A DNA stretch of 64,000 bases from Sycon ciliatum (taxonomy: Eukaryota > Porifera > Calcarea > Leucosolenida > Sycettidae), in assembly GCF_964019385.1 (NCBI RefSeq), contig NC_088647.1:1899985-1963984 (forward strand). Reading direction: 5' to 3'. Below, in pieces: positions 1 to 64,000 of the stretch. Under the pieces are notes generated by a model, which saw nothing but the letters and a program-made list of their open reading frames with translations, was not told the DNA's origin and ran no database searches. The number at the start of each line of letters is the position of its first letter. The stretch's first letter is position 1. The position numbers and the translations under genes were made by a program.

Positions 1-213
1 TTGAATTGCTAGTGTACCGGTACCATGCATAATTATGCACATAGTGCAATACCGCAATACACATTAAACTTTGTGAATATGGTGTTTTTGTGGTGCCTGT
101 TTATCGCGGGATGTACTGCATTTAGGTTCACTTATAAGCCCATGCGCATATTTGTGAGGGTACGCTTATGCCCGGGCATAGGCACATGTGCTTATATGCG
201 CGTCACTACGGTA
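1..213. mobile_element. Partial TA-flanked MITE (right end), copy 1
   Basis: This is the right-hand part of a short inverted-repeat element seen complete at 4604-4919, 25394-25701 and 57077-57388. The right terminus ends CACTACGGTA just before GCCGCCAATC; the left end lies outside the window. Tc1/mariner-like affinity is inferred from the TA duplication in complete copies. The remaining 67 bases, to 280, are the tail of the preceding 3.1-kb unit. Confidence 0.6.
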
Positions 214-2410
214 GCCGCCAATCTTCGGAAGTTCCCTAATTTTGTCCTACATTCTGTCTACAACCTATTCCCAATACATGCGTCAGAACAGATAGCCATA
301 TCATCACAGGACATCAAAACACATGGCTATCCTGAATACCTATAGCCACCTCCATTCATCATAATCATGCAAGACCCAACAGCACTGATCTTCAACTAAA
401 TAATACAGTGGTGCACTTGCCTTGCAATATCTTCTGAATGGTCTCGTGTTACTGATGCTGGAGACATGTTCAATTCCACCTGTGCAGAAAATAATGGAAA
501 AATCGAAAAAGCAAAGGCCAACTTCTCAAAACTCATATTCATTATGCACCATTTTTGATTGCATTTTGGCAGAATGCTGCTCCTTGTTCATGACGTAGGC
601 CAGCAATCATACCACGGACAAGAAAAATTACAACACCCAGATGTCCGTGTTCCGTGGCCATGCTCAGTCTGAGCCAAAACGCACTCTTTGCAGACTACAT
701 CCCCACATGCAACACAACGTAGATCAACAGAGAGTAGAGAACTGACCAACTCGGGTTTTGCTGTGTTTTCGTGTTTCTAGCAGCCTGTATTCTACCCCCC
801 TTAATTACTCGTAATTGGTAATATTTTGAAGGAGCCAAACCTCATTTCATTTGTCTCCTACAAATATAGCATACATAATGTAAATCGCCCAAAATTCGTG
901 TCACTAAATTTTCGCTGTTTCTTAGAACCAGCAAGTTTGCGATTGCAAAATTTCGCGAAGCATTGGGGCCACTTGCCTTATACCCACGGTTGAAGTTTGA
1001 TTTCACACTGGTTAATATTCACGTTATGCTCCCCTCGCGGAAATAGAGAACATTTATTTGCTGTGAATATTAGGCAGCTTACAGTGGACAATAGTCACTT
1101 CAGAAACTGTGCAACAGAAGGCTGTACGTGATCCCAATCAGATTTTTATTCAGATTTCAGATTTTATTATTCGTATAACAGGAGGAATCCCGTTTACATA
1201 CAAACAAGTTGCTGGTTGTACTTATTTATTTTATGAAACTGACCTCCTTAACTCCAAAACAGTCTCTTTACTGTGGTTCAATTTAAAATAACACTACATT
1301 TTTCGGGCCTCACCCATCATGAGGGTTTTTACTAGAACCAAACAATTACCAAGAATGGCGGCATGGCTATAGGGCTGCAAGGCAATAGTCCTGCATGCTT
1401 CAGACCCGGTACTGCAAAGAGCAGGCCGTGGCCAGACCCCATGCACCAGTCCAGTCTTGTACCAGTGTGAGGGACCCAGCAGTGTCATCATCAGCAACAG
1501 CAGCACACGCACGGTTCAATAACCGAATATTTGAACACTTCCTTCTTCTGCAACTGACAACCGCTCTATTCGGGTAGCTGCTATTCATAGCAACTGAATA
1601 GAATGATGGTCAGTTGACAAACCTCCTTTTCTCCGAATATGAAAACAAATAATATATGAAATTTATTATGAATTGATAACAATGATAAGTCACATTTGCT
1701 AGTTTTCACATCTTACACCATGGTCTCACATAGCAATGCTCATTTCTTCTTTCTCTGCATCTTTCCACATCTCCATTCCACTCAGCCATTGTCTATCTTT
1801 GCACATACACTCCAGTGTATACATCACCAATCAGAGCGGTTCCTGCCCGCATTTTGTCTCAATGCAGAATTGAACCTCTAGTCCTATGGTATGTTTACCA
1901 CAACATCATCCGGTGTATCAAAAGTCAAAAACACACTCTCACAAGTGTGTGTACCATGCTGGTCTACGAATGCATCAGAAAAATCACCGGAAACAAACCT
2001 GACTGATGTCCTCACAGAGTGTGAAGAGATCATAGCTTGTAATCTACAGGTGATGATGTCATCATATGCACACATTACTTGGGATGCTGCTAAACATGCC
2101 AATATGATTCTTTATCTAGACCGGCTCGCGTCGTACACTTAAACAAATCCGCTATAGTCTGTTTCAAAAAGATTTACAATCAGGTTTGGGTCTTAAAAAG
2201 TATGAAGATAAGGGAAATTTGGACAAAAAAAGTACATAGAATGGCTTGTTAGGACACGGCAAATTGTTCTGTGAAGGTTTCGGAACAATTGGACCAACCG
2301 TTAAGGAGTTAGAATTTCGGCCAGGTTTCCGGCCTTTTCCCATGGTTTACAATTTGCCCAGGAAGCCAGTATCGATTTTTTATCAAAACCCACGATTTAT
2401 CCTTTCATTT

Positions 2411-2495
2411 TTGGCCTTGTGGTTATGAACGCTGTCTGCTGACCATGAAGTTGTGAGTTCAAATCCCAACCTATCCTCAAATCAAACGTTTTTTT
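2411..2495 (+). repeat. tRNA-like (SINE-type) pol III module
   Basis: GTTCAAATCCC at 2457-2467 matches a pol III B box, and TTGTGGTTATGAAC about 35-40 bp upstream resembles an A box. A T7 run near 2489 could terminate transcription. The stretch reads like the D-arm to T-arm part of a tRNA, but a full cloverleaf with acceptor stem is not apparent. It recurs at 30118-30200. A tRNA-derived SINE fragment is the best reading; chance similarity is possible. Confidence 0.4.
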
Positions 2496-2756
2496 CATTG
2501 TTTTGGTGATCAAGCTGGTACAAGACAAAGAAGATGCCTGGGCTGCACAAAACGACTTGTTGTTGGAGCTCGCGCTTCCTGCCGAACTGACTGACACTTG
2601 ACTATCTCACGCCATGTGAACACACCCACAACACTGCAATGGTGTGAGTGAATTATAATGGAAGTCATCGTGCTGTAGCTTTTTGAGATTTATTTTAGTA
2701 TTTCAAGATCGGCAATTTATTTGAATTTAGCAGTCAACGCCGTCTTCTATCAGCGG

Positions 2757-2794
2757 CAGGGAGTCGTAAAATACCGGTATTTTGCGACTCCCTG
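2757..2794. repeat. 38-bp palindrome
   Basis: Arms reading CAGGGAGTCGTAAAATACC and its near-complement meet at 2775/2776 with one T/G mismatch. In the second copy (30460-30497) that pair is restored by a change in one arm, while one central base pair is lost. A cruciform or RNA hairpin could form. Confidence 0.75.
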
Positions 2795-2828
2795 ATCAGC
2801 GTTCACAAGCGGGTGCTTTTCTCAAAAT

Positions 2829-3162
2829 GTCGTCGAAGTCACACGGATAGCTTTGCCAAGTCATGGCCTTGGGAATGAGTCCGTGTTGATGTCGTTTTCG
2901 TCACACGGTGAGTAAATTGCATCGCAGCTCAAAGAAACTATTTTGGTCACAAAACGGACCCATGCAGCTCGTCAACATTTACAACACTTTCGTTTCGACA
3001 TGTCCTCTCTCCATTATCGATACGAGGAAGAACTCGTTTGTTGTAAACCAGACGTACATGACTGTGTCAACGTGAGTGAGTTGTCATTTTTCCTGCTTTC
3101 GCGCGGAATATTTCTTCGAGTTCACATTGAGTTTTTCCAGGCAGCGCTCGAGTGCTCATACG
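2829..3162 (+). pseudogene. Exon-like fragment with splice-like signals, unknown protein
   Basis: An open frame beginning ATG at 3000 (MSSLHYRYEEELVCCKPDVH...) runs to a splice-donor-like GTGAGTGAG at 3071. It is followed about 70 bp later by a pyrimidine-rich TTTTTCCAG acceptor ending at 3141, a short downstream segment, and another donor-like GGTAAG at 3161. A further CACACGGTGAGT lies at about 2903. The pattern resembles two or three exons of a captured host gene inside the TIR element. The protein is not recognised, and the order of signals is conserved in the copy at 30532-30865. Capture is an inference. Confidence 0.35.
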
Positions 3163-3646
3163 GTAAGACGCCAAACTCCGCGGGCGATCGCCAGGATTGT
3201 AAATCTTTTTGAAACGGACTGTAGTTGCCTTAAATGACATCAATGACATCAACTGCATAACCTTCATAAACTTTCCCCCGATCAAGTGGATGTTTATAAA
3301 ACTATGTTACATACCTCATTTCGACTAGATTAACACCACACTAGTCACATTTTACAAACATTTCCCTTACCACCCGGCTGCTAATGGTCCCATGCTTAAC
3401 CCTGTCAAAATGGCTATCTTGAACAGATTCCTGTCCAGATCTGGCATGGAATGTGTGAAAACGTTACACGGTGGGTGATACCGTACTCAAAACTTGCTCC
3501 CATCAGCCAGCAAACGGAGAACCAATTTACTGCGTCAATAGTGCTTACAATATTATTCCCTCTCGGAAATGACCACCACTAGAAGTTGAAATAACTCCGC
3601 AGGAAAGACATCTGCCAGATGCAAACACAAAGTACAGTGAAAAGTA

Positions 3647-4262
3647 CATCAACTTGACATGGTATGATTTCCGTAGTACAAGTCATACTAGACCGTATTT
3701 GTCGGAGAATAGTGCGCACTTTAGATGCACTATTTAATCCTCCAAACCACAGTATTCAAAGCGAATACGAAAATGCATACACTTAAATAGAAGTAGCGTT
3801 ATACATCAAACTATTGCGGTAATGCTTTTATATTTCAAGCAAAGTACAGCTCATCTTTTCTAACAACATGTCATTATTTAAGCTCAATAGGCCATGTGTT
3901 GCTTCAGATATGCCTACTGCATGGTAAGACTAAAGACTATTTCAGGCACAATATCATCAACTTGACATGGTATGATTTCCGTAGTACAAGTCATACTAGA
4001 CCGTATTTGTCGGAGAATAGTGCGCACTTTAGATGCACTATTTAAGCCCCCAAACCACAGGTTTCAAAGCCAATACGAAAATGCATTCATTTAAATAAAA
4101 GTAGTGTTATCCATACTGTTGCGATAATGCTTGTATATATCAAGCAAAGTTCAGATACACAGCTCATCTTTTCCAACAACATGCCATTATTTAAGCTCAA
4201 TAGGATCTGTGTTGCTTCAGATATGCCTACTGCATGGAAAGACCAAAGACTACTTCAGGCAC
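3647..4262 (+). repeat. 308-bp imperfect tandem duplication inside unit 1
   Basis: The phrase CATCAACTTGACATGG occurs at 3647 and 3955. The first copy matches the 'TCTAACAACATGTCATT' subtype, the second the 'CCAACAACATGCCATT' subtype found near 60080. This looks like an exchange between two unit variants within the shared CATCA, which left the region twice. Confidence 0.7.
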
Positions 4263-4603
4263 AATAATCATCATTAGCAACCGTTATAAACGTAAACACC
4301 TCCGTACTCATCACTCACTCTTCTTTCAATGCATACATTCTCAATGATCAAAACTGAAAAAGTAAAGTGGTTCAGAACTGGACAATTCGCATCTCAATGG
4401 CTGTTAACTAAGGCCATCAGAAACACTGAATCACCTAGTTAGCAGTTCAATGCAATGGAATACATCCGGTTGTGAACAGAGAGAAAAGCTTTTGCGGAAG
4501 GACACAAAAGCTTGTTGATCAGTGACAGCCATTATGGCTACAGTTTTGCAGAATTTACGTATCTTACCAAAAATAGAATGATGATCATTTCGTCTTTTTT
4601 GCA

Positions 4604-4919
4604 TACCGTAGTGATGCACATAAGGCCCATGCGCTTATGAGTGAGTTGTTGGGTTATTTTTTAAATTTTGCGGATTGTTTTGTCTCGCACATAGGCGCAT
4701 GTTCCCGATTTGCTAGTGCACCGGCGGTACCTTGCATAAGTATGCACATAGTGCAGTACTGCAATGCACATTGAACTATGTAAACATGGTGTTTTTGTGG
4801 TGTCTGTGTGTCGCGGGATGGACTGCATTTAGGTTCACTTATCCACATGCGTTTATTTGTGAGGGTTGCTATTATGCTCGGGCATAGGCACATGTGCTTA
4901 TATGCGCGTTACTACGGTA
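4604..4919. mobile_element. TA-flanked MITE, copy 2
   Basis: Imperfect terminal inverted repeats (CCGTAGTGATGCACATAAG at the left; the right end reads as its complement with an extra AT) enclose about 312 bp between TA dinucleotides. The empty site GCATAGCTGCCAATC survives near 41428. It is non-coding. Internal short motifs around GGCATAGGCACATG repeat within the element. Confidence 0.7.
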
Positions 4920-5479
4920 GCCGCCAATCTTCCCTAATTTGTCCTACATTCTGTCTACACAAACGTTTCTCAATACATGCGTCAGAACAGATAGTCATAT
5001 CATCACAGGACAGCACAACACATGGCTATCCTGAATACCTATAGCCACCTCTATTCATCATATACATGCAAGACCCGACAGCACTGATCTTCAAATAACT
5101 AATACAGTGATGCACTTGCCTTGCAATTCTGAATGGTCTCTTGTTACTGATGCTGGAGGCTTGTTGAATTGTATCTGTACAGAAAATAATGGAAAGTCGA
5201 AAAATTCGAAAAATTAGAGACCCACTTTTCAAAAATCATTCATCATCCACCTTTTTGGGCGCGTTTTGGAAGAATGTTGCTCTTTGCTCATGGCCCAGGC
5301 CAGCAATCATACCACGGACGTTACAACAACTCCTAGATGTCCGTGTTCCCTGGCCATGCTCACAGTTAGAGCCAAAAACACACTCTTTGCTCACTACAAA
5401 CCCACATGCAACACCACATAGAGCAACAGAGAGCAGAGCTCATGTTTTACTTTAACTTTGTCACGTGTTTCTACCCGAG

Positions 5480-5715
5480 TATTTCCCCTTTTATTATCTG
5501 TATATGGCAGTATTTCCCCTTTTATTATCTGTATATGGCAGTATTTCCTCCTTTATTATCTGTATATGGCAGTATTTCCCCTTTTATTATCTGTATATGG
5601 CAGTATTTCCCCTTTTATTATCTGTATATGGCAGTATTTCCCCTTTTATTATCTGTATATGGCAGTATTTACTCCTTTATTATCTGTATATGGCACTATT
5701 TCCCCTTTTATTATA
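5480..5715 (+). repeat. 31-bp minisatellite, 7.6 copies
   Basis: Seven full copies and one partial copy of a 31-bp unit beginning TATTTCCCCTTTTATTATC start at 5480, 5511, 5542, 5573, 5604, 5635, 5666 and 5697. The same 31-bp interval occurs once in ordinary units, where it lies between two copies of AGTATTT. The array therefore looks like local amplification of unit sequence. All three plus frames stay open only because the period is not a multiple of three; they should not be called genes. Confidence 0.92.
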
Positions 5716-5743
5716 TCTCATTTTATACGTAGTATTAACTGTA

Positions 5744-6481
5744 GTTAACACGGACGTAACGCTCTCTCAGCGCGTGCCCGCCTGCGTTTACTGCACGTAG
5801 CACTCCATATATACCCGGAGCGATGCCGCTACTTCACACTGCATTCCACATCTACCCGTAGCGCTATCGTTGAGCTGCCCACGCACACCGCTGTGCACGT
5901 GACACGGGCACGGTTCGCGCCACGCGGGAGCGTGTTCCCCCTCTAGCTCTGTCGGCAGCTGAACCTACCAGCGCATCTGATCCCATATGTGCATGCACTC
6001 GTGTTCTTTGTTCCTGTTGTTGCTTACCACTCTCACTTGCTGTTTGCTCCAACACTAGCTCTTTGCCAAATTTTCCCCATCCCAACCCACCCAATTTGGC
6101 GTGGTACTAGTATCACAGTACTCATTACTACATACTATCCGAGTCACAAATAAATAAGGAACTCACGGAAAGGGTGGCATTCACATGGAGTGGGTGGCTG
6201 CAAAGCACCCCGTAAGCCTTTGAGCTGACACCCAACTCCAGGTTACCAGCCCCTCTGCATTCGTCCTACCATGCAGATGTCCGGGTGTAACCCCGTTAGC
6301 AGCCTACTTCCACATCTGTCCTACCATGTGGAAGTGCGGTGTAAGCCTAACCTTGTTAGCGGCCCCCTCCACATTCGTTCTACCATGTGGTGGCCTGGGT
6401 GTAAGCCTAACCCCATTTCCCCCGCGTGAGTTCCAGTCTAGCCCAAACCTTGTCTTCAATGTCTGTGCGTGCAGTGGGATG
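5744..6481. mobile_element. 738-bp insertion splitting the minisatellite
   Basis: The nine bases TTAACTGTA occur at 5735-5743 and again at 6482-6490, and the minisatellite resumes directly after the second copy. This supports an insertion with a 9-bp target duplication. The interior is more GC-rich than its surroundings. It has no clear terminal inverted repeat, and no recognisable protein. The class is unknown. Confidence 0.5.
6248..6420 (+). repeat. Three diverged tandem copies of about 58 bp
   Basis: The phrase CCTACCATG (TCTACCATG in the third copy) recurs three times, each preceded by a CCTCYRCATTCG-like stretch and followed by GGTGTAA and then a CCCGTTAG-like end. The copies have diverged by substitutions and small indels. 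No function is apparent. Confidence 0.6.
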
Positions 6482-6486
6482 TTAAC

Positions 6487-6566
6487 TGTATATGGCAGTA
6501 TTTCCCCTTTTATTATCTGTATATGGCAGTATTTCCTCCTTTATTGTCTGTATATGGCAGTATTTT
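6487..6566 (+). repeat. Continuation of the 31-bp minisatellite
   Basis: Two and a half further copies of the 31-bp unit lie here, in phase with the unit phrase TGTATATGGCAG and running into TATTTTGAAGGAGC of the 3.1-kb consensus. Their position marks the far edge of the insertion at 5744-6481. Confidence 0.85.
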
Positions 6567-6905
6567 GAAGGAGCAAATCCTCATTGTCTAGAGCACAAAA
6601 TCCTCTCAAATTTTTCGCTCTTTCTTAGAACAAGGGAGAATGAAATTGAAGACACCACTGCAGCTGTACTTAGTTGATAAATATGGTGGTAAAGACACAC
6701 CTGGCAATATGGCGGTAAACACACGCCTGCCCACACACGCTCTCTAGGCTGCACAGTTCTGGCACAGAGCTCTCCTTCTCACCACCACCACCATCAGTTC
6801 GCGCCTGGCGCCTGGTCGATGCATGGCTGGCGGTATCCGGCATAACAGGCTGGTACATCAAGTAGCGCATGGCACATAGATGATGACACAGCAACGACAT
6901 AGCTC

Positions 6906-6949
6906 GATTGCGACGTACCTTTCGTCCCCGCTGGACTCATCAGGCAATC
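6906..6949 (-). ncRNA. Hammerhead ribozyme on the opposite arm, damaged stem III
   Basis: The mirror copy keeps the 6-bp stem I, CTGATGA, the 4-bp stem II, GAAA and the GTC cleavage triplet. The base after GAAA is G rather than C (plus-strand position 6919), so stem III keeps only the A-U pair and has a G-G mismatch. Weak or no self-cleavage is expected. The change breaks the palindrome at this point and so arose after, or during, formation of the dimer. Confidence 0.8.
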
Positions 6950-7195
6950 TTCTTCCTTGGATGTCTTCATACGGAGCTTGACTCGGGAGAATGAAATTGA
7001 AGACACCACTGCAGCTGTACTTATGGTTGATAAATATGGTGGTAAAGACACACCTGGCAATATGGCGGTGTGTTTACCGCCATATTGCCAGGTGTGTCTT
7101 TACCACCATATTTATCAACCATAAGTACAGCTGCAGTGGTGTCTTCAATTTCATTCTCCCGAGTCAAGCTCTGTATGAAGACATCCAAGGAAGAA

Positions 7196-7239
7196 GATTG
7201 CCTGATGAGTCCAGCGGGGACGAAACGTACGTCGCAATC
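7196..7239 (+). ncRNA. Type I hammerhead ribozyme, complete core
   Basis: Stem I pairs GATTGC (7196-7201) with GCAATC (7234-7239). The conserved CTGATGA follows at 7202-7208. Stem II pairs GTCC (7209-7212) with GGAC (7218-7221) across a 5-nt loop. GAAA is at 7222-7225. Stem III is only two base pairs (A7225-T7232, C7226-G7231) closed by GTAC, and the cleavage triplet GTC ends at 7233. Every invariant core nucleotide is present. The very short stem III is typical of the minimal hammerheads described in Penelope-like elements and metazoan retrozymes. Predicted cleavage is after 7233, yielding a 2',3'-cyclic phosphate and a 5'-hydroxyl. Activity is not shown by sequence alone. Confidence 0.9.
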
Positions 7240-7756
7240 GAGCTATGTCGTTGCTGTGTCATCATCTATGTGCCATGCGCTACTTGATGTACCAGCCTGT
7301 TATGCCGGATACCGCCAGCCATGCATCGACCAGGCGCCAGGCGCGAACTGATGGTGGTGGTGGTGAGAAGGAGAGCTCTGTGCCAGAACTGTGCAGCCTA
7401 GAGAGCGTGTGTGGGCAGGCGTGTGTTTACCGCCATATTGCCAGGTGTGTCTTTACCACCATATTTATCAACCTTTCTTAGAACGAACGAATAAATGCAA
7501 AGGTTCGCCAAGCATTGGAGCCACCTACATTATATCCACGGTTGAAGTTCGATTTCACGCTGGTGAATATTCGCATTATGCTCTTCTCGGGAAAATAGGG
7601 AACAGTAGACATTGGTCACTTCAGGAATTGTGCAACAGAAGGCCGTAAGTTTTCGCAATCAAATTTGTCATTCATTTCTTTTTCAAATGTTATATTTTAT
7701 ATTCATATTAAGTTGCTGTTGTACTTTTTCATGAAACTTAAAACACATCTCTTTAG

Positions 7757-8403
7757 GGGCCGTCCGTAAATATCGAACATTTTTCACCAAACGAAATATT
7801 TTAGTTTAGACCCAACCCCTCCCTCCCTCCCCCTCAGAACGAAAAAAATGTTGAGATATACATGCGTATACAACAAAAGTCGCAAGTGTGTCACTGCTCC
7901 TAAAGACATGTACATGTATCGAACTTTTCTGAAACGAAATTGGTCAACCCACTCCCACCCCATAACGAAATTGGGCGTCTTCCTTATGGCACCAAGTGCT
8001 GAATGAAGTTGGAGACAAATGCTGAAGTACACAGTATCAATAGTTTGAAAAAGCTTTCTGCACACTTGGATATTACAACCAGGACAAAGTTATCAATTGA
8101 ACCAAACTCCAATTCCCTCTGTATTCTGCGAGACTGTTTTTTTTGTCCTCTTCTGTGTTGCTAAAATGTGTTGAGTGTCTATCAAAAGAATATCCCATTT
8201 GCAATCTGTCTTGGTCAACATCGCAACAATCAGCTTTGAAGACAAAGTGATCTCGCTGACTAATGACATCTGCTTACTCACCAGAAGTACTGCATAAGCT
8301 AAGTTGTAGTCTTGGCTTTCTCCAATACAACACATCTGGAATACAGTCAAAAGAAAGAGTAAATGGCTGTACTTGGACCACCCAGTAGTTCAAACCCGAT
8401 GGC
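7757..8403. mobile_element. Unclassified insertion starting GGGGCCGTCCGTAAAT
   Basis: Unit consensus stops after CTCTTTA at 7756 and sequence starting GGGGCCGTCCGTAAAT follows; such ends are common in invertebrate MITEs. Blocks such as ACGAAAT and pyrimidine-rich ACCCCTCCCTCCCTCC recur. No right-hand inverted repeat or target duplication could be matched. The stretch rejoins the divergent unit tail near 8404, so insertion and deletion are both involved. Confidence 0.35.
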
Positions 8404-8664
8404 ACGGATCTTTTCCAATTACATTGAAGCTCAATAGGACCTTTGTTGCTTCAGCCATGCTTACGGGGTGGACACGTGTTGAAGCAAGACTATTTCTGTC
8501 ACAATATCATCATTAGCAAGCTTATAAGGTAATGTTACACACCTCCATGTTTATTCACACCTCCTTCTTCACCTGCATGTCTCTACGCAAACGTTCCCAA
8601 TGAGGAAAGAAATGTAATTTTGTTCATAACTGGACGTTTTCTCAACTAAGGCCCTAAGATATAC

Positions 8665-10419
8665 CGAGTCACTGTCCTGAATATCTATAGCCACCTCTAT
8701 TCATCATATGCATGCAAGACCCGACAGCACTGATCTACAAATAACTAAGACAGTGATGCACTTGCCTTGCATTATCTTCTGTTTGGTCTCGTGTTACTCA
8801 TGCTGGAGACATGTTCAATTTGTACCTGTGCAGAAAATAATGGAAAAATCGAAAAAGCAAAGGCCACCTTCTCAAAACTCATATTCATTATGCACCATAT
8901 TTGGGTGCATTTTGGAAGCATGCTGCTCCTAGTTCATGACCTAGGCCAGCAATCATACCTATGTGTAAAAATTACAACTCCCAGATGTCCTGGTTTCCCT
9001 CCGACCATGCTCACAGTTCGAGCCAAAAACACACTCTGTGCAGACTGCAAACTCCCCACATGCAACACCACATAGAGCAACAGAGAGCAGAGAACTGGCC
9101 AGCTCTTGTTTAACTTCGATTTAATCACGTGTTTTCACCAGTATTTCCCCCATTATTATTAATTGGTAGTATTTTGAAGGAGCAAAACCTCATTGTCTAG
9201 TAGACATTTATCATACTCAGTACATTATGTAAATCGCCCAAAATTCGCTCACGAAATTTGCTGTTTCTTAGAACCAGCGAGTTTACAACCTCAAAAGTTC
9301 GCGACGCATTGAGGCCACATACATTATACCCACGGTTGAAGTTTAAATCGCGCTGGTGAATATTCACACTATGCTCTTCTCTGGAAAATAGTGTTCATTA
9401 ATCTGCTGCGAATATGAGGCAGCTAACAGTAGACAATGGTCACTTCAGGAATTGTGCAACAGAAGGCCGTAATTGATCCCAATCAGAATTTTTTATTCAT
9501 TTTTTATTCATTTTTTATTCAGATTTCTTATCCATATAACGGGGGGAATCCCGGTGACATAAAACAAGTTGCTGGTTGTACTTATTAAATTTGGGGAAAC
9601 TTCACTTCTTAACTTCAAAACTGTCTCTTTACTGCCGTTCAATTTAAAATAACAGTAAATTTTTCGGGCCTGGCCCATCATGAGGGTACTTACTAGAATC
9701 AAACAATGACCAAGAATGGTTGCATGGCTATAGGGCTACATGGCTGTAGGGCTGCATGCTTCAGACCTGGCACTGCAAAGAGCAGGCCGTGGCCAGACCC
9801 CATGCACCAGTCCAGTATTGTACCAGTGTGAGGGACCCAGCAGTATCATCATCAGCAACAGCATCACACGCACTGTTCAATAAGCAAATAATTGAACACT
9901 TCCTTCTATAAGGAAATGAGGCTCGTCAACTAACAACTGCTCTATTCGAGAAGCCGCTATTCATAGCAACTGAATAGAGTGGTTTTCTTTGGAACCTCCC
10001 TTTTTCCGACTATGAAAATTATATGAAAAATTGAAGTTATGAAGTTCAGATCTAACCAAGCAAGGTTTCTCTTTTACACAGCAATGCTCCTTTCTTTTTT
10101 CACTGCATCTTTTTACATCTCCATTCCATTCAGCCATTGTCTATCTTTGCACATACACTCCAGTGTACCCATCACCAATCAGAGCGGTTCCCTGCCCGCA
10201 TTTTGTCTCAATGCAGAATTGAACCTCTAACATGGTATGTGTACCACAACATCATCCGGTGTATCAAAAGTCAAAACACACTCTAACACGTGTGTGTACA
10301 ATGCTGGTTTATGAATGCATCAGAACAAACACCGGTAGCAAACCTGGCTGATGTCCTCACAGAGTGTGAAGAGATCATAGCTTGTAAGCTACAGGTGATG
10401 ATGTCATCATATGCACACA
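8665..10419 (+). repeat. 3.1-kb repeat unit 3, first two thirds
   Basis: The unit enters at TCCTGAATATCTATAGCC (the usual CGTCAGAACAGATAG start is lost) and follows consensus through the GCAGGCCGTGGCCAGACC and CCAATCAGAGCGG stations to ATCATATGCACACA. It then passes into the older module. Small local repeats such as TTTTTATTCA x3 near 9490 are present. No coding region is supported. Confidence 0.7.
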
Positions 10420-13400
10420 CAGAACAACGAATGCAAGCTACGGCAAGTGGATTAGAGGAACTGCCATGTTCATAGTTGACAAAGACATCCATTACATGTG
10501 CATAGCAGCAACGGCGGCAGCAGCACCAGTAGCAGCAACAACATCAAACAACGCAACGCCTTTTTACTTACACTTACCGAGTCCGAGTAGCATATTTCTT
10601 GTCTTTCAAACAAGACTTTTCATTCCAGAAGTAGTTCAACAATGCAGGCTACCTCCTACTCAGTCACCAACATCACATGGAGCTGATACTCCAGCAGTCC
10701 GCAGACAACAATCTCCTGAGATCACTAAGAACAGATTTAAAATTCAATATATAAATACATGACAAAATTGCACAGTATACGTACAACAGTTTGCATCCTT
10801 TACTAGTGCCTTCTAGTGTCCTTCGAGTTACACGAGTAAAAAAGGGAAATGACAATTTAATCTTGGCACCAACAACAGCCTAATCTTGCCAATGGCATGT
10901 TGTTCTGTGTCAACATGTCTGCCTCCACAGTATTAGCGGTACATAATGCTCTCAGCACATTCTTGTAAACACATCACAAAATTAGACAGTACATGTACTA
11001 CAGCTTGCATCCTTTACTTCCTCTAGTCTAGTGTCTTTCTAGTGTCCTTCTAGTGTTCTTCTAGCGTCCTTCTAGCGTCCTTCTAGTGTTCTTCTAGCGT
11101 CCTTCTAGCGTCCTTCTAGTGTCCTTCTAGCGTCCTTCTAGCGTCCTTCTAGCGTCCTTCTAGTGTCCTTCTAGTGTCCTTCTACCCCCCCCCTCTAGTG
11201 TTCTTCTAGCGTCCTTCTAGCGTCCTTCTAGTGTTCTTCTAGCGTCCTTCTAGCGTCCTTCTAGTGTCCTTCTAGCGTCCTTCTAGCGTCCTTCTAGCGT
11301 CCTTCTAGCGTCCTTCTAGCGTCCTTCTAGTGTCCTTCTAGTGTCCTTCTAGCGTCCTTCTAGCGTCCTTCTAGCGTCCTTCTAGCGTCCTTCTAGCGTC
11401 CTTCTAGCGTCCTTCTAGTGTCCTTCTAGTGTCCTTCTAGTGTCCTTCTAGTGTTCTTCGAGTTGCACGAAAAGGAAAAAGAGAAATGATAATTTAATCT
11501 CGGCACGAACAACAGCCTAACCTTGTGCATGGCGTTTGTTTCTGTGTACTATGTCTACCTACACGGTATTGACGGTATTCTGTACTCTCAGCACATTCAG
11601 TGGCTCCATTCTCCTAAGCGTTCATATGTATAGCTGTCAGTGTTTCCAGGTTGCCCGGAATCCACTTGGGGCGAGCAGCGCAGATGCCGAAACCTTTTGA
11701 AAATATGTCCTATAATACAAAATTCGTAGATGTGAATGAACAAGAACACATTGACAATGGTCATCTTAAGTCCCAGATGGGGCCTCTCAGAAGCTTGGAA
11801 TTTGAAGATCTTCTGAAACCCTTTTGGGGGCTCTGCCCCCCCCCCTCTCCCCACCCCATTATCTACACCTGGGACACCCCGGATCCCATCCCGGAAACCC
11901 TCTCACACACACTTCCAGCTACGGGCCTCTGGTAAATCAATGAATACCTAATAACATCTACTCGCTCACAAAAGTATGACCCGCTTCGTTGTACACCTGG
12001 ATTCCTACAACTCAAGACATCTGTAATATGCAGGCAGTCAAAAAAAAGGAGTAAGTACATTGTTGGACAACACCTTCTATTCCGGAATATCATGGCTCTT
12101 TTTCAATATCATTTTTCACATTTAAACTCAACAACATTTTTTTTATTGCTTCAGACATGCACACACTGTATAGACATGTTGAAACCAGACTAATACAGTA
12201 AGAACTTCATCATTAGCAACCTTGCAAACTTACACTTTCTGTTCATTGTCCTTCACACATCAATCAATGATCTCAGTACATACATTCTAAATGATCAAAG
12301 CAAAAAGTAACACCGATCAGAACTGGACATTTTCATAGTACAAGTTGCGATCTAAGGCCATCAGTTTAATACTGAATCACCTCAGTATTAATAACCCAAT
12401 ACCACTGAAAACATCTGGTTGTGAACAGAGGAAAGCCTTTGTGGTAGAACACAAAAGCCTGTTGGTCAGTGACAGCCGAAATGGCTACAGGTTTGCAGAA
12501 TTTATGCATCTGACCAACATCAAAGTTAAATTTCAGAATCAGATAGGTTTAATATAGCTGCCAATCGCCCTAACGTATGCCATATGCACTTTGTCTACAA
12601 CCTCTGCACAACCCTTCGCGCCATGCACTGTTACATACAACTGGTCTGACAGGGGTGCATGCATCAGAACAGATAGTTATCCTATGGTTATCCTGCCAAA
12701 TAGCTGTAGCTACCTCTATTCATCATATGCATGTCTGTACTAGGATGTGCATTACAAGAACACCTATATGGCTGGAGATTGGTGCACTTGCCTGTTCAAT
12801 ATACCTGTGTGTGATGTGATGACACTGCCGGCAATGAGATGATGGAAGGAGATCCTGGATGGACACTTCAGCTTCACTGTTTAGGGAATAATGTGAACAA
12901 AAGACAAAGCAGACTGATTGAACTTACCAACATGCTAAGCTACAAGCTTGAACTGACTGTGTTATCAACACAACTGCTCTCATAGAGCGTGTACGTGATG
13001 AAAATGATACGGGTGGATTAATTCAAGTAATCTGCCAAATATAAACAAAGTACGAGGGAATATCTTTACATGGGCAACTTTATGGCCAACAACCACAGGT
13101 CTTCACACACAGAAAGAAAATTAGCCTATCACTTTTCATGGAGGACAAAGCAAACTTCACCAAACACAGAGGAAGAGAAACATCCTCAAATCTTTGAATA
13201 CTCCAAAAGTGATTTTCGACCATACTTTGTTTCCAGAAGCTACACGACCATCAGCCATTTGAAATCCTGGCTTCCTACAATCCGAGACATCTGATATTTG
13301 GAAACAGTCAAAAGATAAAAAGTGAAAATACCTGAACATGGAGCAACTAGCAGTCCAAAGAGACTTTTTCTACAACTCATTTCACAACCAGTTAAGAGGA

Positions 13401-13455
13401 GAGCCCACACGCTCTCTTGCATTAACACTGCAAATGTCAAACTCATTTCACAACT
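10420..13455 (+). repeat. Older companion module, copy 1
   Basis: This module follows ATCATATGCACACACAG and is shared with 50250-52230. Matching parts are 10420-10760 with 50250-50620, and 12555-13455 with 50990-52024. It contains a diverged counterpart of the unit start (GCATCAGAACAGATAG at 12660). Between the two shared parts lie a duplicated 220-bp block around the 11-bp minisatellite and a tract at 11580-12100 ending in C-runs that has no counterpart in copy 2. Runs of AGCAGCAAC near 10510 are a CAG/CAA-type simple repeat. No protein is recognised. Confidence 0.65.
11023..11460 (+). repeat. 11-bp minisatellite, about 39 copies
   Basis: The unit GTCCTTCTAGC, with GTTC and T-ending variants arranged in higher-order runs, repeats without loss of phase except for a C8 tract near 11188. 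The second module copy (50650-50690) and the flanking duplicate at 10802-10825 hold only two or three units, so the expansion is specific to this copy. It starts and ends within the same local sequence (CATCCTTTAC before, TTCGAGTT after). Confidence 0.9.
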
Positions 13456-14640
13456 ATAACTTAGGCCTGATCTGGATTGCTTCAGACATGTATACTGCAT
13501 AATTTCAGTCATAATATCATCATTAGCAACCTTTCAAACTAATACTCCTCCCACATACTCATCACACATCCATCTTCCCTTGTATATCAATGCATACATT
13601 CCCAATGATCAAAACAAAAGGCAAAGTGGCTCAGAACTGGACAATTCACATCTCAATGGTTGTTAACTAAGGCCATCAGATATATTGAATCGCCTAGTCA
13701 GCAACTCAATGGAATTGAAAACATCCGGTTCTGAACAGAGAGAAAAGCTTTTGCGGAAGGACACAAAAGCCTGTTGATCAGTGACAGCCAATATGGCTAC
13801 AGTTTTGCAGAATCTTTGCATCTGACCAACATGAAAGATAAATTTCTTGGATTGCATAGCTACCAATCTTTCCTAATTTTGAAATACAATTTGCCTACAC
13901 CAGTTTTCTCAGCACATGCGTCATTCAGCCATTGTCTATATTTGCACATACACTCCAGAGTACCCATCACCAATCAGAGCGGTTCCCTGCCCGCATTTTG
14001 TCTCAATGCAGAATTGAACCTCTCACATGGAATGTGTACCAAAACATCATCCGGTGTATCAAAAGTCAAAATACACTCTCACACGTGTGTGTACAATGCT
14101 GGTCTATGAATGCATCAGAACAATCACCGGAAGCAAACCTAGCTGATGTCCTCACAGAGTGTGAAGAGATCATAGCTTGTAATCTACAGGTGATGATGTC
14201 ATCATATGCACACATTACTTGGGATACTGCTAAACATGCCAATATGATTCTTTATCTAGACCGGCTCACGTCGTACACTTAAACAAATCCTCTAGTTCCC
14301 TTCAATGACATCAACTGCATAACCTTCACAAAACTTTCCCCCGATCAAGCCGATGTTTATAAAACTATGTTACCGACCTCACTTTTACTAGATCAACACT
14401 ACGCCAGTCACATTTTACAAAGATTTCCCTTACCACCCGGCTGCCATTGTTCCCATGCTGAGCCCTGTCGAAATGGCTATCTTGAAGAGATTCCTGTCCA
14501 GATCTGGCATGGAATGTGAGAAAACGTTACACGGTAGGTAATACCGTATTCAAAATTTGCTCTCCTCGGCCAGGAAACGGAGAACCAATATACTCTGTCA
14601 ATAGTGCTTACAATATTATCCCCTCGCGGAAATGACCACC

Positions 14641-14821
14641 TGTAACTGATTCACTGTTACTACTAACACTAGGAATAGGATACACTTATCACCTGCTATT
14701 ATCACGCTGCTGCTGTTAGGTGTTATGTCCATCATTGCTTGTTCATGTATATAAGAATGCATTATGGCAAGGATCATTGCTTATTCCAAGAATGACTACT
14801 GAAGTTAGTTGGACTGTTACA
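14641..14821 (+). repeat. 5' LTR of the chromovirus
   Basis: The LTR begins TGTAACTGATTC and ends GGACTGTTACA, giving TG...CA termini and short inverted ends (TGTAAC/GTTACA). A TATA box (TATATAAG) lies at 14748-14755, so the promoter is inside the LTR. It matches the 3' LTR apart from base 7. Confidence 0.97.
14748..14755 (+). promoter_or_regulatory. TATA box of the LTR promoter
   Basis: TATATAAG lies about 70 bp before the end of the LTR, where the U3/R promoter of a short LTR is expected. The same sequence occurs in the 3' LTR at 19747-19754. Transcription would start some 25-30 bp downstream, leaving a very short R/U5. Confidence 0.6.
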
Positions 14822-14822
14822 C

Positions 14823-14842
14823 TGGTAGCAAGAGGATGGTTT
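14823..14842 (+). promoter_or_regulatory. Primer-binding site for initiator tRNA-Met
   Basis: TGGTAGCAAGAGGATGGTTT begins one base after the LTR. It complements the 3' end of animal initiator tRNA-Met (TGGTAGCA, then GAGGATGGTTT) except for one extra A after the eighth base. Initiator tRNA-Met is the common primer of Ty3/Gypsy chromoviruses. The extra base would bulge in the primer duplex. Confidence 0.75.
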
Positions 14843-15729
14843 TTCTTTTCGTCATGTTCGGGCTATGCGCAGTGGCCGCATTAGTCGCCTACGGTATATT
14901 CGAGATTCAGAAGCGTCTGAATCACCTTATCACACTCGGTCAGTGCGATGGATCAGATCAAACGCCAAGGCGTGCTCAAGCTCCCAGCGGAGAGAGGCCA
15001 CGCATGCGCCATGTTAAGTCTCCGCCTGTGTTTCGTGGAGATACAAGAGAGTTCAAGGAGTGGGCCTTCGCCATCGAACTCGCCATGAAGTCCCTGCAGC
15101 TGGACAACGCGGAGGAGCGCTTGAGCTACGCGGCGAGTTTTCTGGAGGGCAACGCTCGTCTTTGGTTTATCGCCTCTCAGGAGGCAAACACGCTGTTTTT
15201 CGACTGGCCAGACCTGAAGAGCAAGCTGGGAGAAGTGTACGGCCCGGTTTATGACAGGGAACAGGCGCGCATCGACTTATTCGCTCTTCACCAAGATGAG
15301 ACTCTTGACGAATACATCAACAAATTTTCGCGGCTTAGCTTACAAGTTCCCGAGCTTGATGACCACTCCAGAGCTATCTTGTTCACGCGTGGGCTGGCTC
15401 AGGGCCTAAGCGGTGAGGTACTTAGGGAGCATCCGCAACATTTGGCCCAAGCCATACGAGCTGCGGTCTCAGCAGACCAGTCGATGCGGCTAGCCCAAGC
15501 AAGCTACGCCAAGGCAGTGCCCAAGCAAGCTACGCCAAGGCAGTGCGCGCACCAGGGCATCAGAGGCGCCAGCCTGGACCCTGGTCAAGCCAACCAACAC
15601 CATCCGGTGGGAGAGAAACCAGGGAGCCAGAGGGTCGTTCAAGGCTGTGTTTCACCTGCAGGAAACCCGGCCATATTGCCAGATTCTGTCCAGAAGGAGG
15701 GAGGAACGCCACAAGCAAGCCTTCTTTAA
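14836..15729 (+). pseudogene. gag: gag (matrix/capsid part), frame broken before the zinc knuckle
   Basis: Gag forms the particle that packages the retrotransposon RNA. From the first ATG, inside the primer site, the frame gives 297 residues. A hydrophobic stretch (MVFLFVMFGLCAVAALVAYG) covers residues 1-20 or so. The retrotransposon Gag capsid region follows, from about residue 60 (VFRGDTREFKEWAFAIELAM) through LFALHQDETLDEYINKFSRL to about residue 215. A later ATG at 15004 would start just before the capsid and drop the hydrophobic segment. The 26-bp sequence starting CCCAAGCAAGCTACG is present twice in tandem (15494-15519 and 15520-15545). The second copy shifts the frame, so the last 60-odd residues are unrelated to Gag and end at TAA 15727-15729. 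Confidence 0.88.
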
Positions 15730-15746
15730 ACGATGGACGCCAGTAA
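15546..15746 (+). pseudogene. Detached nucleocapsid zinc-knuckle segment of gag
   Basis: The frame that continues gag, were there a single copy of the 26-bp repeat, is open here and ends at TAA 15744-15746. It encodes a basic stretch and then a CCHC knuckle (15648-15689) with spacing C-X2-C-X4-H-X4-C. This is the RNA-binding motif of Gag nucleocapsid. No start codon of its own connects it to the capsid frame, so it is probably not translated from this copy. Confidence 0.85.
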
Positions 15747-15799
15747 GGAAGGGAGTGCGACTACTGGCGAACACGAGAGCACCCAGGAATAGGCCATGA

Positions 15800-18700
15800 A
15801 TCAAAGTTCAGAACAAATTCAGCCCCTTAGCAAATGAGGAACCACGCCTCGAGGAGACCGAAATTCAAGCCTCGCCTGTCAAGCATTCGTCACCTGATAC
15901 TGTTGGCCGGCCTAATGAAGTAACCACCAGCACAGGGAGCATTTCCGCCGACAACGAACACGACCTAATGCGCGTCCAGGGCAAGATAAATGGACGTCGC
16001 GTTACCATGCTACTGGATTCTGGGTCAACCCACGACTTCATTTCAACTGACCTTGTCAAGAAGCACAACATCTCCACAACAACCGGTAGCGACGTCCTGA
16101 ACGTCACACTTGCTGATGGATCGGTCCGCTCACAGCCTATTACGAAAACGGACAGCTTGAAGACCGTAGTCGGCGACTTTAGCGAGCACCAACAGTTCCT
16201 AGTATTCCCTATGACGCGGTATGACGTGATCCTCGGCAAACCATGGCTGACCCGGACGAACCCACAGATCAATTTTCGTACCAATGAAATCAAGCTGGAG
16301 GGTGGATCCATCATCTGTCAACCGAGTGAAAGTGATGGCACGGACAAATCCAACCCACCGATCGAGACGTTCCTCATCTCAGGGAAGCAGGCTAGGCATG
16401 CAATGAGAGGTGGCGCAGAAGGAATCCTAGCGTATGTGACAGCAGATCCGGACGAGCCACAGACGGTGGATAGTCCGGGTAGGGAGGATCAGAAGGATTT
16501 CAAGGACCTGCTGAAGGAGTTCGGGGACGTCTTTCCCGATGAGCTTCCAAACAAGCTGCCACCCAGAAGAGGCGCAGATCACGAGATAAAAACGGAAGAA
16601 GGAGCTAAACCGCCATCTCGTGCAGCATATCGTTTACCAAAACCAGAGATGGATGAGCTTCAAGCTCAGCTCACCGAGCTGCTCCGTAGAGGATTCATCC
16701 AGCCCAGCAAATCCCCATACAGAGCCCCTGTGTTCTTCGTAAAGAAAGCGGATGGAACGCTTCGAATGGTATGCGACTGGCGTGAGCTAAACCGCATAAC
16801 CATTAAGAACAAGGCATGCCTACTGAATATTGACGACCTCTTTGATACCGTCCAAGGCAGTGCGTATTTCACCAAGCTAGATCTGAGGTCTGGTTACAAT
16901 CAGATTCGAATAGAAGAAACAGATATTCCGAAGACAGCAATAAATACCCCATTCGGTCACTTTCAGTTCACAGTGATGGGTTTCGGCCTAACAAATGCCC
17001 CGGCAACATTCCAAACCTTGATGAACAGTGTCCTCCAGCCATACCTGCGTAAATTCGTTGTGGTGTTTCTAGACGATATCCTCATATTCAGCAAATCATG
17101 GGAGGAGCACCTCGATCATGTCAGAACCATCTTAAACGCCCTCAGGAGGAATGAGCTATATTGCAAACCGTCTAAATGTGAATTCGGCCGGACAGACGTT
17201 CTGTTTCTTGGGCACCGGATAGACGGCCAATGCATTTCTCCAGATCCAGAGAAGATCAAGGCCGTGCATAACTGGCCTGTCCCGACGACGGTCACGCACG
17301 TAAGACAGTTTCTGGGATTCGCTAATTACTTTCGAAGGTTCATTAACCATTTCTCGGCCATCTCCAAACCCCTGGAGGAACTGACAGGGAAACATGTGCG
17401 CTTCGAGTGGAATCAGACTCGACAGGAGGCATTTGAGCGATTAAAGTCTGCTCTGCTGGATGCACCAGTGTTGCGACTAGCAAACGTCAGTCAGGATTTC
17501 CGCGTTGAGACTGACGCAAGTGACTTTGCTGTGGCAGGGGTCTTAACGCAGCAAGCAGAGGACCAGTCCTGGCATCCTGTGGCTTACGTGAGCCGAAAGC
17601 TGTCTTCTGCCGAACGGAATTACACGGCCGCCGAGCGAGAAACTTTGGCTGTAGTGTACGCCCTGCAGTGCTGGCGAGTCTACCTATTTCGCCACTTTCA
17701 ACTCTACACCGACAACATGGGAGTTGTCTACCTCAGGACCAAACCAAACTTAACCAAGAGAGAGGCTCGATGGATTGAATTCCTGGCCGACTATGACTAC
17801 ACGGTACATCACAAGCCAGGGAAGTGTAACATAGCAGACCCGTTGTCACGTCGACCAGACTTGGAACTGAATGGAATCGAGTTCTCTCTGGATGTGAATC
17901 AAGGAATTGCGAATCAGATCTCAGCAGGGTATGATAGTGACCCAGAGCTTTCGCCAGTAATCAAGCGCTTGATGGCTTGCAGCGAAGACGCCATGCATGA
18001 GCGATACGTCTGGAACAGTGTGGACCGGCGGCTGTACCTAGTAACATCGGGCGATGCTCGCCTCGGCATTCCTCGCGGTCCGGTACGGCTGCAACTGCTC
18101 AAACAGAATCATGATTGCCTGACGGCCGGCCATCCGGGGAGAGACAGGACCTACCTGAAGCTGAGCAGATACTTCTATTGGCCAGGCATGAGAAGTACTG
18201 TGAAGGACTTCGTTAAATCTTGCGACCGGTGCCAACGCGTAAAGGGTAGCCAGACCAAGGCAGGACTGTTGCAGTCCCTTCCAGTCCCCGAACAGCCCTG
18301 GACAGACATCAGCATGGATTTCATCATGGCACTGCCGCTGACCTGCCGAGGACATAGCGCCATTCTAACCTTTGTGGACCGTCTGACGAAGTATGTGCAC
18401 CTGATCCCGACGACTGTTCATGTTGACTCTAAGGAGGCAGCCCGATTGTACGTGGATCATGTGTTTGCTGCCCATGGCTTGAGCAAAACGATAGTTTGTG
18501 ATCGAGATCCGCGATTCACGTCGGTGTTCTTCAAGGAGGTTTTCAGTATTCTTGGCGTGGAGCTAAAAATGAGCACGGCCAACCACCCGCAGACCGATGG
18601 CATGACTGAGCGTGTGAACCGTGTCATTGAGGATACGCTAAGAGCTTTCGTCAACCATAGGCAAAACAATTGGGATGAACTCCTATCGCTATGTGAGTTT

Positions 18701-19024
18701 GCGATCAACAATGCCGATCAAGCGTCAACAGGTAACACGCCATTTTTCCTCAACCATGGATGCCATCCAGTTACTCCCTCGAGCTTATTGACGAAGCAGA
18801 AAGCTGGAGCTGGCATGGACACGAATGGTCCGCTGTCATGGCTGGATGGCCGCGTAGAGGCACTACGTGAGGCACAGGATGCCATCGTGGCGGCGCAGGC
18901 CCGACAATCATTGTATGCGGATCGAGGACGGGTGGAGGACGCCCTGAAGGAGGGGGATGAGGTGCTGGTCTTCAGGGACTTCCTGCTGACGCCCGAGGAA
19001 CGAGACAGGCCTTCACACAATTAA
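15800..19024 (+). CDS. pol: Pol: protease, reverse transcriptase, RNase H, integrase
   Basis: The frame opens after TGA at 15797-15799; the first ATG is at 15968, giving 1018 residues. It lies in a third frame with no overlap with the gag frames, so its expression route is unclear. Numbering from that ATG: aspartic protease LLDSGST with catalytic D17; RT with LDLRSGYNQI and the catalytic VFLDDILIFS (D369, D370); RNase H with D516 (ETDAS), E558 and D582 (YTDN). Integrase has zinc-finger H715, H722, C752, C755 and the DD35E triad D784, D845, E881. All catalytic residues are present. The frame ends prematurely at TAA 19022-19024, after FRDFLLTPEERDRPSHN. The integrase C-terminal end and chromodomain continue in another frame, consistent with one missing base at about 19019-19021. 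Confidence 0.95.
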   Translation: MKVQNKFSPLANEEPRLEETEIQASPVKHSSPDTVGRPNEVTTSTGSISADNEHDLMRVQGKINGRRVTMLLDSGSTHDFISTDLVKKHNISTTTGSDVLNVTLADGSVRSQPITKTDSLKTVVGDFSEHQQFLVFPMTRYDVILGKPWLTRTNPQINFRTNEIKLEGGSIICQPSESDGTDKSNPPIETFLISGKQARHAMRGGAEGILAYVTADPDEPQTVDSPGREDQKDFKDLLKEFGDVFPDELPNKLPPRRGADHEIKTEEGAKPPSRAAYRLPKPEMDELQAQLTELLRRGFIQPSKSPYRAPVFFVKKADGTLRMVCDWRELNRITIKNKACLLNIDDLFDTVQGSAYFTKLDLRSGYNQIRIEETDIPKTAINTPFGHFQFTVMGFGLTNAPATFQTLMNSVLQPYLRKFVVVFLDDILIFSKSWEEHLDHVRTILNALRRNELYCKPSKCEFGRTDVLFLGHRIDGQCISPDPEKIKAVHNWPVPTTVTHVRQFLGFANYFRRFINHFSAISKPLEELTGKHVRFEWNQTRQEAFERLKSALLDAPVLRLANVSQDFRVETDASDFAVAGVLTQQAEDQSWHPVAYVSRKLSSAERNYTAAERETLAVVYALQCWRVYLFRHFQLYTDNMGVVYLRTKPNLTKREARWIEFLADYDYTVHHKPGKCNIADPLSRRPDLELNGIEFSLDVNQGIANQISAGYDSDPELSPVIKRLMACSEDAMHERYVWNSVDRRLYLVTSGDARLGIPRGPVRLQLLKQNHDCLTAGHPGRDRTYLKLSRYFYWPGMRSTVKDFVKSCDRCQRVKGSQTKAGLLQSLPVPEQPWTDISMDFIMALPLTCRGHSAILTFVDRLTKYVHLIPTTVHVDSKEAARLYVDHVFAAHGLSKTIVCDRDPRFTSVFFKEVFSILGVELKMSTANHPQTDGMTERVNRVIEDTLRAFVNHRQNNWDELLSLCEFAINNADQASTGNTPFFLNHGCHPVTPSSLLTKQKAGAGMDTNGPLSWLDGRVEALREAQDAIVAAQARQSLYADRGRVEDALKEGDEVLVFRDFLLTPEERDRPSHN

Positions 19025-19386
19025 GGCTCAAGTGGTATGGGCCGTTCAAGGTGCAGAAGAAAGTGGCCCCGAATGCGTACAGATTAGCTCTTCCAAGAAT
19101 CATTCGGGCCCATCCAGTGTTCAATATTGCTGCCCTCAAGCTGTACCATGGCAATGAGATACCGGGCCGTACTCAGCCGGCACCTCCACCCCTAACCGAT
19201 GCGGATGGCCATACGCGGTACATTGTCGAAAAGGTGTTGTCGCACAAGAAGAGAGGACGGCGCACGCAGTACCTAGTGAAATGGAAGGGCTACCGAGATG
19301 CCACCTGGGAGCCGGAGGAATACTTGATGGATGAAGCAGGAAACGCTATTATTCCGCTGAAAACCTACCTGGACCGTTTTTCATAA
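19021..19386 (+). pseudogene. Separated integrase C-terminus and chromodomain
   Basis: Open in a different frame from the body of pol, this 122-codon stretch first carries the conserved GPF/AYRLALP region of chromoviral integrases. It then has a chromodomain: RYIVEKVLSHKK, YLVKWKGY and TWEPEEYL, including the aromatic residues that line a methyl-lysine cage. Chromodomains steer integration toward particular chromatin in chromoviruses. An internal ATG exists only at 19315; CTG or GTG codons precede it. As read it is unlikely to be made as a fusion, unless ribosomal frameshifting occurs near 19020. Confidence 0.9.
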
Positions 19387-19624
19387 AATTGCTATTTAAT
19401 TGGCAGCCACAGTTGTATTGCTAGTTTCTACGTGTTGCAATAGAAATGTAGCATTCTGCATGATTAGGATAGTGCTTCCCTGCCAGCCAGGCGTTATTTG
19501 CAGAGGACATGCACTGGATCTTGAGTTCATCAGTGTTGTTTTCGGCTACCATGCATTCCACATATCCATGCATGATCATTAGTTACCATAACTGTTCCTT
19601 CGAATTGGTACTGTTCTGACAGTT

Positions 19625-19639
19625 GAGAGGGGGGAATGG
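19625..19639 (+). promoter_or_regulatory. Polypurine tract
   Basis: GAGAGGGGGGAATGG directly precedes the 3' LTR, where plus-strand DNA synthesis is primed in LTR retrotransposons. About 240 bp of non-coding sequence lie between the chromodomain stop and this tract. Confidence 0.8.
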
Positions 19640-19820
19640 TGTAACAGATTCACTGTTACTACTAACACTAGGAATAGGATACACTTATCACCTGCTATTA
19701 TCACGCTGCTGCTGTTAGGTGTTATGTCCATCATTGCTTGTTCATGTATATAAGAATGCATTATGGCAAGGATCATTGCTTATTCCAAGAATGACTACTG
19801 AAGTTAGTTGGACTGTTACA
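19640..19820 (+). repeat. 3' LTR of the chromovirus
   Basis: This 181-bp repeat begins TGTAACAGATTC and ends GGACTGTTACA, followed at once by the target duplicate CCACC and the resumed unit sequence ACTAGAAGT. It is of equal length to the 5' LTR. Confidence 0.97.
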
Positions 19821-21808
19821 CCACCACTAGAAGTAGAAATAACTCTACAGGAAAGACATCTGCCCGATGCAAACAAAAGTACAGTGAAAAGTACATCAAC
19901 TTGACCTAGTGTGATTTCCGTACTACATCGTATTTCTCGGAGAATAGTGCGCACTTTAGATGCACTATTCACCTCCAAACCACAGGTTTCAAAGCGAACA
20001 CGAAAATGCATTCACTTATCTAAAAGTAGTGTTATTCATCAAACTGTTCCGGTAATGCCTTTATATTTCAAGCAAAGTACAGCTCATCTTTTCTAACAGC
20101 ATGTCATTATTTAAGCTCAAAACACCATGTGTTGCTTCAGATATGCCTACTGCTTGGTAAGACTAAAGGCTCTTTCAGGCACAATATCATCATTAGCAAC
20201 CGTCACCTCCATACTCGTTACTCACTCTTCTTTCAATTCATACATTCTCAATGATCAAAACAAAAAGTAAGTAGCTCAGAACTGGACAATTCACATCTCA
20301 ATGGCTGTTAACTAAGGCCATTGGATATACTGAATCGCCTAGTCAACAACTAAATGGAATGCAAAACATCCGGTTCTGAACAGAGAGAAAAGCTTTTGCG
20401 GAAGGACACAAAGCTTGTTGATCAGTGACAGCCAATATGGCTACAATTTTGCAGAATTTACGCATCTGACCAACATGGAAATGAATTTTGTTCTGGATTG
20501 CATGGCTACCAACCTTTCCTAATTTTGAAATACAATTTTTCTACAACCTTTTTTCGATACATGCGTCAGAACAGATAGCCATATCATCACAGGACAGCAC
20601 AACACATGGCTATCCTGAATACCTATAGCCACCTCTATTCATCATATCCATGTAACACCCGACCGCACCGATCTTCAACTAAATAAAACAGTGGTGCACT
20701 TGCCTTATAATATCTTCTGTATGGTCTCGTGTTACTGATGCTGGAGACATGTTTAATTATACCTGTGCAGAAAATAATGGAAAAATCGAAAAAGAAAAGG
20801 CCAACTTTTCGAAACTCATATTCATCATTCACCACATTTGGGGCAGAATGCTGCTCCTTGTTCATGACCCAGACCAGCAATTATACCACGGGCGAGTGTA
20901 AAAATTACAACTCCCAGATGTCCTGGTCTCCTGGCCATGCTCAATCCCAGCCAAAAACACACTCACTACAAACCGACATGCAACACCACACAGAGCAACA
21001 GAGAGTAGAGAACTGACCAACTCGTGTTTTACTGTGTTTTCGTCACGTGTTTCTAGCAGTATTCCACCCCCCTTAATTATTCGTAATTGGTAATATTTTG
21101 AAGGAGCAAAACCTCATTTGTCTACTACACATAAGAGTAAATCGGCCAAAACTCGTGTCACTAAATTTTCGCTATTTCTTAGAACCGGCAAGTTTGCAAT
21201 TGCAAAATTTCGCGAAGCATTGGGGCCACCTGCCTTATACCCACGGTTGAAGTTTGATTTCATGCTGGTTCATATCCACGTTATGCTCCTCTTGCGGAAA
21301 TAGGGAACATTTATCTGCTGGGAATACTAGGCAGCTTAGAGTGGACAAAAGTCACTTTAGGAATTGTTCAACAGAAGGCTGTAAGTGATCCCAGTCAGAT
21401 GTTTTACTCAGATTTCAGAATTTATTATTCGTATAACAGGAGGAATCCCGTTCACATACAAACAAGTTGCTGGTTGTACTTATTAATTTTATGAAACTGA
21501 CCTCCTTAACTCCAAAACAGTCTTTTTGCTACGGTTCAATTTAAAATAATGTCAAATTTTACGGACCCGGCCCATCATCAGGGTACTTACTAGAACCAAA
21601 CAATGACCAAGAATAGCGGCATGGCTATAGGACTGCATTGCTATAGGGCTGCATGCTTCAGACCTGGCACTGCAAAGAGCAGGCTGTGGCCAGACCCCAT
21701 GCATCAGTTCAGTGTTGTACCAGTGTGAGGGACCCAGCAGTGTCATCATCAGCAACAGCAGCACACGCACCGTTCAATAACCAAATAATTGAACACTCCC
21801 TTCTTCTC

Positions 21809-22408
21809 CAACTGACAACCGCTCTATTCGGGGAGCTGCTATTCATAACAACTGACAACCGCTCTATTCGGGGAGCTGCTATTCATAACAACTGACAACC
21901 GCTCTATTCGGGGAGCTGCTATTCATAACAACTGACAACCGCTCTATTCGGGGAGCTGCTATTCATAACAACTGATAACCGCTCTATTCGGGGAGCTGCT
22001 ATTCATAACAACTGATAACCGCTCTATTCGGGGAGCTGCTATTCATAACAACTGATAACCGCTCTATTCGGGGAGCTGCTATTCATAACAACTGATAACC
22101 GCTCTATTCGGGGAGCTGCTATTCATAACAACTGATAACCGCTCTATTCGGGGAGCTGCTATTCATAACAACTGATAACCGCTCTATTCGGGGAGCTGCT
22201 ATTCATAACAACTGATAACCGCTCTATTCGGGGAGCTGCTATTCATAACAACTGATAACCACTCTATTCGGGGAGCTGCTATTCATAACAACTGATAACC
22301 GCTCTATTCGGGGAGCTGCTATTCATAACAACTGATAACCGCTCTATTCGGGGAGCTGCTATTCATAACAACTGATAACCGCTCTATTCGGGGAGCTGCT
22401 ATTCATAA
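21809..22408 (+). repeat. 40-bp minisatellite, exactly 15 copies
   Basis: Units of 40 bp begin CAACTGACAACCGCTC or CAACTGATAACCGCTC. The first four carry GAC and the remaining eleven GAT; one (about 22261) has ACTCTATT. Ordinary units hold this interval once, bounded by two copies of CAACTGA, so the array is an amplification between these 7-bp repeats. The plus-strand open frame through the first units is a by-product. Confidence 0.95.
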
Positions 22409-23543
22409 CAACTGAATAGAGTGGTTGTCAGTAGACAAACCTCCTTTTCTCCGAATATGAAAACAAATAATATATGAAAATTATTGTCCTTCGATAATGG
22501 TCACCTTTGCTAGTTTTCACACAAGCCAAATGAACAAATAAATGAGAAGAATGGGAAGAATGGGAAGGCCTTCATGGTTACATCTTCATTGCCTTGGTCA
22601 CGGTCCCATACTTGTTGTAGTCTAGTAGCATCACACATACTTTTCGTCATATGAGGTCAGCAGCTAAAAACCCATCTTACACTATGGCATAGTCTATTGT
22701 CTATCTTTGCACATACACTCCAGTGTACCCATCACCAATCAGAGCGGTTCCCTGCCTGCATTTTGTCTCAATGCAGAATTGAACCTCTCACATGGTACGT
22801 GTACCACAACATCATCCGGTGTATCAAAAGTCAAAACACACTCACACGTGTGTGTACAATGCTGGTCTATGAATACATCAGAACAATCACCGGAAGCAAA
22901 CCTAGCTGACGTCCTCACAGAGTGTGAAGAGATCATAGCTTGTAATCTACAGGTGATGATGTCCATATGCACACATTACTTGGGATGCTGCTAAACATGC
23001 CAATATGATTCTTTACCTAGACCGGCTCGCGTCGTACGCTTAAACAAATCCGGTAGTTCCCTTCAATGACATCAATGACATCAACTGCACAACCTTCATA
23101 AACTTTCCCCCGATCAAGCGGATGTTTATAAAACTATGTTACCCACCTCATTTCGACTAGATCAACACCACACCAGTCACATTTTACAAACCTTTCCCTT
23201 ACCACCCGTTGCTATTGTTCCCATGCTGAACCCTGTCGAAATGGCTATCTTGAACAGATTCCTGTCCAGATCTGGCATGGAATGTGGGAAAACGTTACAC
23301 GGTGGGTAATACCGTACTCAAAATTTGCTCTCATCGGCCAGGAAACGGAGAACCAATTTACTCCGTCAATAGTGCTTACAATATTATTCCCTCGCGGAAA
23401 TGACCACCACTAGAAGTTGAAATAACTCCGCAGGAAAGACATCTGCCAGACGCAAACACAAAATACAGTGAAAAGTACATCAACTTGACATAGTGTGATT
23501 TCCGTAGTATAAGTCATACTAGACCATATTTGTCGGAGAATAG

Positions 23544-24260
23544 TAGACATCCTTAGCAAAAGTACGATAACGCTAACTTTTACGGTACTCACTCCCAGCC
23601 GTGACAAAAGACGTTATCGGGTAACGGAAACACGTTACAGAGCTCAAAATAACGGGCCGACGTTCGTTATGGTAATTCTGCAAAAAAGCAAAAACTCACA
23701 TTGTTTTGTAACTGGCGGGAGATAAAAAGCACGTGCAGATGAGATGAGAGTCGAGATTGCTTCCTCTTGTGTGACATTTTAGCTTTTTTGGCGAGTTTTG
23801 CCTTTCAGTTGCCAATGTCTGCGTCCTCTGCTTCGTCCCTTTCACCCTCTATCCCATCTGGGAAACAAAGGACCAGTTCCACGGCACTCCTGAGGAAGAA
23901 ATTCATCGGCCTCTCCTAGACGTGCTGGAGCTGGAGAACCCTTACAGTCTTCGGTGCTGCGTTTAGGAAAGGTTTTCCAAGGACCTGGGGACAGCGAAAA
24001 CTCATTTTCGCCGTGCTTTTGCTATTCCAGAGTAAAAGACCTCGCCAAGGTATTCTTTCGGAACGACAGCAAACTAATCCCTGGTTCAACATTTTCAGTT
24101 TCCCGCACCTGTTTCCACGAAAATTCATAACGCCATGGTTGTCACGACTACTTTGTCTCAACTATAACGTACATTGTGCTAAGGGAAAAGTCAGCTTGAA
24201 CGATCCGAAGTAGGGAAAGATTTGCGTTTACGTTAGCGTATTTTTAGCTAAGGATATCTA
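23544..24260. mobile_element. 717-bp TIR element, copy A
   Basis: The ends TAGACATCCTTAGCAAAAG and, on the other strand, TAGATATCCTTAGCTAAAAA form imperfect inverted repeats of about 33 bp continuing into GCTAAC. The host site GAGAATAGTGCGCAC is interrupted within TAG, suggesting a TA or TAG duplication. A small frame from ATG 23816, starting MSASSASSLSPSIPSGKQ and 34 residues long, is present in both copies (55055-55762 is the other). No transposase is recognised, so the superfamily is left open. Confidence 0.7.
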
Positions 24261-24579
24261 GTGCGCACTTTAGATGCACTATTTAAGCCTCCAAACCACA
24301 GGTTTGGAAGCGAATACGAAACTGCATTCACTTTAAGAGTAGTGTTATCCATCAAACTGTTGCGATAATGCTTTTATATTTCAAGAAAAGTTCAGATACA
24401 AAGTTCTTTTGCAACAACATTCATTATTTCAGCTCAGTAAGACCTGTGTTGCTTCAGATATGCCTACTGTATGGAAAGACTAAAGACTACTTCAGGCACA
24501 ATAATCATCATTAGCAACCGTTATAAACGTAAACACCTCCATACTCACCACTCACTCTTCTTTTAATGCATACATTCTC

Positions 24580-25125
24580 GCTCCACATATACTGGCATAC
24601 ACAGAGACATAGACAGCAATAGCGACAACACACAAAGTGAAGGGTAGTTGGCCGCAGCCAGATGTGAACCGGATAACGAGTGAGGTATGGAAGCAAGCAA
24701 GGACTGAGAACAGAGTGTCTCAGAAAGACTAGTCGTGCCAGTGGATAGCAGAAATAGGCCATGATGCAGAACCACTTGGGACCGTCAGATTAATTTTCCT
24801 GGACCGAGCCAGCCGGGAAAAAACCCTCGCGCCGACGGACGCATTTGTGAGGGAAAAAACCGGGTGTATATCCCCAATGGCGATTAGGCATTATGTAGGC
24901 ATGGCAAGCACATCACGGCAAACAGTGATAAAAAGCATTGATAATATGCACAGAAATAAAGGGTGGGAGGGCAGGGACACTGGTGAAACTCAAAACTGAC
25001 TGAAGAAGTCAGGAAAAGAAGCGACAACAAAGAACACACCAGATGCCATATTTGCAACTGAAAAATATTTCGCGAGAAATCATTTCTCGCCTATCTCGCT
25101 GCGCTCGGCCGGCGAGAAATACAAC
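24580..25125. mobile_element. 546-bp insertion with 5-bp duplication
   Basis: TTCTC flanks the segment at 24575-24579 and 25126-25130, and uninterrupted units read CATACATTCTCAATGATC. Left and right ends are not obvious inverted repeats. Near the right end a cluster of CGAGAAAT motifs in both orientations could form a hairpin. No coding region or poly-A tail is evident, so the class is unknown. Confidence 0.6.
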
Positions 25126-25393
25126 TTCTCAATGATCAAATCAAAAAGTAAAGTGGCTCAGAACTGGACAATTCACATCTCAATTGCTGTTAACTAAGGC
25201 TCAGTATCAGAAATACTGAATCACCTAGTTAGCAATTCAATGCAATGGAATACATCCGGCTGTGAGCAGAGAGGAACGCTTTTGCGGAAGGACACAAAGC
25301 TTGTTGATCAGTGACAGCCAATATGGCTACAGTTTGGCAGAATTTACGCATCTGACCAACAATAGAATGATTATATCATTTCGTCTTTTTTGC

Positions 25394-25701
25394 ATACCGT
25401 AGTGACGCACATAAGGCCCATGCGCTTATGAGTGAGTTTTTGCGTTATTTTTTAAATTTTGCGGATTGTTTGTCTCACACATAGGCGCATGCGCCTGAGT
25501 TGCTGATGTACCGGTACCTTGCATAAGTATGCACATATTGCAGTACCACAATGCACATTAAACTATGTGAACATGGTGTTTTTGTGGTGTCTGTGTGTCG
25601 CGGGATGTACTGCATTAAGGTTCACTTATAAGCCCATGCGCTCATTTTTGAGGGTTGCTATTATGCCCGGGCATAGGCACAATATGCGCGTCACTACGGT
25701 A
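25394..25701. mobile_element. TA-flanked MITE, copy 3
   Basis: This copy has TACCGTAGTGACGCACATA at the left and its complement at the right, ending CACTACGGTA, with TA at both borders. It is 8 bp shorter than copy 2. It sits at the same unit position as copies 1, 2 and 4, so it either spread with the unit or the units share descent. Confidence 0.75.
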
Positions 25702-26450
25702 GCCGCCAATCTTCCCTAATTTTGTCCTACATTCTGTCTACAACCTTTTCTCAATACATGCGTCAGAACAGATAGCCATATCATCACAGGACAGCACAAC
25801 ACATGGCTATCCTGAATACCTATAGCCACCTCTATTCATCATATGCATGCAAAACCCGACAGCCGCTCTTCAACTAAATAAAACAGTGGTGCACTTGCCT
25901 TGCAATATCTTCAGTATGGTCTCGTGTTACTGATGCTGGAGACATGTCCTGTGCAGAAAATAATGGATAAAATCGAAAAAGCAAAGGCCAACTTCTCAAA
26001 GCTAATATTCATTATGCACCATATTTGGGTGAATTTTGGCAGAATGCTGCTCCTTGTTCATGACGTAGGCCAGCAATCATACCACGGACAAGTGTAAAAA
26101 TTACAACACCCATATGTCCGTGTTCCCTGGCCATGCTCAGTCCGAGCCAAAAACGCACTCTTTGCAGACTACATACCCACATGCAACACAACGTAGATCA
26201 ACAGAGAGTAGAGAACTGACCAACTCGTGTTTTACTGTGTTTTCGTCACGTGTTTCTAGCAGTATTCCACCCCCCTTAATTATTCGTAATTGGTAATATT
26301 TTGAAGGAGCCAAACCTCATTTGTCTACTACAAATATAGCATACATAATGTAAATCGCCCAAAATTTGTGTCACTAAATTTTCGCTGTTTCTTAGAACAA
26401 GCAAGTTAGCAATTGCAAAATTTCGCGAAGCATTGGGGCCACTTGCCTTA

Positions 26451-26681
26451 TGTCGTCGGGGGGGGGTTTTACTCCCTCGCACGATAGCCCTTCCGATTAC
26501 TCTCGATATCTCATATCACACGGACGCCACACTCAGAGAACAGATTATCGTTGTTGCTCCAAAGAGAGTCTCAAGAAGAAGGCACACAAAACAATCAGGA
26601 TGCGCACGATAAGCATGCACGCATGCGCAACCTGCACGTGCCAAAAGGGGCACACACGTGCCAAAAAGGGCAGGGACAACA
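26451..26681 (-). repeat. LTR (3' LTR in minus-strand reading)
   Basis: The repeat spans a G9-10 run at 26458 through GGGCAGGGACAACA. It contains two copies of CACGTGCCAAAA about 20 bp apart near its right end. Its partner at 28456-28684 is the same sequence with a shorter G-run. Confidence 0.9.
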
Positions 26682-27282
26682 TATTTCCACACGAAAAAAA
26701 ATGCATCCTCTCCTGAGGATGGGAGAGAAGAAAAACAAAAAGAGAAGACAGACAGGAGAAAAAGAAATCAAATGTGAACAACATACACATGCACATACGC
26801 AGGGCCAAAACAGTATGATACATTAGTAACTCCGGACAACGGGGGAAAAGCCAAAGCAAAGGGGTGGAAAGGAAACAGACTGGGCCCACCCATAGAGGGA
26901 ACCGCCATCTTTCAGGCGTGGGCCCCCGGAAAACAACCACCTCGCCCTGGTGCGAAGCCAAGGCAAACCGACGGTACGGCGAAGACCGCGGCAGCTGAAC
27001 CGGGTGACCAGTCATCTGACAGCACAGGAGTTGTCCGGAAAACCATCACGCAGCCGATGGGGCTACGAAAACTCACAGATACACACACAGAAAGAAAGAA
27101 ACAAGGACTGACGCAAACATCTCAGCAATACTAGGAGCCAAAATTCAGACAAGAAAAACCACAAGAAGGAATGGCAGAACAGCAACGTTGAACACGCCTA
27201 CGGATACAGGGGCAGTCTATCCATGAGGACACCAGATAGCACACAAACAAATCGGTCACCAATACGCAAACAAAAATTAACA

Positions 27283-27383
27283 TAGAAAAACCACAGGGCG
27301 CTACCCTGAATAACCACAGGCCTCTAACCTGAAAAAACCACAGGTCTCTAACCTGAAAAAACCCACAGGGATTGAACCTGAAT
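27283..27383 (+). repeat. Four tandem copies of about 24-26 bp
   Basis: Units of the form AACCACAGGCCTCTAACCTG, followed by AAAA, repeat four times with changes in the outer copies. On the minus strand they read as a periodic peptide rich in F, R and L, which should not be taken as a gene. Confidence 0.75.
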
Positions 27384-28412
27384 ATCACGCGTGAAACACA
27401 ACCGCTCACGAAACACAAAAAAAAACACCGTCCTGAACCCTACTGGGACGCACAAAGGCCAGCCAGCAAAACACGGAAACCGAACACCCGCAAGGCGAAC
27501 CGATACAAATAAGCGCTGGATCCCACCAGCCCACCAGGCAGACCGTGGCTCACCATGATCGGACGCCCCCCTAGGTGAAATGAAGAGACCCACGTGCCAA
27601 AAACACAAATACCAAACAACACGCTCACAGAAATATTGCCACCCGAACCGTCAACGAGAATCTCAGAAGCATGTTACACCACTGGGCGTCAGCCATTCCA
27701 CATGAGCGGGACAACCAGGCGGAGCACTAAAACGCTCGACACAAAACATGAATACTAGTAAAACGAAAAAGAAAGCACTTGTACTTGAAACTGGAAACGA
27801 CGGAGTGCCACCACATCGAGTAAATCGATGGGGACATCTACCAAACTGAAACAAATCAGACGACACAGGATCGGAGCAGTCCGACGACACCGAAACGACG
27901 TGCACCAGTGCACAACACAGGGCGAGTAAGCAAACACCAGCAAAGCTACCCATGCTGACTACCATGATGACGTACCAAGCAACACGATGAGCATGCACGA
28001 CAGCACGGACAACAAACTTTCAAGTCAGAAGGTGTGAAACACAGTGCACACGACTACTCGAACAGCCAGAGGCCGGAGGGCGACAATGTACACTGGTTCA
28101 AAACACCGCACACACAACGTGGGCCACAATCATGTACTAACAGGAGCGAGGCTCGAACGCGAGGTACTCGTACACAAGAGAACAACCCGGGACTTCAATG
28201 CCACGAAGCGAAACAATTATTTTGAAAATCCTAAATCGAAGACTAGTACCAGCAGAACTACGTACAAGGTACAAAACATTACGCAGGGCAGGCAAAGCAG
28301 GCTCACCTGAGTAGGAGCTGCGACGTCAGGGTTGAGCAGATGGAGCAAAGCGGAGCCATGGCGAGGATGCGTGGAGAAGGCAAGATTTGAAGCCACGGCA
28401 AAAACGAAAACG

Positions 28413-28453
28413 ATCTCAGGGTCGTGGGAAACGATGCCACTAGCTGGGCGCCA
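28413..28453 (-). promoter_or_regulatory. Extended tRNA-Lys-like primer-binding site
   Basis: On the minus strand TGGCGCCCA begins two bases after the LTR, as expected for a primer site. The plus strand from 28413 reads ATCTCAGGGTCGTGGG, then 16 bases, then TGGGCGCCA. The first and last blocks equal the anticodon-stem-to-T-stem region and the acceptor end plus CCA of animal tRNA-Lys as I recall it. The middle 16 bases differ, although a T-stem of four pairs can still form. The tRNA likeness thus spans about 41 nt rather than the usual 18. Confidence 0.7.
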
Positions 28454-28455
28454 AT

Positions 28456-28684
28456 TGTCGTCGGGGGGGTTTTACTCCCTCGCACGATAGCCCTTCCGAT
28501 TACTCTCGATATCTCATATCACACGGACGCCACACTCAGAGAACAGATTATCGTTGTTGCTCCAAAGAGAGTCTCAAGAAGAAGGCACACAAAACAATCA
28601 GGATGCGCACGATAAGCATGCACGCATGCGCAACCTGCACGTGCCAAAAGGGGCACACACGTGCCAAAAAGGGCAGGGACAACA
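28456..28684 (-). repeat. LTR (5' LTR in minus-strand reading)
   Basis: Read on the minus strand it starts TGTTGTCCCTGCCC and ends CCCGACGACA next to the primer site. Its identity to 26451-26681 implies a young insertion. Confidence 0.9.
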
Positions 28685-29860
28685 CTTATACCCACGGTTG
28701 AAGTTTGATTTCACACTGGTTAATATTCACGTTATGCTCCCCTCGCGGAAATAGAGAACATTTATTTGCTGTGAATATTAGGCAGCTTACTGTGGACAAT
28801 AGTCACTTCAGAAACTGTGCAACAGAAGGCTGTACGTGATCCCAATCAGATTTTTATTCAGATTTCAGATTTTATTGTTCGTATAACAGGAGGAATCCCG
28901 TTACATACAAACAAGTTGCTGGTTGAACTTATTTATTTTATGAAACTGACCTCCTTAACTCCAAACAGTCTCTTTACTGTGGTTCAATTTAAAATAACAG
29001 TAAATTTTTCGGGCCTCGCCCATCATGAGGGTTTTTACTAGAACCAAACAATTACCAAGAATGGCGGCATGGCTATAGGGCTGCAAGGCAATAGTCCTGC
29101 ATGCTTCAGACCTGGCACTGCAAAGAGCAGGCCGTGGCCAGACCCCATGCACCAGTCCAGTCTTGTACCAGTGTGAGGGACCCAGCAGTGTCATCATCAG
29201 CAACAGCAGCACACGCACGGTTCAATAACCAAATATTTGAACACTTCCTTCTTCTCCAACTGACAACCGCTCTATTCGGGTAGCTGCTATTCATAGCAAC
29301 TGAATAGAATGATGGTCAGTTGACAAACCTCCTTTTCTCCGAATATGAAAACAAATAATATATGAAATTTATTATGAATTGATAACAATGCTAAGTCACA
29401 TTTGCTAGTTTTCACATCTTACACCATGGTCTCACATAGCAATGCTCATTTCTTCTTTCTCTGCATCTTTCCGCATCTCCATTCCATTCAGCCATTGTCT
29501 ATCTTTGCACATACACTCCAGTGTATACATCACCAATCAGAGCGGTTCCTGCCCGCATTTGGTCTCAATGCAGAATTGAACCTCTAGTCCTATGGTATGT
29601 TTACCACAACATCATCCGGTGTATCAAAAGTCAAAAACACACTCTCACAAGTGTGTGCACAATGCTGGTCTACGAATGCATCAGAAGAATCACCGGAAAC
29701 AAACCTGGCTGATGTCCTCACAGAGTGTGAAGAGATCATAGCTTGTAATCTACAGGTGATGATGTCATCATATGCACACATTACTTGGGATGCTGCTAAA
29801 CATGCCAATATGATTCTTTATCTAGACCGGCTCGCGTCGTACACTTAAACAAATCCGCTA

Positions 29861-30924
29861 TAGTCTGTTTCAAAAAGATTCACAATCAGGTTTGGGTCTT
29901 AAAAAGTATGAAGATAAGGGAAATTTGGACAAAAAAAGTACATAGAATGGCTTGTTAGGACACGGCAAATTGTTCTGTAAAGGTTTCGGAACAATTGGAC
30001 CAACCGTTAAGGAGTTAGAATTTCGGCCAGGTTTCCGGCCTTTTCCCATGGTTTACAATTTGCCCAGGAAGCCAGTATCGATATTTTATCAAAACCCACG
30101 ATTTATCCTTTCATTTTTGGCCTTGTGGTTATGAATGCTGTCTGCTGACCATGAAGTTGTGAGTTCAAATCCCAACCTATCCTCAAATCAAACGTTTTTT
30201 TCATTGTTTTGGTGATCAAGCTGGTACAAGACAAAGAAGATGCCTGGGCTGCACAAAACGACTTGTTGGAGCTCGCGCTACCTGCCGAACTGACTGACAC
30301 TTGACTGGCTCACGCCATGTGAACACACCCACAACACTGCAATGGTGTGAGTGAATTATAATGGAAGTCATCGTGCTGTAGCTTTTTGAGATTTATTTTA
30401 GTATTTCAAGATCGGCAATTTATTTGAATTTAGCAGTCAACGCCGTCTTCTATCAGCGACAGGGAGTCGTAAAATACCAGTATTTTACGACTCCCTGATC
30501 AGCGTTCACAAGCGTCTGCTTTTCTCAAAATGTCGTCGAAGTCACACGGATAGCTTTGCCAAGTCATGGCCTTGGGAATGAGTCCGTGTTGATGTCGTTT
30601 TCGTCACACGGTGAGTAAATTGCATCGCAGCTCAAAGAAACTATTTTGGTCAGAAAACGGACCCATGCAGCTCGTCAACATTTACAACACTTTCGTTTCG
30701 ACATGTCCTCTCTCCATTATCGATACGAGGAAGAACTCGTTTGTTGTAAACCAGACGTACATGACTGTGTCAACGTGAGTGAGTTGTCATTTTTCCTGCT
30801 TTCGCGCGGAATATTTCTTCGAGTTCACAGTGAGTTTTTCCAGGCAGCGCTCGAGTGCTCATACGGTAAGACGCCAAACTCCGCGGGCGATCGCCAGGAT
30901 TGTAAATCTTTTTGAAACGGACTG
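29861..30924. mobile_element. 1.07-kb TIR element, copy B
   Basis: This copy has the same ends and interior as 2155-3221 and TA at 29859-29860 and 30925-30926. The tRNA-like module has its B box at 30163-30173, and the palindrome is at 30460-30497. The exon-like frame (30703 onward), both donor-like sites and the TTTTTCCAG acceptor are preserved. Confidence 0.75.
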
Positions 30925-33900
30925 TAGTTGCCTTAAATGACATCAATGACATCAACTGCATAACCTTCATAAACTTTCCCCCGATCAAGCGGATGTTTAT
31001 AAAACTATGTTACATACCTCATTTCACCACACCAGTCACACTTTACAAACATTTCCCTTACCACCCGGCTGCTAATGTTCCCATGCTTAAACCTGTCAAA
31101 ATGGCTATCTTGAACAGATTCCTCTCCAGATCTGGCATGGAATGTGTGAAAACGTTACACGGTGGGTAATACCGTACTCAAAACTTGCTCCCATCAGCCA
31201 GCAAACGGAGAACCAATTTACTGCGTCAATAGTGCTTACAATATTATTATTCCCTCTCGGAAATGACCACCACTAGAAGTTGAAATAACTCCGCAGGAAA
31301 GACATCTGCCAGATGCAAACACAAAGTACAGTGAAAAGTACACCAACTTGACATGGTATGATTTCCGTAGTATAAGTCATACTAGACCGTATTTGTCGGA
31401 GAATAGTGCGCACTTTAGATGCACTATTTAATCCTCCAAACCACAGTTTTCAAAGCGAATACGAAAATGCATACACTTAAATAGAAGTAGTGTTATACAT
31501 CAAACTATTGCGGTAATGCTTTTATATTTCAAGCAAAGTACAGCTCATCTTTTCTAACAACATGTCATTATTTAAGCTCAAAAGGCCATGTGTTGCTTCA
31601 GATATGCCTACTGCATGGTAAGACTAAAGACTATTTCAGGCACAATATCATCATTAGCAACCGTTATACACGGATACACCTCCATACTCATTACTCACTC
31701 TTCTTTCGAAGCATACATTCTCAATGATCAAAACAAAAAGTAAGTAGCTCAGAACTGGACAATTCACATCTCAATGGCTGCTAACTAAGGCCATCAGATA
31801 TACTGAATCACCTAGTCAACAACTAAATGGAATGCAAAACATCCGGTTCTGAACAGAGAGAAAAGCTTTTGCGGAAGGACACAAAAGCTTGTTGATCAGT
31901 GACAGCCAATATGGCTAGAGTTTTGCAGAATTTACGCATCAGACCAACATGGAAATAGGATTGGTTCTGTTCTGGATTGCATGGCTACCAATCTTTCCTA
32001 ATTTTGAAGTACAATTTGTCTACAACCTTTTCTCAATACATGCGTCAGAACAGATAGCCATATCATCACAGGACAGCACAACACATGGCTATCCTGAATA
32101 CCTATAGCCACCTCTATTCATCATATGCATTCAAGACCCAACAGCACTGATCTTCAACAAAATAAGACAGTGGTGCACTTGCCTTGTAATATCTTCTGAA
32201 TGGTCTCGTTTTACTGATGCTGGAGACATGTTGAATTGTACCTGTGCAGGAAATAATGGAAAAATCGAAAACGGAAAGGCCAACTTCTCAAAACTCATAT
32301 TCATTATGCACCATATTTGGGTGAATGCTGCTCCTTGCTCATGACCCAGGCCAGCAATCATACCACGGACTAGTTTAGAAATTGCAACTCCCAGATGTCC
32401 TGGTTTCCTAGCCATGCTCACAGTTTGAGCCAAAAACACACTCTTTGCAGACTGGAAGCCCACATGCAACACCACATAGAGCAACAGAGAGCAGACAACT
32501 GGCCAGCTAGTGTTTTTCTTCGATTTAATTACGTGTTTTCACCAGTATTTCCACAATAGTAATTTGTAAATTGTAGTATTTTGAAAGAGCCAAACCTCAT
32601 TTGTCTACTACACATATAGCATACATAATGTAAATCGACCAAAATCCGCCCAAAATCCGCCCAAAATCCGCGCTATTTTTAGAACCAGCGAGTTTGCAAC
32701 GACATGTACAATCGTTCGCAAAGCATTGGGGCCACCTCCATCATACCCATGGTTGAAGTTTGATTTCACGCTGGTTAATATTCGCGTTATGCTCTTCTCA
32801 CGAAAATAGGGAACATTTATCGGCTGTGAATATTAGGCAGCTTTAAGTGGACAATAGTCAGTTCAGGAATTGTGCAACAGAAGGCTGTTAGTGATCCCAA
32901 TCAGATTTTAGATTGAATAATTCGTATAACATGAGGAATCCCGTTCTCATACAAACAAGTTGCTGGTTGTACTTATTTATGAAACTGACGTTCTTAACTT
33001 TACTGCGGTTCAATTTAAAATAGCACTAAATTTTTCGGACCTGGCCCATCATTAGGGTACTTACTAGAACCAAAAAATGACCAAGAATAGCAGCATGGCA
33101 ATAGGGCTGCATTGCTATAAGGCTGCATGCTTCAGACCTGGCACTGCAAAGAGCAGGCCGTGGCCAGACCCCATGCACCAGTCCAGTCTTGTGCCAGTGT
33201 GAGGGACCCAGCAGTGTCATCATCAGCAACAGCAGCCCACGCACGGTTCAATAGACAAATATCTGAACACTGTCTTCTTCTCCAACTGACAACCGCTCTA
33301 TTCGGGCAGCTGCTATTCATAGCAACTGATAGTTTGTCAGTTGACTGACTATCCCCCTTTTTTCCGACTATGAAAAAAAAATTAAAATGATTCTCATTTC
33401 TTCATTCATTCCTTCATTCATTTATTGCGCTCTTGGCCAATCCAAACTCTGCACTCACGTCAAAAACACCACAGCGAGGACAATTCCGATAATATTATAT
33501 AGATTGATATTGACAATGTATTGGAGTCCATAATGGCCCGGTCGTCGCTACTTCTTCTCAAAATGATTCTTGTTGTATGAAGTCTGGACTGAAAGTAGTC
33601 ATCAATCTTACACCGTGCCTCATATGCTCCTTTCTTCTTTCTGTGCATCTTCCCACATCTTCATTCCATTCAGCCATTGTCAATCTTGACACGTACACTC
33701 CATAGTACCCATCACAAATCAGAGCGGTTCCCTGCCCGCATTTTGTCTCAATGCAGAATTGAACCTCTTACATTGTATGTGTACCACAACATCATCCGGT
33801 GTATCAAAAGTCAAAACACACTCTCACAAGTGTGTGTACAATGCTGGTCTATGAATGCATCAGATCAATCACCGGAAACAAACCTGGCTGATGTCCTCAC

Positions 33901-34595
33901 AGAGTGTGATGAGATCATAGCTTGTAATCTACAGGTGATGATGTCATCATATGCACACATTACTTGGGATACTGCTAAACATTCCAATATGATTCTTTAT
34001 CTAGACCGGCTCGTGTCGTACACTTAAACAAAATCCGCTAGTTCCCTTCAATGACATCAATGACATCAACTGCATAACCTTCATAATTTCCCCGACCAAG
34101 CGGATGTATTTAAAACTATGTTACACACCTCATTCGACTAGATCAACACCACACGAGTCACATTTTACAAACATTTCCCTTATCACCCGGCAGCTATTGT
34201 TCCCATGTTGAACCCTGTCGAAATGGCTATCTTGAACAGATTCCTGTCCAGATCTGGCATGGAATGTGTTAAAACGTTACACGGTGGGTATTACCGTACT
34301 CAAAATTTGCTCTCACCAGCAAGCAAACGGAGAACCATTTTACTGCGTCAATAGTGCTTACAATATTATTCCCTCTCGGAAATGACCACCACTAGAAGTT
34401 GAAATAACTCCGCAGGAAAGACATCTGCCAGATGCAAACACAAAGTACAGTGAAAAGTACATCAACTTGACATGGTATGATTTCCGTAGTATAAGTCATA
34501 CTAGACCGTATTTGTCGGAGAATAGTGCGCACTTTAGATGCACTATTTGAGCCTTAACCACAGGTTTCAAAGCCAATACGAAACTGCATTCATAG

Positions 34596-35449
34596 TAGGG
34601 GTGAAACGAACGAACGAAAGTTCGAATATTCGTTCGAAAAATTTGAAAACGAACGAACGAACTCGCAAGATTGATAAACGAACACAGCAAGCAAGCATAA
34701 AGATCGCTTGTGACTAGATCACGAAGGAGCCGCGGAGGTTGGGAGATCGTGAGCTTGCACGCTGATCGATTGTGTTTGCCTTGATGATCACTTGAAGTTG
34801 AAGCAAGTTGAAGGAGTTGAGTGTCGCGTCGGGACAAAGTTTCTTGAAATATTTCTGTGTGTCCGTTTGAGTTAGATTTGTACTCGTAGTGAAAGGATTC
34901 GAGTCGCTTGTGACATCTGTTCCTGAAAGCAAACGTGCACTCGTTGCAATCATGTCAAAACATTCGAGCCTTTCATCGCGATCCGGAGTTGGAGCGGAAT
35001 TTGATAAAGTGGTCGGGAAAGACGAAGTCATTTTCTCAATTTCAAAAAGGTTCTATCACACAGCAGAGCGACGACAAGCAATCTTCGTACCCACGTCAAG
35101 AAGTACCGTTCTCCTGCTCTGACGACCTGAGCTAGCGATGAGAAGAAAACTCTCGTCCGGACGATGGTGATGGACTTTGCAGCTACCTGCAAAACCCTGT
35201 GATTCAGCTCAGGCGGACGCGATAAAAAAATATTTCTGTTCTGGCAGTGTATCGTACACCGTCTGAACTGTGGCCAGCCAAGTACAGAGAACGCCAGTAC
35301 TGACAGACTGTAATAAAATAATAATAAATTAACTATGGTCTTCAAAAAAAATTCATCCATGAAATACATAATGGAGAATGTTCGTTCGAGTTCGTTCGTT
35401 AGTGTGAGAGTTCGTTCGTATTCAAAATTCGATGTTCGTTTCACCCCTA
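34596..35449. mobile_element. hAT-type DNA transposon, 854 bp, non-autonomous
   Basis: Ends TAGGGGTGAAACGAAC and GTTCGTTTCACCCCTA are perfect 16-bp inverted repeats. The 8-bp duplicate ATTCATAG lies on each side (34588-34595 and 35450-35457). An 8-bp duplication and YAGGG-type ends define hAT. Sub-terminal CGAACGAA/TTCGTTCG motifs occur repeatedly at both ends, as expected for hAT transposase sites. Frames of 60-140 residues occur on both strands, but none shows a BED finger or the hAT dimerisation domain. Confidence 0.9.
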
Positions 35450-35962
35450 ATTCATAGCAGTAGTGTTATCCATCAAACTGTTGCGATGATGCTTATATAT
35501 TTCAAGCAAAGTTCAGATACACAGCTCATCTTTTCCAACAACATGTCATTATTAAAGCTCAATAGGACCTGTGTTGCTTCAGATATGCCTACTGTATGGA
35601 AAGACTACAGACTACTTCAGGCACAATAATCATCATTAGCAACCGTCATAAACGTATACACCTCCGTACTCATCACTCACTCTTCTTTCAATGCATACAT
35701 TCTCAATGATCAAAACAAAAAGTAAAGTCGCTCAGAACTGGACAATTCACATCTCAATGGCTGTTAACTAAGGCCATCAGAAATACTGAATCACCTAGTT
35801 AGCAATTCAATGCAATGGCAACCATCCAGCTGTGAACAGAGAGGAACGCTTTTGCGGAAGGACACAAAAGCTTGTTGATCAGTGACAGCCAATAAGGCTA
35901 GAGTTTTGCAGAATTTACGCATCTGACCAAAAATGGAATGGATTTCATTTCGTCTTGTTTGC

Positions 35963-36041
35963 ATACAGTAGTGACGCACATAAGGCCCATGCGCTTATGA
36001 GTGAGTTTTTGCGTATTTGCTAATTATTGCGGGTTGTTTTG
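35963..36041. mobile_element. Truncated MITE, left end only
   Basis: About 80 bp of the MITE left end (ACAGTAGTGACGCACATAAG) is followed by an abrupt switch at TTTTG to TTGATCTTCAA of the next unit. Everything from the MITE middle to about 100 bp of the unit start is lost. The copy at 25394-25701 shows what is missing. Confidence 0.65.
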
Positions 36042-36294
36042 TTGATCTTCAATTAAATAATGCTGAGGTGCACTTGCCTTGTAATATCTTCTGAATGGTC
36101 TCGTGTTACTGATGCTGGAGACATGTTTGTACCTGTGCATAAAGTAATGGAAAAATCGAAAAGCAGGGTCTCAAAAATGATATTCCTTTTGCACCTTTTT
36201 TGGGTGATTTTGGCCGCTGAGATGGCTGCTGCTTGTTGATGACCCAGGCCAACAATCGTACCACGGACAAGTGTAAAAATTACATCTCCCAGCA
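36042..36294 (+). repeat. Unit 8, short 5' part
   Basis: The stretch runs from TTGATCTTCAATTAAATAA through the GTTACTGATGCTGGAGACATG station to ACATCTCCCAG. It shares with 60665-60910 an unusual variant (GGCCGCTGAGATGGCT), so both belong to the same duplicated block. The unit resumes only near 41200 and ends at 41491. Confidence 0.7.
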
Positions 36295-37315
36295 TATTCA
36301 TTATGCACTGTGAAATATGCGATGTAACTAAGGTTCTAAGGGGCTGCAGTGAAAAAGGAATCCCGTGTTACCTCTATACAAGCGCAGTCTCTGGTAGAAG
36401 CTCTGTCTAATTTATAAGCGCACTCCAAGAGGGCTTCGAAGATATGCACGCGCAGTCTCCAACATAAGCGCAGGGCTTGTAATGGAGAACCGTATGGATC
36501 ATGTCCATGCATGTTTGATGTCACACAGTATCACATAAACACAATCAGTCATGCTGTTGTAGGACTGTGATACTCGAGATAGTCTATACTGACTCAGTGT
36601 ACCAGAAAGCTAAATACTTCAGTCCCGGTACCTGCTGGGAAATTTCTGCTACGTTTATAATGAAAAATAATAGGCAATGTACATGCACCAGGTGGTTGAA
36701 AAATTATACTTCGAAGTAAGCTCAGTCTCTAGTAGAAGCCCAACCTCCAATATAAGCCCGTTGTCCGGACTGGTTGAAAAGATACAAGCGCTGGGCTTAT
36801 AATGGAGGAAATACGGTAAAGCAATAGACATTGAGCAAAAGTGAAGTTCGCTAGATTCACCTGCACTTGGGCGAAGCTGCCTTGCAAGACGGCCAACAGT
36901 AGGGATTGCAGGATAAAATTCAAATTCATAATTCAAGCTAGCTTGTTCTTGGACAATGTCACCCAGGTAATAAGAAATCCAATGGTACCACTTTTAAGGA
37001 AATCGGTCCAGGCATTCTAAAGTTATAGCCATTTTTCTACGGCGAAATGGGTGTATTTTTCTCTGGCGATCAAATGGGATATGGCTCAAAACATGGTCAA
37101 ACTATTGCATAGCCACCACCTAGCTACATACATTTTCACACGAATCAGTTGAAATTAATTATTTGGTTCACAGCCGGCCTCTTATCTTTGCCTTGGGCAG
37201 ATGGCATATGCACGCTTCGATTTGGCGAACATACCCCTCTTCTTCACACGGCTTTGGCCGACAAGGACGTCAAGTCACCAAAACGGCTTTGGCAATTGCC
37301 GACACGGACGGCAAG

Positions 37316-37744
37316 TCACCAACACGCCGATGTTGCGGATGCCGTCTTCCGTGGAGCTTGCGATTCCAGTAACTTAGTTGCGAACGAAATCCAGAAGACG
37401 CTGTCGATGGGAGCTGGGATCAGGCTGATCATGGTGAGAGATACTGCATCAGCTCCGACACCGAGTTCGATCGGTAATGACGGCAGCTCACTGTTCTCCG
37501 CCAGTGCACGAGTCGTAAATCCAAGCCGCCGCCTGTTCTCCTTGTTCCTCGCAAACAGGAGATTCTGTACTACGTCGTGCTCACTACGCAGAGCGAAATC
37601 CTGGTGTTCGTGCTGCTTGATACTCGCGATCAGCTGCCTGCGCTGGGGGTAACACCTAGTTCCTAGCGTACATCTACTCTTCTTCTTCGCAATCGAAAAA
37701 ATCGCCATGTCGGAGGTGTTTTTAGTCCTACTCGGCGCACTCAA
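37316..37744 (-). pseudogene. 142-residue unidentified frame in the shared block
   Basis: The minus-strand frame starts MSAPSRTKNTSDMAIFSIAK and stays open for 142 residues of ordinary composition. The matching sequence at 61915-62345 has one in-frame 3-bp difference but also +10 and +2 indels, so the frame is not kept in both copies. I recognise no domain. It may be a decayed gene piece or a chance frame in GC-rich DNA. Confidence 0.25.
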
Positions 37745-38591
37745 ATTTTGTTGCGCTGCTCTACCTTGCTTGAGAAAAACACCGTGATTCCGAAAGGTTT
37801 TTGGGTGCTGAAGCTGAAAATCGGTTTAAGAATCCCCTAAGATGTCGTTTTAAACTTGAAAATCGCCTTGAATTTCTTCTTTGACTGATCGCAATGGCCT
37901 AATTTTGTCCCGCGGCGACCAAAACCCCTACATTGGACAGCTGAAAACCTCAGGAAGCCACTGGTGACTGTAAAAATCCTCCAAAACTTACCATATCCCA
38001 GCACACTGGCCTAGAATGAACCGTCATCGCGTGACCAAGCTTTTGTGTGTAGCGCGCGGAGAAAGTCCTCGAACCCAGTTGGCCAGATCCTGGATCCCTA
38101 CCAACAAATACAATAAGTTGGTCATTTATCTTGACCATACACTGAAAGCTGACCATGGCCACAGCTGACCAACAAGACGTTTACATAGCAGCTGATCTTC
38201 TCTTTCAGAAGATTTCAATGATTATTTTTGCTTTGTTTTGGTCCGGTGTTATTCATTCTATTCAGTCGTCCCGAGCAAAACTAATTCACACTGAGAACTG
38301 ATGGTGAGACGCGTTGTTACTAACAGGTGGACTTCACTGTAGACTGGCTTGGCAGATTGGAATAGCATAAGTTTTTCTACTTCCGCTCTTTCATGTGCTC
38401 TGGAGAAGCTCACGACAAGAGTTTGAAGTGACTTGGGCAAGTTTTCAAGTGCTCAAACACCACAATTTGCATTGCTGCAAGGTTCGACGTGATGCTAGTC
38501 TGTCCATATCAAACTTCTGTTGCTAGTAATAAGCAATCTGAGAGCGAAGTTTAAACTTGAGGGATTGACAGTTTGAAATACACCAAAATAG

Positions 38592-38982
38592 CAGGGGCGT
38601 AGCACCCGCTACGACTACAACCATGGCCGTACCACTTTTCGAAAAGTGTGGTCCGCAACGTGCAAAACCGTAATACCAAAAATCAGGATCCATCGATGCA
38701 TATGCGCATCAGACTTTGACCTTTTTCTAGACTCGTCTACGTAGATCTACTCGTAGATCTGTTATGCATCTGCAGTCGTAGATCTACTGAGTAGATCTAC
38801 TGTACTCGACTGCACACGTACACTGCGCCAGAAGTGTGCCAGAAGTTCCCAGAACGCAGGATTTTGTGTCTTTTTTTACAAATTTTCCCGCGGGAGGTCT
38901 CCCGGACCTCCCTCCAACAACACGGCCTTCGGCCGCACCAACCTTCGGCCGTACCACTTCCAAAACCCCTCCTACGCCCCTG
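38592..38982. mobile_element. 391-bp element with CAGGGGCGTAG ends
   Basis: CAGGGGCGTAG at 38592 and its complement CTACGCCCCTG ending at 38982 form 11-bp inverted ends, and AATAG flanks both sides. The interior has a palindrome (CCACTTTTCGAAAAGTG) and repeated CCTTCGGCCG near the right end. A small relative at 51061-51236 also makes a 5-bp duplication. The second copy of the block keeps only the right half (62357-62522). Confidence 0.6.
38727..38806. repeat. Cluster of GTAGATCTAC-type palindromes
   Basis: The 10-bp palindrome GTAGATCTAC and close variants occur four times in about 75 bp, in the part of the block missing from the second copy. The same motif reappears at 63843-63999. Each occurrence is self-complementary, so the cluster can fold in many registers. 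Confidence 0.6.
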
Positions 38983-39466
38983 AATAGAAAATAGATCTTT
39001 GGAACTTACCGGAGCCAACACTTGGCAGTGGTTTTGCCAGCCAGAGTACAACCGGTGCTTGGAAAGTCGCTTATACAATAGTAGCTTTGCAGTACATTTG
39101 ACCCCGCCGCTTGGTAGTGCAACAACTTACTAAGTAAGGTAGCTGATAATGGCAGCGTGCTTGCCGTCGGAATCTAGAAAGTCCGTCACTCGCGTAGGGG
39201 CTACAGCAAGGCAGTCACTCAGTCACTCAGCCAGGCCATCCAGAGCACGAGTCAAAGGTAGTTAGGCAAAAACGAAGGACGGTGGATTCACCTGTGAGTG
39301 AAATGAAGGAGAAAGCAAACATTGAGAATTCGTGTTCCGCTCCGGTACATCCACACACAGAACACTACACTTGGGAGAAACTACCTTGCAAGACGGCCAC
39401 CATTCACAGCCCAGCAGATACAGTTTCGCAAGACGGAAATATTTGAACTGTCGGACAGACTCACCA

Positions 39467-39598
39467 ATGGCCACACACAAAGTAAAAAGTAAAATACTGA
39501 ACACTAACGCACTGCACTTACCACGAAATGTACCCTCCATCTTCACAGAACTCTCAAGTCACCTCACAGCAGAGGAAGCTGAGCGACTGAGCCGCTGA
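39467..39598 (+). CDS. Small conserved frame, 43 residues, unknown function
   Basis: The frame MATHKVKSKILNTNALHLPR continues to EEAERLSR and a stop. Its counterpart at 63012-63146 is 44 residues, with a few amino-acid changes, a silent change, and one 3-bp indel that keeps the frame. That pattern hints at coding constraint but rests on a single pair. It could be an exon or the remnant of a transposon protein; no family is recognised. Confidence 0.3.
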   Translation: MATHKVKSKILNTNALHLPRNVPSIFTELSSHLTAEEAERLSR

Positions 39599-41491
39599 AT
39601 TGTGAAACCAGCTGCGAACTGACAGCCCTGCAATGTCGAAGCAGCAGAATAGTCTGTACGAGTTCCTCCTCGAGCGTCGCTTCTTGTCTACCTCGAAATG
39701 ACGCTGAGCACTGGTGTCGAAGCAAAGCAGGTGCCATAGTCGATAACCCGGCCGGTAGACTGGTTACCTTTCTGCCATTCAGTCTCCTTTTCTTCAACTG
39801 CTGACCGTTAGTCGTGTGCAAATACAAACTTCACCCGCGCTGAGCCACTTCAAAGTTCACTAAGTCGAAGACGCAGTGCTGAACTTTGCAGTTGTGTAGA
39901 CTGCGAACGAGCTGGGTTGTACAGTCAGTGTAGTAGAGGCGACGGTTCGATGCCGGAACGGCTTGACAGCCAAATTTGTATAGACCCAAACCGATCATCA
40001 GCGTTGATTGTTCACTTGAAATATGTTTGTGGAAGGAAACTGGCATGTTGAAGTTTGCTCTGAGGCCAGAGTCAATTGAACTGAGCCACTCCTTTGTGTT
40101 GACCCATTGCCTCCAAGTTGCCCAATTTTTCGCTTCAAATCAGAGGTGGGTCCAAACCGGACATGTTTTAGAGTGCACGTCAAATTCCCTCTGGGTCTGA
40201 AATTAGGTAATTGCTATCGCTTCACGACGGCCAGTACAGAGTAACAATAAGCCTTGTGTGTGCTTCCATTAGTTTTGATCGGTATGCAGTGCTTTATTGG
40301 CGAGAGGCAAGCAGCGCGCTGTTTACCTGCGACAAGAAGTTGATTTTTCGAAAGTCGTAAAACTCGCAGTGGGAAGCAACACGTCAAAAACTTAAATGCT
40401 TGGTATGGCGCTTCTGGTCATTGCAGAGCCATGGAATTTTGGCGCTGAGTAAAACACATTGTAGTCTCACTGTAACATACGTTATCTAATCAAAATACCA
40501 AGAGAGAAAGTGAATATTGAGACCGTTCCGGTTTGCAACCTACGTCCTATTTGAAACCGTCGCCTCTACCTGGTTCACACTTGGCCGATTTTCCTGCCGA
40601 TACTCCACCACCGATTCCGACAAAAAATCCACCGACTGTGTCGGATGAGCTGGACTACAACCTAGTAACACATTAGACGTGGTTAGCATTTTACCGTTCA
40701 TGCTATTTTCGACGGTCGGCGTACGTGTACAGGGCGAGTCTAGTGTTTTTGATGTGCTTGAGACACGGTTAGCAGTTCGGCTTCTGAGTCCCGACTCCTG
40801 ACGCAACGATCGACTTGCGACGTAACCCTAGTTGGAATCCTACCGTTTCGTTTTCCCGCTAAACAGAGCTTTCTATCATCGAAACGGTACCAAACAGACC
40901 GTATTCTGGGTTTTGGGTACGACAACCGCTGGATCTAGCACATGAACTGTAAAATGCCTTGTCTACACACACATACAAAACAGTGCAGGCCGACCGTCGA
41001 AAATAGCGTGAACGGTAAAATGCTAACCATGTCTAAAGCTGTTCACACACACCGGTGGGCAATTTCGCTTGTAATACTAATAGCAATAACAGATAAGACT
41101 CCAACATTTCACCTTTCTCCATGCGCTTCCCAAACTAATTGCTTTTCCTGGACACAGTTGTGGTAGTTCTGTGTAGAGTAGACTACGCGTAAGCACGCTT
41201 GGGGCAGTCTGGTTCTATAACAACCTACATCCTCACTTGCTCATCCATCTTCGCACTGCATATACAGTATTCTCAATTAAAAGTAAAGTGGCTCACAAAC
41301 AGTAAACAGAGGGAAGCTTTTGCGGTAGAACACAAAAGCCAGTTGATCAGTGACCGCCATTATGGCTACAGTTTAGCAGACTCTATGCATCTGACCAACA
41401 TGAAAGAAGGAATTCCGTTCTGGTTTGCATAGCTGCCAATCTTCCCTTACTTTATCCTAAGTTTTGCCTGCAACCTTTTTCTCAATACATG

Positions 41492-44400
41492 CGTCAGAAC
41501 AGATAGCCATATCACAGGACAGCACAACACATGGCTATCCTGAATACCTATAGCCACCTCTATTCAACATATTCATGCAAGACCCGACAACACTGATCTT
41601 CAACTAAATAAGACTATGGTGCACTTGCCTTGCAATATCTTCTGAATGGTCTCGTGTCACTGATGCTGGAGGCATGTTCAATTGTACCTGTGCAGAAAAT
41701 AATGGAAAGTCGAAACAGTAGAGACCCACTTTTTAAAAATCATATTCATCATCCACCTTTTTTGGGCGCGTTTTGGAAGAATGCTACTAATTGCTCATGG
41801 CCCAGGCCAGCAATCATACCACGGACGTTAAAACAACTCCCAGATGTCCGTGTTCCCTGGCCATGCTCACAGTTTGGGCCGAAAACACACTCTGGGCAGA
41901 CTACAAACCCACACGCAACACCACATAGAGCAACAGAGAGCAGAGAACTGACCAACTCGTGTTTTCCTTCGATATAATCACGTGTTTTCACCAGCATTTC
42001 CCCAATCATTATTTGTAATTGGTAGTATTTTGAAGGAGCAAAACTCATTGTCTAGCACACATGTAGCATACATCATGCAAATTGCCCAAAATCCGCCCCA
42101 AAATTTTTTCGCCATTTTTAGAACCAGTGAGTTTGCAATTACATGTACAATTGTTCGCAAAGCATTGGGGCCACCTCCATTATACCGACGGTTGAAGTTT
42201 GATTTCACGCTGGTTAATTTTCGCGTTATGCACTTCTCGCGGAAATAGGGAACATTTATCTGCTGTGAACATTAGGCAGCTTAAAGTGGACAATAGTCAA
42301 TTCAGGAATTGTGCAACAGAAGGCTGTAAGTGATCCTAATCAGATTTTTTATCTAGATTTTAGATTGTATTATTCGTATAACACGAGGAATCCCGTTCAA
42401 CTACACACAAGTTGCTGGTTGTACTTATTTATGAAACTGACCTCCTTAAGTCCAAGTCTCTTTACTGCGGTTCAATTTAAAATAACACTACATTTTTCGG
42501 GCTTGGCCCATCATCAGGGCACTTGAACCAAAGAATGACCAAGAATGGCGGCATGGCTATAGAGCTGCATTGCTATAGGGCTGCATGCTTCAGACCTGGT
42601 ACTGCAAATAGCAGGCCGTGGCCAGACCCCATGCACCTGTCCAGTGTTGTACGAGTGTGAGGGACCAAGCAGTATCATCATCAGCAACAGCAGCACACGC
42701 ACGGTTCAATAACCAAATAATTGAACACTTCCTCCTTCTCCAACTGACAACCGCTCTATTCGTGCAGCTGCTATTCATAGCAACTGATAGTTTGTCAGTT
42801 GACTAACCTCCTTTTCTCCGCCTATAAAAAAAATATGAAAATGATTCTCATACTTCACACTACCACATTGGGCTCTTGACCGATCCAAACTCTGCACTCA
42901 TGTCAAAAACACCACAGCGAGGACAATTCCGGTATATAGATTGATACTGACAATGTATTGGATTCCATTATGGCCGAGTCGTCGCTACTTCTTCTCAAAA
43001 TGATTTTCGTTGTATGAAGTCTGAACTGAAAGGAGTCGCACCGTGCCTCATATGTTCATTTCTTCTTTCTCTGCATCTTTCCACATCTCCATTCCATTCA
43101 GCCATTGTCTATCATTGCACATAGAGTACACATCACCAATCAGAGTGGTTTCCTGCCCGCATTTCGTCTCTATTGAACTTCTCACATGGTATGTGTACCA
43201 CAACATCATCCGGTGTATCAAAAGTCAAAACACACTCTCACAAGTGTGTGTACAATGCTGGTCTATGAATGCATCAGATCAATCACCGGAAACAAACCTG
43301 GCTGATGTCCTCACAGAGTGTGATGAGATCATAGCTTGTAATCTACAGGTGATGATGTCATCATATGCACACATTACTTGGGATACTGCCAAACATGCCA
43401 ATGTGATTCTTTATCTAGACCGGCTCACGTCGTACACTTAAACAAATCCGCTAGTTCCCTTCAATGACATCAATGACATCAATTGCATAACCTTCATAAA
43501 CTTTCCCCCGATCAAGCGGATGTTTATAAAACTATGTTACCCACCTCATTTTGACTAGATCAACACCACACCAGTCACATTTTACAAACCTTTCCCTTAC
43601 CACCCGGCTGCTATTGTTTCCATGCTGAACCCGGTCGAAATGGCTATCTTGAAGAGATTCCTGTCGAGATCTGGCATGGAATGTGTGAAAACATTACACG
43701 GAGGGTACTACCGTATTCAAAATTTGCTCTCGCCGGCCAGGAAACGGAGAACCAATATACTCCGCCAATAGTGCTTACAATATTATTCCCTCGCGGAAAT
43801 GACCACCACTAGAAGTTGAAATAACTCTGCAGGAAAGACATCTGCCAGATGCAAACAAAAGGTACAGTGAAAATACATCAACTTGACCTAGTGTGATTTC
43901 CGTAGTTTAAGTCGTACTATATCGTATTTGTCGGAGAATAGTGCGCACTTTAGATGCACTTTTTAAGCCTCCAGACCACAGGTTTCAAAGTGAATACGAA
44001 AATGCAATCACTTAAATAAAAGTAGTGTTAATCAAACTGTTGCGGTAATGCTTTTATATTTAAAGAAAAGTACAGCTCATCTTTTCTAACAACATGTCAT
44101 TGTTTAAGCTCAAAAGGCCATGTGTTGCTTCAGATATGCCTACTGCATGGTTAGACTAAAGGCTCTTTCAGGCACAATATCATCATTAGCAACCGTTATA
44201 AACGTATACACCTCCATACTCATTACTCACTCTGCTTTCAATGCAAACATTCTCAATGATCAAAACAAGTAAAATGGTTCAGAACTGGACAATTCACATC
44301 CCAATGGCTGTTAACTAAGGCCATCTGATAATTATACTGAATCACCTAGTCAACAACTCAATGCAATGGAAAACATCCGGTTCTGAACAGAGAGAAAAGC

Positions 44401-44569
44401 TTTTGCGGAAGGACACAAAAGCCTGTTGATCAGTGACAGCCAATATGGCTAAAGTTTTGCAGAATCTTTGAATCTGACCAACATGAAAGATGATTTTCTT
44501 GGATTGCATGGCTACCGATCTTTCCTAATTTTGAAATACAATTTGTCTACAACCTTTTCTCAATACATG
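41492..44569 (+). repeat. 3.1-kb repeat unit 9 (3078 bp, uninterrupted)
   Basis: With no insertion, this is a good reference for the basic unit. It contains all stations in order and the CCAAACTCTGCACTCATG middle variant. A frame of 132 residues (43043-43441) contains the stretch LADVLTECDEIIACNLQVMM, recurring in many units but broken by stops or frameshifts in several. It is treated as non-coding. Confidence 0.9.
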
Positions 44570-47500
44570 CGTCAGAACAGATAGCCATATCATCACAGGA
44601 CAGCACAACACATGGCTATCCTGAATACCTATAGCCACCTCTATTCATCATATTCATGCAGGACCCGACAACACTGATCTTCAACTAAATAAGACTATGG
44701 TGCACTTGCCTTGCAATATCTTCTGAATGGTCTCGTGTCACTGATGCTGGAGGCATGTTCAATTGTACCTGTGCAGAAAATAATGGAAAAATCGAAACAG
44801 TAGAGACCCACTTTTTAAAAATCATATTCATCATCCACCTTTTTTGGGCGCGTTTTGGAAGAATGCTACTAATTGCTCATGGCCCAGGCCAGCAATCATA
44901 CCACGGACGTTAAAACAACTCCCAGATGTCCGTGTTCCCTGGCCATGCTCACAGTTTGAGCCAAAAACACACTCTGGGCAGACTACAAACCCACACGCAA
45001 CACCACATAGAGCAACAGAGAGCAGAGAACTGACCAACTCGTGTTTTCCTTCGATTTAATCATGTGTTTTCACCAGCATTTCCCCCATCATTATTTGTAA
45101 TTGGTAGTATTTTGAAGGAGCAAAACCCCATTGTCTAGCACACATGTAGCATACACAATGCAAATTGCCCAAAATCCGCCCCAAAATTTTTTCGCCATTT
45201 TTAGAACCAGTGAGTTTGCAATTACATGTACAATTGTTCGCAAAGCATTGGGGCCACCTCCATTATACCGACGGTTGAAGTTTGATTTCACGCTGGTTAA
45301 TTTTCGCGTAAAGCACTTCTCGCGGAAATAGGGAACATTTATCTGCTGTGAATATTAGGCAGCTTAAAGTGGACAATAGTCAATTCAGGAATTGTGCAAC
45401 AGAAGGCTGTAAGTGATCCTAATCAGATTTTTTATTCAGATTTTAGATTGTATTATTCGTATAACACGAGGAATCCCGTTCACATACACACAAGTTGCTG
45501 GTTGTACTTATTTATGAAACTGACCTCCTTAAGTCCAAGTCTCTTTACTGCGGTTCAATTTAAAATAACACTACATTTTTCGGGCTTGGCCCATCATCAG
45601 GGCACTTGAACCAAAGAATGACCAAGAATGGCGGCATGGCTATAGAGCTGCATTGCTATAGGGCTGCATGCTTCAGACCTGGTACTGCAAATAGCAGGCC
45701 GTGGCCAGACCCCATGCACCTGTCCAGTGTTGTACGAGTGTGAGGGACCAAGCAGTATCATCATCAGCAACAGCAGCACACGCACGGTTCAATAACCAAA
45801 TAATTGAACACTTCCTCCTTCTCCAACTGACAACCGCTCTATTCGTGCAGCTGCTATTCATAGCAACTGATAGTTTGTCAGTTGACTAACCTCCTTTTCT
45901 CCGCCTATAAAAAAATATGAAAATGATTCTCATACTTCACACTACCACATTGGGCTCTTGACCGATCCAAACTCTGCACTCATGTCAAAAACACCACAGC
46001 GAGGACAATTCCGGTATATAGATTGATACTGACAATGTATTGGATTCCATTATGGCCAAGTCGTCGCTACTTCTTCTCAAAATGATTTTCGTTGTATGAA
46101 GTCTGAACTGAAAGGAGTCGCACCGTGCCTCATATCACATATGTATGATTTCTTCTTTCTCTGCATCTTTCCACATCTCCATTCCATTCAGCCATTGTCT
46201 ATCATTGCACATAGAGTACACATCACCAATCAGAGTGGTTTCCTGCCCGCATTTCGTCTCTATTGAACTTCTCACATGGTATGTGTACCACAACATCATC
46301 CGGTGTATCAAAAGTCAAAACACACTCTCACAAGTGTGTGTACAATGCTGGTCTATGAATGCGTCAGAATAATCACCGGAAACAAACCTGGCTGATGTCC
46401 TCACAGAGTGTGAAGAGATCATAGCTTGTAATCTACAGGTGATGATGTCATCATATGCACACATTACTTGGGATACTGCCAAACATGCCAATATGATTCT
46501 TTATCTAGACCGGCTCACGTCGTACACTTAAACAAATCCGCTAGTTCCCTTCAATGACATCAATGACATCAATTGCATAACCTTCATAAACTTTCCCCCG
46601 ATCAAGCGGATGTTTATAAAACTATGTTACCCACCTCATTTTGACTAGATCAACACCACACCAGTCACATTTTACAAAGATTTCCCTTACTACCCGGCTG
46701 CTATTGTTCCCATGCTGAACCCGGTCGAAATGGCTATCTTGAAGAGATTCCTGTCGAGATCTGGCATGGAATGTGTGAAAACATTACACGGAGGGTACTA
46801 CCGTATTCAAAATTTGCTCTCGCCGGCCAGGAAACGGAGAACCAATATACTCCGCCAATAGTGCTTACAATATTATTCCCTCGCGGAAATGACCACCACT
46901 AGAAGTTGAAATAACTCTGCAGGAAAGACATCTGCCAGATGCAAACAAAAGGTACAGTGAAAATACATCAACTTGACCTAGTGTGATTTCCGTAGTTTAA
47001 TTCGTACTATTATCGTATTTGTCGGAGAATAGTGCGCACTTTAGATGCACTTTTTAAGCCTCCAGACCACAGGTTTCAAAGTGAATACGAAAATACAATC
47101 ACTTAAATAAAAGTAGTGTTAATCAAACTGTTGCGGTTATGCTTTTATATTTCAAGAAAAGTACAGCTCATCTTTTCTAACAACATGTCATTGTTTAAGC
47201 TCAAAAGGCCATGTGTTGCTTCAGATATGCCTACTGCATGGTTAGACTAAAGGCTCTTTCAGGCACAATATCATCATTAGCAACCGTTATAAACGTATAC
47301 ACCTCCATACTCATTACTCACTCTGCTTTCAATGCAAACATTCTCAATGATCAAAACAAGTAAAATGGTTCAGAACTGGACAATTCACATCCCAATGGCT
47401 GTTAACTAAGGCCATCTGATAATTATACTGAATCGCCTAGTCAACAACTCAATGCAATGGAAAACATCCGGTTCTGAACAGAGAGAAAAGCTTTTGCGGA

Positions 47501-47660
47501 AGGACACAAAAGCCTGTTGATCAGTGACAGCCAATATGGCTAAAGTTTTGCAGAATCTTTGCATCTGACCAACATGAAAGATGATTTTCTTGGATTGCAT
47601 GGCTACCAATCTTTCCTAATTTTGAAATACAATTTGTCTACAACCTTTTCTCAATACATG
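44570..47660 (+). repeat. 3.1-kb repeat unit 10 (3091 bp), near-twin of unit 9
   Basis: Identity to unit 9 is very high along the whole length, with only isolated substitutions and 1-12-bp indels (for example CATATCACATATGTATG at 46132 where unit 9 has CATATGTTC). One substitution turns the 132-residue frame of unit 9 into a stop at 46370. The pair represents a recent tandem duplication. Confidence 0.9.
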
Positions 47661-48560
47661 CGTCAGAACAGATAGTCATATCATCACAGGACAGCACAAC
47701 ACATGGCTATCCTGAATACCTTTAGCCACCTCTATTCATCATATGCATGCAAGACCTGACAGCACTGATCTTCAACTAAATAAGACAGTGGAGCCCTTGC
47801 CTTGCAATATCTTCTGAATGGTCTCGTTTTACTGATGCTGGAGGCATGTTCAATTGTACCTGTGAGAAAAATAGTGAAAGTCGAAAAAGTAGAGACCAAC
47901 TTCTCAAAAATCATATTTATTATCCACCTTTTTTGGGTGAGTTTTGGCAGAATGCTGCTCCTTGTTCATGATCCAGGCCAGCAATCATACCAAAGAAGAG
48001 TGTAACATTTACAACTGCCAGATGTCCGTGTGTCCTGGCCATGCTCACAGTTTGAGCCCAAACCACACTCTTTCCAGACTACAAACCCACATGCAACACC
48101 ACATAGATCAACAGAGAGCAGAGAACCAGCTGGCCAGCTCGTGTTTTCCTTCGATTTATTCACCGTGTTTTCACCAGTATTTCCCCCATAGTAGTTTGAA
48201 TATGGTAAAATTTTGAAGGAGCAAAAGCTCATTGTCTAGTAGCATACTCAGCAGATTATGAATTTTCGCCCAAAATTCGCCTCACAAATTTTGCTGTGTC
48301 TTAGAACCAGTGAGTTTACAACCGCAAAAGTCCGCGAAGCATTGAGGCCACATACGTTATACCTACGGTTGAAGTTTGATTTCACGCTGGTGAATATACA
48401 CATAATGCTCTTCTTGCGGAAATAGGGAACATTAATCTGTTGCGAAAGTTAGGCAGCTTACAGTAGACATGGTCACTTGAGGAATTGTGCAACAGAAGGC
48501 AGTAAGTGATCCCAAACAGATTTTTCATTCATATTTTATTCAGATTTCAGATTTCTTATT

Positions 48561-49165
48561 TATCTCTTAATTTGCTGGTCAAAAATCCTATATATAGGAT
48601 TTGAAAATGTGTGCCTTTTATGCCGTTGTTATTGGTCATCACGACCAATAACAACGGCATAATGGTTTTCATGGTAGTTGTAAATATGTTTGAGGCATGA
48701 ATGTGTGCATTTTAGATTCATAGGGCGATAATATTTCTGATGAATACCCATTTTCAGCAATAATTGGAAATTTGAGCATAATTGTTCAGCTGCTGTTATG
48801 GAAAGGACTGAAGCAGTGAATGTGCAGAAGAACATTGCAGGTGTGGCACGGGGTGGTTTCATGACGACATATCGCACATGCCGTCATGAAACTACCCGTT
48901 TTAAGGATAAAACAAGGTCCAATAAAATCTCAAATCCTATATATAGGATTCGAAAAATAGGGCACAGGCCTTAGTAATATTGAGCAAGGAGATGAGCCTG
49001 AGATGTTAGTGTTTGAAAAAATTATCTTATTCAACTCTCGATATCTACTAAGACCTATCAAGGAAGAATTGGTCACATACGTTTTGCTATTCTCATGCCA
49101 CACCCATTTTGAGTTGAAAAATATGACCAAAATCCTATATATAGGATTTAGCAAATTAAGAGATA
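48561..49165. mobile_element. 605-bp palindrome-rich TIR element
   Basis: TATCTCTTAATTTGCT (48561-48576) and its complement (49150-49165) bound the segment. The 18-bp perfect palindrome AATCCTATATATAGGATT occurs three times, just inside each end (48584-48601 and 49132-49149) and at about 48932. Two further inverted repeats lie inside: GCCGTTGTTATTGGT with its complement across a few bases (48623-48661), and GTTTCATGACG with its complement (48857-48893). No protein frame is convincing. The host site is near CTTATATATCGGGAGG, but the duplicated bases are ambiguous. Confidence 0.75.
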
Positions 49166-50716
49166 TATCGGGAGGAATTCCGGTGACATAAAAACAAGTT
49201 GCTGATTGTACTTATTTGTGAAACTTCACTTCTCAACTCAAAAACTGTCTCTTTACTGCGGTTCCAATTTTATATCACAATAAATTTTTCGGGGTCGGCC
49301 CATCATCAGGGTACTTACACCAAGAATCGCGGTATGGCTACATGGCTACAAATTAAAATTGCACTAAATGTTTCGGGCCTGGCCCATCATTAGGGTACTT
49401 ATTACATGTACAACCAAAAAATGACCAAGATTGGCGACATGGCTATAGTGTTGCATTGCTATAAGGCTGCATGCTTCAGACCTGGCACTGCAAAGAGCAG
49501 ACTGTGGCCAGACCCCATGCACCAGTCCAGTCTTGTACAAGTGTGAGGGACCCAGTAGTGTCATCATCAGCAACAGCAGCACACGCACAGTTCAATAACC
49601 AAATAATTGAACACTTCCTTCTTCTCCAACTGACAACCACTCTATTCGGGCAGCTGCTATTCATAGCAACTGAATAGAATGGTTTGTCAGTCTCCGAATA
49701 TGAAAACAAATAATATTTGAAAGTTATTATGCGTAACCAAGAACACACACAAGCCTAATGAACAAAGAAATGAGAAGAATGGGAAGAATGGGAAGGCTAC
49801 AATGGTTACATCTTCATAGCATAATTGGTCACTGTCCCATACTTCTTGTAGTCTAGTAGCAGCACACACACTTTTGTTGTATGAGGTCAGCTGCTAAAAG
49901 CCCATCTTACACCTTAGTCTCACACAACAATGCTCATTTTTTCTTTTCTCTGAATCTTCACATCTCCATTCCATTCAACCATTGTCTATCTTTGCACATA
50001 CACTTCAGAGTGCACATCACCAATCAGAGTGATTCCCTGCCTGCATCTTGTCTCAATGCAGAATTGAACCTCTCACATGGTATGTGTACCACAACATATC
50101 AAAAGTCAACAAAAGTCAAAACACACTCTCATAAGTGTGTGTACAATGTGTCAGAACAATCACCAGAAGCAAACCTTGCCGTTGTCCTCACAGAGTGTGA
50201 ATAGATCATAGCTTGTAAGCTATTGGTAATGAGGTCATCATATGCACACACAGAGCAACGAATACAAGTTATGGCAAGTGGATTAGAGGAACGGCCATGT
50301 TCATGGTTGACAAAGACATCTATGGACATGTTCATAGCAGAAAATGCGGTAGTAGCATCAGCAGCAGTACTAGCAGCAGTAGCAGCAACAACATCAAACA
50401 ACGCAACACCTTTTTACTTACACTTACCGAGTCACTAGCATATTTCTCGTCTCGCGAATAGGACTTTTCATTCCAGAAGTGGTTCAACAACGCATGCTAC
50501 CTCCTACTCAGTCACCAACATCACATGGAGCAGACACCCCAGCAGTCCGCAGACAACAATCTCCTGAGATAACCAAGAACAGGTTCAAAATACAAGATAT
50601 AAATACATCACAAAATTACACAGTACATGTACAAAACTTTGCATCCTTTACTAGTGTCTTTCTAGTGTGCTTCTAGTGTCCTTCGAGTTACGCCAGAAGA
50701 AAAGAGAAACGAGAAT

Positions 50717-50993
50717 TTAATGTATATCCTCCACAACACTGGTGTTGGTCAAAGTGCTGATCTCATTGTAGTAGTAGGGTCCAGACGACAGGCTATGCTT
50801 AAGACACAGCAGTGCAGTGCTACTAATATTATCAAATAAGACTGTTAGGTCTTGGTTACTGGGAGACTTGGTCAGCCAGGGTATTAACAAAATGGTGCAA
50901 AAGAACACGCTAAAGCCACCCTGGAAGACTTGACGATAGCCAAAGCGCTTGACCAGACGTGGGTAAAAGATAAGCTGCATGATCATTCTATAG
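50717..50993 (-). pseudogene. MFS transporter-like exon fragment
   Basis: On the minus strand the frame reads MIMQLIFYPRLVKRFGYRQV, then a hydrophobic helix (GGFSVFFCTILLIPWLTKSP), a polar loop, and CLKHSLSSGPYYYNE, ending at TAA 50717-50719. The loop R-x-G-x-R-x-x-F before a helix resembles cytoplasmic loops of major facilitator superfamily permeases. The segment begins just after a minus-strand AG, where the companion module sequence (GGCAGCTATAG) is shared with copy 1. Only about 90 residues exist, with no partner exons. It may be a captured or relic exon. Assignment is by motif resemblance, not alignment. Confidence 0.45.
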
Positions 50994-51060
50994 CTGCCAA
51001 TCGCCCTAGCGTATGCCATGTACTTTGCCTACAACCTGTTCACAACCCTTCATGTCACTG

Positions 51061-51236
51061 CAGGGATGTCCGGCTGGTTCGCCTATGGCCCGACCACGTT
51101 ATCGCCCCACCACGACCAGAATGCAGGAGTTTGCACCCTAATTTCAATATTTTCACAGGGAGACCCGTTCCCTCAACCCCCTCCCACCCCCCCCCCCTTC
51201 GGCCGGACCACCTCCAACGCTGGTGCTACGCGCCTG
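51061..51236. mobile_element. 176-bp element with CAGG...CCTG ends and 5-bp duplication
   Basis: The insertion lies between two copies of CACTG (51056-51060 and 51237-51241). Module copy 1 shows the site empty (CATGCACTGTTACATAC, 12620-12636). The right end, GTGCTACGCGCCTG, matches the ends of the element at 38592-38982, and CTTCGGCCGGACCACCTCC is shared with it. It contains a C-run of more than ten bases. Confidence 0.75.
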
Positions 51237-52024
51237 CACTGTTACATACCACTGGTCTGACAGGGGTGCATGCATGAGAACAGATAGCTGTAGCTACCTC
51301 TATTCATCATATGCATGTCTTACCAAGGATGTGCATAACAAGAACACTTATATGGCTGGAGATTGGTGCACTTGCCTGTTCAATATACCTGTGTGTGATC
51401 TGATGGCATTGCCGGCAATGAGGTGATGGATGGAGAACCTGGATGGACACTTCAGCTTCACTGTTTAGGGAATAATGTGAACAAAAGACAAAGCAGACTG
51501 ATTGAACTTACCAACATGCTAAGCTACAAGCTTGCTCTGACTTCAACACAACTGCTCTCATAGAGTGTGAACGTGATGAAAATGACACGGGTGGATTAGT
51601 TGAAGTCATCTGCCAAATATGAAACGTCAAAAGTAAGAGAGGTTATCTTTACACGGGCAACAACCACAGGTCTTCACACACAGAATGAAAATTAGCCTAT
51701 CACTTTTTATGGAAGACAAAGCAAACTTGGCCAATCGCAGAGGAAGAGAAAGATCCTCAAATCATTGAATGCCCCAAAAGTGATTTTCGAGCATACTTCT
51801 GTGTCCAGAAGCTACAAGACCATCAGCCATTTGAAATCCTGGCTTCCTTCAATCCAAGAATCTGATATTCGGAAACAGTCAAAAGATTAAAAGTGAAAAT
51901 TCCTGAACATGGAGCAACTAGCAGCCCAAAGAGACTTTTTCTACAACTCATTGTACAACCAGCTAAGAGTAGAGCCCACACGCTCTCTTCCATCAAAACT
52001 GCAAAAGTCAAACTCATTTCACAA

Positions 52025-52216
52025 TTGTTATTCCAACGTTTCGACAAATTGCCTTCATCAGGTTCACAATGATGTGCAAGCTCCCAAACCAGCATTGATA
52101 AAGGCCAACTCCCCTGTCAGTAAGAGGGTGTGTGAAGCAGCACGAAAAGAGTTCAGCTAACAGCGCTAACATCGACTATCAGTGGAGATGACTGCAGCTG
52201 AGGTGAAAACACTCTT
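52025..52216 (-). mobile_element. 5'-truncated retroposon fragment with 13-bp duplication
   Basis: ACTCATTTCACAA occurs at 52012-52024 and 52217-52229, and module copy 1 has this sequence once. A long duplication fits target-primed insertion. On the minus strand the 192 bp end in CTGATGAAGGCAATTTGTC followed by GAAACGTTGGAATAACAA, a motif I associate with 3' ends of invertebrate retroelements. The frame on the plus strand (NVSTNCLHQVHNDVQAPK) is incidental or antisense. Confidence 0.55.
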
Positions 52217-55054
52217 ACTCATTTCACAACTAAAACTCAATAGGATCTGTGTTGCTTCAGACATACATACTGCATATACAGACTAAAACCAAAACTATTT
52301 CAGTCGCAATATCATCACTAGCAACCTTTCAAACTAATACTCCTCCATACTCATCACACATCCATCTTACCATGTATGTCAATGCACACATTCCAAATGA
52401 TAAAAACAAAAAGTAAAGTGGCTGAGAACTGGACACATCTCAATGGCTGCTAACTAAGGCCATCAGAAATACTGAATCGCCTAGTCAACAACTCAATGCA
52501 ATGGAAAACATCCGGTTCTGAACAGAAGAAAGCTTTTGCCTTAGAGCACAAAAGCCAGTTGATCCGCAGTGACAGCCAATATGGCTACAGTTTTGCAGAA
52601 TCTTTGAATCTGACCAACGGATACGAAGTTGCATTCTGGTTTGCCTAACTACCAATCATCCCTAATTTTGAAATACAATTTGTCTACAACCTTTTCTCAA
52701 TACATGCGTCAGAACAGATAGCCATATCATCACAGGACAGCACAACACATGGCTATCCTGAATACCTTTAGCCACCTCTATTCATCATAAGCATGCAAGA
52801 CCCGAACGCACTGATCTTCAACTAAATAAGACAGTGGTGCACTTGCCTTGAAATGTCTTTTGAATGGTCTCGTGTTACTCAAGCTGGAGATATGTTAAAT
52901 TGTACCTGTGCAGAAAATGGAAAAATCGAAAAAGCAAAGGCAACTTCTCAAAACTCATATTCATTATGCACCGTAGTTGGGTGCATTTTGGCAGAATGCT
53001 GCTCCTTGTTCATGACCTAGGCGAGGAATCATACCACGGACGAGTGTAAAATTACAACTCCCAAATGTCCAGGTTTCCTGGCCATGCTCACACTCTTTGC
53101 AGACTACAAACCCACATGCAACACCACAAAGAGCAACAGAGAGCAGAGAACTGGCCAGCTCTTGTTTTCCTTCAATTTAATCACGTGTTTTTACCAGTAT
53201 TTCCCCCATTATTATTTTGTAAATGGTAGTGTTTTGAAGGAGCAAAACCTCATAGACATGTAGCATGAATAATGTAAATCGCCCAAAATCCGCCTCACAA
53301 AATCTTACAGAGTAGAGAACTGACCAACTCGTGTTTTACTGTGTTTTCGTCACGCGTTTCTAGCAGTATTCCACCCCCTTAATTATTCCTAATTGGTAAT
53401 ATTTTGAAGGAGCAAAACCTCATTTGTCTACTACACATAATAGTAAATCGCCCAAAATTCGTGTCACTAAATTTTTGCTATTTCTTAGAACCGGCAAGTT
53501 TGCAATTGCAAAATTTCGCGAAGCATTGGGGCCACCTGCCTTATACCCACGGTTGAAGTTTGATTTCACGCTGGTTCATATCCACGTTATGCTCCTCTTG
53601 CGGAAATAGGGAACATTTATCTGCTGGGACTACTAGGCAGCTTACAGTGGACAAAAATCACTTTAGGCATGGTGCAACAGAAGGCTGTACGTGATACCAG
53701 TCAGATTTTTACTCAGATTTCAGATTTTATTATTCGTATAACAGGAGGAATCCCGTTTACATACAAACAAGTTGCTGGTTGTACTTATTAACTTTATGAA
53801 AGTGACCTCCTTAACTCCAAAACAGTCTCTTTACTGCGGTTCAATTTAAAATAACGTCAAGTTTTACGGGCCTGGCCCATCATCGGGTTACTTACTAGAA
53901 CCAAACAATGACCAAGAATGGCGGCATGGCTATAGGGCTGGATTGCTATAGGGCTGCATGCTTCTCGGAATATGAAAACAAATAATACGCGAAGTATATG
54001 AAAAATATTGTCCTTGGATAATGGTCACCTTTGCTAGTTTTCACACAAGCCAAATGAACAAAGAAATGAGAAGAATGGGAAGAATGGGAAGGCCTTAATG
54101 GTTACATCTTCATTGCCTTGGTCACGGTCCCATACTTGTTGTAGTCTAGTAGCATCACACATACTTTTCGTCGTATGAGGTCAGCAGCTAAAAACCCATC
54201 TTACACCATAGTCTATTGTCTATCTTTGCACATACACTCCAGAGTACCCATCACCAATCAGAGCGGTTCCCTGCCTGCATTTTGTCTCAATGCAGAATTG
54301 AACCTCTCACATGGTATGTGTACCACAACATCATCCCGTGTAACACATTCTCACAAGTGTGTGTACAATGCTGGTCTATGAATGCGTCAGAACAATCACC
54401 GGAAGCAAACCTAGCTGATGTCCTCACAGAGTGTGAAGAGATCATAGCTTGTAATCCACAGGTGATGATGTCATCATATGCACACATTACTTGGGATGCT
54501 GCTAAACATGCCAATATGATTCTTTACCTAGACCGGCTCGCGTCGTACGCTTAACAAATCCGCTAGTTCCCTTCAATGACATCAATGACATCAACTGCAC
54601 AACCTTCATAAACTTTCCCCCGATCAAGCGGATGTTTATAAAACTATGTTACCCACCTCATTTCGACTAGATCAACACCACACCAGTCACATTTTACAAA
54701 CCTTTCCCTTACCACCCCGTTGCTATTGTTGCCATGCTGAACCCTGTCGAAATGGCTATCTTGAACAGATCCCTGTCCAGATCTGGCATGGAATGTGTTA
54801 AAACGTTGCACGGTGGGTATTACCGTACTTAAAATTTGCTCTCACCAGCCAGCAAACGGAGAACCAATTTACTCCGTCAATAGTGCTTACAATATTATTC
54901 CCTCACGGAAATGTCCACCACTAGAAGTTGAAATAACTCCGCAGGAAAGACATCTGCCAGATGCAAACACAAAGTACAGTGAAAAGTACATCAACTTGAC
55001 ATGGTATGATTTCCGTAGTATAAGTAGTACTAGACCATATTTGTCGGAGAATAG

Positions 55055-55762
55055 TAGACATCCTTAGCAAAAGTACGATAACGCTAACTTTTACGGTACT
55101 CACTCCCAGCCATGGCAAAAGACGTTATCGGATAACGGAAACATGTTACAGAGCTCAATATACCGGGCCGACGTTCGTTATGGTTATTCTGCAAAAATGA
55201 AAAAACCCGCATTGTTTTGTAACTGGCGGGAGATAAAAACCAAGTGCAGATCGAGATGAGAGTCGAGATTGCTTCCTCTTGTGACATTTTTGGCGAGTTT
55301 TGCCTTTCAGTTGACAATGTCTGCGTCCTTTGCTTCGTCCCTTTCACCCTCTATACCATCTGGGAAACAAAGGACCAGTTCCACGGCACTCCTGAGGAAG
55401 AAATTCATCGGCCTCTCCTAGACGTGCTGGAGCTGGAGAACCCCTACAGTCTTCGGTGCTGTGTTTAGGAAAGGTTTTCCAAGGACCTGGGAACAGCGAA
55501 AACTCATTTTCGCAGTGCTTTTGCTATTCCAGAGTAAAAGTCCTCGCCAAGGTATTCTTTCGGAACGACAGCAAACTAATCTCTGGTTCAACATTTTCAA
55601 TTTCCCGCACCTGTTTCCACGAAAATTCATAACGCCATGGTTGTCACGACTACTTTGTCTCAACTATAACGTACATTGTGCTAAGGGAAAAGTCAGCTTG
55701 AACGATCCGAAGTACGGAAAGATTTGCGTTTACGTTAGCGTATTTTTAGCTAAGGATATCTA
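55055..55762. mobile_element. 708-bp TIR element, copy B
   Basis: This is the counterpart of 23544-24260 at the same unit position, with a few substitutions and small deletions. The small frame starts at 55318 (MSASFASSLSPSIPSGKQ). A longer plus frame from 55461 is closed by a stop in copy A, so it is not conserved. Confidence 0.7.
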
Positions 55763-55852
55763 GGTCGCACTTTAGATGCACTATTAAAGCCTCCAAACCA
55801 CAGGTTTGGAAGCGAATATGAAAATGCATTCACTTAAATAAAAGTAGTGTTA

Positions 55853-56592
55853 AGCCTAGTTCACATTCGACGGGGCGCGACGGGACGCGATGTAAGGATC
55901 GACGGGAAGCGACGGGACGGTCTGACGGCGTCCAATGTGAACACCAGGAACGGGAACGCAACCGTACTACCGTACAGATTGGGAAGCGACGGGAAGAGTT
56001 GGATCGATCCAACTTTTCATACCGTAGACGGGCGTAGACGGGGACGCAAGCGTACAAAACTGCTGCAATTCGAGTGTGAACAGGAGACAGCGTCGTGCGC
56101 CGACTGCTCCCGATTCGTACTTGGAAATTTTTAGCATTTCGAACACTGCGCTTCCCATGATAACTCACAGAATGGCTAGCACGACTTGAGTTGAATTTTA
56201 GCAACATAAGATCTCATGTCACTTATTGTATTTAGGGATAGTTCAGAAGCGTGCCAGACGAACTATTCTATCATTTCCTGGGGCTATTATTTGAATGCCA
56301 CAACTTTCAGGGCTAAATTTTTGGTCTTCACGAACAACTGGTATTGTGAACTTGATTCCGCTTCTTTCAAGGAGAAATAATTGAAAAGAAGTCCCGAAAA
56401 ACGAGAAATTAGGTACAAAAGTCACCCCGTCACGGACCGTGCCTTATGACTCGCGCCGTTCGACGGTGAACGTCGCAACGACTGCTGCATGTCGTGTCGT
56501 ACGAATCGTACAGGATTTACAGCTCACCCCAGCCCTCCCGACAAGCCCTTACGTCCCGTACTGTCGGCGTTGCATCGAATGTGAACTAGGCT
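55853..56592. mobile_element. PIF/Harbinger-type MITE, 740 bp
   Basis: AGCCTAGTTCACATTCGA at 55853 is repeated perfectly inverted at the right end (18 bp). TTA flanks both sides (55850-55852 and 56593-56595), while other units read GTGTTATCCATC without interruption. A 3-bp TTA duplication is characteristic of PIF/Harbinger. Sub-terminal GACGGGAAGCGACGGGACG-like motifs repeat at the left end. The interior has no DDE nuclease or Myb-like domain, so it is non-autonomous. Confidence 0.85.
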
Positions 56593-57076
56593 TTATCCAT
56601 CAAACTGTTGCGATAAATATTTTAAGCAAAGTTCAGATACACAGCTCATCTTTTCCAACAACATTCATTATGTAAGCTCAGTAAGACCTGTGTTGCTTCA
56701 GATGTGTCTACTGTATGGAAAGACTAAAGACTACTTCAGGCACAATAATCATCATTAGCAACCGTTATAAACGTATACACCCCCATACTCATCACTCACT
56801 CTTCTTTCAATGCATGCCTTCTCAATGATCAAAACAAAAAGTAAAGTGGCTCAGAACTGGACAATTCACATCTCAATGGCTGTTAACTGAGGCTATCAGA
56901 AATACTGAATCACCTAGTTAGCAATTCAATGCAATGGAAACGTCCGGTTGTGAACAGAGAGGAAAGCTTTTGCGGAAGGACACAAAAGCTTGTTGATCAG
57001 TGACAGCCAATATGGCTACAGTTTTGCAGAATTTAAGCATCTGACCAAAAAGATATAGTTTTCCGTCTTTTTTGCA

Positions 57077-57388
57077 TACTGTAGTGTCGCACATAAAGGC
57101 CCATGCTCATGAGTGAGTGTTTGCGTTATTTGCTATTTTTTGGGGTCGTTTTGTCCCACACATAGGCGCATGGGCTTGAATTGTTAGTGTCCCGGTACCA
57201 TGCATAATTATGCACATAGTGCAATACCGCAATACACATTGAACTATGTGAATATGGTGTTTTTGGGGTGTCTGTTTATCGCGGGATGTACTGCATTTAG
57301 GTTCACTTATAAGCCCATGCGCATATTTGTGAGGGTATGCTTATGCCCGGGCATAGGCACATGTGCTTATATGCGCGTCACTGCGATA
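57077..57388. mobile_element. TA-flanked MITE, copy 4
   Basis: The ends are more diverged here (TACTGTAGTGTCGCACATAA at the left, GCGTCACTGCGATA at the right) but TA borders remain. Its interior matches the partial copy at 1-213 best (CCATGCATAATTATGCAC in both), in keeping with the similarity of the surrounding units. Confidence 0.7.
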
Positions 57389-57447
57389 GCCGCCAATCTT
57401 CCCTAATTTTGTCCTACATTCTGTCTACAACCTTTTCTCAATACATG

Positions 57448-60400
57448 CGTCAGAACAGATAGCAATATCATCACAGGACAGCACAACACATGGCTATCCT
57501 GAATACCTATAGCCACCTCTATTCATCATATGCATGCAAGACCCAACAGCACTGATCTTCAGCTAAATAATACAGTGGTGCACTTGCCTTGCAATATCTT
57601 CTGAATGGTCTCGTGTTACTGATGCTGGAGACATGTTCAGTTCCACCTGTGCAGAAAATAATGGAAAAATCGAAAAAGCAAAGGCCAACTTCTCAAAACT
57701 CTTATTCATTATGCACCATTTTTGGTTGCATTTTGGCAGAATGCTGCTCCTTGTTCATGACGTAGGCCAGCAATCATACCACGGACGAGTGTAAAAATTA
57801 CAACTCCTAGATGTCCGTGTTCCCTGGCCATGCTCAGTCCGAGCCAAAAACGCACTCTTTGCAGACTACATCCCCACATGCAACACAACGTAGATCAACA
57901 GAGAGTAGAGAACTGACCAACTCGTGTTTTACTGTGTTTTTGTCACGTGTTTCTAGCAGTATTCCACCCCCTTAATTATTCGTAATTGGTAATATTTTGA
58001 AGGAGCCAAACCTCATTTCATTTGTCTACTACAAATATAGCATACATAATGTAAATCGCCCGAAATTCGTGTCACTAAATTTTCTGTTTCTTAGAACCAG
58101 CAAGTTTGCAATTGCAAAATTTCGCGAAACATTGGGGCCACCTGCCTTATACCCACGGTTGACGTTTGATTTCACGCTGGTTAATATTCACGTTATGCTC
58201 CCCTCGCGGAAATAGAGAACATTTATTTGCTGTGAATATTAGGCAGCTTACAGTGGACAATAGTCACTTCAGAAACTGTGCAACAGAAGGCTGTAAGTGA
58301 TCCCAATCAGATTTTTATTCATTATTATTCGTATAACAGGAGGAATCCCGTTTACATACAAACAAGTTGCTGGTTGTACTTATTGATTTTATGAAACTGA
58401 CTTCCTTAACTCCAAAACAGTCTCTTTACTGCGGTTCAATTTAAAATAACAGTGAATTATTCGGGCCTCGCCCATCATGAGGGTTTTTACTAGAACCAAA
58501 CAATGACCAAGAATGGCGGCATGGCTATAGGGCTGCAAGGCAATAGTCCTGCTTGCTTCAGACCTGGCACTGCAAAGAGCAGGCCGTGGCCAGACCCCAT
58601 GCACCAGTCCAGTATTGTACGAGTGTTAGGGACCCAGCAGCATCATCATCAGCAACAGCAGCACACGCACGGCTCAAAAAGCAAATATTTGAACACTTCT
58701 TTCTTCTCCAACTGACAACCGCTCTATTCGGGCAGCTGCTATTCATAGCAACTGAATAGAGTGGTTGTCAGTTGACAAACCTCCTTTTCACCGAACCTTA
58801 AAACAAATAATAAATGAAAAATATTATTATTCTCCATGCAAGGCCCGCGGCTAGTTTTCACACAAGCCTAATGAACAAAGAAATGGGAGGAATGGGAAGG
58901 CCACAATGGTTACATCTTCATTGCATTGCTCAGGGTCCCATACTTGTTGTAGTCTGGTACCATCATACATAATTTTCGTTGTATGAGGTCAGCAGCTAAA
59001 AACCCATCTTACACCATAATCTCACACAGCAATGCTCATTTTTTTCTTTCTCTGCATCTTTCCGCATCTCCATTCCATTCAGCAATCGTCTATCTTTGCA
59101 CATACACTCCAGAGTACCCATCACCAATCAGAGCGGTTCCCTGCCCGCATTTTGTATAAATGCAGAATTGAACCTCTCATATTATTATGGTGTGTGCACC
59201 ACAACATCATCCAGTGTATCAATAGCCAAAACACACTCTCACAAGTGTGTGTACAATGCTAGTCTATGAATGCGTCAGAACAATCACCGGAAACAAACCT
59301 AACTGATGTCCTCACAGAGTGTGAAGAGATCATAGCTTGTAATCTACAGGTGATGATGTCATCATATGCACACATTACTTGGGAAACATGCCAATGTGAT
59401 TCTTTATCTAGACCGGCTCGTGTCGTACACTTAAACAAAATCCGCTAGTTCCCTTCAATGACATCAATGACATCAACTGCATAACCTTCATAAACTTTCC
59501 CCGATCAAGCGGATGTTTATAAAACTATGTTACCCACCTCATTTCGCCTAGATCAAAACCACACCAGTCACATTTTACAAACCTTTCCCTTACCACCCGG
59601 CTGCTATTGTTCCCATGCTGAACCCTGTCGAAATGGCTATCTTGAACAGATTCCTGTCCAGATCTGGCATGGAATGTGTTAAAACGTTACATGGTGGGTA
59701 TTACCGTACTCAAAATTTGCTCTCATCGGCCAGGAAACGGAGAACCATTTTTCTCCGTCAATAGTGCTTACAATATTATTCCCTCTCGGAAATGTCCACC
59801 ACTAGAAGTTGAAATAACTCCGCAGGAAAGACATCTGCCAGATGCAAACACAAAGTACAGTGAAAAGTACATCAACTTGACATGGTATGATTTCCGTAGT
59901 ATAAGTCATACTAGACCGTATTTGTCGGAGAATAGTGCGCACTTTAGATGCACTATTTAAGCCTCCAAACCACAGGTTTGGAAGCGAATATGAAAATGCA
60001 TTCATTTAAATAAAAGTAGTGTTATCCAAACCGCTGCGATAATGCTTGTATATATCAAGCAAAGTTCAGATACACAGCTCATCTTTTCCAACAACATGCC
60101 ATTATTTAAGCTCAATAGGATCTGTGTTGCTTCAGATATGCCTACTGCATGGAAATCATCATTAGCAACCGTTATAAACGTAAACACCTCCGTACTCATC
60201 ACTCACTCTTCTTTCAATGCATACATTCTCAATGATCAAAACTGAAAAAGTAAAGTGGCTCAGAACTGGACAATTCGCATCTCAATGGCTGTTAACTAAG
60301 GCCATCAGAAACACTGAATCACCTAGTTAGCAATTAAATGCAATGGAAACATCCGGTTGTGAACAGAGAGAAAAGCTTTTGCGGAAGGACACAAAGCTTG

Positions 60401-60551
60401 TTGATCAGTGACAGCCAATATGGCTAGAGTTTTGCAGAATTTACGCATCAGACCAACATGGAAATAGTATTGGTTCTGTTCTGGATTGCATGGCTACCAA
60501 TCTTTCCTAAGTTTGAAATACAATTTGTCTACAACCTTTTCCCAATACATG
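57448..60551 (+). repeat. 3.1-kb repeat unit 13 (3104 bp, no large insertion)
   Basis: Collinear from start to end, this unit resembles unit 1 in its first third. It has small private changes, such as the 10-bp loss at CTTGGGAAACATGCC (59380). It is a second clean reference copy of a different subtype from units 9 and 10. Confidence 0.85.
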
Positions 60552-60910
60552 CGTCAGAACAGATAGCCATATCATCACAGGACAGCACAACACATGGCTA
60601 TCCTGAATACCTATAGCCACCTCTATTCATCATATGCATGCAAGCCCTGACAGCACTGATCTTCAAATAAATAATACAGAGGTGCACTTGCCTTGTCATA
60701 TCTTCTGAATGGTCTCGTGTTACTGATGCTGGAGACATGTTGAATTGTACCTGTGCATAAAGTAATGGAAAAACCGAAAAAGCAGGGTCTCAAAAATGAT
60801 TCCTTTTACACCTTTTTTGTTGATGTTGGCCGCTGAGATGGCTCCTGCTTGTTCATGACCCAGGCCAACAATTGTACCACGGACGAGTGCAAAAATTACA
60901 ACTCCCAGCG
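60552..60910 (+). repeat. Unit 14, 5' part
   Basis: The unit begins normally and carries the GGCCGCTGAGATGGCT variant also seen in unit 8. It stops at ACAACTCCCAG, where the shared block begins. Confidence 0.75.
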
Positions 60911-63011
60911 TATTCATTATGCACTGTGAAATATGCGATGTCACTAAGGTTCTAAGGGGCTGCAGTGAAAAAGGAATCCCGTGTTACCTCCATTACAAGC
61001 GCAGTCTCTGGTAGAAGCTCTGTCTAATTTATAAGCGCACTCCAAGAGGGAGTCGAAGATATGCACGCGCAGTCTCCAACATAAGCGCAGGGCTTGTAAT
61101 GGAGAACCGTATGGATCATGTCCATGCAGGTTTGATGTCATACAGTATCACATAAACACAATCAGTCCTGCTGTTGTAGGACTGTGATACTCGAGATGTC
61201 TATACAGACTCAGTGTACCAGAAAGCAAAATACTTCAGTCCCGGTACCTGCTGGGATATTTCTGCTACGTTTATAATGAAAAATAATAGGCAATGTACAT
61301 GCACCAGGTGGTTGAAAAATAATACTTCGAAGTAAGCTCAGTCTGTAGTAGAAGCCCAACCTCCAATATAAGCCCGTTGTCCGGACTGGTTGAAAAGATA
61401 CAAGCGCTGGTAATGGAGAAAATACGGTAAAGCAATAAACGAGCAAAAGTGAAGTTCGCTAGATTCACCTGTGAGTGAAACAAAGGAGACAGTAGGTATT
61501 GCAGGATAAAATTCAAATTCATAATTCAAGCTAGCTTGGTCTTGGACAATGTCACCCAGGTAATAAGAAATCCAATGGTACCACTTTTAACCAAATCGGT
61601 CCAGGAATTCTAAAGTTATAGCCATTTATGTACGGCGAAATGGGTGTATTTTTCTCTGGCGATCAAATGGGAAATCGGCTCAAAACATGGTCAAACTACT
61701 GCATAGCCACCACCTAGCTACATACATTTTCACACGAATCAGATGAAATTAATTATTTGGTTCACAGCCAGCCTCTTATCCTTGCCTTGAGCGGATGGCA
61801 TATGCACGCTTCGATTTGGCGAACCTACCCCTCTTCTTCACACAGATTTGTCCGACAAGGACGTCAAGTCACCAGAACGGCTTTGCCCATTGCCGACACG
61901 GACGGCAAGTCACCAACACGCCGATGTTGCGGATGCCGTCTTTCGTGGAGCTTGCGATTCCAGTAACTTAGTTGCGAACGAAATCCAGAAGACGCTGTCG
62001 ATGGGAGCTGGGATCAGGCTGATCATGGTGAGAGATACTGCATCAGCTCCGACACCAACCAGTTCGATCGGTAATGACGGCAGCTCACTGTTCTCCGCCA
62101 GTGCACGAGTCGTAAATCCAAGCCGCCGCCTGTTCTCCTTGTTCCTCGCAAACAGGAGATAGTACAGAATCGTGTACTACGTCGTGCTCACTAGGCACAG
62201 CGAAATCCTGGTGTTCGTGCTGCTTGATACTCGCGCGATCAGCTGCCTGCGCTGGGGGTAACACCTAGTTCCTAACGTACATCTACTCTTCTTCTTCGCA
62301 CTTGAAAAAATCGCCATGTCGGAGGTGCTTTTAGTCCTACTTTTAGTCCTACTGCACACGTACACTGCGCCAGAAGTGTGCCAGAAGTTCCCAGAACGCA
62401 GGATTTTGTGTCCTTTTTACAAAAATTTCCCGCGGGAGGTCCCCCCGGACCTCCCTCCAACACGGCCTTCGGCCGCACCAACCTTCGGCCGTACCACTTC
62501 CAAAACCCCTCCTACTCCCCTGAATAGAAAATAGATCTTTGGAACTTACCGGAGCCAACACTTGGCAGTGGTTATGTCAGCCAGAGTACAACCGGTGCTT
62601 GGAAAGTCGCTTATACAATAGTAACTTTGCAGTACATTTCACCCCGCCGCTTGGTAGTGCAACAACTTACTAAGTAAGGTAGCTGAGAATGGCAGCGTGC
62701 TTGCCGTCGGAATCTAGAAAGTCTGTCACTCCCGTAGCCTAGGGGCTACAGCAAGGCAGTCACTCAGTCACTCAGCCAGGCCATCCAGAGCACGAGTCAA
62801 AGGTAGTTAGGCAAAAGCGAAGGAAAGTGGATTCACCTGTGAGAGAAACGAAGGAGAAAGCAAACATTGAGAATTCGTGTTCCGCTCCGGTACATCCACA
62901 CACAGAACACTACACTTGGGAGAAACTACGTTGCAAGACGGCCACCATTCACAGCCCAGCAGATACAGTTTCGCAAGACGGAGTTATTTGGACTGTCGAA
63001 CAGACTCACCA

Positions 63012-63146
63012 ATGGCCACACACAAAGTAAAAAGTCAAATACTGAACACTAACGCACTGCACTTACCACGAAATGTACACGCCATCTTCACAGAACTCTC
63101 AAGTCACCTCACAACAACAGAGGAAGCCGAGCGACTGAGCCGCTGA
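63012..63146 (+). CDS. Small conserved frame, 44 residues (second copy)
   Basis: The frame begins MATHKVKSQILNTNALHLPR and ends in a TEEAERLSR stop. It is the counterpart of 39467-39598, one residue longer through an in-frame ACA insertion. An overlapping frame upstream (62827-63030) is not kept in the other copy. Confidence 0.3.
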   Translation: MATHKVKSQILNTNALHLPRNVHAIFTELSSHLTTTEEAERLSR

Positions 63147-63750
63147 ATTGTGAGACCAGCTGCGAACTGACGGCCCTGCAATGTCGAAACAGTAGAATAG
63201 TGTGTACGAGTTCCTCCTCGAGCGTCGCTTCCTGTCTACCTCGAATGGATGCACAGCACTGGTGTCGAAGAGAAAGCAGGTACCGTAGTCGATAACACGG
63301 CCAGTAGACTGGTTCCCTTTCTGCCATTCCGTCTCCTTTTCTTCAACCGCCGAGCGTTAGTCGAAGTGTGAATACAAACTTCACCCGCGCTGCGCCACTT
63401 CACTAGGTCGGAGACGCAGTGCTAAACTTTGCAGTTGTGTAGACTGCGAACGAGCTGCGTTGTACAGTCAGTGTAATAATACCTGGTTCACACTTACTTG
63501 GCCGATTTTCCGGCCGATGCTTCAACACCGATTCCGACAAGAAATCCACCGACTGTGTCGGATGAGCTGTTGCGTAGCCGAGGTTGCACTGACCGGTTGG
63601 CGGCGGCTTGCCGGGGTCAACGACATGAACGGCTTCGATATCAGACTGCCACCATAACACCTAAAACTAGTGCGACGAGAAAATCGCCGCAGCTCAGATC
63701 TGTTGGAAACCATGTCGGCCGGAAAATCGGCCTACAAAAATGTGAAACAG

Positions 63751-64000
63751 ACATAAGACATGTAGGCTGTAGCTACATTGTACATCATGTAGCTACACTG
63801 TAGCTGTCTCTACTTTGTAGCGTCTGTTCACACAACTAGACTCTACACGTAGATCTACGTGGGGCACATAGCTAGCAGCGCTTACCTGTATCTACTAGCT
63901 GTACTGTAGTAGACGGTACAGACACTACGCGTCCCAGCTCAGTCCAGTGTTTTAAAATAATAATTGTACACATAGATCTACTACTAGTAGATCTACGGGG
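63751..64000. repeat. TAGCTACA and GTAGATCTAC palindrome-rich tract
   Basis: Short self-complementary words such as GTAGCTAC, CGTAGATCTACG and GTAGATCTAC recur through the last 250 bp, with more than one spacing. A matching cluster lies at 38727-38806. Nothing coding is seen. Confidence 0.55.

What the first reader, a model, noticed from the sequence alone, without database searches (positions are those of the whole stretch)
6635..7472. Head-to-head dimer of a hammerhead-ribozyme retroelement forming an 0.8-kb palindrome
Seen: 397-bp arms around a 6-nt centre, each arm being a 353-bp unit with its first 40-odd bases repeated at the end, flanked by a 12-bp direct repeat. Known: type I hammerheads with terminal repeats mark Penelope-like elements and metazoan retrozymes, which are usually tandem head-to-tail. 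Inference: a head-to-head dimer is unusual. A transcript through it would be a long double-stranded hairpin with a ribozyme on each strand, and could feed small-RNA pathways as well as circular RNA.
Basis: partly seen in the sequence, partly recalled or inferred. Interest (0 to 1): 0.92.

Follow-up and report, generated by a model that had tools for sequence, protein, structure and literature searches.

The report
Sponge ribozyme retroelement inserted head-to-head
The palindrome is an insertion of a small ribozyme-bearing retroelement that is abundant in this sponge genome, and the way its copies end suggests that Penelope-type retrotransposons insert it by copying its RNA from both edges of the DNA cut.

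Summary
Window 6632-7472 is an insertion of a 353-nt retrozyme-like unit (type I hammerhead) in two divergent arms with a 12-bp target duplication; nine unoccupied paralogous targets in the window align across it. The host is most likely the calcareous sponge Sycon ciliatum; the ribozyme core occurs 892 times. Head-to-head is the usual form here: in 38 two-armed insertions analysed, 33 have one 'long' (U28-47) and one 'short' (U346-353) outer end, 5 have one of these plus another site, none has two alike (5, 3 and 0 of the eight sampled by position). Inner joins are scattered; both arms share rare variants. Six two-armed insertions of two resident Penelope-like families follow the same rule, with 9-13-bp duplications. 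This fits target-primed reverse transcription from both sides of the cut, on one circular or multimeric RNA, by a Penelope-type enzyme with two start sites about 36 nt apart, and argues against self-priming. The window's near-perfect palindrome is a chance coincidence of inner ends. Sequence homology to the resident Penelope elements is only suggestive, and no RNA data were available. New variant of a known kind, with a testable answer to who moves animal retrozymes.

The parts
6620..6631 (.). left target-site duplication CTTTCTTAGAAC
   Evidence: one diverged version at each of nine unoccupied paralogous sites
6632..6672 (-). tail: long outer end of the left arm (U40 to U2 plus two extra bases)
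6673..7069 (-). left arm: one full unit plus part of the next, ribozyme sense on the minus strand, inner end U309
6906..6949 (-). hammerhead of the left arm, 31 bits, below the Rfam gathering score
7068..7075 (.). central junction between the two arms, 2-nt microhomology GT
7068..7472 (+). right arm: U301-353 then a full unit; short outer end at U352/353
7109..7127 (+). predicted hairpin UAUUUAU-CAACC-AUAAGUA; the short end falls at the 3' side of its AC-rich loop
   Evidence: centroid fold; the whole stretch is not more stable than shuffles (z +0.97)
7137..7187 (+). second predicted stem-loop; long-end start sites (U27-41) fall nearly all in the 5' part of its loop
7196..7239 (+). type I hammerhead ribozyme, predicted cleavage after C7233
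   Evidence: RF00163, 35.4 bits; the cleavage position rests on the recalled motif
7473..7484 (.). right target-site duplication CTTTCTTAGAAC

Best explanation
This is a non-autonomous, retrozyme-like element of a sponge, moved by the machinery of Penelope-like elements (PLEs). Tandem copies are transcribed; the hammerhead can cut the transcript into 353-nt pieces that may be circularised (inferred). A PLE reverse transcriptase/GIY-YIG endonuclease, probably as a dimer, makes two nicks about 12-13 bp apart. Both 3' ends then prime copying of the same sense RNA, one from a start site near U36 (long end) and the other from a start site near U353 (short end). On a circular or multimeric template each cDNA runs for a variable length, often several units, and the two loose cDNA ends are joined at a variable point with slight microhomology. 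The result is a divergent pair of arrays with one tail and a target duplication. If the second priming fails, a one-armed array, mostly with the long end, remains. Seen in sequence: the insertion, the end rule, the scattered inner joins, the shared template and the same rule in six resident PLE insertions. Inferred: identity of the enzyme, the dimer, the circular form of the RNA.
For: A target duplication of 8 bp or more was found in 33 of 42 elements with a long end, of 12-14 bp in 31 of the 33, and nine empty paralogous targets exist for the window copy. Of 38 two-armed insertions 33 are long+short, 3 long+other, 2 short+other, 0 long+long, 0 short+short: 28 of 30 long+short among the places taken by score, 5 of 8 in the positional sample, the rest with one end elsewhere. 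Both arms share 20 rare variants where pairing arms of different loci gives 0.8 on average, at most 6, 0 of 5000 reaching 20. Inner ends differ evenly round the unit; microhomology is 1.39 against 0.67 nt at random, p 0.005, in the 18 of 25 joins without a gap. Long ends overlap the target by 2.2 nt on average against 0.46 in the null, 0 of 10000 draws. Arms reach 4.9 kb, medians 629 nt (long-end arm) and 360 nt (short-end arm) in the 33, so many exceed one linear cut monomer. Resident PLE families A (L070, L074, L075/L076) and B (L091-L093) show the same rule in 6 of 6 two-armed insertions, duplications 9-13 bp, tails about 22-37 nt. A purified PLE protein cuts and extends both strands from two adjacent internal RNA sites (PMC11167929, main text read).
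Against: No firm sequence homology between the unit and the resident PLE ends: shuffles reaching the observed score were 9 of 1000 for one PLE-B copy, 40 of 1000 for another, 37 of 1000 for PLE-C, 500 of 1000 for PLE-A; for the tails alone 50 (A), 829 (B) and 602 (C) of 2000; in an earlier test 114 (A), 18 and 53 (two B), 183 (C) of 500. Five of 38 two-armed insertions have one end elsewhere (U82, U144, U152, U310, U330), three of them in the eight sampled by position. Seven of 25 joins show 2-13 unexplained bases. The RNA stretch is not unusually stable. GC of the unit is 52%, above the range given for metazoan retrozymes. No RNA evidence of transcription, cleavage or circles. The published PLE did not need its ribozyme in vitro. 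I did not look for LINEs in this genome.
Confidence: 0.72

Rival explanations
1. Self-priming: a single cDNA folds back on itself (as proposed for Penelope with an antisense template) and the palindrome is that fold-back.
For: The window's own centre, 6 nt between 397-nt arms, looks like a fold-back; proposed in print for Penelope (PMC3846280 Discussion).
Against: Inner ends of the two arms are unrelated in position: 1 of 25 within 10 nt, differences uniform (KS p 0.94). Outer ends are two different preferred sites next to the target duplication.
Confidence: 0.06
2. A LINE-type enzyme mobilised the RNA and L1-style twin priming produced the inversion.
For: Divergent arms, microhomology joins and target duplications are also marks of L1 twin priming (recalled).
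Against: In L1 the second priming site varies (recalled); here the two outer ends lie at the same two sites about 36 nt apart in 33 of 38. The same two-site rule occurs in the resident PLE insertions examined. By eye no poly(A) tract marks the ends printed. Resident LINEs were not searched for.
Confidence: 0.12
3. DNA-level copying or rearrangement: a master inverted array was duplicated, or tandem arrays were inverted after insertion.
For: Some loci look like segmental duplicates (L030/L031, L054/L055, L057/L058), and long arrays show higher-order periodicity.
Against: Apart from those duplicates, the joins resolved differ from locus to locus, as do the unit numbers, and the duplications flanking them differ.
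Confidence: 0.04
4. Assembly or read chimera.
For: Fold-back chimeras can create palindromes; long reads were not available to me.
Against: Matching target duplications at 33 of 42 elements with a long end, asymmetric ends, and empty paralogous sites for the window copy.
Confidence: 0.03

Closest known systems
Metazoan non-LTR retrozymes (Cervera and de la Pena 2020, PMC7229834; passages seen)
   Same: Short (353 nt) units with a type I hammerhead in tandem, target duplications longer than 4 bp, PLEs present in the same genome
   Different: Copies are mostly head-to-head with one tail per insertion; 'inverted' occurs 0 times in that paper's main text; GC is 52%; sponge host ('sponge', 'porifera' 0 times)
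Penelope-like elements with pLTRs and 'tail' (PMC3846280, passages and Discussion seen; PMC11167929, main text read)
   Same: Head-to-head arms, tail on one of the inverted ends, two adjacent internal RT start sites, hammerhead, target duplication
   Different: No RT/endonuclease reading frame in the unit; unit is small and tandem; arms are often multimeric; hammerhead scores as a full type I motif in Rfam, which the PLE copies do not; duplications mostly 12-14 bp against the 8-10 bp in the rotifer passages
L1 twin priming (recalled)
   Same: Two primed cDNAs, divergent orientation, microhomology join
   Different: Second start site at a preferred place, not opportunistic; template circular or multimeric
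Plant LTR retrozymes (PMC4918200, search listing only)
   Same: Non-autonomous hammerhead retroelement with proposed circular RNA intermediate
   Different: Type III hammerheads, LTRs, Gypsy machinery, 4-bp duplications (as stated in the PMC7229834 passages)

Membership tests
Metazoan non-LTR retrozyme | type I hammerhead in the units | tested here: met
   RF00163 at or above the gathering score in 13 of 14 loci scanned, 58 hits, none in L055; left arm of the window below it; not every unit passes
Metazoan non-LTR retrozyme | tandem units of about 150-450 bp | tested here: met
   353-nt unit, up to 18 full units in one insertion
Metazoan non-LTR retrozyme | host is an animal | tested here: met
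   proteins named Sycon ciliatum lie on contigs of 28966952 bases (equal to C12) and 97974678 bases (C1 is 97973678); taxonomy; an inference from contig lengths
Metazoan non-LTR retrozyme | low GC (<50%) | tested here: not met
   52.4%
Metazoan non-LTR retrozyme | non-coding | tested here: inconclusive
   no ORF of 110 aa or more lies in the insertion, but the unit read round and round has an open stretch of 143 codons on the sense strand; it was not searched for homology
Metazoan non-LTR retrozyme | circular and linear RNA of unit length | not testable with these tools
   no RNA data
Penelope-like element, autonomous | reading frame with RT and GIY-YIG endonuclease | tested here: not met
   none in the insertion; present in resident elements
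Penelope-type insertion signature | tail of about 30-40 nt on one of two inverted ends | tested here: met
   33 of 38 two-armed insertions long+short, none with two alike; 6 of 6 resident PLE insertions examined, one of them (L092) with a tail of about 22 nt
Penelope-type insertion signature | RT start inside an AC-rich stem-loop | tested here: inconclusive
   short end in the CAACC loop of a predicted hairpin, fold not significant
Penelope-type insertion signature | sequence homology of ends to a resident PLE | tested here: inconclusive

The most novel reading that the evidence does not exclude
One circular ribozyme RNA is copied at the same time by both protomers of a Penelope-type enzyme, each starting at its own neighbouring loop (U353 and about U36) and each extending one side of the same double-strand cut, so that two rolling-circle cDNAs are laid down in one event. 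The one-long-one-short rule would then be the footprint of two sites on one RNA being used once each, and would be general for Penelope elements and animal retrozymes.
Probability: 0.4. Interest if true: 0.82.

Novelty: new variant of a known kind. Interest (0 to 1): 0.62.

Why it matters
Who moves animal retrozymes is left open in the papers I could see, with PLEs the favoured candidate; the insertion signature found here ties a retrozyme-like family to Penelope-type insertion. It also bears on how Penelope head-to-head copies arise: the self-priming idea does not fit this family, two-sided target priming does. Because the units are short and present in hundreds, they give a countable record of the reaction.

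Tried and rejected
Rejected or disfavoured: self-priming, L1-like random twin priming, DNA inversion, assembly artefact (see rivals). A linear monomer cut by the ribozyme as the only template was rejected: arms exceed one unit, and 1 of 50 inner ends lies within 8 nt of the predicted cut. Only this eukaryotic genome could be searched, so generality is untested.

Rows dropped: one search left out L027, L031 (duplicate of L030), L041 and L044. One search left out L031 and L044; five joins failed anchoring. One search kept only elements with a long end and left out L021, L022, L027, L031, L044, L051, L054, L057, L058 and L059. One search left out the duplicates L031, L054 (short+short as it stands, but its apparent duplicate L055 is short+long) and L058, and L022 (split by another insertion); pieces under 200 nt were dropped; in L033 a neighbouring fragment (2694-2794) that runs the other way was cut off before the orientation check: it has the long end and its own flanking AAGTACA, so I take it for a second insertion. 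The first 40 places are the best-scoring for a query that includes the tail; L049 and follow position on C1. PLE insertions were chosen for being two-armed: L071 and the B loci L063, L064, L066, L067 were not resolved at both ends.

Full report
What is there. Window 6632-7472 is an insertion made of one 353-nt unit in two divergent arms. I number the unit U1-U353 in ribozyme sense, U1 being window 7121. The left arm reads on the minus strand and ends outward at U40 plus two bases; the right arm reads on the plus strand and ends outward at U352/353. A 12-bp word flanks the whole, and nine paralogous copies of the target in the same window align straight across the joined flanks with one, more or less diverged, version of that word, so the event is an insertion with target duplication.

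Where it is. The genome holding the window has 538 Mb in 313 contigs. Proteins named Sycon ciliatum in the protein search lie on contigs of 28966952 and 97974678 bases; C12 is 28966952 and C1 is 97973678 bases. I therefore take the host to be this calcareous sponge (taxonomy); the C1 figure differs by exactly 1000 bases, which I cannot explain.

How common it is. A search with window 6635-7040 found 170 matches at the 40 scored of 1229 candidate places. A 24-nt exact ribozyme core occurs 892 times, its reversed control 0 times. I fetched the 40 places, took one more with the pattern search (L049) and 12 more in order of position on C1.

The end rule. After the dropped rows listed in Tried and rejected, 38 two-armed insertions remain, and in these the arms point away from the centre. 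Thirty-three have one long and one short end, three a long and another end, two a short and another end; none has two long or two short ends. Among the 30 taken by score 28 are long+short; among the eight of the positional sample five are, and three have one end elsewhere. Of 16 one-armed pieces 10 end in the long site, 3 in the short site (one of them, L035 1-343, only because the fetched stretch begins there) and 3 in neither. So the long site looks like the primary start. Long-end start sites are U27-41, median 36, and long ends overlap the target by 2.2 nt on average against 0.46 expected, 0 of 10000 draws. A duplication of 8 bp or more was found in 33 of 42 elements with a long end: 12 bp in 13, 13 in 12, 14 in 6, 10 in 1 and 8 in 1.

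The centre. Of the 25 joins that could be anchored, 18 have 0-4 nt of microhomology, mean 1.39 against 0.67 for random joins (p 0.005), and 7 have 2-13 bases not explained by either arm. The difference between the two inner ends is uniform round the unit (KS p 0.94), with 1 of 25 within 10 nt, the window itself. The striking palindrome is thus what chance gives now and then when two arms happen to stop at nearly the same place. Inner ends of the plus-strand arms taken alone are not uniform (p 0.005; minus-strand arms p 0.71), which I leave open.

One template. Left and right arms of a locus share rare variants: 20 in 28 loci, at least one in 14 of them; when left arms are paired with right arms of other loci the mean is 0.8, the maximum 6, and 0 of 5000 reach 20. 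In some loci all compared units of both arms are identical (for example L010, L033, L036). In the nine loci with four or more full units, 76 of 88 variable states are single-unit changes, as expected from later mutation; the other 12 are shared by units, some with a period of several units in the longest arrays, which suggests later expansion or a multimeric template. Arms reach 4.9 kb. A circle of one unit explains this most simply; a homogeneous multimer cannot be excluded.

RNA structure. The centroid fold puts the short start site in the loop of UAUUUAU-CAACC-AUAAGUA and nearly all long start sites in the loop of the next stem. The stretch as a whole is no more stable than shuffles (z +0.97, 168 of 200 shuffles fold at least as well), so this is a hint. 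Rfam hammerheads at or above the gathering score occur in 13 of the 14 loci scanned, 58 hits. In the window only the right copy passes; the left copy has 31 bits.

The resident Penelope elements. A GIY-YIG search found 13 matches; the best, on contig C291, is a bacterial UvrC gene and not a PLE. Family A includes an uninterrupted 807-codon frame; the GIY-YIG domain passes the Pfam cut-off, and an RT domain is listed for relatives of this protein, weakly (below the curated cut-off) in the two that I scanned. Copies of families A, B and C carry a minimal hammerhead-like motif near their 3' ends (motif known from recall and the papers). Of the two-armed insertions I looked at, L070, L074 and L075/L076 (A) and L091, L092 and L093 (B), all six have one end with a tail and one without. 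Tails are about 33-37 nt, in L092 about 22 nt. Duplications are 13, 11 and 12 bp for A and 10, 11 and 9 bp for B; in L091 four bases separate the repeat from the short end. L070 carries an extra insert inside one arm. These six were picked for being two-armed, not at random.

Link between the two. The unit and the PLEs share the geometry, not clearly the sequence. Alignments with cheap gaps are reached by 9 and 40 of 1000 shuffles for two B copies, 37 of 1000 for C and 500 of 1000 for A; the tails alone by 50 (A), 829 (B) and 602 (C) of 2000; an earlier test gave 114 (A), 18 and 53 (two B) and 183 (C) of 500. With this many comparisons I call it suggestive.

Literature. Frangieh et al. 2024 (PMC11167929; main text read) show that a purified PLE protein cuts and extends both target strands and starts at two adjacent internal RNA sites, the stretch between being the tail; they saw no difference in start site between strands. 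The genomic rule here adds a prediction that I did not see tested there: on one molecule the two strands use different sites. Arkhipova et al. 2013 (PMC3846280; passages and Discussion) describe head-to-head pLTRs with a tail optionally on one of the inverted ends, and propose self-priming on an antisense template, without excluding a sense one. Cervera and de la Pena 2020 (PMC7229834; passages) and the 2020 review (PMC7761336; passages) leave the enzyme that moves metazoan retrozymes open, with PLEs the strong candidate. Searches that bear on novelty; the combination hammerhead ribozyme, head-to-head and retrotransposon gave 0 papers. Two papers I looked for (Cervera 2014, a 2021 PLE survey) are not held, so earlier mention cannot be excluded.

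Verdict. A real and abundant retrozyme-like family whose head-to-head form is the usual one in the places analysed. Most likely mechanism: bilateral target-primed reverse transcription by a Penelope-type enzyme from two neighbouring start sites on one circular or multimeric RNA. New variant of a known kind, interest 0.62.

Noticed in passing
window 14809-19386 (+): Ty3/Gypsy chromovirus-type element: gag, protease, RT, RNase H, integrase and chromodomain in three reading frames; described only.
   Followed up: partly
window 887, 9139, 21048, 32648, 41992, 45074, 48175, 53363, 58077: A repeat of roughly 250-400 bp recurs in the same orientation through the window (67-73% identity to the joined flanks); the retroelement sits in one copy.
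   Followed up: partly
window 11027-11459 and 21809-22415: Minisatellites: 11-bp unit in 39 copies and 40-bp unit in 15 copies at 99% match.
   Followed up: no
L022 (C13:2639600-2644700) 2137-2613: A 477-nt insertion splits the ribozyme region of one retroelement copy between repeats of GTAC.
   Followed up: no
G000:C1:69380846-69432476: Pairs of ribozyme cores recur every 6-8 kb, with one 24-kb gap, as if a larger block holding the element had been duplicated; the listing ends there.
   Followed up: no
L062 (G000:C291:5914-6141): A bacterial UvrC gene (TIGR00194, 518 bits) on a contig of the assembly: symbiont or contaminant.
   Followed up: partly
L034, L011, L043: In the longest arrays some variants recur every few units, hinting at later expansion by unequal exchange or a multimeric template.
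   Followed up: partly
L021 800-871, 1222-1293, 1555-1622: Three Rfam tRNA matches within 1 kb of a retroelement insertion into an ATT repeat.
   Followed up: no
L060 471-938 and L059 540-915: Outer ends at U144; in L060 the target word TGTCACCAAGT overlaps the unit there, as if a third start site had been chosen by homology.
   Followed up: no
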